DNA from: Bryobacterales bacterium
GTDB lineage: Bacteria; Acidobacteriota; Terriglobia; Bryobacterales; Bryobacteraceae
Direction of reading: 5' to 3'
Assembly: GCA_025350625.1 (NCBI GenBank)
Contig: JANXXL010000334.1
Coordinates: 1-44,185 of the forward strand
DNA: 44,185 bases
Positions 1 through 44,185 of the stretch are shown piece by piece (the first letter of the stretch is position 1; each line of letters starts with the position of its first letter). The translations under genes were made by a program, and so were the position numbers. Under the pieces are notes generated by a model, which saw nothing but the letters and a program-made list of their open reading frames with translations, did no database searches and was not told the origin of the DNA.

Positions 1-1
1 G

Positions 2-355
2 GTGCCGGTGCTCGCCGGGTCGAGCGCGTATGCGGTCGCCGAGGGTGCGGTATGGAGAGGATCGTTGGCCGACCACGCGGCGCAGGCTCGCGAGTTCTAC
101 GGTGTCATCGGCGTGGGGCTGGCGCTCGGGCTGGCGCTCGATTACGCCGGTCTCAATGCGGTTTCCATGTTGTTCTGGTCCGCGGTGCTGAATGGTGTGC
201 TGGCGCCGCCTCTTATCGTGATTGTGCTGCTCTTAACTAGCAATCCCGAGGTTATGGGCACGCGGGCTAATCCTCGATGGCTTTCCGTTCTGGGATGGAT
301 CACTGTAGTGGTGATGACGCTCGCCAGCGCAGCGATGTTTATCACCTGGAAATAG
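2..355 (+). CDS. Nramp-family divalent metal transporter, C-terminal part (5' end outside the window)
   Basis: The frame is open at the left edge, so this is the last part of a longer gene; the GTG at base 2 is an internal valine codon. The visible residues begin PVLAGSSAYAVAE and continue with EFYGVIG and LFWSAVLNGVLAPP, the pattern found in the late transmembrane helices of Nramp/MntH symporters, which import Mn2+ or Fe2+ with protons across the inner membrane. Three hydrophobic segments are visible, at about residues 31-47, 53-79 and 93-114, and the protein ends soon after the last, as in the family. The metal-binding DPGN and MPH motifs would lie upstream and cannot be checked, so the substrate is inferred. 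The next gene begins 43 bases downstream. Confidence 0.8.
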   Translation: MPVLAGSSAYAVAEGAVWRGSLADHAAQAREFYGVIGVGLALGLALDYAGLNAVSMLFWSAVLNGVLAPPLIVIVLLLTSNPEVMGTRANPRWLSVLGWITVVVMTLASAAMFITWK

Positions 356-398
356 GCGTTGGCCAAGGCCGTGCTCAGAATCCCAGCCAGAGGATACT

Positions 399-596
399 AT
401 GCACGAATCACACCGGCAAGCCGCAGAGCAGCATGAATTAGCAGCCCACGCCCATCGTACCGCCGCCGAGCGCAATGAACGAGGGGACAATCCCACCGCG
501 AACTGGCATGCGACTCGCGCGCTCGCCTATTCCGATCAGGCATATAAGCTTGCCAAGGAAGCGCAGACCAAGTCCGGGCAGATCGTGACACTTTAA
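399..596 (+). CDS. Small Ala/His-rich helical protein, function unknown
   Basis: A 65-residue soluble protein without a signal peptide or membrane segment. It is almost entirely predicted helix, with an N-terminal stretch rich in Ala, His, Glu and Arg (HRQAAEQHELAAHAHRTAAE). An AGAGGA ribosome-binding site at 389-394 supports the ATG. The next gene starts two bases after this stop and opens with a closely similar segment (HQRAAELHEGAAHAHRSAAE), so the two look like paralogues made as a pair. I know this sequence type only as uncharacterised small bacterial proteins. The regularly spaced histidines could bind metal, and the upstream gene is a metal transporter, but this is only suggestive. Confidence 0.7.
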   Translation: MHESHRQAAEQHELAAHAHRTAAERNERGDNPTANWHATRALAYSDQAYKLAKEAQTKSGQIVTL

Positions 597-598
597 TC

Positions 599-964
599 AT
601 GTCCACACGCTATAACAACGGATCGCACTACGAGAATCACCAACGGGCGGCCGAGTTGCACGAGGGCGCCGCGCACGCCCATCGCAGCGCTGCCGAACAA
701 CGAGGGAAGCAGGATCACCTGACCGGGCAGGAGCTTTCGCGGCAAGCTGCGGAACATTCGCTCACAGCTCATGAGCATACTACCCGCATGCAGCAGGGCG
801 GGATGATGGGACACGGCATAGGCACCTTCGGACACGCTGAGATCGCGGCCCGCGCACATGAGCTTTGGAATGCCAGGGGCTGTCCCGCGGGCTCTCCCGA
901 AGCAGACTGGTTCGAAGCCGCAGAAGAATTGCGATCCCTCGCCTCGAAACCTCCGGGACTGTGA
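599..964 (+). CDS. Small helical protein with a C-terminal DUF2934-like segment
   Basis: A 121-residue protein made of two parts. Residues about 10-60 repeat the Ala/His-rich helical pattern of the preceding gene, with HQRAAELHEGAAHAHRSAAE and then SRQAAEHSLTAHEHTT. After a Gly/Met-rich linker (about 66-77), residues 78-115 read HAEIAARAHELWNARGCP followed by GSPEADWFEAAEEL, which fits DUF2934, a short helical domain of unknown function often found at protein termini in soil bacteria. There is no signal peptide. It is translationally close to the preceding gene (two-base gap) and probably cotranscribed. Its cellular role is unknown; a stress-related role is sometimes guessed for DUF2934 proteins, but nothing here shows it. 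Confidence 0.75.
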   Translation: MSTRYNNGSHYENHQRAAELHEGAAHAHRSAAEQRGKQDHLTGQELSRQAAEHSLTAHEHTTRMQQGGMMGHGIGTFGHAEIAARAHELWNARGCPAGSPEADWFEAAEELRSLASKPPGL

Positions 965-1132
965 CCGCCGGTGGGCAAATGACCACCTATCGTTAAAAGC
1001 CAACGCCAGATGGGCGCCCGCAGATATCACCCGACGAATCGGTGGGACCTCCATACGTTGGCGAGACCCGTGCACTAGCTAATACCATCGAAACACCCGC
1101 ATGCGCGCGTTTTCGACGGAGGTTCGACGAAT

Positions 1133-3667
1133 ATGTCAGCTTTACAGAAACCGGTGATCCCAGACGATGCCGCCGGCACCGTGGATGTCGTCACCGAGGT
1201 CCGGCGTGAAGCGGCGTTGCTTAAGACCGGTGCGCTCCAGAACGCGATATTTAATAGCGCCAACTTCTCGAGCATTGCCACCGACGAAAAAGGTGTCATT
1301 CAACTATTCAACGTAGGCGCGGAACGCATGCTGGGTTATACCGCCGCCGAGGTGGTGGACAAGATCACTCCCGCCGACATTTCCGATCCCCAGGAAGTGA
1401 TCGCGCGCGCCAAAGCCTTGAGCCTGGAGCTGGCCACTCCGATTACTCCTGGTTTCGAAGCGCTGGTATTCAAGGCTTCGCGCGGCATCGAAGACATCTA
1501 TGAGCTGACTTATATTCGCAAAGACGGCAGTCGTTTTCCGGCGGTAGTGTCGGTCACCGCGCTGCGCGACGATCGCGGCGGAATCATCGGATATTTGTTG
1601 ATTGGGACCGATAACACTGCGCGCAAACAGGCCGAGGAGGCGCTGCTAAAAGCCGGCGCCCTGCAAAGCGCCATTTTCAACAGCGAAAACTTTTCGAGCA
1701 TCGCCACCGATGAGAAAGGCGTCATTCAATTATTCAACGTGGGCGCGGAGCGGATGTTGGGTTATACCGCGAGCGAGGTGGTGGACAAGATCACTCCCGC
1801 CGATATTTCCGACCCCCAAGAAGTCATCGCGCGCGCCAAAGCCTTAAGCCATGAACTGGCGACTCCCATCACGCCGGGCTTCGGTGCGTTGGCGTTCAAG
1901 GCCTCGCGCGGCATCGAAGACATTTATGAACTGACCTACATCCGCAAGGACGGGAGCCGCTTCCCGGCGGTGGTGTCGGTCACGGCGTTGCGCGACGACC
2001 TGGGCGGGATCATAGGCTATCTCCTGATCGGCACCGATAACACGGCCCGCAAGCAAGTGGAAGCTGAACAGAAGCTGCTCGATCAGCGCCTGCGCGATCA
2101 GCAGTTCTATACGCGTTCGCTCATCGAATCCAACATTGACGCTTTGATGACCACCGACCCGGCGGGCATCATTACGGACGTCAATAAGCAGATGGAGGCG
2201 CTCACCGGGTGCACCCGCGATGAGCTGATCGGCGCGCCGTTTAAGAATTACTTCACCGATCCCGACCGCGCCGAAGCGGGCATAAAGCGGGTATTGAGCG
2301 GCAGCAAGGTCACCGATTATGAGCTCACCGCGCGCGCCCGTGACGGCAAGGAAACCGTAGTCTCCTACAACGCCACCACCTTCCATGATCGAGATCGCAA
2401 GCTGCAGGGCGTCTTCGCTGCCGCCCGCGATGTCACGGAGCGGAAACGCTTCGAGCATACTTTGCAGGAGAACAACGTTGAACTCGAGCGGGCCCGGGCC
2501 GCGGCTGAAAAAGCCAACCTCGCGAAATCGGATTTTCTTTCGAGCATGAGCCACGAGCTGCGCTCGCCCCTGAATGCCATCCTCGGCTTCGCCCAGCTCA
2601 TCAGCTCGGAATCGCCGCCGCCCACTGCTTCGCAAACCGCGAGCATCGACCAGATTCTGCACGCGGGATGGTATCTGCTGGAGCTGATCAACGAAATTCT
2701 GGATCTCGCGCAGATCGAATCGGGAAAGCTGGCGCTGTCGATCGAACCCACGTCGCTCGCCGAAGTGATGTCGGAGTGCCAGGCCATGATTGAACCGCAG
2801 GGACAGAAGCGCGGCATCCGCATGACCTTTCCGCACTTCGATGCTCCTTTCTTTGTGGATGCCGACCGGACTCGAGTGAAGCAGGTGCTCATCAATCTGC
2901 TTTCGAACGCGATCAAATACAACCAGCCGAATGGAACGGTGGTGGTCGATTGCGACACCAGCGCGCCGGACCGGGTGCGGGTGAGCGTAAGAGATTCCGG
3001 CGCGGGCCTGGCGCCCGAAATGGTGATGCAGTTGTTTCAGCCTTTCAACCGTCTGGGGCGCGAAACTGGCGCGGAGGAAGGCACCGGTATCGGCTTGGTG
3101 ATGAGTAAGCGCTTGGTCGAAATGATGGGTGGCTTGATTGGCGTCGAAAGCACGGTCGGGTCGGGGAGCGTGTTCTGGTTTGAATTGAATTCGGCGGTAG
3201 CGCCGCGATTGACGATAGACCCGGCCGCAAACCGGGAGATTACGCCGGCGCAAATTCAGCACGACGCCCCCTTAAAAACGCTGCTTTATGTGGAGGACAA
3301 TCCGGCCAACCTGATGCTGGTCGAGCAACTGATCGCGCGCCGGCCCGATATGCGTCTGCTGAGTGCCAGAGACGGCAATCTGGGCATACAAATCGCGCGC
3401 GCTCACCATCCCGAAGTGATCCTGATGGATATCAATCTGCCGGGTATCAGCGGAATCGAGGCCCTCAAAATTCTTCGCGAGGACCCGATGACCGCGCACA
3501 TTCCCGTTGTCGCGCTGAGCGCCAACGCGATGCCCCGCGACATCGAAAAGGGCTTGCAGGCCGGGTTCTTCCGCTATCTCACCAAACCGATCAAGGTCCA
3601 TGAGTTCATGAATACGCTGGATGAGGCGCTGGAATTCGCGGGACAACCGGCCGCTTTGACGAAGTGA
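1133..3667 (+). CDS. Triple-PAS hybrid sensor histidine kinase with C-terminal receiver domain
   Basis: A soluble 844-residue kinase with no membrane segment, so it presumably senses a cytoplasmic cue. Domains in order: PAS 1 (about 29-165), PAS 2 (171-307), PAS 3 (about 325-437), a short coiled coil (440-465), HisKA with the phosphorylated His474 in SMSHELRSPLN, HATPase_c (about 575-686) with the N box LINLLSNAIKY, DSGAGL and the GTGIGL lid, and a receiver domain (about 715-835) with phospho-acceptor Asp766 in ILMDINLPG and Lys818. PAS 1 and PAS 2 are a near-identical tandem duplication. GGAGG at 1118-1122 supports the ATG. The gene for a receiver-SpoIIE phosphatase follows after 13 bases, so phosphate probably passes from this kinase to that protein. 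The PAS ligand is unknown. Confidence 0.93.
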   Translation: MSALQKPVIPDDAAGTVDVVTEVRREAALLKTGALQNAIFNSANFSSIATDEKGVIQLFNVGAERMLGYTAAEVVDKITPADISDPQEVIARAKALSLELATPITPGFEALVFKASRGIEDIYELTYIRKDGSRFPAVVSVTALRDDRGGIIGYLLIGTDNTARKQAEEALLKAGALQSAIFNSENFSSIATDEKGVIQLFNVGAERMLGYTASEVVDKITPADISDPQEVIARAKALSHELATPITPGFGALAFKASRGIEDIYELTYIRKDGSRFPAVVSVTALRDDLGGIIGYLLIGTDNTARKQVEAEQKLLDQRLRDQQFYTRSLIESNIDALMTTDPAGIITDVNKQMEALTGCTRDELIGAPFKNYFTDPDRAEAGIKRVLSGSKVTDYELTARARDGKETVVSYNATTFHDRDRKLQGVFAAARDVTERKRFEHTLQENNVELERARAAAEKANLAKSDFLSSMSHELRSPLNAILGFAQLISSESPPPTASQTASIDQILHAGWYLLELINEILDLAQIESGKLALSIEPTSLAEVMSECQAMIEPQGQKRGIRMTFPHFDAPFFVDADRTRVKQVLINLLSNAIKYNQPNGTVVVDCDTSAPDRVRVSVRDSGAGLAPEMVMQLFQPFNRLGRETGAEEGTGIGLVMSKRLVEMMGGLIGVESTVGSGSVFWFELNSAVAPRLTIDPAANREITPAQIQHDAPLKTLLYVEDNPANLMLVEQLIARRPDMRLLSARDGNLGIQIARAHHPEVILMDINLPGISGIEALKILREDPMTAHIPVVALSANAMPRDIEKGLQAGFFRYLTKPIKVHEFMNTLDEALEFAGQPAALTK
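1217..2053 (+). repeat. In-frame tandem duplication of a PAS domain (two units, 426-base period)
   Basis: Unit 1 is at 1217-1627 and unit 2 at 1643-2053. By hand alignment 129 of 137 residues are identical, yet many third codon positions differ between the copies. The protein sequence has been held constant while the DNA has drifted. Confidence 0.9.
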
Positions 3668-3680
3668 ATCGGCACCAGGC

Positions 3681-4904
3681 ATGGTTACAGCAGCCGATAT
3701 TCTGAACGCCAGGATTCTGGTAGTCGACGATAAGGAAGCCAACGTCCATTTAATCGAGGGCATGCTGCGGGTGGCGGGTTATACCTCGGTCCAGTCGACC
3801 ACCGATCCCACGGCAGTCTGCGGACTGCACCGCGCGAACCGCTACGGGCTGATCCTGCTGGATCTCCAGATGCCCGGCATGGACGGCTTTGAAGTGATGG
3901 AGGGTTTGAAGGCGATTGAAGCGGACGGCTATCTGCCGGTCCTGGTGATTACCGCGCAGCCGGGTCATAAGCTGCGCGCGCTCGAAGCCGGCGCCAAAGA
4001 TTTCGTCAGCAAGCCGTTCGATCTGGCGGAGCTGCGCGCGCGCGTCCACAACATTCTCGAAGTGCGCCTGCTGCATCTAGAAACCAAAAACTACAGCGAA
4101 ACCTTGCAGCAGACCGTTCGCGAACTCGAAGCGAGCCGTGAGGTCATTCGCCTGAAAACCCTGGAGGAACGAAACAAAAGCGAGCAGGAGTTGGCCCTGG
4201 CGCAGCAAACTCAGGAAAGCCTGCTCCCCCGAACGCTGCCCCAGCTTCAGAATTATCGCATTCACGCTTTCAACAATCCTACGCGTTTCGTGGGTGGAGA
4301 TTTTTATGATTTTCAGCAATTGAAAACCGGCGAATGGATGGGGGTTCTGGCGGACGTTTCGGGAAAGGGCATGCCCGCCGCTCTGCTCAGTTCAATGGTG
4401 CTGGGTGCGCTCGGTATCGAATTCCGCTCGCGGACGGAACCGCATGAAGTTGTGAAGCGGGTCAATCAGCTCCTGTGCGAAAAGTCGCTGCCGTTTCAGT
4501 TCGTCACCCTGTTTCTGTTTATGCTCGGTCCCGATGGCGCCGGACGATTTGTCAGCGCTGGACATAATGTCGCGTATCTGTTCCGTTCCGCGACGGGATT
4601 GATCGAAACTTTGGCTCCCGATGCTTTTGCGTTGGGAATGTTCGATTCTGCCTGTTATCATTACCGCCCCCTCCATCTGGAGAGAGCCGATATTCTAGTG
4701 GTTTATTCGGACGGCCTGACAGATGCCGAAAATCCAGCGGAAGAAATGTTCGGAGAGGAAAGATTGATCGAGATTATTCAGCGGGAAGCCCCTTCGGGAA
4801 GTCTCGCGGTGGAGCAGGCGATCCTGCACGCGATGGACGATTTCACGCACGGCACTCCGCAAACGGACGACATCACGTTTCTGGTGGTTGAAAAGTCCAC
4901 TTAA
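3681..4904 (+). CDS. Response regulator with SpoIIE/RsbU-type serine phosphatase output
   Basis: A 407-residue protein. Residues 10-125 form a receiver domain with acidic residues Asp16-Asp17, phospho-acceptor Asp61 in LLDLQMPGMDGF and Lys111 in VSKPFD. A helical coiled-coil linker (about 130-180) leads to a PP2C-like SpoIIE domain (about 195-405). That domain has the metal-binding motifs VGGDFYD (about 204-210), LADVSGKGM (223-231), SDGLTDAEN (about 343-351) and TDDITFLVV near the end. In this family phosphorylation of the receiver switches on dephosphorylation of a partner-switch protein such as an anti-anti-sigma factor, controlling a stress sigma factor. No such partner genes are visible in the window. 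It lies 13 bases after the hybrid kinase and is almost certainly its partner. Confidence 0.93.
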   Translation: MVTAADILNARILVVDDKEANVHLIEGMLRVAGYTSVQSTTDPTAVCGLHRANRYGLILLDLQMPGMDGFEVMEGLKAIEADGYLPVLVITAQPGHKLRALEAGAKDFVSKPFDLAELRARVHNILEVRLLHLETKNYSETLQQTVRELEASREVIRLKTLEERNKSEQELALAQQTQESLLPRTLPQLQNYRIHAFNNPTRFVGGDFYDFQQLKTGEWMGVLADVSGKGMPAALLSSMVLGALGIEFRSRTEPHEVVKRVNQLLCEKSLPFQFVTLFLFMLGPDGAGRFVSAGHNVAYLFRSATGLIETLAPDAFALGMFDSACYHYRPLHLERADILVVYSDGLTDAENPAEEMFGEERLIEIIQREAPSGSLAVEQAILHAMDDFTHGTPQTDDITFLVVEKST

Positions 4905-4929
4905 ATCACGCATTCCCACTTGATATAAT
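4901..4929 (+). promoter_or_regulatory. Candidate sigma-70-type promoter for the thiamine-diphosphate enzyme gene
   Basis: A perfect TATAAT lies at 4924-4929. The best -35 at the right distance is the poor TTAAAT at 4901-4906, 17 bases upstream, overlapping the stop codon of the preceding gene. The spacing to the ATG at 5016 leaves a leader of about 80 bases. Inferred by pattern only. Confidence 0.4.
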
Positions 4930-4961
4930 TGGACGCCGTAATGTTAGCGACCGGACAATCC

Positions 4962-4982
4962 GTGTCGGACGCGAAGCGACAC
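4962..4982 (+). other. Small inverted repeat in the 5' leader of the thiamine-diphosphate enzyme gene
   Basis: GTGTCG (4962-4967) and CGACAC (4977-4982) can pair around a 9-base loop, 33 bases before the start codon. It could be a translation-control hairpin or chance. It does not resemble the conserved core of a TPP riboswitch. Confidence 0.3.
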
Positions 4983-5015
4983 CGAGCCTTGTAACCTACC
5001 GACAGGAGAGCACAC

Positions 5016-6956
5016 ATGGCCAAGACCACCAATCCACCTCTGGGACGGCGTAGATTCCTGAAAGGCGCCGCAGCCGGAGCGGCAGTAGGCGCTACTGCCA
5101 TCGTTACTCCGGAAGTCCAGGCCCAGGACGCACAACCCCGCGGCGCGGCCCCTCCCTCGGCTGCTCACCTTGAGGCGGAGCGCAACCCTTCCGCGCGCGG
5201 CGCACAGAGTGAATTCGTCGAGCGGCCCGGAGCGGACTATATGGTCGACGTCATCCAGTCGCTCGGCGTCGAGTATTTCATCGCCAATCCCGGGTCGAGC
5301 TTCCGCGGCCTGCACGAATCGCTGATCAGCCACGGCGGCAATAAGCCCGAGTTCATCACCTGTACCCATGAAGAGATCGCGGCTGCCATGTGCAACGGCT
5401 ACGCCAAAATCGAAGGCAAACCGGCGATTACCGCGGTGCACGGAACCGTCGGGACACAGCACGCGGCCATGGCGATTTATAACGCCTATTGCGATCAGGC
5501 GCCCATGATCGTTCTGGCCGGCAACCGGCGCGACGGCAGTGAACGGCGCAGCTACGTCGAATGGGTCCACAGCGTCCAGGACGCGGCGGCCATGGTGCGC
5601 GACTATACCAAGTGGGACGACAATCCCGGTTCGCTCGAACACTGGGGCGAGTCCATGGTGCGCGGCTACAATCTGGCGCGGACTCCGCCGCAGATGCCCG
5701 TGATGCTGGTTTGCGATGAAGACTTGCAGGAGCAGGCCATCCCGTCGAGCTTCAGCGGCCACATCCCCAAACTCGGCGCGCATAAACCGCCGGCGGGCGA
5801 TCCCGGCTCTGTGAACGAAGTAGCGCGCATGCTGGTGAACGCCGAAAATCCGGTGCTGATCACGGGACTCTCCGCGCGCACGCCTCAGGGACTCAAGCTG
5901 CTGGTCGAGCTGGCGGAGCTCCTGCAATGCGCCGTCATCGACCAAAAGCGCCGCATGAACTTCCCCACTCGCCATCCACTCAACCAGACCCTGCGGCAGC
6001 GCGCGGTGATTGGCGAAGCCGATCTGCTCGTGGGCCTCGATGTGTGGGACTTCTACGGCGTAGTGCACTTGCAGGGTGGAAATCTACGAGTGGAACCGCG
6101 CTCCCTGATAAAGCCCGGCGCCAAGCTGGTGAGCATCGCCGCCAGCGATCTGTTCTTTAAGAGCAATTACCAAAGCTTTTTCCGTAACACCGAAACTGAC
6201 CTCTCATTACCTGGCGATACCGAAGCCACACTGCCGTCGTTGATTGAAGCCGTTAAGCGCTTGCTCACCGAAGACAAGAAGCGCGCATTCGCGGCCCGCG
6301 GCGCGAAGCTTGCCGAGGCTTCTAAGCTCGCCCTCGAACAGCAGCGCACCGCTGCCACCTACGCCTGGGACGCCAGTCCCATCAGCACCGCGCGCATGTC
6401 GATGGAACTTTGGAGCAAGATCAAAAACGAAGACTGGTCTTTGGTTTCCGACAGCTTCTGGGTCAGCCACTGGCCGCAACGGCTGTGGGACATGAGCAAG
6501 CATTACCACTACATCGGCGGCGCGGGCGCGGAAGGGGTGGGCTACCTGGCAGGAGCGACGGTGGGCGCGGCACTCGCCAATAAGAAGTACAACCGGTTGA
6601 CGGTATCGATCCAATCCGACGGTGATTTAATGTACGGACCGGGAGCCCTGTGGACCGCGGCCCATCATCGCATCCCGATGCTGATCCTGATGCACAACAA
6701 TCGGGCTTATCATCAGGAAATCATGCAGCTCCAGCACATCGCGGGCCAGCGGAACCGCGGCTTCGAGCAGTGCAACATCGGTACCACCATTACCGATCCC
6801 AATATCGACTACGCCAAGCTCGCGTCGAGCTTGGGTGTCGAATCCTACGGACCCGTGAGCGACCCGGCAGAACTCGGCCCCGCGATTCAGCGCGGCATCG
6901 AAGCGGTGAAGCGCGGCAACCCCTATTTGATCGATGTAGTGACGCAAGGGCGCTAG
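5016..6956 (+). CDS. Tat-exported thiamine-diphosphate-dependent enzyme (acetolactate synthase/decarboxylase superfamily)
   Basis: A 646-residue protein with a twin-arginine signal (GRRRFLKGAAAG, residues 10-21; likely cleavage near VQAQ, 34-37), so it should be exported folded to the periplasm. The rest has the three-domain layout of thiamine-diphosphate enzymes. The N-terminal Pyr domain (about 72-240) holds the cofactor-activating Glu119 in CTHEEIAAAM and VHGTVGTQHAAMAIYNA. A central domain follows (about 262-420). The C-terminal PP domain has Asp535 in QSDGDLMYG and Asn561-Asn562 in LMHNNRAYHQE, which fit the Mg-diphosphate motif, although the first Gly of canonical GDG is Ser534. The reaction is unknown; decarboxylation or carboligation of a 2-oxo acid is the family expectation. 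AGGAGAG at 5004-5010 fixes the start. A cytochrome c gene follows after 8 bases. Cytoplasmic relatives are the rule, so export is unusual. Confidence 0.88.
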   Translation: MAKTTNPPLGRRRFLKGAAAGAAVGATAIVTPEVQAQDAQPRGAAPPSAAHLEAERNPSARGAQSEFVERPGADYMVDVIQSLGVEYFIANPGSSFRGLHESLISHGGNKPEFITCTHEEIAAAMCNGYAKIEGKPAITAVHGTVGTQHAAMAIYNAYCDQAPMIVLAGNRRDGSERRSYVEWVHSVQDAAAMVRDYTKWDDNPGSLEHWGESMVRGYNLARTPPQMPVMLVCDEDLQEQAIPSSFSGHIPKLGAHKPPAGDPGSVNEVARMLVNAENPVLITGLSARTPQGLKLLVELAELLQCAVIDQKRRMNFPTRHPLNQTLRQRAVIGEADLLVGLDVWDFYGVVHLQGGNLRVEPRSLIKPGAKLVSIAASDLFFKSNYQSFFRNTETDLSLPGDTEATLPSLIEAVKRLLTEDKKRAFAARGAKLAEASKLALEQQRTAATYAWDASPISTARMSMELWSKIKNEDWSLVSDSFWVSHWPQRLWDMSKHYHYIGGAGAEGVGYLAGATVGAALANKKYNRLTVSIQSDGDLMYGPGALWTAAHHRIPMLILMHNNRAYHQEIMQLQHIAGQRNRGFEQCNIGTTITDPNIDYAKLASSLGVESYGPVSDPAELGPAIQRGIEAVKRGNPYLIDVVTQGR

Positions 6957-6964
6957 GAACAACG

Positions 6965-7306
6965 ATGAAGAAACTGGCGACATTGATAATACTGCTGGCC
7001 GCTCCCGCGGTAGTGGCAGAAGCCCAAAGCGCAGGCAACGCCGAAAGCGGGAAAAAGGTGTTCGAGCGCATGATGTGTTACTCCTGCCACGGCCATGAAG
7101 GCCAGGGCGGCGGCGCGGGCCCGCGCATCGGAGTGAAACCGCCGCCGCTTGCAGGGTTCCTCGCGTATGTGCGCCATCCGGCGGGCGTCATGCCGCCGTT
7201 CACGCCGAAAGTGGTATCGGATGCGGAACTGACGGACGTCCATGCGTATCTGTCCAGCCGTCCCCCACCGCCTCCGCTCAAAGATATTCCGCTATTGAAT
7301 CAGTAA
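6965..7306 (+). CDS. Small periplasmic monohaem cytochrome c
   Basis: A 113-residue protein with a Sec signal peptide (residues 1-20, cleaved near AEAQ). A single haem c site, CYSCH (Cys38, Cys41, His42), is followed by Met76 in GVMPPF as the probable distal axial ligand, the pattern of a class I cytochrome c. It ends in a Pro-rich tail. The frame is open further upstream, inside the preceding gene, but the ATG at 6965 has AGGAA at 6955-6959 and is followed directly by the signal peptide. The 8-base spacing to the exported thiamine-diphosphate enzyme makes cotranscription likely. The cytochrome is a natural electron acceptor for an oxidative reaction of that enzyme; this partnership is inferred from the gene order. 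Confidence 0.92.
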   Translation: MKKLATLIILLAAPAVVAEAQSAGNAESGKKVFERMMCYSCHGHEGQGGGAGPRIGVKPPPLAGFLAYVRHPAGVMPPFTPKVVSDAELTDVHAYLSSRPPPPPLKDIPLLNQ

Positions 7307-7357
7307 ACCCATTCCGCCGGGTGCGCGGGTCATCGTAGGATTGTGGTGAGGTGCCCG

Positions 7358-8218
7358 ATGGCGTGCGATCCAGATTCCTTGAGAAACGTTCCCCTATTTG
7401 CGTTGCTGGATGACGATGAATTGGCCGTATTGGCCGTGCAAGTGGACATTAAACATTTTGCCGCGCGTCAGCGCATTTATAAGCTGGGCGACCCCGGCGG
7501 CCGCGCTTACGTCCTGATATCGGGCCGCGTGAGCGTCACTACGGTCGATGAAGATCAGCAGGAAGTGGTGGTCGCCGAGCCCATGTCCGGCGAATTCTTT
7601 GGATTCGCCTCCATGTTCGAAGAGACACCGCATCACACAAGCGCCACCGCGCTCGAAGAAACGGTTTGTATCGAGACGGATCGCCACGATATTGCCGTTC
7701 TAATTGAGCGAAAACCGCACGCGGGGCTGGATATCATGACGGTGATGGCGCGCCAGGTTCACGCCGCGCAAGAGTTGGCGCGCACCCGCTCCATGCGCAA
7801 TCCCAACCAGGTGATTGAGGAAGAAGCGACGTTTGGCGAACACATCGCCGACGCCGTCGCCCGTTTCGGCGGCTCCTGGTCATTCATCATTTCTTTCGGT
7901 GTGGCCATCGCGGCCTATTCCGCGATCAACGTCGCTCTCGGCAAGACCGCATGGGACCCGTACCCGTTCATTCTCCTCAATCTGTTTCTTTCGATGCTGG
8001 CATCCGTGCAAGCGCCCGTGATTATGATGAGCCAGAATCGCCAGGACACCAAAGACCGGCTGCGCGGCGAGCTCGATTTTGAAGTCAACCGGCGGTCGGA
8101 ATCTGAAATTCAGGGCTTATCGCGCAAACTGAATTTGCTCGGCGAGAAAATGAACGACATTGAAGACTTGCTGCGTGACGCGCGGGCCCCCCGGCTTCAC
8201 GAGCCGACGGTCGAATAA
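7358..8218 (+). CDS. Cyclic-nucleotide-binding-fold and DUF1003 membrane protein
   Basis: A 286-residue protein. Residues about 11-120 have the cNMP-binding fold (LFALLDDDELAVLA, then YVLISGRVSV and GEFFGFASMFEE). The usual phosphate-binding Arg before the SATA segment is absent, so the domain may not bind cAMP or cGMP. Residues about 155-265 form a DUF1003 domain with two membrane helices (173-192 and 203-223) and the family signature PYPFILLNLFLS plus QAPVIMMSQNRQ. The C-terminus is a charged helix (250-275). I prefer the ATG at 7358, with GAGG at 7348-7351, over the GTG at 7343. The last 22 bases overlap the end of a convergent gene. Its role is unknown; an inner-membrane sensor is a reasonable guess. 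Confidence 0.85.
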   Translation: MACDPDSLRNVPLFALLDDDELAVLAVQVDIKHFAARQRIYKLGDPGGRAYVLISGRVSVTTVDEDQQEVVVAEPMSGEFFGFASMFEETPHHTSATALEETVCIETDRHDIAVLIERKPHAGLDIMTVMARQVHAAQELARTRSMRNPNQVIEEEATFGEHIADAVARFGGSWSFIISFGVAIAAYSAINVALGKTAWDPYPFILLNLFLSMLASVQAPVIMMSQNRQDTKDRLRGELDFEVNRRSESEIQGLSRKLNLLGEKMNDIEDLLRDARAPRLHEPTVE

Positions 8219-8727
8219 TCCGCCGCTGAGGTCTGGAGGCCTTTTTTCTTTTCTTCTAAGTTTAGGCCGTGAGCGCGGCGCCTCATATTTTTGAGCCCCT
8301 GGTGAATTCGATTCTTCACCCGCTGAATTGGAATGGCCAATGACCTGGACATCTCGGCTTCGGTCATACCGGCCAAATGATGCAAGGCCACAGCCTGCCG
8401 CTGGTGAACGGTAAGCCGGCTCAATAGCAGGTCGATGTCAATACTCGCGACCAGCCCGCTCTCTGGCGAATGACTGCAGGTGCGTTCATTTAAGGCTTGG
8501 CCGGTCATTGTGCCGGCCCCGCGGTGTTGCTTTAACCATCCCTGCTTGCGCAGCGCGTCCTGCATCGGGCCTTTCCGTGACTTTCTGCCGCGCAGCGCAC
8601 CGAGCGCCGACTCCTGCGCCAAGTCCTCCGCGTCCAGGCCGGCCCATCGCGGCAAACGGCGGCAGAATACACGCGCGACGCGTTGGATATATGCGTAGTC
8701 AATCATGGCGTTGTGTTCGGACATCAT
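8197..8727 (-). CDS. Sigma-70-like RNA polymerase sigma factor (divergent)
   Basis: The predicted protein has about 176 residues. The N-terminal part (YAYIQRVARVFCRRLPRW, then LDAEDLAQESALGAL) resembles sigma region 2. The C-terminal part (IDLLLSRLTVHQRQAVALHH, then GMTEAEMSRSLAIPIQRVKN and RIHQGLKNMRR) is a clear region 4 helix-turn-helix, as in ECF and other short sigma factors. The region between them is unusually basic. The frame is open up to 8895, but residues coded there look non-native, so I take the tandem ATG codons at 8722-8727 as the start; either could be used. No anti-sigma gene lies beside it. It ends inside the convergent DUF1003 gene (22-base overlap). Confidence is moderate because region 2 is degenerate. 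Confidence 0.6.
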   Translation of the reverse strand: MMSEHNAMIDYAYIQRVARVFCRRLPRWAGLDAEDLAQESALGALRGRKSRKGPMQDALRKQGWLKQHRGAGTMTGQALNERTCSHSPESGLVASIDIDLLLSRLTVHQRQAVALHHLAGMTEAEMSRSLAIPIQRVKNRIHQGLKNMRRRAHGLNLEEKKKGLQTSAADYSTVGS

Positions 8728-9275
8728 CGTCGTTTCTCTTTGTGGAGGTGGCCAATAGGCAGGTTGACTGCCAGTCCTCGCCGTGAAATCACCGGCGGCA
8801 ATAATTTTTTTAAACTGCAACGCTGAGTTTTTGTATCCGCGGCAATGCCTTATTGAAGGTTGCTCCCTCGGATGAGCATAAAAAAACCGACGCAAAATCC
8901 ACTTGAATCTTGACGATCATCCCGACCTATTAGGAAGGCACCCTAGCTAGCGCGGTCATTCACCCTATAGAAAATGACTCACGAGAGGTATAACTTTCCG
9001 GCGTCGGTAAGTCTTCCGTCAGCACTCTCGTAAAGTTTTCTGAAGCTACGTCTCATTTCTGACATGCCTACTGAGTGCGTTGCCTCAGACTGCGAGCTGA
9101 GGTTTGGAGGGACGCGTGCCTAGCTAGCCGACTTAATGGAAATCCTCAAAGGCCGCAGTCTGCCTGTTAATACGCACGCCATCGCCCCCGCGATTGCAGT
9201 TTCAAAATCAAAACAATTTTTGTTCGCACCTGTGGAAAATAACTAGACACTATCCTCGCTTGACTTCACGATTTC
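8728..9275. other. Intergenic spacer of about 550 bases
   Basis: I see no convincing gene between the divergent sigma-like gene and the large secreted protein. The stretch is more AT-rich than its surroundings. It holds a 9-base direct repeat, CCTAGCTAG, at 8942-8950 and 9119-9127. It also holds a weak inverted repeat, ACGAGAG at 8981-8987 against CTCTCGT at 9025-9031. It should contain promoters for both flanking genes, but I could not pick a clear -35/-10 pair. Confidence 0.5.
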
Positions 9276-12200
9276 ATGACTCTCTTCTACTCATCTAACT
9301 CGACCAATAGATTATTTTTGAAGTTTGCTGGCATGTTTCTATTAGCAGCTACCAGCCACGCGATAGCGCAGCAAGTTGCGTTGTCCTTGAGTTCGGGAAG
9401 TGCGGCGCCGGGCAGCGCGTTAAGTGTGAATATTTCGCTAGCGAGTGCGGCTGGTTCTAGTCCCGCCGCAGTGCAATGGACCCTGAATTATCCAACTCCT
9501 GCGGTAAGCAACGTGAGCATCGTAGCCGGGTGGGCCGCCACGGCGGCACGCAAGAGCGCAACCTGTGTGAGTGGGCCAAGCTCCACTACATGCGTGATGT
9601 CCGGGATCAACCAGTCCCTCATTGGCGATGGGCTTTTGGCGGTTGCAACATTCACCGTCTCGCCAAATGCCGCAACGTCCTCGCTTCCCATTCAACTCGC
9701 CGCGGTCTCCTCCACACCTGCCGGCAATGCGATTCCCTCCACCGGAACGGGGGGAACAATCTTGGTGAGTGGGGCCACTCAAGCAACGCTAAGCGCGCTG
9801 ACGTGCTCGCCCGTGATCATCAGCACTCCTGGAACTTCGGTTTGCACGATAAATCTAAACGCACCATCGCCCACTGGCGGAATCAGCGTGAGCCTTGCGA
9901 GTAACAACTCGAATGTAGTAATTCCGTCGACCGTGAACATCCCACCGGCGGCGTCAAGCGCTGTTTTTACAGCCACCATCTCAGCAGTGTCCAGCGCGCA
10001 GACCGTTACTGTTACGGCTAGCACTGGTAGTAGCAACCGTACTCAGACTCTCACTTTGAATCCCGGCGCAGGACTCTTGAGTATTTCCGGTACCGTCACG
10101 CCGTCTTCATTCGGAAGCGGAACAACGGTAACCCTGACTGGAGGGAGCGTTAAGGCCGTTGACAATTCCGGGAATTACGCGTTCAGCGGGCTGGCAAAGG
10201 GGAGTTACACCATCACTCCCAGCAAGAGTGGCTATACTTTCATTCCCCCCACTCAATCGGTGATCCTCGACAGTTCGAGCCTTAGTTCGGTAAATTTCAC
10301 AGCCGTTCCAAGTGCGACTTCCGGAATGATAACCATCGACGTCGAGGTTCGGCACGATCAAACCACAGCAAACTCTGTGATCACTTCTCCCAAATTCTCA
10401 ACGGCCTCAAACGGAGAACTATTACTGGCGTTCATAGCCGCGGGAAACGCTTCCGACACCGGGACCACGGTAAATAGTATTTCCGGCGCAGATCTGGCGT
10501 GGGTTCCCGTCGTAAGAACTCACACGCAAAAGGGGACAGCGGAGATCTGGCGCGCCTTCTCGCAGACTCCGCGGAATAATGTATCTGTTACTGCTGCCTT
10601 ATCGGCCGCGGTCACTTCCTCGATGACTGTGATGTCCTTTGCCGGTGTCGATCCTTCGGGCGTTAATGGCTCTGGCGCTATCGGCGCGATCGTGCGCGGA
10701 AGTGGCTCGAGCGGAGCCGCCGCAGCAGGCTTGCTCACCACGCGGCAAAACTCACTGGTGGTGGGAGTGGGGAACGATCCCGGTAGAGCCGCCGCGCGAA
10801 CTGCGGGCCTGGGGCAAACTCTGGTACATCAATACCTGGATCCAAGCGGAGCAACTTATTGGGTCCAGATATCGAACGGCCTGGGGCCGCTCCCCAGCGG
10901 CAGCAGCGTTACCATCAACGATTTGTCTCCGTCCAACGATCCTTACAATTTGAGCATCGCCGAAATTCTTGCCGCCGGCGCTCCCACCGCAACTAGCCCC
11001 AACCAGAACTCTCACGGAACGCCGATCTTGAGCGACCTTGCCGGGATTCCCGTGACTAACGCTTGCAGCCCCGGCGGAGAAGTTCTTTTGACGGGGACCG
11101 GCTTCACCGGGCAGGCTCCGCAAGCAGCCACCGGAACTCCGTTGCCCACCCAGTTGGCGGGAGCACGAGTCACAGCCAACGGGATCCCGATGCCATTACT
11201 ATCTGTGGCGGACTCGCGAGTTGTCTTTGAATGTCCCGTGCTCCCTCACGGAACGCCGTTAAACATAACCGTCGAAGCTGCGAACGGTTCCACGAGCTCT
11301 CCCAACGCAACGGTGATGAAGGACGTAGTGCCGGAATTATTCACCCTCGATAACACCAACCAGGGTTTGATTCTGGTGGGAACCACTAACCAGATCGCCA
11401 TGGACACAAACGAAACTGTGCCGAGCCGGCCCGCTCGGCCCGGCGAGTCTTTGGCGATTTACGCCACCGGCCTCGGCGAATTTGACGATCGAGTCCCGCT
11501 GGGTGCCGCTGCGCGATTAAGCATGCCGGCCTTGTCGATAAGTCAAATTCATGTGGTAGTCGGAGGCATACAAATTGAACCTGTCAGAATGGAGCCTTCG
11601 CCCACCAACGCCGGATTGACGCAGCTGTTTGCCCAACTACCGCTAAACATCCCCGGAGGAGACGCGGTCCCTATCTTCGTGAGAGTCGTCTTTTCAGACG
11701 GGACTGCGGTTGAGAGTAATGAAGCAACCCTTGCAATCGATCGTTCCTCTGCGGCGGGAGACGGTGCCCAGGCAGTAGCAGGCAATTCGGCATTGTTCGT
11801 CGCAACGGACGCGGCCACCCAAGGGAATTGGAAGGGCATCTACGGCGCCAAGGGGTATAACGTGATCGATGATTCGGTCTCTTACCCTTCTTATGTCGCC
11901 GTAACCCCCGCTGGTCAGGCGAACCATATTTGGGCTGGATCAACCACTGACGTGCGGGGCCTGCAGAAAGGGCTCTCTGCTACCGACCGGATCGGAGCCA
12001 CTTGGTATTCGTCCGGAACCTTTACGATGGACGTTAACGTTACCGATGGACTGCAACACCAGTTAACGATTTACTGTGTGGATTGGGACTCAGGCGGTGC
12101 GCGTTCCCAGACCGTCAGCATTTTGGATGGCGCTACCAACGCGGTGCTTAACAGCCAGAGCATGAGCAGTTTTCAAAACGGAAAGTACTTGGTTTGGAAG

Positions 12201-12278
12201 CTGACGGGTCACCTAATCATTCGGGTGACCAATACCAGCCAGATCAACGGCACCGTCAGTGGACTGTTCTTCAACTGA
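9276..12278 (+). CDS. Large secreted mosaic protein: cohesin-like, carboxypeptidase-regulatory-like and TIG-like domains
   Basis: A 1000-residue protein with an N-terminal signal (hydrophobic core about 13-27, cleavage near AIAQ at 29-32). Residues about 34-165 resemble a cohesin fold; about 195-260 are an Ig-like beta repeat; about 268-343 (LSISGTVTPSS and YAFSGLAKGSYTITPS) look like a carboxypeptidase-regulatory/prealbumin-like domain. About 350-555 form an unassigned beta-rich region. About 600-690 look like a TIG/IPT domain (EVLLTGTGFTG), followed by a segment with KDVVPELFTLDNT and LAIYATGLGEF that recurs in Solibacter-type secreted proteins. The last 160 residues (ATQGNWKGIYGAKGYNVI to GKYLVWKLTGHLIIRVTN) form a C-terminal beta domain. 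The protein is probably extracellular or cell-surface, binding carbohydrate or protein; no catalytic motif is visible. The start lacks a good ribosome-binding site, and the ATG at 9333 is a possible alternative. Confidence 0.85.
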   Translation: MTLFYSSNSTNRLFLKFAGMFLLAATSHAIAQQVALSLSSGSAAPGSALSVNISLASAAGSSPAAVQWTLNYPTPAVSNVSIVAGWAATAARKSATCVSGPSSTTCVMSGINQSLIGDGLLAVATFTVSPNAATSSLPIQLAAVSSTPAGNAIPSTGTGGTILVSGATQATLSALTCSPVIISTPGTSVCTINLNAPSPTGGISVSLASNNSNVVIPSTVNIPPAASSAVFTATISAVSSAQTVTVTASTGSSNRTQTLTLNPGAGLLSISGTVTPSSFGSGTTVTLTGGSVKAVDNSGNYAFSGLAKGSYTITPSKSGYTFIPPTQSVILDSSSLSSVNFTAVPSATSGMITIDVEVRHDQTTANSVITSPKFSTASNGELLLAFIAAGNASDTGTTVNSISGADLAWVPVVRTHTQKGTAEIWRAFSQTPRNNVSVTAALSAAVTSSMTVMSFAGVDPSGVNGSGAIGAIVRGSGSSGAAAAGLLTTRQNSLVVGVGNDPGRAAARTAGLGQTLVHQYLDPSGATYWVQISNGLGPLPSGSSVTINDLSPSNDPYNLSIAEILAAGAPTATSPNQNSHGTPILSDLAGIPVTNACSPGGEVLLTGTGFTGQAPQAATGTPLPTQLAGARVTANGIPMPLLSVADSRVVFECPVLPHGTPLNITVEAANGSTSSPNATVMKDVVPELFTLDNTNQGLILVGTTNQIAMDTNETVPSRPARPGESLAIYATGLGEFDDRVPLGAAARLSMPALSISQIHVVVGGIQIEPVRMEPSPTNAGLTQLFAQLPLNIPGGDAVPIFVRVVFSDGTAVESNEATLAIDRSSAAGDGAQAVAGNSALFVATDAATQGNWKGIYGAKGYNVIDDSVSYPSYVAVTPAGQANHIWAGSTTDVRGLQKGLSATDRIGATWYSSGTFTMDVNVTDGLQHQLTIYCVDWDSGGARSQTVSILDGATNAVLNSQSMSSFQNGKYLVWKLTGHLIIRVTNTSQINGTVSGLFFN

Positions 12279-12358
12279 CTTGTGTTGCCGCCTCAATAAC
12301 AGCCTGTTGCGCCGGCCAGGTGAACGATGCCAGTATTATCGATGGTATCGACCCGCCC

Positions 12359-13786
12359 ATGATTGAGCAGCCCGCCCGCGACTCGTCCCCGGTTATCGAA
12401 TCCTGGCTAGTGTACGCGCACGGATTGGCCGCGATTGTGACGCTGCTCATCTCGGTAGGATTCGGCGTGCTGGCCTCGATCGAGCTTTTGATTCCCGACT
12501 TAGCCGGAAATACGCCGTGGCTTACCTGGGGACGCCTGCGCTACGACCATACGCAGGGGGTCATTTTCGGATGGCTGGGCAACGCGTTTTTCGCGTTCCT
12601 CTATCATGCGGTGCCGGTGCTGACAGGCAAACGCGTTACCAGTGTCCGGCTGGGGCAATGGCTTTTCGGATTGTGGAACTTCGCAGTGGTCGCCCCGGGC
12701 TGGATTCTGGTGTTGGCCGGCTTCAGCCAGCCGCTCGAGTGGGCTGAATTTCCGCTGGTGATCGATGCTTTCGTAATGGTGGCGCTGATTCTCGCGCTGA
12801 TACAATTTCTACCGCCCTTTTTTTCCCGCCAGCTCGAAGACCTTTACGTTTCGAGCTGGTACATTATCGGGGGCCTGGTCTTCACGTTGCTCGCGTATCC
12901 GATGGGAAACTTCGTACCAGAACTGATACCCGGCGCGCGCGGGGCCGCCTTCAGTGGTTTGTGGATTCACGACGCTATTGGGTTATTCGTTACTCCCCTG
13001 GCGGTGGCGATCCTCTACTATGTAATCCCGGCCGCCACGCGCCGGCCCATCTTCAGCCACTTTCTCTCGATGCTGGGCTTCTGGCTGCTGTTCTTTCTGT
13101 ACCCTCTCAACGGCACGCATCATTACATATTTTCCGTGATACCGATGGGCGCGCAGATTGGGGCAATCACCGCCTCCACGCTCCTGGGGGTCGACGTAAT
13201 TCTGGTAGTGGCCAATTTGCTATTGTCCCTGCGCGGCGCGGGTTGGTTCCCACGCGACATAGCCCTGCGCTTCGTCGCCACCGGAACTGTGTTCTACCTG
13301 ATTGTGAGCATTCAAGGCTCGGTGCAAGCCCAGATGTCTGTCAATCAGAGCGTGCATTTTTCAGACTGGGTAGTGGGTCATTCGCATCTGGCGATGCTGG
13401 GCTTCGCGACTTTCGCGGCGGCGGGCGGCGTGATTCACGCGTGGCAAAGGATTCCCTGGGCGCGTTATAACGCGCAAATGCTGGAGTGGGCCTACTGGCT
13501 GCTGGTGGCGGGCGTCGTCATCATGGTCTCCGATCTCACGATTGCAGGATTGGTGGAGGCGCGTTTGTGGCAATCGGCCGCACCGTGGATGGATTCCGTG
13601 CGAGCAGCGCGCCCGTATTGGATCATTCGCACTCTCACTTTCATCCCGATCGGCGCGGGATTTGTAGCTTTGCTCGCGGGACTAATCACCGGCGACCGCG
13701 GCGCGGGCCTCAGGAATGTCCAGGAAGAGCTGGGATTGGAACCGGTTAGTGAAATCGCCCCCCGCTTCGCACCAGAGGTCGCATGA
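12359..13786 (+). CDS. ccoN: cbb3-type cytochrome c oxidase subunit I (CcoN)
   Basis: A 475-residue protein with about 12 membrane helices, the catalytic subunit of a haem-copper oxidase that reduces O2 to water. Metal-ligand histidines are in place: His64 (RYDHTQGVIFGW, low-spin haem), His204 (WIHDAIGLF, CuB), His254-His255 (NGTHHYIF, CuB), and His341 and His343 (VVGHSHLAMLGF, haems). Tyr220-Tyr221 (ILYYVIP) fit the position of the cbb3 cross-linked tyrosine. The frame stays open back into the preceding gene; I take the ATG at 12359, with GTG 12320 as an alternative, as neither has a strong ribosome-binding site. It overlaps the next gene by ATGA, so it is the first gene of a four-gene operon. 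No separate ccoO or ccoP follows. Confidence 0.9.
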   Translation: MIEQPARDSSPVIESWLVYAHGLAAIVTLLISVGFGVLASIELLIPDLAGNTPWLTWGRLRYDHTQGVIFGWLGNAFFAFLYHAVPVLTGKRVTSVRLGQWLFGLWNFAVVAPGWILVLAGFSQPLEWAEFPLVIDAFVMVALILALIQFLPPFFSRQLEDLYVSSWYIIGGLVFTLLAYPMGNFVPELIPGARGAAFSGLWIHDAIGLFVTPLAVAILYYVIPAATRRPIFSHFLSMLGFWLLFFLYPLNGTHHYIFSVIPMGAQIGAITASTLLGVDVILVVANLLLSLRGAGWFPRDIALRFVATGTVFYLIVSIQGSVQAQMSVNQSVHFSDWVVGHSHLAMLGFATFAAAGGVIHAWQRIPWARYNAQMLEWAYWLLVAGVVIMVSDLTIAGLVEARLWQSAAPWMDSVRAARPYWIIRTLTFIPIGAGFVALLAGLITGDRGAGLRNVQEELGLEPVSEIAPRFAPEVA

Positions 13787-15000
13787 GACGCCTGCTGCGA
13801 ATGTCCTACCTGGTGGCGGGCCTCGGAGGGGTGGGTTTTTTCGCGATGTCGATCTTGCTGCTCGGGGTCTGGCCGGGACGCACGCTCGAACAACAGATTC
13901 GCGGGACTTCACCGGAACATCCATTGGCCTTGACCGCCAGCGAAACGCGCGGGCGCAAGATTTACGCGCGCGAAGGCTGCGCCTATTGCCACACGCAGCA
14001 AATCCGCTATGTTGCAGCCGATGTCGGGCGTTTTGGCAGGGCCACGCTCGCCTGGGAGACGATCTTCGATTATCCTCACCTCTGGGGCACACGCCGCATC
14101 GGCCCCGACCTGTCACGCGAATCGTCGGTGCGTTCAGGAGATTGGCAACTGTCACATCTCTATGCGCCACGTACATTGGTGACGGATTCCGTAATGCCGC
14201 CTTTCCCCTGGTTGTTTGACGGCGCGCCCGATCGCCCTCGGCAAGAAGCCCGTGACTTGCTGGACTATCTCGAAACCTTGGGGCGGGATCGAGCGCTGGC
14301 GGGTCCCGAGGGAGAAGCGCATGCGCTGGCAGCGTGCAATTGCTCAGACGACGCCAAGCGCTTCGCGTTCGCTCCCGCCGCTCTCAACGCGAGCCCCTCG
14401 CGCGCACGGCGCGGCGCGGACTATCCTGGCCTCGCTCCATCGAGCGACCGGGATCGCGGTGAACAAGTTTATTCCCGCTACTGCGCCAATTGCCATGGAC
14501 CGCGCGGTGAAGGCGATGTGCCTGGAGCGGCGGGGCTTCATCCGCGCCCGGTCAACTTAACGGAACACGAATACACCCTGGATCGCCTTGGTGACTCGCT
14601 CTGGAATGGTGTAGCGGGAACGGCGATGCCCGCGTGGCGCGAACTGGGAGTGGAGGACCTTTCCGCTGTAGCGCAGTTGGTGCGATCTTTTCACGTGGCG
14701 CAGCCGGAGCCAGCCATCCCCCAGCTGGTGCTCGACCTCGGCGCGCGCGTTTACGCGGCCCGGTGTTCACAATGCCACGGAGAGAACGGAGATGGAAATG
14801 GATCGGCCGCCAACCAGTTCCCCATTGCGGCTACGAATTTCCGATCGCAGCGCCCGAGTCTGGCCGCGAGTCTCCGGGTTCTGCGTAATGGCGTCGAGGG
14901 AACACCGATGGCCCCGTGGTCGGGCGAGCTGTCAGAAGCCCAGCTTTCAGCGGTGGCGTATTTTGTTCGAGGATTCTACCAGGGAGGGCCCAGCCAATGA
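13783..15000 (+). CDS. Three-haem cytochrome c oxidase subunit: CcoO-like N-terminus fused to a CcoP-like dihaem tail
   Basis: A 405-residue protein with one N-terminal membrane anchor (about 8-30). Residues 50-165 match CcoO: haem site CAYCH (Cys66, Cys69, His70) followed by TQQIRYVAADVGRFG, RRIGPDL and a Met ligand in SVMPPFPWL (Met138). After a linker come two cytochrome c domains typical of CcoP: CANCH (234-238) with Met282, and CSQCH (328-332) with Met376. In most cbb3 oxidases these are separate proteins; here one chain would pass electrons from a periplasmic donor to CcoN. A linker Cys pair (CNC, 185-187) is not a haem site. It overlaps ccoN and the next gene by ATGA at both ends, so translation is coupled. 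The fusion reading is inferred from motif order. Confidence 0.88.
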   Translation: MRRLLRMSYLVAGLGGVGFFAMSILLLGVWPGRTLEQQIRGTSPEHPLALTASETRGRKIYAREGCAYCHTQQIRYVAADVGRFGRATLAWETIFDYPHLWGTRRIGPDLSRESSVRSGDWQLSHLYAPRTLVTDSVMPPFPWLFDGAPDRPRQEARDLLDYLETLGRDRALAGPEGEAHALAACNCSDDAKRFAFAPAALNASPSRARRGADYPGLAPSSDRDRGEQVYSRYCANCHGPRGEGDVPGAAGLHPRPVNLTEHEYTLDRLGDSLWNGVAGTAMPAWRELGVEDLSAVAQLVRSFHVAQPEPAIPQLVLDLGARVYAARCSQCHGENGDGNGSAANQFPIAATNFRSQRPSLAASLRVLRNGVEGTPMAPWSGELSEAQLSAVAYFVRGFYQGGPSQ

Positions 15001-15200
15001 ATATGACCGCCTCGATGAATCAGTGGACAGCCATGGACCTCATCGTCGGACTGTCGGTGTTGTTCGCGTTCGCGTTTTTGGCGGCCTGGATCGTCTCACC
15101 GGCTCTCCGCGCCTGGGTGGAACGGCCTAAGTACCGCTTGCAGGAAAACATGAGACGCTATGATCAGGACCAGCGGGAAGGGAGGAACAGCCCCAGATGA
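14997..15200 (+). CDS. One-helix membrane protein of the oxidase operon (CcoQ-like position)
   Basis: A 67-residue protein with a single membrane helix at about residues 14-35 (MDLIVGLSVLFAFAFLAAW begins it), followed by a charged cytoplasmic tail with ERPKYRLQENMRRYDQD. AGGGAGGG at 14981-14988 precedes the ATG, which overlaps the stop of the three-haem subunit by ATGA; its own stop overlaps the next start the same way. Small one-helix proteins (CcoQ and similar) are common in cbb3 operons, where they stabilise the complex. Sequence similarity to CcoQ is not evident, so the name rests on size, topology and position only. Confidence 0.75.
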   Translation: MNMTASMNQWTAMDLIVGLSVLFAFAFLAAWIVSPALRAWVERPKYRLQENMRRYDQDQREGRNSPR

Positions 15201-16174
15201 AACCAGACGCTTCGCCATCCGGCATGGGAATCGTAGTTGCATTGTGCGCAACAATCGGACTGATCTCGGTAGCGGCCACGCTCGCTTTCGGCAGGGCTTC
15301 CCTCATTCCCAAAGGCTCGGTGCAATCCACAGTCTCGATCTCGAGTACCGAAGAATATGGGAAGCGGCTCATCACTCAGACATCGGAATATTTAGGACCG
15401 GATGTCGCCGATGCCAAGATGCGCTCCATGAACAGCCGACTGGCATGTGCCTCGTGCCACATCGGAGCGGGCGTCGAACCGGGCAACCTCAGCCTGGCGG
15501 TTGCCATCACGAAATATCCCCGGATTTCCCCACGCAGCGGCACAAACGAAACCATCGAGGCGCGCATCAACGGCTGCATGCTGCGCAGCATGAACGGCCG
15601 CGCGCTCGACGAAAACAGCCCTGAGATGATCGCGATGGTTTCTTACTTGCGATTCTTGGCGGCGCAGGACGCAGCCACCGGCGCGGGCCAGCGCAAGGCG
15701 CACGAGCCGCCCGCGTTTAAGACACCCAATCGGGCAGTTGATTTGAAAGCGGGCGCGAGCGTCTTTGAGAAGCGTTGCGCGGCATGCCATGGCCAGGATG
15801 GAGCGGGACTCGCGGCAGCTCCCAGCCGGATTCACGGTTATGTGTTTCCGCCGCTGTGGGGTCCTGACAGCTTTAACGACGGGGCTGGAATGCACCGCGT
15901 GCTGACCGCAGCCAGATTCATTAAAGCTCGCATGCCTTTGGGGAATCCGGATCTAAGCGATGGCGAAGCGTTCGACGTTTCCGGGTTCGTCAATGCAAAG
16001 CCTCGTCCAGAGATGCCAGGGCTCGACCGCGACTACCCTGACAGAAGCCAGAAGCCGGTAGATACCAGCTACCTGCCCTATGCGGATGCCTTCCCGGCGG
16101 AACAGCATCACCTGGGTCCCTTTCAACCGATCGAGGCGTATTACAAGAGCAAAAAGAAACCGCCGGCCCGGTAG
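15197..16174 (+). CDS. Membrane-anchored dihaem cytochrome c, TsdA-like (thiosulfate dehydrogenase family)
   Basis: A 325-residue protein with an N-terminal hydrophobic segment (about 11-31) that may be a signal anchor. The first domain reads YGKRLITQTSEYLG, then LACASCHIGAG (Cys84, Cys87, His88) and ARINGCMLRSMNGRAL, the pattern of TsdA and SoxA-like cytochromes. In that family the Cys of the RINGC motif, here Cys127, is a plausible axial ligand of the active-site haem. The second domain has CAACH (194-198) with Met246 in ARMPLG as the likely distal ligand. TsdA joins two thiosulfates into tetrathionate; the substrate here is inferred. As the last gene of an oxidase operon joined by ATGA overlaps, it may feed electrons directly to the three-haem subunit. 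Confidence 0.82.
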   Translation: MKPDASPSGMGIVVALCATIGLISVAATLAFGRASLIPKGSVQSTVSISSTEEYGKRLITQTSEYLGPDVADAKMRSMNSRLACASCHIGAGVEPGNLSLAVAITKYPRISPRSGTNETIEARINGCMLRSMNGRALDENSPEMIAMVSYLRFLAAQDAATGAGQRKAHEPPAFKTPNRAVDLKAGASVFEKRCAACHGQDGAGLAAAPSRIHGYVFPPLWGPDSFNDGAGMHRVLTAARFIKARMPLGNPDLSDGEAFDVSGFVNAKPRPEMPGLDRDYPDRSQKPVDTSYLPYADAFPAEQHHLGPFQPIEAYYKSKKKPPAR

Positions 16175-16186
16175 ACCCGCAGGTTC

Positions 16187-16720
16187 TTACTTTTTGTGCG
16201 ACTGGATGTAATCGAGCGCGAAAGCCTTCATTTGCGGGTTGGTCAGGCCAAGTTGCGCAGCCTCTTCCGACGCCTTATCCGTGTCCCATTTGTCGATCAG
16301 CGCTCGTTTGATCATCCACATTGCCGCTGCGCGGTTTCCGCTGGCGCAATGAATGAATGCGGGTTCATTGCCCGCTTCCGTGATGGTCTTAATAAAACGA
16401 TCGGCGGACGCGGTCTCCGGTGCATTCGAATTCATCGGAATGTGCACAAAGTTGATACCGGCAGCTTTGGCGGCAGCCGCTTCTCCCTCGATATCGGCGC
16501 CTGGCTCGCTCGCGAGGCGCAGGTTGATGATGGATGCGAACCCCATCTTCTTGATCCCGGCGACCGACGACGGCGTCACCGCACCGGCACAAGCTACGGT
16601 GGTTTGCACCTGCGCGAAATTGGTGATCCCCGGGACGGTCGACTTCTGAACCGCGGATTGTGCGGCGGCAATGGCAACTCCCATCGTGACCATGGCAAAC
16701 ATCGAAAGTATTCGTTTCAT
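16187..16720 (-). CDS. Exported DUF442 / dual-specificity-phosphatase-like protein
   Basis: A 177-residue protein with a Sec signal peptide (1-20, cleaved near AAAQ). The active-site loop HCASGNRAAAMWMIKR (His124, Cys125, Arg130) is the HCxxGxR signature of the cysteine phosphatase fold, and the overall pattern (SSVAGIKKMGFASIINLR, then GINFVHIPMN) fits DUF442. In other bacteria DUF442 domains occur beside or fused to persulfide dioxygenase and sulfide:quinone reductase genes, suggesting a sulfur-transfer role, although phosphatase activity is also possible. GGGGAGA upstream supports the start. It lies 23 bases after an exported DsrE-like gene, consistent with an operon, and converges on the TsdA-like gene with a 12-base gap. 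Confidence 0.85.
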   Translation of the reverse strand: MKRILSMFAMVTMGVAIAAAQSAVQKSTVPGITNFAQVQTTVACAGAVTPSSVAGIKKMGFASIINLRLASEPGADIEGEAAAAKAAGINFVHIPMNSNAPETASADRFIKTITEAGNEPAFIHCASGNRAAAMWMIKRALIDKWDTDKASEEAAQLGLTNPQMKAFALDYIQSHKK

Positions 16721-16743
16721 ATACGTCTCCCCATTATTTGAAG

Positions 16744-17445
16744 TTAAGCGCTCACCAGCGAGTATCCCCGCTCCTGTGCGCGATTGACGGCAACGATTCC
16801 CGCCGGGACCATCCGGGCATTGCTCACCAGGTTGGAGGTCAACTCTTTGAAGATGGCGTCCGCATCGCCTCCACCCGCCTCGGCGATAGCCCGGGAAGCA
16901 GCACGAGTGGCGAATGCGCAGACCCCGAATTGCACGCCCAGTTTCGCGAGGGAATCCAGCGTGTTGCCCCGATTTCGCAGGTCCTCGCCGAAGCTCGCGT
17001 CGTTGTAGATATTCACTTTCGGAGCCAGCTTGGTCTTAGGATCTTCCACTTTGGATCGCGTGGCAAACGTCTTTCCGTACTTCGCCCACATCGCGTCGTT
17101 ATAGCCCATTGGCGTCGAACGGTGCCGCACAATGATCACCACGGCCAGATCGCTGTTGTCGAGGCCGTACTCAGTCTTGTTCGCGCGGAAAAAGTTATTG
17201 GCGAACAGGAACGCATCCCCGAGACCATCAACGGTTGTGGTGTCGAATACCAGGCGATGTTTGCCCGGCACTTTGTCAAACCAGTCGTCCTTTTCGTGCC
17301 GCGCAGGCTCCCAGCTGGAGGCGGCCGACGCTGCTTTGCTTTGTGCCATGGCGACGCCGGTCATTGCGCCAAAGGAGACGAGCCCGGTCCTTAGACGAGT
17401 GAGAAAGGAACGCCTTTCCGACGATGACGGAGATAGTTTACTCAT
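16744..17445 (-). CDS. Tat-exported DsrE/DsrF-like family protein
   Basis: A 233-residue protein with a twin-arginine signal (ERRSFLTRLRTG, residues 10-21, cleaved near AMAQ). The mature part has the DsrE-like alpha/beta pattern: HRLVFDTTTVDGLGDAFLFA, SDLAVVIIVRH, and a C-terminal GVQFGVCAFATRA (with a Cys in the position of the sulfur-carrying cysteine) followed by LVSNARMVPAGIVAVNRAQE. DsrE proteins carry persulfide sulfur and are usually cytoplasmic; an exported version would work in the periplasm. GAGGAAC precedes the ATG. The downstream DUF442 gene and the opposing TsdA-like gene support a sulfur-linked role, but this is inference. Confidence in the fold is good; the function is uncertain. 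Confidence 0.82.
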   Translation of the reverse strand: MSKLSPSSSERRSFLTRLRTGLVSFGAMTGVAMAQSKAASAASSWEPARHEKDDWFDKVPGKHRLVFDTTTVDGLGDAFLFANNFFRANKTEYGLDNSDLAVVIIVRHRSTPMGYNDAMWAKYGKTFATRSKVEDPKTKLAPKVNIYNDASFGEDLRNRGNTLDSLAKLGVQFGVCAFATRAASRAIAEAGGGDADAIFKELTSNLVSNARMVPAGIVAVNRAQERGYSLVSA

Positions 17446-17508
17446 ATGTTCCTCGTTTTCCTATTGCATCAAACATGTAACAGCTTAACACGCGGTTTCA
17501 AGCCTCGG

Positions 17509-19035
17509 TCACTCCTTGCAGGTGGCTTCTTTTGCATAATGATCGCAGAACTTCGGGGCTTCGATATCGGTAGAAACGCCGGCGGCGGTCATCAGCCCGC
17601 GAATTGCCGCTTCGGTTTTAGGCGATGGCACAAAGTTATCGAATCTATAGCCTTGGGCTATATGCAGAGGTGTCCATCCTTGCTTGTTCTTCCGGTTCCA
17701 GATATCGATCTTGGCGCCTTTGTCGGCAAGGAACTGCGCCACGCCAGGAAGAGTTTTATAAGCCGCACCGTGCATGGCGGTTTCGCCCTTGTTGTCAACC
17801 GCGTTGATGTCGCCGCCGAGATCCAATGCCACTTGGATGGCCTCGATCACTTCACTCTCCGTTCCTGGATCCTCACCGGGAGCGCGCGTACCGACCCCGG
17901 CGGCGGCCATCAACGGCGTGGTGTTATCCTCGTTGGCCAGCAACGGATCGGCGCCCAGCTTGGCCAGATAGCGCATCAACTCCGCGTCGGCGGTTCGGGC
18001 AGCCAGCAGGAACGGGGTAGCGCCTTTGACGTTGAGTTTGGTTAACAGTGTATCCAGCGGTCTCGTCATTCGCGCATTCAAGTCGGCTCCGTGCTCGACC
18101 AGCTTTTGGACCAGTTCAAGACTGGTCATGCTTCCCGAGCCCTGAGGAGGCGGATTGTTGTCGCCGATGCCAGGCTTGCGGACCCACGTTATCGCGTGTA
18201 GCGGCGTCCAGCCTTGGCCGGCGGCATTGGGATTCGCTCCCGCCTCCAGAAGTTTCGCTGCCACTTCGAAATGAGCGTTCACAACCGCCAGAGTCAGTGC
18301 GCTGGTACCGGGCTTGGACACGCCTGCGACGCGGTCCGTGAATCCGCGCTGCCTCTGCCTATGAAGGGGCTCGACGGCTTCGTTGGGGTCTTCCCCAGCC
18401 TTCAGCAGCGCCGGAAGAACTGCGATTTTGCCTTCCCGTGCCGCGAACAAAAGCGGAGAAAATCCGTAGCGCTCACGGACTTTAAAATCGGCTCCGGCCT
18501 TGAGCAGCGCTTCGATGGCCTGCGTATTCCCTTCCGCCGCCGCCCACATGAGGGCCGTCTGCCCGTACTGGGCTTCCCTCGCGTTCACATCGGCGCCGTG
18601 CAAAATAAGCGCCTTTACAGTCTCTACCTCGCCCGTGCGCGCGGCTGTCATCAAGACGGTTTCGCCTCCCGGAAGGACGGTGTTGGGGTCGGCGCCGGCT
18701 TTGAGGAACAATTCCACCATCGGTCCGTTCCCGTTCTCGCAGGCCGACGAAAGCGGCGTTACGCCAAAGCGATTCACAGCCTTCACATTCGCGCCGGCGT
18801 GGACCAGTAACTCCGCCAATTGCAAATCGCCGTTATCCGCAGCCCAGTGCAGCGCCGTCATCCCGTCGCCCTGGGATGCATTCACGTCGGCGCCTTTTTG
18901 CAGCAGAGCCTGCACGGCGGCCTTATCGCCAGCTTCCGCCGCATTCGCCAGCCCAGCGTTAACCGAAGCCCCGAACAGACTCGCCGCCGATAACAACGTA
19001 ATGACAGCGCATTTGCAGAACTGTGTCAGGCGCAT
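17509..19035 (-). CDS. Secreted ankyrin-repeat protein
   Basis: A 508-residue protein with a signal peptide (1-22 or so, ending SLFGAS) followed by about ten ankyrin repeats across residues 27-500. Typical units include GDGMTALHWAADNGDLQLAE, YGQTALMWAAAEGNTQAIEA and KGETAMHGAAYKTLPGVAQF. Two insertions interrupt the regular pattern, near residues 222-245 and about 290-310. The C-terminus has two cysteines (CDHYAKEATC) that could form a disulfide. An AGGAGA site precedes the ATG. It starts 15 bases after the DUF1552 gene and is the third gene of an operon with the PSD1 cytochrome. Ankyrin repeats bind proteins, so a scaffold or sensor role for those two partners is plausible. Confidence 0.93.
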   Translation of the reverse strand: MRLTQFCKCAVITLLSAASLFGASVNAGLANAAEAGDKAAVQALLQKGADVNASQGDGMTALHWAADNGDLQLAELLVHAGANVKAVNRFGVTPLSSACENGNGPMVELFLKAGADPNTVLPGGETVLMTAARTGEVETVKALILHGADVNAREAQYGQTALMWAAAEGNTQAIEALLKAGADFKVRERYGFSPLLFAAREGKIAVLPALLKAGEDPNEAVEPLHRQRQRGFTDRVAGVSKPGTSALTLAVVNAHFEVAAKLLEAGANPNAAGQGWTPLHAITWVRKPGIGDNNPPPQGSGSMTSLELVQKLVEHGADLNARMTRPLDTLLTKLNVKGATPFLLAARTADAELMRYLAKLGADPLLANEDNTTPLMAAAGVGTRAPGEDPGTESEVIEAIQVALDLGGDINAVDNKGETAMHGAAYKTLPGVAQFLADKGAKIDIWNRKNKQGWTPLHIAQGYRFDNFVPSPKTEAAIRGLMTAAGVSTDIEAPKFCDHYAKEATCKE

Positions 19036-19050
19036 TGCGATGGTCTCCTG

Positions 19051-20385
19051 CTAAACCGCTAACAGCTCGGGCACCCGGCCCTGGCTATCGCCGAAGCTAT
19101 CGAGGTGAATCCCGACCTTATCCAATAACGTCAGGTGGAGGTTCGCCAACGGCGTGGGTTGCGCATACTTGATGTGACGCCCGCCCTTAAGCTTGCCCGC
19201 TCCGCCGCCCACAAGCATGATCGGCAGTTCCGAGTGGCTGTGGATGCTGGGATTGCCCATGCCGCTGCCGTAAAGGCAAATCGAATGATCCAGCAGCGAG
19301 CCGTTCCCATCCTGCGTGGCCTTCAACTTTTCGAGGAAATATGCGAACAGCGACACGTGAAACGCATTGATCTTGGCTAGCTTCTCCAGCTTCTCGGGGT
19401 CGCCTCCGTGGTGCGAGGTGGGGTGGTGCGCTTCGGGAACCCCGATTTCGGGGTAGGTACGAACGCTTTGTTCGCGAGCTAATTGGAAGGTAACGACGCG
19501 AGTGACGTCGCCCTGAAAAGCGAGCACCTGCAAGTCGAACATCAATTTGGCGTGGTCTGCATAGGTGGCTGGGACGCCGACCGGGCGGTCCAGGTCCGGC
19601 AAATGGGACTCGGTGGTGTCGCCCTCGGCCTTCTGAATGCGCCGCTCTAGTTCGCGAATCGTATCCAGATATTCACTCACAATGGTGCGGTCTCCCGGCC
19701 CCAGTTTCCGCTGCAGGCGTGCCACATCTTCATTTACCGAATCGAGCATGCTGGCCTTGAGGCTCAATGCGCTCCTGCGGTTTGCCGCACTCCCACCCTC
19801 GCCGAACAGGCGCTCAAAAACGATGCGCGGGTGAGCTTCGTAGGGAAGCGGGGTGGTAGGCGACGACCACGAAAGATTGTTCTGGTAGACGCAGGCAAAG
19901 CCATTGTCACACTGACCCACGTTGACGAGCAGATCCATGGCCAGCTCCAGCGAAGGGAGCGCAGTGTCCTGGCCCATTTGCTTGGCGGCGACCTGATCGA
20001 CGGTGGTGGCCAGGCGGTAGTCGGTGCTCTCGGTCAGCTTCGCCCTGGCGGCGCTCAAGAAGGCACAATTGGCGGTGGCATGGGTGCCAGGATAAGCGGT
20101 CTGCAGCTCCATGTTGGTGAGCACTGTGACCTGATCCATGAATGGCGTCAGCGAGTGGAGAATGGGCGGCAGCTCGGTGATCGTGCCCTCGGCTTTGGGA
20201 GTCCACTGCGCGATGTTGGCGCCCATCGGAATGTACATGAAGCCGAGGCGGCGGACGGGGTTGCCGGCAGTCGCCGCCAGCGCCGTATGCGCCGGGATCA
20301 TGGCGTCGAGCAAGGGCAGCGCTAGAGTCGCCCCCACGCCCCGCAGGAAAGTCCGCCGCGGCAGAGCCTTCTTCATGATGATCAT
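19051..20385 (-). CDS. Tat-exported DUF1552 protein
   Basis: A 444-residue protein with a twin-arginine signal (LPRRTFLRGVGATLALPLLD, residues 8-27) and the conserved pattern of DUF1552: RLGFMYIPMGANIAQW, TVLTNMELQTAYPGTHATA, and near the end LLDHSICLYGSGMGNPSIHS with LPIMLVGGGAGKLKGGRHI. The fold resembles the DUF1501/sulfatase-like group, but no activity is established. It would sit in the periplasm. GAGGAG lies six bases before the ATG, which overlaps the stop of the PSD1-type gene by ATGA. DUF1552 and DUF1592-type genes are commonly paired in Acidobacteria, Planctomycetes and Verrucomicrobia, suggesting one complex or pathway, possibly polysaccharide or other polymer breakdown. Confidence 0.93.
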   Translation of the reverse strand: MIIMKKALPRRTFLRGVGATLALPLLDAMIPAHTALAATAGNPVRRLGFMYIPMGANIAQWTPKAEGTITELPPILHSLTPFMDQVTVLTNMELQTAYPGTHATANCAFLSAARAKLTESTDYRLATTVDQVAAKQMGQDTALPSLELAMDLLVNVGQCDNGFACVYQNNLSWSSPTTPLPYEAHPRIVFERLFGEGGSAANRRSALSLKASMLDSVNEDVARLQRKLGPGDRTIVSEYLDTIRELERRIQKAEGDTTESHLPDLDRPVGVPATYADHAKLMFDLQVLAFQGDVTRVVTFQLAREQSVRTYPEIGVPEAHHPTSHHGGDPEKLEKLAKINAFHVSLFAYFLEKLKATQDGNGSLLDHSICLYGSGMGNPSIHSHSELPIMLVGGGAGKLKGGRHIKYAQPTPLANLHLTLLDKVGIHLDSFGDSQGRVPELLAV

Positions 20386-22709
20386 TGCGTTCTCCTCATT
20401 TGAAACGGTGTACTGTTCACGATTCCCAAAATCACCGACGAGAAACGATAATCCTTGGTGCGGGCGTCCGCGACGATGTTGCGGACTGCCGGAGCGTCGT
20501 AATATTCAACCCCGCGACCCAGCGCGTAGGTAAGCAATTTTTCGGTGAACGTCGAAACAAACAATTCCGGACGGCTCAGCACGGCTTTCTGCAGCCCTGC
20601 GACTCCTTCAAAAGTACTTCCGTCGGGAAGGCCACCTGTCGCGTCGATGGGTTTTTCTTCCTCAATGGTTCGCCAGCGGCCTACCGCATCGTAATTTTCA
20701 AGCGAAAAGCCCACCGGGTCCATGAGCCTGTGGCAGCCTGCACAGGGCATATTGGCACGATGGAGCGCCAGCCGCTCCCGCACCGACAAACCTTTTATCG
20801 ATCCCTCGTTCTCCTTCAAGGGCGGGACTACGGGCGGCGGAGGAGGCGGCGGTACTCCCAGAATATTTTCCAGAATCCACTTGCCGCGAATTACCGGCGA
20901 AGTGCGGGTGGCATAGGAGGTCACAATGAGAACGCTTCCCTGGCGCAGCAGGCCACCGCGCCCCTCATACTCAATCCTCCGGAAGCGGCTGCCGTAAACG
21001 TTGGGGATTCCGTAATGCTTGGCCAAGCGCTCATTGACATAGGTGTAGTTCGCGCTCAAGAGTTCCGGAACGCCGCGGTCTTCGCGCATGATGCTGTCAA
21101 AGAACAATTCTGTCTCTTGCCGGAACGCCTGCCGCAGATTATCGTCGAAATCCGGGAACAAGCGCATGTCCGGGGTGGTCGACGCCAAATTGCGCAAGTA
21201 CAACCATTGCTCGGCGAAGTTGTTGACCAAGGCGCGCGAACGGGCATCGGAGAGCATGCGGCGCACTTGTAATTCCAGCCCCGCGGGAGTCTTGAGCTTA
21301 CCGCTCACTGCCGCGTCAAGGAGTTCGTCGTCCGGAATACTGCTCCACAAGAAGAAAGACAAGCGTGAGGCCAATTCCAGATCGCTAATGTGATAGGCCG
21401 TGTTGGGCGCTACGTTCGGCGGGTCGGATTCTACCCGAAAGATGAATTCAGGGTTCACTAATACGGAATACAGGGCGGTTTGAATACCAGCCTCAAATCC
21501 TCCCTCTGGCTGCGTCCGCCAGTAAAACTTCAGCGGAGTCTCCAGGTCTCGATCCGTCACCGGACGGCGGTAGGCGCGCCGCGTCAGGGTCGTCAGAATC
21601 TGCTTGGCGCAGGCTTCTTCCTCGGCGGGCTTGGCCGGCTTGCACACGAAAATCCGGCGGCGGCTGGGGGTGTCCCCGGGACTCTGCGCGCCGTACGGGC
21701 CGTTAATGGTCACCGTGTAGAGTGCCGGCTGAATGCGGGGATGACGTTCCATGTTGAAATGCGCCTGGTAGGGTTGACGCTCTGTGGGCAATAAGATCCA
21801 GGGCTTTTTCAGAAAGGCGACGCTCACTTCGTGCGGGCCGGCTTTTACCGGGATGCGGACATTCAGGTCCAGATCCACCGCATGCTCATCTTCGCCCGTC
21901 GGGGGCGTAATCGTGAACGACTTTACTTGTTCTTTATCCAACAGCAACTGTAGTTCATGGGGTTCGTTTAGCCCCGCGACACGCTCCCTGCTGTCGCGCA
22001 CCAGCCGCAGCTGAATTTCGTATTCCGCGTCTACCGGGAAGTTATAGTTGACCGAGGTCCCGCCCCGCAGCCCCGTGGGAAGATTAGCAAACCGCTGTTC
22101 CTGGGTGAGGTCCGGGGGAAGTATGATGGTGTCGCCCCCCGGCGAAGGAATGGACCCGCCGACTGCCAGCCGGCTAATCTTTTCGCCTGCCGATAAATAT
22201 CGTTCCAGCAGCGTGGGCGAAAGATTTCCGACCGTCACGTTATCAAAACCGTGGCTCGATTCGTCGGCGGGCAGAAGCGGAGTGACATCCACCTCCACTC
22301 CCAGCAGATCGCGAACAGCATTCTGGTATTCCGTTCGCGTCAACCGGCGGACTGAACCCGTCCGGCCCGGATTCGGCTGGGCCGCTGCGGCGCTATCGAG
22401 CTCCTTCACGAGCGACGACACAACTGCGGTGTAGGTCTGGTCATCGGGACGCGGCAGCCCCGGCGGCGGCATATAATGGCCGCGAAGTTTCCGGATCACC
22501 TTCTCCCATTCTTGCGGGTGCTGACTTACACTGTCCGCGAGAATCCCATCGAGTGCCAGTCCTCCTACCTTCAGCTTGCTGTTATGGCAACCGATGCAAT
22601 ACTGATTGACGACACCAGCGGGAGGCTGCGCGTGCGCGGCGAAGAAACCGGTCATGGCCACCGCGAACGCCAACCGTGCGGCTATAGACCTCACGGAACT
22701 CCTCGGCAT
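20382..22709 (-). CDS. PSD1-type cytochrome with DUF1587, DUF1595, DUF1592, DUF1588 and DUF1585 domains
   Basis: A 775-residue exported protein (signal peptide 1-27, ending AAHAQ). It starts with a cytochrome c domain, CIGCH (Cys38, Cys41, His42), and continues with the fixed domain series: DUF1587 (about 98-165, RLTRTEYQNAVRDLLGVE), a beta-rich carbohydrate-binding-like region (about 200-340), DUF1595 (about 368-428), DUF1592 (about 443-580, SRLSFFLWSSIPDDELL), DUF1588 (about 590-685) and DUF1585 (about 695-772). DUF1588 holds a second CxxCH, CAGCH (656-660). A Pro-rich run sits near 635. Known family members are abundant in polymer-degrading soil bacteria but have no proven reaction; redox chemistry in the periplasm is likely given the haems. 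First gene of the three-gene operon. Confidence 0.95.
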   Translation of the reverse strand: MPRSSVRSIAARLAFAVAMTGFFAAHAQPPAGVVNQYCIGCHNSKLKVGGLALDGILADSVSQHPQEWEKVIRKLRGHYMPPPGLPRPDDQTYTAVVSSLVKELDSAAAAQPNPGRTGSVRRLTRTEYQNAVRDLLGVEVDVTPLLPADESSHGFDNVTVGNLSPTLLERYLSAGEKISRLAVGGSIPSPGGDTIILPPDLTQEQRFANLPTGLRGGTSVNYNFPVDAEYEIQLRLVRDSRERVAGLNEPHELQLLLDKEQVKSFTITPPTGEDEHAVDLDLNVRIPVKAGPHEVSVAFLKKPWILLPTERQPYQAHFNMERHPRIQPALYTVTINGPYGAQSPGDTPSRRRIFVCKPAKPAEEEACAKQILTTLTRRAYRRPVTDRDLETPLKFYWRTQPEGGFEAGIQTALYSVLVNPEFIFRVESDPPNVAPNTAYHISDLELASRLSFFLWSSIPDDELLDAAVSGKLKTPAGLELQVRRMLSDARSRALVNNFAEQWLYLRNLASTTPDMRLFPDFDDNLRQAFRQETELFFDSIMREDRGVPELLSANYTYVNERLAKHYGIPNVYGSRFRRIEYEGRGGLLRQGSVLIVTSYATRTSPVIRGKWILENILGVPPPPPPPVVPPLKENEGSIKGLSVRERLALHRANMPCAGCHRLMDPVGFSLENYDAVGRWRTIEEEKPIDATGGLPDGSTFEGVAGLQKAVLSRPELFVSTFTEKLLTYALGRGVEYYDAPAVRNIVADARTKDYRFSSVILGIVNSTPFQMRRTQ

Positions 22710-22764
22710 CGAATTACCACCTCCGCCAGTGATTACCGCATTCCCACTGAATTGTCCGTTTCCG

Positions 22765-22793
22765 AGGCTAGCCTAGAACGGTGTCGAAGTCAA
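22765..22793 (-). promoter_or_regulatory. Candidate promoter for the PSD1 / DUF1552 / ankyrin operon
   Basis: On the minus strand TTGACT (22793-22788) and TAGCCT (22770-22765) are separated by 17 bases, about 55 bases before the start at 22709. The -35 is good and the -10 is weak. Confidence 0.35.
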
Positions 22794-22930
22794 TGCCATT
22801 ACGCTTATAAAGCCGTGTTAGAAATAGCCTTAGGCTGCTCCGGACTGCGGTGAACAGGCATGCTATGCTGGCATTTCCAATACCGTTTTTGGGACGGCCC
22901 GAAAGCGCGGTCGAGTCAGAAGGAGTCAAA

Positions 22931-23758
22931 ATGCGTAACGCCCTTGGGATCATCCTGTGCGTCTTAGCCGCGCCGCTCTCGGCACAGTGGCTGGATTACC
23001 CAACGCCGGGTGTTCCCCGCTTGCCCGACGGTAAACCGAACCTCACCGCGCCCACGCCCAAGACTCAGGATGGCAAGCCGGATCTCTCGGGTTTGTGGGC
23101 CATGCCTTGCCCGGTAGCTACCGCGGCTAACGGCTTCGCCGGCCAGCCGACGGTCTATTGCGCTACCGAGATCGCGATCCCGCCGGAGTTCGGGAACATC
23201 GGCCGCACTCTCAAGGAAGGTCTGCCCTACCAACCCTGGGCCGCCGACCTCGTGAAAAAGACCCGAGCGAACAATCGCCCCAACGATCCGATGTCGCATT
23301 GTCTCCCAACCGGCCTGGTGCGGCTGCACACATTTCCTTTATTCCGGAAGGTGGTCCAGGTTCCGGGATTAATCGTGATCCTGAATGAGCTTAACGCCAG
23401 CTACCGGCAGATCTTCACCGACGGCCGTCCTCTGCCGGTCGATCCGAACCCGTCCTGGAATGGCTACTCTTCGGGAAAATGGGAAGGGGACACTTTGGTG
23501 GTCGAAACCACCGGTTTCCGCGATGGGCTGTGGCTCGACACCGGAGCCAGCCCGCTGACGGATGCCGCGCGGATCACGGAAAGATTCCGGCGCGTGAACT
23601 ATGGGACGCTCGAGATCGAACTAACGGTCGACGATAAAAAGGCCTACACCACGCCGTGGACTATCAAGGTCACTCAGATCCTGGTGTTGAATACCGATCT
23701 GATCGATTACATTTGCCTCGAGAACGAAAAGGACGCCCCGCACTTGCTGGGCAAATAA
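22931..23758 (+). CDS. Secreted 'DGKPDLSG' family protein, function unknown (copy 1)
   Basis: A 275-residue exported protein. The ATG at 22931 has GAAGGAG just upstream and is followed by a signal peptide (1-18, cleaved near LSAQ); the frame is open further upstream, but those codons precede the ribosome-binding site. The mature N-terminus has two related boxes, DGKPNLTAP and DGKPDLSGLW. Other conserved features are LPYQPWA, CLPTGLVRL, RQIFTDGRPLP, GKWEGDTLVVETTGFRDG and a C-terminal ICLENEKD. Two homologues lie on the opposite strand just downstream. The family is common in Acidobacteria, but I know of no assigned reaction. The regular beta-strand pattern suggests a binding protein or small-molecule hydrolase-like fold; this is a guess. 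Confidence 0.85.
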   Translation: MRNALGIILCVLAAPLSAQWLDYPTPGVPRLPDGKPNLTAPTPKTQDGKPDLSGLWAMPCPVATAANGFAGQPTVYCATEIAIPPEFGNIGRTLKEGLPYQPWAADLVKKTRANNRPNDPMSHCLPTGLVRLHTFPLFRKVVQVPGLIVILNELNASYRQIFTDGRPLPVDPNPSWNGYSSGKWEGDTLVVETTGFRDGLWLDTGASPLTDAARITERFRRVNYGTLEIELTVDDKKAYTTPWTIKVTQILVLNTDLIDYICLENEKDAPHLLGK

Positions 23759-23783
23759 CCCCGGCTCGCGCGACTCGCCCGTC

Positions 23784-24590
23784 TCACTGGCGCGTGAATT
23801 TGATTCCGTTCTTCAGAAGCTCTTCATAACGCCCTGGGTCCAAATTGTTCTCCAAGCAGGTGTATTCCCGGATTCGCGTTCCCTCGCGCAGCATCAGGCT
23901 GGAGTGAATGGTCCACGGCTTGGTGAAGACCTTGGGATCTTCCATAATCACGTCGTAGTTAATCCGATCCTTGTCAACGCGAGTGTAACGCTCAGTAACA
24001 TGCAGTTCTTCGCTGTGGAACGACCCGGTTGGACCGAGCCAGGTCTTGTCGTTGAAGCCAACTGCGTCCACCACCAGCGTGTCGCCTTCCCAGTGACCCA
24101 CCGAATCGCCCATATATGTGGGTTCCAGATCTTCGGGATGCTTAGCGTTCAGAGGGATGCGCCGGAAGACACCCATATATTCGTGCAGAATAACAATCTG
24201 TTGCGGCGTTTGAATGATTTCGAGCGGAAACAGTGCGACGAGCGCGGTGCGCGGAACGCCGGGCGGGAGGCACAGGGCATTCGGGTCATCAATGCCCCGC
24301 TTGCTAAAGGATTCCAGGACTTTTTTGGCGGCCCAAGGCTGGTAGGGCGGAGGCTCGCGGCCGGCGACATTCGCGACCGAGGCTGGCGCCGCAGGGGCGT
24401 TGGGATCTTTCCCGGTCCCACCAACACCCGGTCCGGAGTTGGCCTCTTCCCAAGAGCCGCGCTGCGTGCTGCCGCCCTGCCAAACGCCTGTGAGATCGGG
24501 TTTGCCGTCAGCCGCGCGCGGAACGACAGACTTAGGAGCGCCCTGCCCCGCCAACAGCGCCGGGATCAGAAACAGCGCCGCGGGTCGCAT
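23784..24590 (-). CDS. Secreted 'DGKPDLTG' family protein, function unknown (copy 2)
   Basis: A 268-residue exported protein (signal peptide about 1-15, ALLAGQ). It is homologous to the genes at 22931-23758 and 25025-25867: a single DGKPDLTGVW box (28-37), PYQPWAAKKVLES, CLPPGVPRTALVALFP, IQTPQQIVILHEY, GHWEGDTLVVDAVGFNDKTW and a late YTCLENN. A Gly/Pro/Ala-rich stretch (about 50-80) replaces the second box of its relatives. The ATG at 24590 overlaps the stop of the DUF6152 gene by one base (TGATG), implying translational coupling; a GTG one codon earlier is also possible. Its end faces copy 1 with a 25-base gap. Function unknown. Confidence 0.85.
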   Translation of the reverse strand: MRPAALFLIPALLAGQGAPKSVVPRAADGKPDLTGVWQGGSTQRGSWEEANSGPGVGGTGKDPNAPAAPASVANVAGREPPPYQPWAAKKVLESFSKRGIDDPNALCLPPGVPRTALVALFPLEIIQTPQQIVILHEYMGVFRRIPLNAKHPEDLEPTYMGDSVGHWEGDTLVVDAVGFNDKTWLGPTGSFHSEELHVTERYTRVDKDRINYDVIMEDPKVFTKPWTIHSSLMLREGTRIREYTCLENNLDPGRYEELLKNGIKFTRQ

Positions 24591-25000
24591 CACTTTACCT
24601 CAACCGGCGCCGCGTTCCCGCCGTCGCCGGTGCCAGCAGGTGGTCCAAAGAATAGCTTCTGCCCATTGGCAAAAGTGACTTCGCGAGCATGCGCCCAGTT
24701 GGTGCCGTCGCGGGCGCGCCACCCGGACACCGTAATGCTATCGCCCGCTTTCATGGTGACCTCCCGCTTCCAGCCGGTTCGATACAACACGCTGGGAGGG
24801 TAGCCTTCGAACTTCCAATTCGCCACGGCGCCCTTGGCGTCCTTCACGTCCAGGAATAAATAGCTATGCGGATTGCTCCAATCCACTTTCGTAATAACTC
24901 CGGACAATGTCACGGGTTTGTCGGCGTCATACTCGGCCCCAAAAGAATGATGTGCGGCCACCGGCAGCGCCGCCAACAGCAATATCAAAAGTTTTTTCAT
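24590..25000 (-). CDS. Secreted DUF6152 family protein
   Basis: A 136-residue exported protein with a signal peptide (1-16, ending AAHHSF). The mature sequence begins HHSFGAEYDADKPVTLSGVI and continues TKVDWSNPHSYLFLDV, the pattern of DUF6152, a small OB-fold-like beta-barrel family. The closely spaced N-terminal His pair could bind a metal. I chose the ATG at 25000, as the codons between 25001 and 25015 look non-coding; a GTG at 25015 is the alternative. It sits between two 'DGKPDL' genes: 24 bases after copy 3 and overlapping copy 2. DUF6152 genes often accompany that family, so a shared complex or substrate is likely. No biochemical role is known to me. Confidence 0.85.
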   Translation of the reverse strand: MKKLLILLLAALPVAAHHSFGAEYDADKPVTLSGVITKVDWSNPHSYLFLDVKDAKGAVANWKFEGYPPSVLYRTGWKREVTMKAGDSITVSGWRARDGTNWAHAREVTFANGQKLFFGPPAGTGDGGNAAPVEVK

Positions 25001-25024
25001 GTTGGCCACCGGCACTAAGAGCGT

Positions 25025-25867
25025 CTACTTTCCAAGGTGGACCCGGTCCTTCTCGTTTTCGTTGCAGTACATTTCGAAGATGTCGGTGTCGGGCAGAAGC
25101 TCGTGAGGGATCTTGATGGTGAAGGGCTTGGTGAACGTATTGGGATCGTCAAAGGTCATTTCGACGTCCAGATGTCCGAAGTCACGGCGGTGAAAGCGCT
25201 CGACGACGCGCAGAGCTTCGCTATGGGTGTGCCCCATGGTATCAAGCAGCGTTTTATCGTTAAAGCCGGCGGTTTCTACCACCAGCGTGTCGCGGTCCCA
25301 ATGTCCAGCCGAGTAGCCCAGGTAGGCGGGAAGGTCAAATTCCTTGGGAAGCGCGCGCCCATCGGTAAAAATCTGGCGATGCAGGTTGTCGACTTCATAA
25401 AGAATCATGGTCTCGCGGGGTGCCTGGACGATCTTAATCGGTTCGGAGAGTAAACCGGCGAGAGGGATGCCGAAAATCCCGCCGCAAACGTTCGCGGGAT
25501 TCCGGCCGCGCTGGCGGACACGTTCCGCGATTTCGGGACGCAGCGGAGTTTCTTCGGGCTTGAAGTCCACCAGAATATTGAAGGCGTACTTATGTTGCGT
25601 TCCAATCTCCATTCCGGGCGGGGCCAGCGCAATCTCGGGATCGTAGCGGCTGCCGAAGAGCCGCTTCACTTCCGCGATGGAGGTGGTTTCGTGCATCCAG
25701 ACTCCGGAAAGATCCGGTTTACCGTCGGCGGTGCGCGGCGCAGGAGCGGCAAGGTTGAGTTTGCCGTCGCGCGTGCGAGGGGTTCCCGGCGCGGGGAAGT
25801 TTAACCACTGCGCCTGCGCGACGGTCGAGAACAACGCGAATAAAACCAATAGCCGCTGGTGTGACAT
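25025..25867 (-). CDS. Secreted 'DGKPDLSG' family protein, function unknown (copy 3)
   Basis: A 280-residue exported protein (signal peptide 1-19, cleaved near AQAQ). Like copy 1 it has a WLNFPAPGTPR start followed by two boxes, DGKLNLAAP and DGKPDLSGVW. Shared features include IKIVQAPRETMILYE, RQIFTDGRALP, GYSAGHWDRDTLVVETAGFN, ERFHRRDFGHLDVEMTFDDP and a late YCNENEKD. A ribosome-binding site, AGAGGAG, lies six bases before the ATG at 25867, which is why the upstream in-frame codons were left out. It is 51 bases after the dienelactone-hydrolase-like gene on the same strand, and the DUF6152 gene follows after 24 bases. Function unknown. Confidence 0.86.
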   Translation of the reverse strand: MSHQRLLVLFALFSTVAQAQWLNFPAPGTPRTRDGKLNLAAPAPRTADGKPDLSGVWMHETTSIAEVKRLFGSRYDPEIALAPPGMEIGTQHKYAFNILVDFKPEETPLRPEIAERVRQRGRNPANVCGGIFGIPLAGLLSEPIKIVQAPRETMILYEVDNLHRQIFTDGRALPKEFDLPAYLGYSAGHWDRDTLVVETAGFNDKTLLDTMGHTHSEALRVVERFHRRDFGHLDVEMTFDDPNTFTKPFTIKIPHELLPDTDIFEMYCNENEKDRVHLGK

Positions 25868-25918
25868 CTGCAACTCCTCTGATCCACGCACACGCCGATA
25901 GGCGGAAGGCGTCCCAGC

Positions 25919-26806
25919 CTAGGCTAGGCCCGCTTTGTATAATGCGAGAAGCTTGGCCCAGGCACGCTCGGCGTCGGGTTTGTTGTAGATCGGTTCGCCG
26001 CTCTGCTGCTTCGGCATATCCGGCACGCACCAGCCGTGGACCCCGGAATACACTTCCACTTCGGCGGGAACTTTGGCGGCTGCAAAAGCCTCTTTCAGTT
26101 TGTCTTTGGCGTCCGGCTGGCGCATATCGTCATTCGACGCAACGCCGAAATACATACGAGCTTTAATTTTCGGCGCAAGCAAGTGCGGGCTATCCGGCTT
26201 GTCGGTGACGAGACCGCCTCCGTGGAAGGATCCACCAGCGCCAATACGATCCGGTAAGGTAGCCGCGGTTCTGACCACCAGCGGCCCGCCCATGCAATAA
26301 CCCTGCGTGCCGATCTTCTTGGCTTTGTTCACCTGCTTCTGCGCGTCCAGAAATGCTACGTACGCGACGGCATCCTTCTCGGCCGCGCCCGCTGCGCCCA
26401 CCGACGCCATCAGCGGCTGAATTTTCCCCATGTCAGTCGCGAAGTTGAAGTTCGATGCATCCGTGAACGGCGGTTTGGTCACACGATAAAACGGATTGGG
26501 CACCAGCACCGAGTACCCTTCGGCGGCGAGTCGTTTCGCGAATTCGCGCATCGATGGCCGCAAGCCGAACGCATCGGGCCATATCAGGACGCCCGGATGC
26601 GAACCGGATTTGGGGTGAATAAAAGCGGCGTCGGCGGTTCCATCGGGAGTCTTGATCTCGACGTTGGTTTCGACTACCTCATGGCCTGCTGCCGAGGCCG
26701 TCCCCGCGGCAAGGCCTGCGGTTACCGAGAGAGCTACGAAGTCCCGCCGTGCGATATCGCCGCTCTGCATATCATTTTTCTGTGGGTTTTTTTGATCTTC
26801 CGTCAT
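25919..26806 (-). CDS. Dienelactone-hydrolase-family protein with a twin-arginine-like signal
   Basis: A 295-residue alpha/beta hydrolase. The N-terminus has a twin-arginine-like segment (ARRDFVALSVTAGLAAG, residues 19-35) and an Ala-rich cleavage region, so export is likely though the motif is weak. The catalytic core shows GVLIWPDAFGLRPSMREFAK, the nucleophile Cys171 in GYCMGGPL, and His257 in VHGWCVPD; an acidic residue near 226-227 (SNDD) probably completes the triad. The nucleophilic Cys is typical of dienelactone hydrolases, which open cyclic esters in aromatic degradation, but many members have other ester substrates. AAAGGAG precedes the ATG. It starts 12 bases after the ECF42 gene, so it is probably in that operon. 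Confidence 0.88.
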   Translation of the reverse strand: MTEDQKNPQKNDMQSGDIARRDFVALSVTAGLAAGTASAAGHEVVETNVEIKTPDGTADAAFIHPKSGSHPGVLIWPDAFGLRPSMREFAKRLAAEGYSVLVPNPFYRVTKPPFTDASNFNFATDMGKIQPLMASVGAAGAAEKDAVAYVAFLDAQKQVNKAKKIGTQGYCMGGPLVVRTAATLPDRIGAGGSFHGGGLVTDKPDSPHLLAPKIKARMYFGVASNDDMRQPDAKDKLKEAFAAAKVPAEVEVYSGVHGWCVPDMPKQQSGEPIYNKPDAERAWAKLLALYKAGLA

Positions 26807-26818
26807 GGCTGGCTCCTT

Positions 26819-28204
26819 TCAAGAAGGTATCACTTCTTGAAGAGTATCGCCATTCGGCCCGCGGACCTGACGAACGAGCGGCAGCTTCGGTTGCCGGCCA
26901 GATTCCGGCGGAGTTTTGACGGCGAGTTCGCTGTAAGGGGCCTGCCCGCCGTCGCCCCATTCGCATTCGCCCACGCGCCGCTCGAGGAACCGGCGCTCCA
27001 TCGGATTGCGCGCCAGAGCAAGCGCTTCCCGAAAGTGCTCTCGCGCAGTCTCGCGCCTTCCACAGCGAAACTCCAGCTCGCCCAGCGCGGCGGAGTAGAA
27101 CGGATAAGCTGCCAGGCGAACGCGATCGCCGATCAGTTTGATCTCTTCAATTCCGCGCTCAGGACCTTCGTTCTGTGCCACCGCAATGGCGCGGTTGAGC
27201 GCCACAATGGGGGAAGGATGAATCGTCAGCAACGTGTCGTAGAGGGAAACGATGGTTCCCCAATCCGTGGTCTCCGCCAGAAGCGCGCCGGCGTGAATCG
27301 ACGCGATGGCGGCCTCCAGGTGATACCCGGTTAGTTCGGAACCGGTAGCCGAAAGCTCCAGGAGTTGCATTCCTTCGGCTATCAGCTTTTGATCCCATTG
27401 CGACCGGTCCTGATCGAACAAGGAACAAAGGTTGCCCGCCGCGTCGACGCGGGACGGCAGGCGCGCCGCGTCGAAACACATAAGGGCGGCGAGCGCATGG
27501 GTCGCGGGTGTCCTCCCCAGCGAGTGATCGAGCAGCAACGCCGTAAGACGCATCGCCTCCCGGCACAGCTCCGCCCGCACCGCCGTCTCTGCGGACGCGC
27601 CATGATAGCCCTCATTAAACAGCAAGTAGAGCGCGCGGTGTACGGCAGGAAGCCGCGCGGAGAACTCCGCCGCCGCCGCAACGTCGAATAAGGTGGTCGA
27701 AGTTGCCAGCACTTTTTTCGCCCGCGTGATCCGCTTCTCGATTGCAGAATGACTGCTCACGAAGGCGCTGGCGATCTCACTTACGCTGAAGCCGCAGAGG
27801 ATGTGGAGAACCAGCGCCACCCGCGCCTCCTCCGGCAGGCGGGGATGGCAGCAGGAAAACATCATACGAAGCAAGTCGTCTTTGATCGCGTTCGCTCCAA
27901 ACAGCTCCTGCACCGGAGGGGCTGCGGCGCCTTCGCCTTCCAAAAGGCGAGTCAGCTCGGGTGCGATGACGCTCCAGGTGCGCTCGCGCCGCAGAATATC
28001 CAGCGCCCGGTTCTTCGCCGTGGCCATCAGCCACGCCGAAGGGTTGTCGGGGACACCGCGGAATCTCCATACCTGGAGGGCGCGGCAAAAGGCGTCCTGG
28101 ACGACATCTTCCGCCAACGCGAGGTTGTGGACTCCAAAGATGCGCGTAAGCGTGGCGACAATGCGCCCCGCTTCGCGCCGGAACAAATGATCTTCCAGTT
28201 CCAT
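26819..28204 (-). CDS. ECF42-type RNA polymerase sigma factor with DUF6596/TPR extension
   Basis: A 461-residue protein. Sigma region 2 spans about 8-75 (LAEDVVQDAFCRALQVW, then NPSAWLMATAKNRALDILRR) and region 4 about 115-170 (EEARVALVLHILCGFSVSEI, then IEKRITRAKKVL). The long C-terminal part holds the DUF6596 signature LYLLFNEGYH (193-202) and helical TPR-like repeats (about 290-420), the layout of ECF42 factors. These lack an anti-sigma factor, use the extension for control, and are encoded beside YCII/DGPF proteins, as seen here. The ATG at 28204 overlaps the YCII stop as TGATG; a GTG one codon earlier is possible. Its regulon could include the downstream minus-strand genes. Confidence 0.93.
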   Translation of the reverse strand: MELEDHLFRREAGRIVATLTRIFGVHNLALAEDVVQDAFCRALQVWRFRGVPDNPSAWLMATAKNRALDILRRERTWSVIAPELTRLLEGEGAAAPPVQELFGANAIKDDLLRMMFSCCHPRLPEEARVALVLHILCGFSVSEIASAFVSSHSAIEKRITRAKKVLATSTTLFDVAAAAEFSARLPAVHRALYLLFNEGYHGASAETAVRAELCREAMRLTALLLDHSLGRTPATHALAALMCFDAARLPSRVDAAGNLCSLFDQDRSQWDQKLIAEGMQLLELSATGSELTGYHLEAAIASIHAGALLAETTDWGTIVSLYDTLLTIHPSPIVALNRAIAVAQNEGPERGIEEIKLIGDRVRLAAYPFYSAALGELEFRCGRRETAREHFREALALARNPMERRFLERRVGECEWGDGGQAPYSELAVKTPPESGRQPKLPLVRQVRGPNGDTLQEVIPS

Positions 28205-28539
28205 CACATTTTCATGACGGGCCGCACTTCGACGGCGCCTTCGGCCTCGAAGATCGGACAGCCCTTTGAAAGCTCCACCGCCTGCTCCAAATCCTGGGCC
28301 TCAATCAGCGTGTAGCCGCCGATCACGTCCTTGGCCTCGGCAAACGGCCCGTCAGTCACGGTCTTCTGTTTGCCCTTCACCAGTTTGCCCGAGCGATCGA
28401 GCGGATGGCCTTGATCTTTGAGATGACCTTTCTCCCGTAGATCCTTCATCCATGCCATCCATTTCTGCATCATCTCCTGCCAGCGTTCGGGCGATCTCCC
28501 GCTTTCACCGCCGCGGTAAAGAAATACATATTCGCTCAT
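28204..28539 (-). CDS. YCII/DGPF-domain protein, ECF42 partner
   Basis: A 111-residue soluble protein of the YCII fold: MSEYVFLYRGGESG start, MQKWMAWMKDLREKGHLKDQ helix, VTDGPFAEAKDVIGGYTLIE (the DGPF signature) and a C-terminal EGAVEVRPVMKM strand. Proteins of this kind are encoded directly beside ECF42 sigma factors, in Actinobacteria among others; their role is unknown, with a small-molecule or regulatory function suspected. A ribosome-binding site (AAAGGGGA) precedes the start. The stop overlaps the sigma factor start by one base (TGATG), so the two are translated together. It is the first gene of the minus-strand run. Confidence 0.93.
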   Translation of the reverse strand: MSEYVFLYRGGESGRSPERWQEMMQKWMAWMKDLREKGHLKDQGHPLDRSGKLVKGKQKTVTDGPFAEAKDVIGGYTLIEAQDLEQAVELSKGCPIFEAEGAVEVRPVMKM

Positions 28540-28710
28540 CTAGTTTCCCCTTTCAGTTTGGCACTCTGCCTCCCCTTATCGGGGCGGACGCAGCGTGCTT
28601 CCACCTATGAGACGTTTGAGAAACATTCTACCGGACAGGTTTAGCGAACTCTTTTCTGCGAAAGCCGGAGGTCCAGAGTGTTATCCTGAGGCCGTGGCGA
28701 GGCCGCAGGC

Positions 28711-28980
28711 GTGAGAATTCGCTACCTGATCGGGCTGGCCCTGGCAATTGCAATCTTGTTGTGGGTGTTGGTATTTCTGGCCGTGGTATTGGCCCGAGGT
28801 TCTAATGTCTCGCGATGCCCTCGCTGCCAGTCCATCAGAATTCGGCCCGCTTGGCCCAAATTTTTAGATGGCATCCTGTACCGGGCTCAGGTCTCGCCCT
28901 ATCGTTGCGAAGCATGCAAGAAGCGCTTCTACCGAATGAGAGGCAAGCGAGTTCCAGTGAGTGTACCGACAAAAGATTAG
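28711..28980 (+). CDS. Small membrane-anchored zinc-ribbon protein
   Basis: An 89-residue protein with one hydrophobic helix at about residues 5-29 followed by a treble-clef or zinc-ribbon pattern: CPRC (Cys36, Cys39) and CEAC (Cys66, Cys69), 27 residues apart, then a basic tail (RMRGKRVP). It starts with GTG and has no strong ribosome-binding site, so a slightly different start is possible. The orientation of the ribbon, facing the cytoplasm or outside, cannot be read from the sequence. It stands alone between the ECF42 operon (divergent) and the MmgE/PrpD gene. I do not recognise a specific family or function. Confidence 0.65.
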   Translation: MRIRYLIGLALAIAILLWVLVFLAVVLARGSNVSRCPRCQSIRIRPAWPKFLDGILYRAQVSPYRCEACKKRFYRMRGKRVPVSVPTKD

Positions 28981-29062
28981 CGTTCACACTCCTGTTCACC
29001 GCAACCAACGCCGCAGTCGCCTAAGCAGGTATAATCGGACCTTGCACGCACACCATGCGAAA

Positions 29063-30496
29063 TTGACCAGGCGCGTAATGCTGACACGCGCTGGGGCCGC
29101 TCTCACCATGGCCGCGCTCCCCAAACCTGCCCTGGTTGCCGCGGACTCCGGCAGCTCCGTCATGGCGACGCTGGCGGGTTATATGAGCGAAGCGCACGGC
29201 CGTGAGCTTCCCGGCGAAGTGGTACAGGGGGCGAAACATCACATCCTGGACACCTTCGCGGCCATGATATCGGGCTCCCAACTGCCCCCGGGACGCCACG
29301 CTATCCAGTTCGCACGCGCCATGAGCGGCCAGAAAATCGCCACCGTGGCGGCTTCGCAGATCCTTTGCGGAGCCATCGATGCAGCCTTTGCGAACGGGGA
29401 ACTGGCCCATTCCGATGAAAGCGACGACGATTACACCGCGGGCGGCGCTCATCCGGGCTGTGCCATCGTGCCGGCCGCGCTGGCGTTAGGCGAACAGTTC
29501 GGCATCAGCGGAACACACTTCATTCGCGCCGTCACGCTGGGCTACGACATTGGAATGCGAGCCTATAAGACCCTGGACAAGGGATCGCTAAAAGAAACCC
29601 ACGGCTTGGTAGGAACGATGGGCGCGGCAGCGGCAGGCGGATGCGTGGCGCGGCTGAACGTTCAGCAAATGCGCTGGCTGGTGGATTACGCCGCACAGCA
29701 GGCCGGCGCCGGCATCGGCTCGTGGCGGGAAGACACGGATCATATCGAAAAGGGATTTCTTTTCGGCGCGATGAGTGCGCGCAACGGCGTTACCGCTGCC
29801 CTGCTGGTTCAATCCGGCTGGACTGGCGTCAATGATGTTCTCTCCGGCCCGCAAAGCTTTGTGAAATCCTACGCACCCAAAGCCGATCCGGCGGGATTGA
29901 TTGACTCGTTGGGGACGCGCTTTGAAGTGATGCTGACCAGTATCAAGGGTTGGACGGCGGGCGGCCCGCTGCAGACGCCGCTCGATGCCATCGTGAATTT
30001 GCGCAAGCGGCGGCCGTTCGAGGCAAACGAGGTGCAGCAGGTAGTGGTGCGCTCCGCCACCAGCCAGGCGGAGCGCGTCGACAACCGCGAAATGCCCGAC
30101 ATCAACCTCCAGTATCTGCTCGCCGTCATGCTCCTCGATAAGAATGTTTCCTTCCAGGCGGCGCACGACAAAACCCGCATGCAGGAGCCGGTTGTCCTAG
30201 AACAACGGGCGAAAGTACGGCTGGTCGGCGATGACGATTTGGAACGGCTCTTGCCTATGCGTGTGGGAATCGTCGACATCACCTTGAAAGACGGGACGCA
30301 CCTGAATGAGCGCGTAGACAATGCCCGCGGCACTCCCGAGAACCCCATGACGCGCGAAGAAATCGTGGCTAAAGCGCGCGATTTAATCACACCAGTGCTC
30401 GGCCCGGCCAAGTGCTCCAGGCTCATCGAGCGAATTTTGGATCTCGACAGCTTGAAAAACGTGCGCGAATTGCGGCCTTTACTGCAGCGGGCCTGA
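29063..30496 (+). CDS. MmgE/PrpD-family protein with a probable twin-arginine signal
   Basis: About 477 residues. The family pattern is clear: VVQGAKHHILDTFAAMISGS, ANGELAHSDESDDDY (the conserved acidic segment), HPGCAIVPAALALGEQFG, ETHGLVGTMGAAAAGGCVAR and KGWTAGGPLQTPLDAIV. Relatives include 2-methylcitrate dehydratase and other lyases or isomerases acting on carboxylic acids; the substrate is unknown. Only one ATG (29078) lies close, but just upstream in frame are codons giving TRRVMLTRAGAAL, a twin-arginine motif, so I place the start at the TTG at 29063; TTG 29042 is also possible. Neither has a clear ribosome-binding site. If the motif is real the protein is exported, unlike most of the family. 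A TATAAT at 29030-29035 could be its -10. Confidence 0.8.
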   Translation: MTRRVMLTRAGAALTMAALPKPALVAADSGSSVMATLAGYMSEAHGRELPGEVVQGAKHHILDTFAAMISGSQLPPGRHAIQFARAMSGQKIATVAASQILCGAIDAAFANGELAHSDESDDDYTAGGAHPGCAIVPAALALGEQFGISGTHFIRAVTLGYDIGMRAYKTLDKGSLKETHGLVGTMGAAAAGGCVARLNVQQMRWLVDYAAQQAGAGIGSWREDTDHIEKGFLFGAMSARNGVTAALLVQSGWTGVNDVLSGPQSFVKSYAPKADPAGLIDSLGTRFEVMLTSIKGWTAGGPLQTPLDAIVNLRKRRPFEANEVQQVVVRSATSQAERVDNREMPDINLQYLLAVMLLDKNVSFQAAHDKTRMQEPVVLEQRAKVRLVGDDDLERLLPMRVGIVDITLKDGTHLNERVDNARGTPENPMTREEIVAKARDLITPVLGPAKCSRLIERILDLDSLKNVRELRPLLQRA

Positions 30497-30500
30497 CGTC

Positions 30501-30528
30501 TTAACAACAGCCACTTAAATCGGATAAA
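30501..30528 (+). promoter_or_regulatory. Candidate promoter for the hybrid kinase gene
   Basis: TTAACA at 30501-30506 and GATAAA at 30523-30528 are 16 bases apart, about 45 bases before the kinase start at 30574. Five of six and four of six consensus bases match by eye. Confidence 0.35.
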
Positions 30529-30573
30529 GTTTAGTTAGTGGTTGGTGGTTTAGCCTTCGGGAGGTCTCCGGCA

Positions 30574-32496
30574 ATGGTCGAGATGCAGCGGCCGGTCAGA
30601 ATTCTTTTGGCCGAAGACAGCACAATCGATGCGTACTTATTCGAAGAATCGTTACGCAGTACGGGCATGGACGTTGAAATCGATCACTGCAGCGATGGCG
30701 AAGAGTGCTTGCAGAAAATCTCCGGCGAACGGTCCGCCGCCATCCCCGACCTCTGCGTAATCGATTTGCATTTGCCTCACGTCGATGGCCTCAAGCTGGT
30801 GGAGGCGATTCGAGCTAATCCCGCCTTCTCCCGCACTCCGTTGATCGTGCTGACTTCGTCATCTTCGACAAAAGAAAAGAATGTTTGTCTCGACCTGGGC
30901 GCAAACGCCTTCATCAGCAAGCCTAAGAACCCGGACGATTTTGTGACCGTGGTGGCGTCCACGGTCCGCTCCGCGCTGATCGGCGAAGATACACGTCAGC
31001 GATCGGCTGCCATTATCGAGTCGTCGGAAGACGCCATTATCAGCAAATCCGTAGATGGAATCGTCCAATCGTGGAATGCCGGCGCAGAGCGAATTTATGG
31101 CTACGCGGCGGAGGAAATGATTGGCCGCCCCATGACCATTTTGGTTCCGGCCGGACGTCATGATGAAGAGGCGGAAATTCTTGGCCGTCTGCGGCACGGC
31201 GAATCGGTCCATCATTTCGAAGCTGTCAGAGTTCGCAAAGATAGCCAGCAGATCTTCGTGTCCGTGACCATTTCGCCAATTAAGAACAAAGAGGGCGAGA
31301 TGATTGGCATCTCGCACATTGCCCGGGATATTAGCGAGCAAAAAGTGCTGGAACGGCAGCGTCAAAGCCAGCGGCTGGAGAGCCTCGGACTGCTCGCCGG
31401 CGGGATTGCTCACGATTTCAACAACCTGCTCACCGGCATTTTGGGAAATGCAAGTTTGATCTCGGAAGGGCTGACGAGTTCAGATCCCAATTACCAATAC
31501 CTGCAGGATCTGACGAAATCGGCTGAGAAGGCCGCTGAACTCACCATGCAACTGCTGGCTTATGCGGGCAAGGGCAGATTCATTATTGCTCCTCTCGATT
31601 TGTCGGAGCTGGTGACCGACATTAACAAGGTGATTGGCGCCTCGATTCCTAAAACTGTAACCGTGCGATTGGAATTGGAAAAGGGATTGCCCGCGATTGA
31701 AGGAGACCGGAATCAGCTCCAGCAACTGGTCATGAACTTGATCATTAACGCCTCTGAAGCGATCGGGGAAGTTCGCGGGACGATTGTCGTTCGCACGGGA
31801 ATGCAGCAGATCAAGGACGTGGATGTTCAGCTCGCCGTTGACGGAACGACGATTCATCCCGGAGCATATATCTACCTTGAGGTGCGGGACGACGGTTGTG
31901 GCATGGATGCGGCGACCGCGGCCAAAATCTTTGAGCCGTTTTTTACCACTAAGTTTACGGGCCGCGGTCTTGGCCTGTCGGCTGCGCTGGGAATTATGAA
32001 GGCCCACAAAGGAGCTATCCGGCTCTACAGCGCTTCCGGCAAGGGGAGCACGTTCAAGGTTTTCTTTCCTCTAGGGCCTGGCAGCGGCACGGAGGCGGAA
32101 CGGTCCCAGCAGAAGAGCGTGGTTCTCGTGGTGGACGATGAAGAGACCATCCGCAGGCTTGCTAAATCCGCTCTGGAGAATCACGGATATCGAGTGCTGA
32201 CGGCGCCGAACGGACGGGATGCCGTCGAAATTTTCCGCGACATGCCTCGGTCGATTCACGCGATCGTGCTCGATTTGACCATGCCGGTGATGAGCGGGAA
32301 TGAAGCGTTGCCGGCGCTTAGGGCCATCCGAAAAGATGTACCGATCATTTTGGTAAGCGGTTATCCGGAAGAACAGATGATGCCCCTCATTTCCAACGAC
32401 AGCTTTGCCGGATTTCTTCAAAAGCCTTTTACCAGCCGGCAACTCAGGGAAAGAATCGACGAAGCGATTGCCTGCGCGCGGTCCGTTCGCACCTAA
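30574..32496 (+). CDS. REC-PAS-histidine kinase-REC hybrid protein
   Basis: A 640-residue soluble protein. An N-terminal receiver (about 8-125) has Asp64 in VIDLHLPHVDG and Lys116. A PAS domain (about 142-255) carries SADAIISK-like SEDAIISKSVDGIV. The kinase core follows: His280 in LLAGGIAHDFNNLLTGIL (an HWE/atypical HisKA-like box), HATPase motifs LVMNLIINASEAIG, DDGCGM, and RGLGLSAALGIMKAHKG (about 464-480). The C-terminal receiver (about 515-632) has Asp567 in VLDLTMP and Lys617. GGGAGG at 30559-30564 fixes the ATG at 30574; the GTG at 30538 lies before it. Receivers at both ends suggest control by, and a relay to, other proteins. No partner gene lies nearby and the output is unknown. Confidence 0.92.
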   Translation: MVEMQRPVRILLAEDSTIDAYLFEESLRSTGMDVEIDHCSDGEECLQKISGERSAAIPDLCVIDLHLPHVDGLKLVEAIRANPAFSRTPLIVLTSSSSTKEKNVCLDLGANAFISKPKNPDDFVTVVASTVRSALIGEDTRQRSAAIIESSEDAIISKSVDGIVQSWNAGAERIYGYAAEEMIGRPMTILVPAGRHDEEAEILGRLRHGESVHHFEAVRVRKDSQQIFVSVTISPIKNKEGEMIGISHIARDISEQKVLERQRQSQRLESLGLLAGGIAHDFNNLLTGILGNASLISEGLTSSDPNYQYLQDLTKSAEKAAELTMQLLAYAGKGRFIIAPLDLSELVTDINKVIGASIPKTVTVRLELEKGLPAIEGDRNQLQQLVMNLIINASEAIGEVRGTIVVRTGMQQIKDVDVQLAVDGTTIHPGAYIYLEVRDDGCGMDAATAAKIFEPFFTTKFTGRGLGLSAALGIMKAHKGAIRLYSASGKGSTFKVFFPLGPGSGTEAERSQQKSVVLVVDDEETIRRLAKSALENHGYRVLTAPNGRDAVEIFRDMPRSIHAIVLDLTMPVMSGNEALPALRAIRKDVPIILVSGYPEEQMMPLISNDSFAGFLQKPFTSRQLRERIDEAIACARSVRT

Positions 32497-32518
32497 ACAC
32501 GTCTTCGTGAAGCCGCAG

Positions 32519-32546
32519 TTGTCTAAAATCTAAACTTAGATATACT
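32519..32546 (+). promoter_or_regulatory. Candidate sigma-70 promoter with a palindrome between -35 and -10
   Basis: TTGTCT (32519-32524) and TATACT (32541-32546) are 16 bases apart and match consensus at four and five of six positions. A perfect palindrome, TCTAAACTTAGA (32529-32540), fills most of the spacer and could be an operator. The start codon at 32568 is only about 21 bases beyond the -10, so the leader would be very short. Confidence 0.5.
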
Positions 32547-32567
32547 TATAAATCGAATCCTAAACCT

Positions 32568-33368
32568 ATGAAACTTTTTCGTCTAACGGAACTGCGCTTA
32601 CTCGCGGCGATCGCCGTTTCTCTGACGGTCCTTCCTGCAGTAGCGTTTGCGCAGACCGACGAGATTCAGGTATACGATGGCGGCATTGCCGAGCGTGGCG
32701 TGTTCAATCTCACCTGGCACAATAACTTCACGCCGAAAGGCTCGAAAGAGCCGGCGTTCCCCGGCGGCCTTGCAAACAATAGGAACCTCAATGGCGTTAC
32801 CGAATGGGCCTACGGCGTGACCGACTGGTTCGAGGCCGGCCTCTATCTGCCGCTATACAGTATCTCGAAGGAGCGCGGCCCGACTATCAATGGCGGCAAG
32901 ATACGGCTGCTCTTCGCAGTCCCGCATGCCGACGACCGCAAGTTCTTTTACGCCGCAAATTTCGAATTCAGCTATAACTCCAAACACTGGGATAATCGCC
33001 GCTACACGTCCGAAATTCGCCCGATCATTGGTTGGCATTTACACCCCGTGGACGTTATCGTGAATCCGATTCTGGATAACTCCTTTTACGGCGGGTTTAA
33101 GAGCCTCGATTTCGCGCCTGCGGTGCGCGTGGCTTATAACTTGTCTCCCAAAATGGCTGTCTCCGTCGAGGAATATGCCGATTACGGCCCTTTGCGCGAC
33201 TTCTACACGACCAAAGAACAGTCGCACCAGATTTTTGGAGTCTTCAATCGCAGCACCAAGTTCGCAGACATCGAAGCGGGAATAGGATTTGGCCTGACCA
33301 GCGCATCGGACAAAATTACGTTGAAACTGATGCTGTCGCGCGATCTAAACGCTAAACCCAGCCGCTGA
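32568..33368 (+). CDS. Outer-membrane beta-barrel-like exported protein
   Basis: A 266-residue protein with a signal peptide (1-28, cleaved at AFAQ). The mature part alternates polar and hydrophobic residues in strand-sized blocks with aromatic ends (WAYGVTDWFEAGLYLPLYS, then FFYAANFEFSYNSKHW and IIGWHLHPVDVIVNPILD), as in outer-membrane beta-barrel proteins of the putative outer-membrane transporter type. It is short for a porin, so it may be a small barrel or a barrel-like surface protein. No ribosome-binding site is evident, consistent with the very short leader predicted from the promoter just upstream. Its neighbours give no clear clue; the hybrid kinase gene ends 71 bases upstream. Substrate unknown. 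Confidence 0.75.
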   Translation: MKLFRLTELRLLAAIAVSLTVLPAVAFAQTDEIQVYDGGIAERGVFNLTWHNNFTPKGSKEPAFPGGLANNRNLNGVTEWAYGVTDWFEAGLYLPLYSISKERGPTINGGKIRLLFAVPHADDRKFFYAANFEFSYNSKHWDNRRYTSEIRPIIGWHLHPVDVIVNPILDNSFYGGFKSLDFAPAVRVAYNLSPKMAVSVEEYADYGPLRDFYTTKEQSHQIFGVFNRSTKFADIEAGIGFGLTSASDKITLKLMLSRDLNAKPSR

Positions 33369-33376
33369 TTCGGCGC

Positions 33377-34444
33377 TCAGCGCGCTTTATAGGTCTTGCT
33401 GAATCCGTTGCGGCTGTTGGTCACGCTGAATTTGCCATCTTTCTCGACGGATGCCTTGATCCAGTTCCCTTTGTGATCGCCAGCGTCATCCAGATTCGCG
33501 ATCATATCTTCGGCGGTGTTATGCTGCGGGTCCGGATCGATGAGCGACTTGTGCTCCTGCCAGACGCCCTCAATGCGCGGTGTCTTCGACAGGCGCAAGT
33601 AGGTGTTGGCTTCGTAAGGCGCCACGTGTTTGCCCGGAGGGTTGTCGGATTTAATAGGCGCGTTCTGTCCCATTCCCTTACGCGGCCCGTTGTTGACGAC
33701 CACTACCTGGGGCTGGATCGCTCCCAGCAAAGCAGGCGCACCAGCGTCGTCGAAGGAACCATGGCGGCCGGTCTGATAGAGAGTGACTTTGCCCACCTTG
33801 TTGATCGGGCACACCAGCTCCATCTCTTTTTCCCAGTCCATGTCGACCAGGTTCAGGTACTTGAATTTGCCGTAACTGAGCAAAAGGCCCACCGACCGGC
33901 GGTTTTCAGGCGCCGAAGCGGCTTTTTGTTCCGCTTCCGCGCACAGTGGATTGGGTCCGCCCCCGTTCACCGGGTTCGGCAATAGCTGTTCATTGGAGGC
34001 CACCACCAAAACCTGCAATCCGGAGACCGGAATCTTGTCGCCCGGCTTTACGATGGTGTACTTGCCGGAAGACGCGGTTTTGAAACTGTCCAACCATTGC
34101 TGATTCTCCGTCTCGACATCGTCGCCATGGGCATAGAATCTGCCGATGGGGATTAGCTTCGAGAGCGCCGCCAAGCCGCCGGCGTGATCGGCATGGAAGT
34201 GGCTGAGGACAAAATAATCGATCTTTTTCAGTCCGGCTTGCTGGGCGGCCGCGTAGATACGCTTGGCATCGCGATCCCCGACCGCAAATCCGCTGTCGAT
34301 CAGCAGAGATTCGCCGGAGGGCGCGACAATTAATGTAGCCGCGCCCCCCTCAACATCCACCCAATACATATCAACGTTCTTCGATTGGGCGTTTAACAAG
34401 GCCGCGGGCGCCAGCAGCAGCGCGGCCAGCAAGACTAACGGCAT
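33377..34444 (-). CDS. Exported metallo-beta-lactamase-fold hydrolase (ComEC-type MBL)
   Basis: A 355-residue protein with a signal peptide (1-19, ending LLNAQ). The metal-binding motif SHFHADHAGG (His82, His84, Asp86, His87) is the HxHxDH signature, and LLIDSGF, VDMDWEKE and TGRHGSFDDAG supply the usual further ligand-bearing segments, including a late His. The closest overall pattern is the C-terminal metallo domain of ComEC/Rec2-like competence proteins, here standing alone and secreted. The substrate is unknown; phosphodiester or lactone hydrolysis are family options. It lies 7 bases after the YVTN propeller gene and shares its strand, so it is probably cotranscribed. Its end faces the beta-barrel gene with an 8-base gap. 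Confidence 0.9.
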   Translation of the reverse strand: MPLVLLAALLLAPAALLNAQSKNVDMYWVDVEGGAATLIVAPSGESLLIDSGFAVGDRDAKRIYAAAQQAGLKKIDYFVLSHFHADHAGGLAALSKLIPIGRFYAHGDDVETENQQWLDSFKTASSGKYTIVKPGDKIPVSGLQVLVVASNEQLLPNPVNGGGPNPLCAEAEQKAASAPENRRSVGLLLSYGKFKYLNLVDMDWEKEMELVCPINKVGKVTLYQTGRHGSFDDAGAPALLGAIQPQVVVVNNGPRKGMGQNAPIKSDNPPGKHVAPYEANTYLRLSKTPRIEGVWQEHKSLIDPDPQHNTAEDMIANLDDAGDHKGNWIKASVEKDGKFSVTNSRNGFSKTYKAR

Positions 34445-34451
34445 GGAGCTA

Positions 34452-35459
34452 TCAGCGGCCCACTACCAGGATGGTAAAGGTATCCGGCAGTGCCTGCGGC
34501 CGGCCCTTCTTGCCGTCCTTGCCCGGCGCGGGTGGTCCAAAATCCGCGGTGGGCAGGTACAGTTTGTGACCCTTCTGATCGGCCGCAATGGTGCGCGCGC
34601 CGCGCTGCGACTGGATCGTCGCTACCGCTTCAAACTTGCCAGGCGAGGTCTCGCCCACCATCGTGATGGTGCCATCGCCGCCATTCGCACTGAACGCGTA
34701 ACCATCGTCGAAAGCCACCCCATCCGTTCCCGGTCCAGTCGGAATGTTCGCCAACACTTTGCCCGAGGCCGGATCGCTTACGATCATCATCTTGTTCTCG
34801 CAAACTGAATAGAGGCGGCCCTTGGGGTCCAACGCGAGACCGCTAGGACTATCGCAGGGCGCGATGGAGTAGCGTTTGGTAACCAGCGCGTTCTTTGCGT
34901 CCACTTCGATGATCTCGTTTTTGTCCTCGATATTGACGTAAATATGACCTTTTCCGTCAACTTGGGCGAACTCCGGCTTCCCGCCGACGGGGATAGATGC
35001 CGTGATTACATCGCCCGTCTTCGCGTCGATGGCCGTTGAATCGGAGCTTTTCCCGTTAAAGGTAAAAACGCGCTTAGAAACCGGCTCATAGATGATCGCG
35101 TCGGGATTCTGGCCGGTTTTCACCTTGCTCAGAACCTTAAGCGTCTTCAGGTCGAAGACGGTAACGTCGTTGTCGCCGCCATCGCTGGTGAAGCCTTTGC
35201 CGAAGTCTGCGGCGATAGCGATGCCATGTACGCCAGTAGTCCCAGGAATGGTGCCTATCAGCTTATCGGTGGTGGTGTCGATCACCTCCGTTTGGGTCCC
35301 GTGCGAAACGTAAAGACGGTGGCTGGCGGTATCGAGGTAACTATAGTCCCATCGTGCGCCGCCGCCGACTTTGATTTTAGTGAGAACTTTGTAAGTGGGC
35401 GCTGCGGCAAATGCCGAACTCGCCGCCACCAAAACCAGAACGAGCAAAGATTTTTTCAT
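34452..35459 (-). CDS. Exported YVTN-type beta-propeller protein
   Basis: A 335-residue protein with a signal peptide (1-18, ending AFAAA). The remainder is made of beta-propeller blades with repeated patterns such as RLYVSHGTQTEVIDTTTDKL, DVTVFDLKTLKVLSKVKTG and RLYSVCENKMMIVSDPASGK, typical of YncE-like YVTN repeats. About seven blades seem present. AAAGGAG precedes the ATG. Such proteins are periplasmic; roles proposed for the family include binding of ligands or acting as scaffolds for redox enzymes, but none is established here. It lies about 100 bases after the two-component kinase, with a possible hairpin in between, and 7 bases before the metallo-hydrolase gene. A second propeller gene ends the RND operon on the other strand. 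Confidence 0.9.
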   Translation of the reverse strand: MKKSLLVLVLVAASSAFAAAPTYKVLTKIKVGGGARWDYSYLDTASHRLYVSHGTQTEVIDTTTDKLIGTIPGTTGVHGIAIAADFGKGFTSDGGDNDVTVFDLKTLKVLSKVKTGQNPDAIIYEPVSKRVFTFNGKSSDSTAIDAKTGDVITASIPVGGKPEFAQVDGKGHIYVNIEDKNEIIEVDAKNALVTKRYSIAPCDSPSGLALDPKGRLYSVCENKMMIVSDPASGKVLANIPTGPGTDGVAFDDGYAFSANGGDGTITMVGETSPGKFEAVATIQSQRGARTIAADQKGHKLYLPTADFGPPAPGKDGKKGRPQALPDTFTILVVGR

Positions 35460-35511
35460 GTGCTTGCACTCCTTTCAAGGGTGCGTGCGAGTGACCATTA
35501 CGGGAGCCACC

Positions 35512-35530
35512 CCCGCCATACGATAGCGGG
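35512..35530. other. Inverted repeat between the kinase and propeller genes
   Basis: CCCGC (35512-35516) and GCGGG (35526-35530) can form a short stem. There is no T-tract on either strand, so it may stabilise or partly terminate transcript rather than act as a full terminator. Confidence 0.3.
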
Positions 35531-35560
35531 ACAAGCTGAAGATTGGCTGAAGTAGTTGCA

Positions 35561-36931
35561 TCAGAACCCTGCCAGAGCCTCGGCATCCGGTGCCAGTTTC
35601 GCCGCGGCAACCATTGTATCCCGATCCGGAAAGACCACCCGGAAGGTGGTGCCCTTACCCGGCGTACTGCGAACGCCGATTTCGGCCCCGTGGGCTTTGG
35701 CGATGGTTTGCGCGAGCGATAAGCCCAGCCCATGGCCGCCGGCGTGGCGGGCGCGGTCGGCTTGATAGAAGCGCTTGAAAATATGCGGCAGATCGGTCTC
35801 GCTGATGCCTTCTCCGAAGTCTTCGACATTCACCCAAATCTCGCCATTCCCGCGAGCCATGGTGAGGATGACGTCGCCCCCCGGGCGCGAGTATTTAAGC
35901 GCATTATCCAGCAAAACGGTGAATAGGCGGTGCAGGGCCGGGCGATTGCCGGAGATGACCGCCGCCTGCTCGCCAAAGACAGTTCTTACATGGACCCGCA
36001 GCACTTCTGCAAGACCGTTCATCTCTACGGAAACGTCGGCGAGCACCTCGCGCAAGTCGATTGCCGTGCGGGGCATTTCCACCGCGCCCGCGTCGCTGCG
36101 CGCCAACGCCAGCAGATCTTCGACCAGCTGCGTCATGCGCTCCGACTCGCCCGCCACTTCCTGCAGGGACGCGCGATACGATTCCGGAGACCGTTCCCGG
36201 CGCAGCGCCAGCTCGGCCGTAGTGCGGATCACCGCCAGCGGCGTGCGCAATTCATGCGAGGCGTCCGCGACGAACTGCGAGAGTGTAGTCACCGCCGCCT
36301 CCAAACGGGCCAGCATGGAATTGAGCACCGCGGCGAGCTGCGCGATCTCGTCACCCGTGGCCGGTACCGGCAAGCGCTCCGAGAGATTTTCAATGCTGAT
36401 GGTCAATGCGGCATCGGTCACGGCCTGGACAGGTTTTAACGCGCGTCCGGCCAGCCACGCGCCGCCCACGCAGGCGATTGCGATTACTACCGGAATCATG
36501 CCCCAAAGCAGCAGCCTCAATAGATCCAGGGCGTGCCGGACATCGCCCAGGGGAGCGCCCACATCCAGTTCCAGGCGCTCGCCGTTGACTTCAAATTCGC
36601 GATGGTGAATGCGGAAGCCCACCGGCGGCGCCAGCGGACCCTGCGGAAAGCGGAATGCAACGTCCCGCGGGCCGCGCAAATCGACAAAAGCGCCGGGCGG
36701 CAAGCCCTGAGAAAATTCCTCCAGTTCATCGTTGATGTGTTTGGCTCTGGCAGATTCGTTGCGGTAATAGCTTTCGAACCGCCTCGCACGCCCCTCCAAA
36801 TCGCGGTCCAAATCTTTGATCAACTGGTGCCGCATGGTGAGCCAGATCAAGGACCCGAACAATCCCAACCCCGCGGTGAGCACGGCCGCGTACCAGATCG
36901 TTAAGCGAAAACGCAGGGAGCGTGTGCGCAT
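35561..36931 (-). CDS. Membrane sensor histidine kinase of a two-component system
   Basis: A 456-residue kinase. Two membrane helices (about 11-33 and 140-163) bracket a roughly 105-residue periplasmic sensor region. Then come a HAMP domain (about 160-215, PVPATGDEIAQLAAVLNSM), HisKA with phosphorylated His226 in FVADASHELRTPLAVI, and HATPase_c (about 330-445) with LLDNALKYSRPGG, EDFGEGI and GHGLGLSLAQTIAKAHG. The arrangement is that of CusS/QseC-type kinases paired with OmpR-family regulators. The regulator gene ends five bases before this gene starts, so they are cotranscribed. The sensory signal is unknown; the divergent RND pump operon suggests a toxic compound or metal. Confidence 0.95.
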   Translation of the reverse strand: MRTRSLRFRLTIWYAAVLTAGLGLFGSLIWLTMRHQLIKDLDRDLEGRARRFESYYRNESARAKHINDELEEFSQGLPPGAFVDLRGPRDVAFRFPQGPLAPPVGFRIHHREFEVNGERLELDVGAPLGDVRHALDLLRLLLWGMIPVVIAIACVGGAWLAGRALKPVQAVTDAALTISIENLSERLPVPATGDEIAQLAAVLNSMLARLEAAVTTLSQFVADASHELRTPLAVIRTTAELALRRERSPESYRASLQEVAGESERMTQLVEDLLALARSDAGAVEMPRTAIDLREVLADVSVEMNGLAEVLRVHVRTVFGEQAAVISGNRPALHRLFTVLLDNALKYSRPGGDVILTMARGNGEIWVNVEDFGEGISETDLPHIFKRFYQADRARHAGGHGLGLSLAQTIAKAHGAEIGVRSTPGKGTTFRVVFPDRDTMVAAAKLAPDAEALAGF

Positions 36932-36936
36932 TTGCG

Positions 36937-37605
36937 TCAGGGCTCCTGCATGCGGTAGCCAAACCCGCGCACAGTATGAATCAGTTTCGGTTCGCCGGTA
37001 TCCACCTTAAGCCGCAACTGGCGCATGAAGACTTCGAGGGTATTCTCATTTACCTCGCTGCCGAACCCCCACACCGATTCGAGAATGGTGTCGCGGCTGA
37101 TCGCGCGGCCGGGATTTCGCATCATTAACTCGAGAAGTTTGTATTCCCGGGGAGTCAGCCCCAGAACCTGCCCGTCACGTGTGACACGGCGGCTGGCGGG
37201 ATCGAGTTTTACGCCGCCGATTTCGAGCCATACCGGCCGCGCCACCGCGCCCCGGCGGCTGACGGCGCGGACGCGCGCCAGCAGAATGTCGATCGAAAAG
37301 GGCTTGGTGAGGTAATCGTCGGCGCCGCAGTCCAGACCTTTGACGATGTCGGAAGGGGCGTCCCGAGCGGTCAGCATTAGTATGGGAGTCTGCACCCGGG
37401 ATTCGCGCAGTTGCCGCGCGACTGCAATTCCGCTCATGCCGGGCAGCATTACGTCGAGTATAATCACGTCGAATGGCGAGCAGCGGGCTATCTCCAGACC
37501 TTCCCTCCCGTCTGTGACAACTATTACCTGATGACCCTCTTCCTCTAAAGTACGCCGCAGCAAATCCGCCATCTGCTGTTCATCCTCAACTACCAGGACT
37601 TGCAT
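36937..37605 (-). CDS. OmpR/PhoB-family response regulator
   Basis: A 222-residue regulator. Receiver domain (about 1-118) with acidic Glu7-Asp8, phospho-acceptor Asp51 in VIILDVMLPGMSG and Lys101 in YLTKPFS. The winged-helix DNA-binding domain (about 128-220) has LTPREYKLLELMMRNPGR, then NTLEVFMRQLRLKVD and IHTVRGFGYRM, which is the standard OmpR layout. It is the first gene of its operon and lies divergent to the TolC-adaptor-RND operon, with 108 bases between the two start codons. It therefore probably controls that operon and its own. The kinase gene follows after a five-base gap. Confidence 0.95.
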   Translation of the reverse strand: MQVLVVEDEQQMADLLRRTLEEEGHQVIVVTDGREGLEIARCSPFDVIILDVMLPGMSGIAVARQLRESRVQTPILMLTARDAPSDIVKGLDCGADDYLTKPFSIDILLARVRAVSRRGAVARPVWLEIGGVKLDPASRRVTRDGQVLGLTPREYKLLELMMRNPGRAISRDTILESVWGFGSEVNENTLEVFMRQLRLKVDTGEPKLIHTVRGFGYRMQEP

Positions 37606-37713
37606 GCCATGATCCTATCAAAGTACTAAAGTAGCTAAGAAAACTGAGTTAATGCTGAATTCGTATTCTCAGGGATTCTTCAGGTACAGTGTTGTACTAT
37701 ATTAAGTCGCTAT
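37606..37713. promoter_or_regulatory. Divergent promoter region with candidate operators
   Basis: The AT-rich 108-base spacer separates the two-component operon (left) from the pump operon (right). It holds GTACAGTGTTGTAC (37684-37697), a perfect inverted repeat with 5-base arms and a 4-base spacer. CTGAG and CTCAG arms flank TTAATGCTGAATTCG between about 37645 and 37672, and AAAGTA occurs twice near 37620-37632. TACTAT or TATATT at 37695-37703 could be a -10 for the pump operon. Confidence 0.45.
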
Positions 37714-39084
37714 ATGAATCTACGAATATTTGCATTCTTTTGCGCGGGCGCGGCGCTCGCGGGCCTGGCTTCCGGGCAGGCAGTTGCACCTGCCAACGTG
37801 ACCCCTGGCGCTATTGCGCAAACCCCATCCGCAGCACCCCTTACTTTGACGCTGCAAGACGCGTTGGCGCGGGCGCAGCTATACGCACCTCAACTCCTTT
37901 CGGCGTTGAGCGACGCGACGTCGGCCCGCGAAGACCTTCTGCAGGCGCGAGCTGCGCAGCGTCCTACGCTAAGCGGCAAGTCGGATTATCTCGGCACCCA
38001 GGGCAATGGCGTTCTTCCCAGCGGACGGTTCGTCACCAACGACGGTGTCCACATTTATAGAGATTGGGCCGTACTCCATCAGGACTTCATCGCCGCGGTG
38101 AATCGCACGGCAATCAAGCGCGCGACTGCGAACGAGGCAGTCCTCAAAGCCAGGACAGAAATCGCGCAGCGAGGCCTTGCGCTCACCGTCACCAAAGCTT
38201 ACTACGCGCTCCTTACCGGGCAGCGCAAGTATGCCGCGGCTCAGCAGTCCCTCGATCAGGCGAAACGCTACCTAGACATCAGCCAGAGTTTAGAGCGCGG
38301 CGGCGAAGTGGCGCACAGTGATTCGGTCAAAGCCGAGATCCAGTACGCGACCCAAGAGCAAGCTTTCCGGGAATCCAAACTCACCATGGACAACGCGCGC
38401 CTGGACATGGCCGTATTGCTCTTCCAGGAGTTCGACCAGAATTTCACAGTGGTGGACGATCTGAACCTGGCGCCCGCACTTCCCTCTCTCGCCGAAATCC
38501 GTGTCATGGCCGCGCGTGAGAATCCTACGCTTCGGGCCGCGATGGGGGCAGTCACGACGGCCCAGTTTGATGTTTCGCTTGCGCGCCAGGCCTATTGGCC
38601 AACCCTCACCGCCGATTTCGCGTATGGAATCGAAGCCAACGCGTTCGCATTACACAGCACGGTGGCCGCTGCCCCCGAGAGGGGCAAGCTGCCAAATCTG
38701 GGCTACTTTCTCACCGTCTCACTGAATGTGCCCGTTTGGGATTGGGGCAGCCGCAGCAGCAAAGTCCGGCAAGCGGTGCTTAAGCGTGACCAGCTCCATG
38801 TGGAACTGACCGCTGCGCAACGAAGCCTGATGCGAGATCTTCAGGGCTTCTACCAGGAAGCGCAAACCGCGCGCGAACAGGTTGAGTCCCTCCGCCATTC
38901 CGTCGACCTCGCGGAGGAAAGCTTGCGTTTGAATGGTCTTCGTTACCAGGCGGCGGAGGCGACCATATTGGAGCTGGTAGATGCCCAAACCACAGCGACG
39001 CAGGCGCGCAGTGCGTATGAAGACGCATTGGCGCGATACCGCCTGGCTTTGGCGAATCTTCAAACCCTGACAGGAGCGTTTTAG
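37714..39084 (+). CDS. TolC-family outer-membrane efflux protein
   Basis: A 456-residue exported protein (signal peptide about 1-21). Residues 45-455 are two homologous outer-membrane efflux domains of long helical hairpins: LTLTLQDALARAQLYAPQLL, LTVTKAYYALLTGQRKYAAA, and in the second half YFLTVSLNVPVWDWGSRSSK and ATILELVDAQTTATQARSAY. The protein would form the trimeric exit duct of a tripartite pump, spanning the outer membrane and periplasm. The length is usual for the family. It is the first gene of a four-gene operon: the adaptor ATG follows the stop by two bases. The ATG at 37714 has no strong ribosome-binding site. Confidence 0.93.
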   Translation: MNLRIFAFFCAGAALAGLASGQAVAPANVTPGAIAQTPSAAPLTLTLQDALARAQLYAPQLLSALSDATSAREDLLQARAAQRPTLSGKSDYLGTQGNGVLPSGRFVTNDGVHIYRDWAVLHQDFIAAVNRTAIKRATANEAVLKARTEIAQRGLALTVTKAYYALLTGQRKYAAAQQSLDQAKRYLDISQSLERGGEVAHSDSVKAEIQYATQEQAFRESKLTMDNARLDMAVLLFQEFDQNFTVVDDLNLAPALPSLAEIRVMAARENPTLRAAMGAVTTAQFDVSLARQAYWPTLTADFAYGIEANAFALHSTVAAAPERGKLPNLGYFLTVSLNVPVWDWGSRSSKVRQAVLKRDQLHVELTAAQRSLMRDLQGFYQEAQTAREQVESLRHSVDLAEESLRLNGLRYQAAEATILELVDAQTTATQARSAYEDALARYRLALANLQTLTGAF

Positions 39085-39086
39085 TC

Positions 39087-40502
39087 ATGCGTAAGCTTGC
39101 TGACAACTACCGCCGCGCCGGCACCGTTGCCTGCCTGATGGCCTCGGGCCTGCTGCTCGCCGGATGCGGCAAGGGAGGTGCAAAAGAGGAAGGTGCCGGC
39201 GGCGAGCCACCCGAGCCTCCCACACCGGTTATGGTCGAGCCGGCCCTGCGGGGCGCCATTGACCATGTGGTTACGGCCGATGCGGTACTCTATCCGATCA
39301 ACCAGGCCAACGTCGTTCCGAAAATCAGCGCTCCGGTGAAACGCATTCTGGTGAACCGGGGCGATCACGTGCGCGTCGGCCAGGTGCTCGCGGAACTGGA
39401 AAACAACGATTTATCATCGGCTGCCGAGGAGAGCAAACACCAGTACGAACAAACCCAAGCCGCGTATCAGACCATGACGGGCGCTACAGTCGGCGAAGAC
39501 CGGGGCAAAGCGGAGTCCGATGTTCAGGCCGCGAAGCAGAATCTGGACGCCGCGAAGCAGAGCCTAGACGCCGCGAAGAAGTTGTATGAAAACCGGATTG
39601 CGCTACAGAAGGAAGGAGCGCTCGCGCAGAAACTGGTGGATGACGCCAAAGTGGCCATGGCACAGGCGCAAAGCCAGATGGCGCAGGCGCAAAGCCAGCT
39701 CGATATCGCGCAGCGGCACCTCCAGGCGCTGACTCAGGTGGGCCAACGCGAAGCCGTCCGTGGCGCAGAGGCGCAGATGAATGCCGCCAAAGCGCACTAT
39801 GACAGCGCCCTTGTCCAGGTGTCCTACGGCCTGATCCGCAGCCCCATCAACGGGATGATTGCCGACCGCTCGGTCTACGCGGGTGAGATCGCGGCCAGCG
39901 GGACGCCTCTGGTTACAATTGTGGATATCTCGCAGCTGGTCGCCCGGGCCAATGTCCCGGTGAAGGAAGCGACTTCCATCCGTGTGGGACGCCCGGCACG
40001 CGTCACTGGTCCCGAAGGCGACCTGGCGGGCAAGGTAACTGTAGTTAGCCCCTCGGTCGATCCCAACACCACTACCGTCGAAGTATGGGTGCAAGTGCCC
40101 AATCCGGGCGAAAAACTGAAGCCCGGCGGAACCGTGCGCGTCAACATCGTCGCGGAAACCATCCAGAACACCATCGTGGTTCCAGCTTCCGCCATCCTGA
40201 ATTTCGACGAGGGCGGCCAGAAAGTCATGGTGATAACCGCTGACTCGAAGGCGCATGAGCGCAAGGTCATTCCCGGAGTGCGCCAGGGTGACCGCGTGCA
40301 AATCGTCACCGGCCTGCAGGAGGGCGAGCAAGTAGTCACCTCCGGAGGTTTGGGTCTCGAAGACAAAGCCAAAGTCGCGATCCAAGCGCCCAAGAGTGAA
40401 GAGGACGAGGACGAGGATAAGAACGATGAGCCCGACGACGCCAAAGGTGATAGTAAAGGCGGGGGCAAGGCCGCCGATAGCAAAGACGGCAAGGGCAAGT
40501 AA
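39087..40502 (+). CDS. RND efflux periplasmic adaptor (membrane-fusion lipoprotein)
   Basis: A 471-residue lipoprotein: hydrophobic signal ending in the lipobox LLAGC (Cys27). Domains in order: biotinyl-lipoyl-like halves (about 70-110 with KRILVNRGDHVRVGQVLAEL; 245-275 with YGLIRSPINGMIADRSVYAG), a long helical hairpin (about 118-235), a beta-barrel (about 285-360) and a membrane-proximal domain (about 360-425). The hairpin docks on TolC and the base on the pump. An unusual C-terminal tail of about 40 residues (from roughly 432) is almost only Asp, Glu, Lys and Gly (KSEEDEDEDKNDEPDD). It sits between tolC-like and RND genes with 2- and 3-base gaps, so the three are translated as one unit. 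Confidence 0.94.
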   Translation: MRKLADNYRRAGTVACLMASGLLLAGCGKGGAKEEGAGGEPPEPPTPVMVEPALRGAIDHVVTADAVLYPINQANVVPKISAPVKRILVNRGDHVRVGQVLAELENNDLSSAAEESKHQYEQTQAAYQTMTGATVGEDRGKAESDVQAAKQNLDAAKQSLDAAKKLYENRIALQKEGALAQKLVDDAKVAMAQAQSQMAQAQSQLDIAQRHLQALTQVGQREAVRGAEAQMNAAKAHYDSALVQVSYGLIRSPINGMIADRSVYAGEIAASGTPLVTIVDISQLVARANVPVKEATSIRVGRPARVTGPEGDLAGKVTVVSPSVDPNTTTVEVWVQVPNPGEKLKPGGTVRVNIVAETIQNTIVVPASAILNFDEGGQKVMVITADSKAHERKVIPGVRQGDRVQIVTGLQEGEQVVTSGGLGLEDKAKVAIQAPKSEEDEDEDKNDEPDDAKGDSKGGGKAADSKDGKGK

Positions 40503-40505
40503 GAC

Positions 40506-43500
40506 ATGAGCGTTCAGCCCCCCATCCCGCTTGACGTGGAAGCGTCTGCCGAACACTGGACAGCGCGATTTTCACGTCCCATCATCTTCGTCATCATTAC
40601 GCTGATCGCTATCGGCGCTTATCTCGCTTATACCATTCCGGTGGCGGTATTCCCGGCAACCGATTTCCCGCGGATCGTGGTGGGCATTGACAACGGCGTC
40701 GCCCCCATCAATCAAATGCAAGTGATGGTCACGCGGCCCATCGAAGAAGCCATGAATACGGTCCCCGGGCTGGATTCAGTGAAATCAACCACCAGCCGTG
40801 GGTCCGCTGAAGTGAATCTCTTTTTTAACTGGAACGTGGATATGTTCCAGACGCTCCAATATGTGAACGCGGCGCTGGCGCGCGTACAGACCACGCTTCC
40901 CGCGACCGCGAAACTCACCGCCAACCGCCTGACGTTTGCCGCCTTCCCGATCTTGGCTTTCAGCCTGACTTCGGACACCATGTCGCAGACGCAGCTATGG
41001 GAACTTGCCAACTACACCATTAAGCCCCGGCTCAATCGAGTCAATGGCGTGTCGATGGTGGTGGAGCAGGGCGGTAAGGTACCCGAATTTCAGATCGAAC
41101 CCGATCCCGCCAAGCTCCTGCAGGCGCAAGTAACCGTGCCCGGGATTCTCGATGCCATCGCGAAGACCAACATGATCGATTCGCCCGGCCTGATCGAAAA
41201 CAATCACGAACTCGCTTTGACGCTGGTGACCGGCCAGGCGAAAGATCCGGCGCAAATCGCGAATATCGTAGTGCGCACCACGCCCAACGGTACGCCGATA
41301 CGCATCGGCGATCTCGGGGAGGTGCGCCCGTCGGTAATGCCGGTCTATACCATGGTCACGGCAAACGGCACGCCTGCCGTGCTTCTGAATATCTTCCGCC
41401 AGCCGGATAGCAATACGGTTGCGGTGGCCGATGCGGTAACCGCCGAGCTTAATCAAATCCGCCACACGCTTCCGTCGGGCGTAAAGGTACAGACGTTTTA
41501 CGATCAGTCGACGCTGGTGCGCGATTCGATCGCGAGCGTACGCGACGCTATCCTGATCGGCCTGGTCCTGGCCGCGATCATCCTGGTTCTGTTTCTGCGG
41601 GATTGGGGCAGCTCGCTCGTCGCCGGGCTGGTGATTCCCGCAACCATCGCCATTACTCTGATCGCATTGCGCATAATGGGCCAAAGTTTCAACCTGATGA
41701 CGCTGGGTGGCCTGGCGGCTGCCGTAGGATTGGTCATCGACGACGCAATCGTGGTGGTAGAGAATATCGTCATGCATCGCGACTCCGGACAGACGCGCGC
41801 GGAGGCCATTCGGAGCGCCTTGCGGGAGATCCGCGTGCCGCTGGTAGGATCAACCATCACACCGATCGTGGTCTTCCTTCCATTAATTTCCATCACCGGC
41901 GTGACCGGAACGTTTTTCCGCGCTCTCGCAGTGACAGTGGGAATGGCGCTGCTCACTTCGCTGGCACTGGCGGTGACCTGGACGCCCACCCTCAGTCATT
42001 ACCTGCTTCGCCGCCGCGCAGCCGGCAGCTCCACGGCTTCCACCGACGCACACGGCCACGTTTCAACCACCGGCTGGATGGGCCGGGTCATGCGCTTCTA
42101 CGTGAGCACTCTGCGCTTTGTACTAGCGCGTCCGCTGGTACTGACCGTGGGTTGCCTGGTGCTGGTTGGGGCATCCTTCCTGTGTTATCGGGCGCTTGGC
42201 AGCGATCTCCTCCCGGAAATGGACGAGGGCACTTTCATCCTCGATTACCTGATGCCCGCCGGCTCTTCGCTCGCCGACACCACGGAAATTCTTTTGGGCG
42301 TGGAGAAGATTCTGGCGTCGACTCCGGAAGTGGAAGGCACTTCGCGCCGCACCGGCCTCCAACTTGGTTTGGCGGCCGTAACCGAGGCCAACAGCGGCGA
42401 CTTTTCGGTCAAATTGAAACGCGATCGCGAGCGTGGGATCGACGAAGTCATCTCCGATATACGCGCGAAGGTCAACAAAACCTATCCGCAGTTGGATGTC
42501 GAATTCATCCAGGTGTTGCAGGATATGATCGGCGACCTGACCAGCTCTCCCGAGCCCATCGAAATTAAGCTGTTCAATGCCGATCCCGCGATATTGAAAA
42601 AATGGGCTCCTAAGATCGCCGAAAAGATCAAGAAAATCAAAGGCGTAGCCGACGTCAAAGATGGTATTGAGAACACCATCAGCGGGTCCGCGATTGTAAT
42701 GACCGTGGATCCGGTGGTCGCCGCCCGGTCGGGTTTCTCGCCGCAGGAAATTGAACTGGATGCCAGCGCGATCCTGCAAGGCGAGCCTGCAACCACCCCG
42801 GTGGTGGTCAACGACCGGTCCTATACCATCCGGGTGCGCTTTCCCGATCGTTCCCGCTCGACGCTGGACGAAATCCGCAACACCATGCTAACCAGCAGTT
42901 CCACCGGCAAGTCCGCCTCGCTCGGTTCGCTCGCGCAATTTACGGACGAATCCGGGCAAACCGAAATTCGTCGCGAGAACCTGCAGCGCGACGTCGCGGT
43001 CACCGGCCGTTTCGAAGGCATAAGCCTGGGAGAGGGCATGCAGATAGTTCAGAAAGCCGTCGCGGAGCTGCAACTTCCTCCCGAAATTCGCGTGGTTTAC
43101 GGAGGAACCTACGCGGAACAGCAGAAATCTTTCCGCGACCTGCTGGGGGTGCTGGCCCTGGCAATTGTGCTGGTATTTACGGTGCTGCTGTTCGAGTTCC
43201 GCACCTTCGCCGCGCCCATCGCGATTATTGCCTCCGCCCTGCTTTCAACCTCCGGCGTTTTCCTGGCGCTGCTGATCACGCGAACTACCTTCAATATCTC
43301 GTCATTCATGGGCGTGATCATGGTCATCGGCATCGTCGCGAAAAACGGAATTCTGCTGCTCGATGCTGACCAGCGTTATCGCGCCGAGGGTTTTTCGGCA
43401 CGGGATGCGATGATTGAAGCCGGAGAGCGGCGCTTGCGCCCCATTCTGATGACGGCGTTGGCCACGGTGGCGGGCATGATCCCCTTATCGCTCGCGCTCG

Positions 43501-43622
43501 GCGCAGGCTCGCAGATGCTGCAGCCGCTGGCGATAGCGGTGATCGGCGGGCTGGTCGCGTCCATGGTGCTTTCGCTGATCGTTACACCGGCAGTCCATTA
43601 CTATCTCAGCCCGCACGATTGA
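40506..43622 (+). CDS. RND-family efflux transporter permease
   Basis: A 1038-residue inner-membrane pump of the usual RND size. It shows 12 helices: helix 1 at about 27-46, two large periplasmic loops (about 47-340 and about 570-870), and central helices. The proton-relay segment LGGLAAAVGLVIDDAIVVVE (helix 4, with the two conserved acidic residues) and later VIMVIGIVAKNGILLLDAD are present. The remaining motifs fit the broad HAE/HME RND group, but the loops do not let me name the substrate; drugs, metals and small organics are all possible. It works with the preceding adaptor and TolC-like protein, driven by the proton gradient. Control by the divergent two-component system is likely. Confidence 0.94.
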   Translation: MSVQPPIPLDVEASAEHWTARFSRPIIFVIITLIAIGAYLAYTIPVAVFPATDFPRIVVGIDNGVAPINQMQVMVTRPIEEAMNTVPGLDSVKSTTSRGSAEVNLFFNWNVDMFQTLQYVNAALARVQTTLPATAKLTANRLTFAAFPILAFSLTSDTMSQTQLWELANYTIKPRLNRVNGVSMVVEQGGKVPEFQIEPDPAKLLQAQVTVPGILDAIAKTNMIDSPGLIENNHELALTLVTGQAKDPAQIANIVVRTTPNGTPIRIGDLGEVRPSVMPVYTMVTANGTPAVLLNIFRQPDSNTVAVADAVTAELNQIRHTLPSGVKVQTFYDQSTLVRDSIASVRDAILIGLVLAAIILVLFLRDWGSSLVAGLVIPATIAITLIALRIMGQSFNLMTLGGLAAAVGLVIDDAIVVVENIVMHRDSGQTRAEAIRSALREIRVPLVGSTITPIVVFLPLISITGVTGTFFRALAVTVGMALLTSLALAVTWTPTLSHYLLRRRAAGSSTASTDAHGHVSTTGWMGRVMRFYVSTLRFVLARPLVLTVGCLVLVGASFLCYRALGSDLLPEMDEGTFILDYLMPAGSSLADTTEILLGVEKILASTPEVEGTSRRTGLQLGLAAVTEANSGDFSVKLKRDRERGIDEVISDIRAKVNKTYPQLDVEFIQVLQDMIGDLTSSPEPIEIKLFNADPAILKKWAPKIAEKIKKIKGVADVKDGIENTISGSAIVMTVDPVVAARSGFSPQEIELDASAILQGEPATTPVVVNDRSYTIRVRFPDRSRSTLDEIRNTMLTSSSTGKSASLGSLAQFTDESGQTEIRRENLQRDVAVTGRFEGISLGEGMQIVQKAVAELQLPPEIRVVYGGTYAEQQKSFRDLLGVLALAIVLVFTVLLFEFRTFAAPIAIIASALLSTSGVFLALLITRTTFNISSFMGVIMVIGIVAKNGILLLDADQRYRAEGFSARDAMIEAGERRLRPILMTALATVAGMIPLSLALGAGSQMLQPLAIAVIGGLVASMVLSLIVTPAVHYYLSPHD

Positions 43623-43644
43623 GAAAGGGAAACGAAAAAGCAAA

Positions 43645-44185
43645 ATGAAATCCTACGCGATCTTGTTCACACTGAGTACGGTTCTGGCGTCGAACGCTGC
43701 GGCTCAGAGCATGCCGCTACCGACCATGTCGGGCCTTTTGCGATTGGTTCAAACCAGTCCGCTGCCGACCGAAGGCTATATGGACCACATGACCGTGGAC
43801 GTCAAGGGTCAGCGCCTGTTTATCTGCGGCGAAGCCAACAAGAGCCTGATCGCCGTGGATATGCGTTCGGGCAAAATCCTCCACGAGACCAAAGGGCTGG
43901 GTGGAAATCCGCGCAAACCTTTTTATCTGCCCGACGCCAACGAAATCTGGGCCGACCTGGGTGACAATACGGCTGTCGCCATCAGTGGAACTACCTACGA
44001 AGTAACCAAAACAGTTGAACTGACCGGCGGCCGTGGCGCTGCGAATCACGAACCGGATAACGCCGCTTACGATCCCGCGCGCCATATTTACTATGTAGCC
44101 GTGCTCTCCAAACCGGGAACCACGGACGGCACCATCGAGATCGTCGATACCAAGGCCGCGAAGCTGCTGGGCAGCATCAAAATGA
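43645..44185 (+). CDS. Exported beta-propeller protein (YVTN/YncE-like), 3' end outside the window
   Basis: The first 180 residues of a protein whose frame is still open at the right edge. A signal peptide (1-21, cleaved near AAAQ) is followed by blade-like repeats: YMDHMTVDVKGQRLFICGEA, SLIAVDMRSGKILHETKG and HIYYVAVLSKPGTTDGTIEI. The pattern resembles the YVTN propeller encoded at 34452-35459. The start at 43645 has GAAAGGGA upstream and is 22 bases after the RND gene stop, so it is probably in the same operon. Linking a propeller to an RND pump is not standard; a periplasmic ligand-binding or scaffold role is possible but unproven. Confidence 0.8.
   Translation, partial: MKSYAILFTLSTVLASNAAAQSMPLPTMSGLLRLVQTSPLPTEGYMDHMTVDVKGQRLFICGEANKSLIAVDMRSGKILHETKGLGGNPRKPFYLPDANEIWADLGDNTAVAISGTTYEVTKTVELTGGRGAANHEPDNAAYDPARHIYYVAVLSKPGTTDGTIEIVDTKAAKLLGSIKM

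Follow-up and report, generated by a model that had tools for sequence, protein, structure and literature searches.

The enzyme and cytochrome genes at the locus

Within the window, i.e., the whole stretch of 44,185 nucleotides of a Bryobacterales genome that we analyzed, we identified a gene encoding a 646 aa thiamine-diphosphate (ThDP) enzyme that bears a twin-arginine (Tat) signal and is benzoylformate-decarboxylase-like by its best solved relatives and a Foldseek search of its structural model (5016..6956, + strand), followed on the same strand by a gene encoding a signal-bearing, monohaem class I cytochrome c of 113 aa (6965..7306). The enzyme open reading frame starts with an ATG at 5016, is preceded by a ribosome-binding site (AGGAG) and spacer recognized by reading the sequence (5004..5015, + strand), has the N-terminus MAKTTNPPLGRRRFLKGAAAGAAVGATAIV and ends with a stop codon at 6954-6956; eight bases then separate it from the cytochrome ATG at 6965, and the cytochrome stop is at 7304-7306. 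TPP_enzyme_N, _M and _C (PF02776, PF00205 and PF02775) all score over the Pfam cut-off in the enzyme, i.e., the N, M and C ThDP-enzyme domains looked for in a member of the DC superfamily are present in one chain. The twin-arginine signal region (5046..5123, + strand) contains RRRFLK at residues 11-16, as part of the motif RRRFLKGA, and then a small-residue stretch; this RRxFLK-type motif stands before a hydrophobic stretch, as in a Tat substrate, and a gene for the translocase protein TatC (198 bits) is present in the same genome. It is possible, from the sequence, that the signal is cleaved after VQA at residue 36. The first-pass annotation had described a full-length ThDP enzyme with a twin-arginine signal and, after a gap of 8 bases, a small monohaem cytochrome c with a signal peptide, and the domains, motifs and coordinates all agree with this description.

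The cytochrome contains a single haem motif, CYSCH (residues 38-42), and both Cytochrome_CBB3 and Cytochrom_C score over the Pfam cut-off. Our alignment of 32 partner cytochromes demonstrated that C38, C41, H42, R70 and M76 are invariant; the CXXCH motif and distal Met are those of a class I cytochrome c, and Met76 is likely to be the axial haem ligand. The AF2 model of the window cytochrome has a pLDDT of 81.8 and a pTM of 0.70. Dihaem proteins make up 10 of the 53 partner cytochromes listed. A profile of the partners finds its best matches among cytochromes of bc1 and cbb3 complexes (E 5e-14 down) and, with scores below these, also matches 1dii_C (E 1.7e-8), the small subunit, a cytochrome, of p-cresol methylhydroxylase (PchF-PchC). 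That system is periplasmic and has its own small class I cytochrome, but its enzyme has a different fold and is a flavoprotein.

At 12194-15000 of the window lies a cbb3-type oxidase core, i.e., a COX1 protein followed by FixO fused to further cytochrome c domains, and at 15197-16171 a cytochrome c protein with SoxA/TsdA-type and Cytochrome_CBB3 domains. On the minus strand, at 19051-22706, we observe an HXXSHH (DUF1552) and PSD2/3/4/5-PSCyt3 pair, in the latter of which the cytochrome domain is just over the cut-off. Upstream, a histidine-kinase-like protein (1133-3667) contains two nearly identical tandem repeats of ~140 residues that are PAS-like by reading.

Conservation of the export signal and of the gene pair

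Our alignment of exported-type enzymes demonstrated that R11 and R12 are kept in all 70 rows, F14 in 68 and L15 in 69, while in the linker (residues 21-66) the commonest residue averages a share of only 0.40. Since the motif is invariant while the linker drifts freely, the signal is a genuine one, and a spurious signal arising from a mis-called start is ruled out. With 12 further genes added to the 70 aligned rows, the motif is present in all 82 genes examined of the exported clade, a set that takes in part of the places listed in the class sample, with the partial row L023 and duplicate stretches dropped, the genes called by a crude caller and the start codons picked by a rule favoring a start near the RR motif. 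In the AF2 model of the window enzyme, residues 1-43 have a pLDDT <50, as expected for a signal. The eight cytoplasmic relatives, ~35% identical, have no Arg at the position aligned with R12; the expectation that homologues would share the signal is thus borne out in the genes examined of the exported clade and fails in these more distant relatives.

In 68 of these 82 genes, which come from Acidobacteriota and from Alpha- and Betaproteobacteria, a cytochrome c adjoins the 3′ end, and 14 of 82 lack an adjacent cytochrome; the gene pair that the first-pass annotation proposed to seek in other genomes is therefore conserved, and as read from the sequences it is a real pair of an export-signal ThDP enzyme and a cytochrome in more than one phylum. 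We found a match to a cytochrome HMM with a haem motif within ~460 bases of the 3′ end in 56 of 70 genes (53 on the same strand and 3 convergent), against a chance expectation of ~0.57 of 74 genes with both sides counted, where the chance rate was taken from HMM matches in the rest of the 0.91 Mb that the loci span, and where the HMM, having been trained on these same partners, makes this a test of density and not an independent discovery. This census rules out a chance neighbor. In the 12 added genes (L104, L108, L111 and L113-L121; some of the added loci, including L116, were located by BLAST), a CXXCH protein is present within 460 bases of each, as judged by the CXXCH motif and by reading and not by the HMM. 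The gap between enzyme and cytochrome has a median of 10 bases and is ≤50 bases in 48 of the 53 co-directional pairs, with starts picked by rule. Pairwise distances of enzymes and cytochromes also co-vary (r = 0.60 for 56 pairs, a value reached by 0 of 2000 permutations), in a test that keeps shared species history in and includes several paralogues per genome. Signal and pairing are therefore well supported by sequence, and they suggest that the enzyme is exported.

The 14 genes with no adjacent cytochrome comprise L051, with a dihaem cytochrome at 736 bases, L081, which is at a contig end, and 12 that have no neighboring cytochrome c despite >900 bases of downstream sequence. One of these 12, L075, is immediately followed by another copy of the gene, which does have a cytochrome. 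In a quick tree, members lacking the cytochrome are interspersed with those that have it, which fits repeated loss of the cytochrome. No enzyme column tracked the presence of the cytochrome over our threshold (57 rows with it and 12 without), and since 12 of 82 genes lack it, the enzyme may work without a cytochrome or share one. Among the rows inspected, we found no fusion of enzyme and cytochrome, with C-terminal extensions of 0-3 aa, and of 12 aa in one row cut by the end of its stretch.

The distribution of the exported enzyme is patchy and not universal. At E ≤ 1e-100, and with the genome of the window counted in each, the family sample has members in 3 of its 61 genomes and the class sample in 58 of 399; the phylum sample has them in 13 of 347 genomes (E ≤ 1e-130; G000, G024 and G072 are also in the class count). 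For the Rhizobiales MAG L019, 5 of 289 genomes of its class sample match at 1e-110, of which only two, G429 (the uncultured Rhizobiales MAG) and G571, have the exported type, and the other three have relatives without the signal that are 35-36% identical. In the class, phylum and L019-class samples, these counts rest on the 3-4 top-scoring candidates in each genome. Among the named carriers are MAGs of Terriglobia, Bryobacterales, Rhizobiales and Rhodospirillaceae, an unannotated Novosphingobium plasmid and a plasmid of Caballeronia zhejiangensis, in the record of which a ThDP protein and then a c-type cytochrome are annotated. The quick tree places L012, a locus from a MAG titled Rhodospirillaceae, inside an acidobacterial clade, which points to either a transfer or a mislabelled bin.

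Some genomes carry several copies; for example, the genome of the window has four paralogues, and tandem enzyme copies are present at L075 and L076 and at L108/L111. Together with the lack of a fixed metabolic neighborhood, this is the pattern that would be seen if the exported enzyme scavenged aldehydes or 2-oxo acids of the envelope and the cytochrome were an electron outlet for several paralogues; as such a role does not account for the co-varying cytochrome that most paralogues have retained for themselves, we consider it improbable.

Fold, active site and relatives of the ThDP enzyme

The AF2 model of the enzyme, built from 68 sequences and without cofactors, has a mean pLDDT of 88.7 and a pTM of 0.87. 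Its best Foldseek matches are 4q9d, benzoylformate decarboxylases (BFDs), the 4-hydroxybenzoylformate decarboxylase 6qsi and actinobacterial 2-hydroxyacyl-CoA lyase (AcHACL; 7pt1-7pt4, TMq 0.71-0.72), the last of which is cytoplasmic and acts on a CoA substrate. BFDs are also the best solved relatives by sequence. Compared with the BFDs (Pseudomonas putida 1bfd/1mcz; 6qsi, 7orx; 4q9d), the window enzyme has the same three-domain ThDP decarboxylase fold over its full length, with the cofactor Glu, the Mg site and the active-site Ser/His aligned, but identity is ~20-22% and only the window enzyme has a Tat signal and its own cytochrome c. The BFD active site includes Ser26, His70 and His281; Ser94 (Ser in 56 of 70 rows) and His142 (70 of 70) align with the first two of these, while the window enzyme has no His at the position of His281. 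It also falls below the NCBIfam equivalog cut-off for BFD (161.8 of 493 bits).

Examination of 73 aligned rows demonstrated that Glu119, the cofactor-activating Glu (codon at 5370..5372), His142, which aligns with the His of the BFD motif NLHSAAGT (codon at 5439..5441), and Asp535, Gly536, Asp537 and Asn561 of the Mg/diphosphate site S534-D535-G-D ... N561 (6615..6698, all + strand) are invariant (73/73). The cofactor Glu and the Mg-binding Asp and Asn expected in the DC superfamily (E119, D535 and N561) are thus kept, as the first-pass annotation had read them, and they are in place in the confident model, itself made without cofactors. The Ser that it had noted at the first Gly of GDG is confirmed, but this is no notable loss, as the column is variable (N 22, T 16, C 12, P 6, S 5 and G 4 of 70 exported-type rows), and this Gly, though common in the DC superfamily, is not strictly required. 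The replacement of this Gly in most members, and the absence from the window protein of a His counterpart to BFD His281, are what might be cited for a protein that is no longer an enzyme, i.e., one with a binding or structural role whose pairing is historical; given the six residues invariant in every row and the high-confidence enzyme fold of the model, we regard this as very improbable.

A second set of residues marks the exported clade. His566, Glu568 and Met570 of the signature H566-Q-E568-I-M570 (6711..6725, + strand) occur in every one of the 71 exported-clade rows and in none of the 8 cytoplasmic relatives. By position, we equate Glu568 with the Glu that pyruvate decarboxylases (NNxGYTxE) use in catalysis and that serves non-oxidative decarboxylation. 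As read from the sequences, these active-site residues argue for real 2-oxo-acid or aldehyde chemistry, and not for oxidation as such.

The nearest non-exported relatives found are a cytoplasmic clade of “thiamine pyrophosphate-binding proteins” (Sinorhizobium, Phyllobacterium and Salipiger; 34-36% identity), which lack the Tat signal, have Asp in place of Glu568 and have neither His566 nor Met570. Genes for tripartite tricarboxylate transporters lie around theirs, and Salipiger has aldehyde dehydrogenases there as well. Of the eight cytoplasmic relatives, three (L057-L059) have no cytochrome-HMM match nearby, and a bare CXXCH scan of the other five was positive in one (L107), where the mark is probably false. 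The best NCBIfam match of the window enzyme, PRK08327 (“thiamine pyrophosphate-requiring protein”; 245.8 bits, residues 68-643), is far below its 456-bit cut-off, and its name states no function. On the NCBIfam pyruvate oxidase model the enzyme scores only 85.8 of 742 bits. Pyruvate oxidases (PoxB, LpPOX) carry out a ThDP oxidative decarboxylation in which electrons leave the enzyme, but they use FAD and are cytoplasmic; the nearest folds of the window enzyme are mostly BFDs, which are FAD-free.

The genome of the window (G000) also contains, on contig C147 (L005), an ordinary BFD-like gene in which GDGS is intact and the likely start lacks a Tat motif. We rejected the idea that the window enzyme is the ordinary BFD of this genome, as the separate C147 gene starts, from the start chosen, with MKTVHQVTYELL. 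RRQLL in the C147 frame and RRSLL in the L057 frame lie ahead of the chosen starts and were discounted.

Gene neighborhood and proposed function

No neighbor of the enzyme other than the cytochrome is widely shared: the cytochrome cluster (cluster 1) occurs in 31 of 55 loci and the next clusters in ≤10, in a set that includes a few duplicate stretches and for which the crude gene caller misses some genes. No other redox enzyme therefore explains the pair generally. A larger operon with a dehydrogenase was not found as a rule. A substrate-binding-protein-like family of ~330 aa (cluster 9), which we take to resemble 4,5-dihydroxyphthalate decarboxylase, is in the same operon as the ThDP gene in four loci (L063:9252-10241, L066:3964-4953, L086:5396-6382 and L099:5166-6206); its members at L066 and L086 reached no family cut-off, and a PhtC-like class II aldolase at L066 is below its cut-off (87.7 of 200 bits). 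These are too few of the 55 loci for a phthalate link to name the substrate. In L060-L062 (for example, L060:7536-9473), exported ThDP genes without a cytochrome are followed by Abhydrolase_10-type proteins, as assigned by Pfam on the L060 copy. A few genes upstream in the same three loci is a protein that is CtaB-like by reading.

The main alternative to a redox role is that the exported enzyme acts as a lyase or decarboxylase without redox chemistry, converting a 2-oxo acid to an aldehyde and CO2 or cleaving an acyloin, with the cytochrome carrying electrons for a separate dehydrogenase that oxidizes the product. Its fold and residues are those of BFD and its relatives, Glu568 is invariant in the exported clade, and 12 of 82 genes have no cytochrome nearby; indeed, it is because 14 of 82 lack an adjacent one with no visible change in the enzyme that such a role comes into question. 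PQQ-dehydrogenase-like genes (cluster 5, one member Pfam-checked) occur in 6 of 55 loci, and at L091 such a gene is on the same strand, three genes upstream. As no dehydrogenase family recurs beside the pair beyond a few of the 55 loci, we judge this alternative unlikely, though it is the one that weighs most.

We propose that the exported ThDP enzyme probably oxidizes its substrate in the periplasm with its own cytochrome as the acceptor. This proposal of electron transfer stems from association, since the one partner that this enzyme with its export signal commonly has, and with which it co-varies, is a redox carrier. The enzyme would fold and load ThDP and Mg in the cytoplasm, which is the usual reason for use of the Tat pathway, and the folded enzyme would then be exported by Tat, with the signal probably removed. 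ThDP would attack a 2-oxo acid, with loss of CO2, or an aldehyde, giving an enamine intermediate, from which the haem of the dedicated cytochrome c would accept two electrons in single steps; this transfer would replace, or add to, protonation of the enamine with release of an aldehyde. The remaining acyl-ThDP would be hydrolyzed to a carboxylic acid, and the reduced cytochrome would pass its electrons to a terminal oxidase, for which the cbb3-type oxidase set and further cytochrome 5 kb on in the window are a plausible electron sink. Based on the BFD-like fold, our first guess at the substrate is a 2-oxo acid that is bulky or aromatic.

In enzyme assays, ThDP enamines can be oxidized by ferricyanide and other outer-sphere oxidants; we found no paper on such oxidation in the open-access literature. 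We know of no natural precedent for direct transfer from enamine to haem, and this, together with the 12 cytochrome-less genes that show no matching change in the enzyme, speaks against the redox reading. No FAD- or FeS-type relay is evident for the pair. We would put forward only tentatively that the pair is a new class of respiratory dehydrogenase, in which the enamine of an exported ThDP enzyme hands its electrons straight to a dedicated c-type cytochrome, with no flavin, iron-sulphur or CoA involved. The first-pass annotation knew of no described system of this kind, and we likewise found no description of such a pair among the matches listed from the open-access literature, as seen from titles and the starts of abstracts in a body of papers from which subscription journals are largely absent.

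To our knowledge, ThDP enzymes are known only from inside cells or organelles. If the proposal is correct, a class of enzymes that cleave carbon-carbon bonds would join the periplasmic dehydrogenases, through an exported branch that is widespread and has a cytochrome of its own. As the active site of the ThDP superfamily needs a dimer, Tat would here have a cargo whose active site depends on dimerization, and the pair would allow one to test whether haem can take electrons directly from a ThDP intermediate. 2-Oxo acids or aldehydes would be oxidized in the periplasm, with energy conserved without uptake of the substrate, and soil Acidobacteriota would harvest electrons from acids and aldehydes outside the membrane. 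The conservation of the pair in many soil bacteria suggests an undescribed oxidation of carbon compounds outside the inner membrane, with the electrons passed to respiration.
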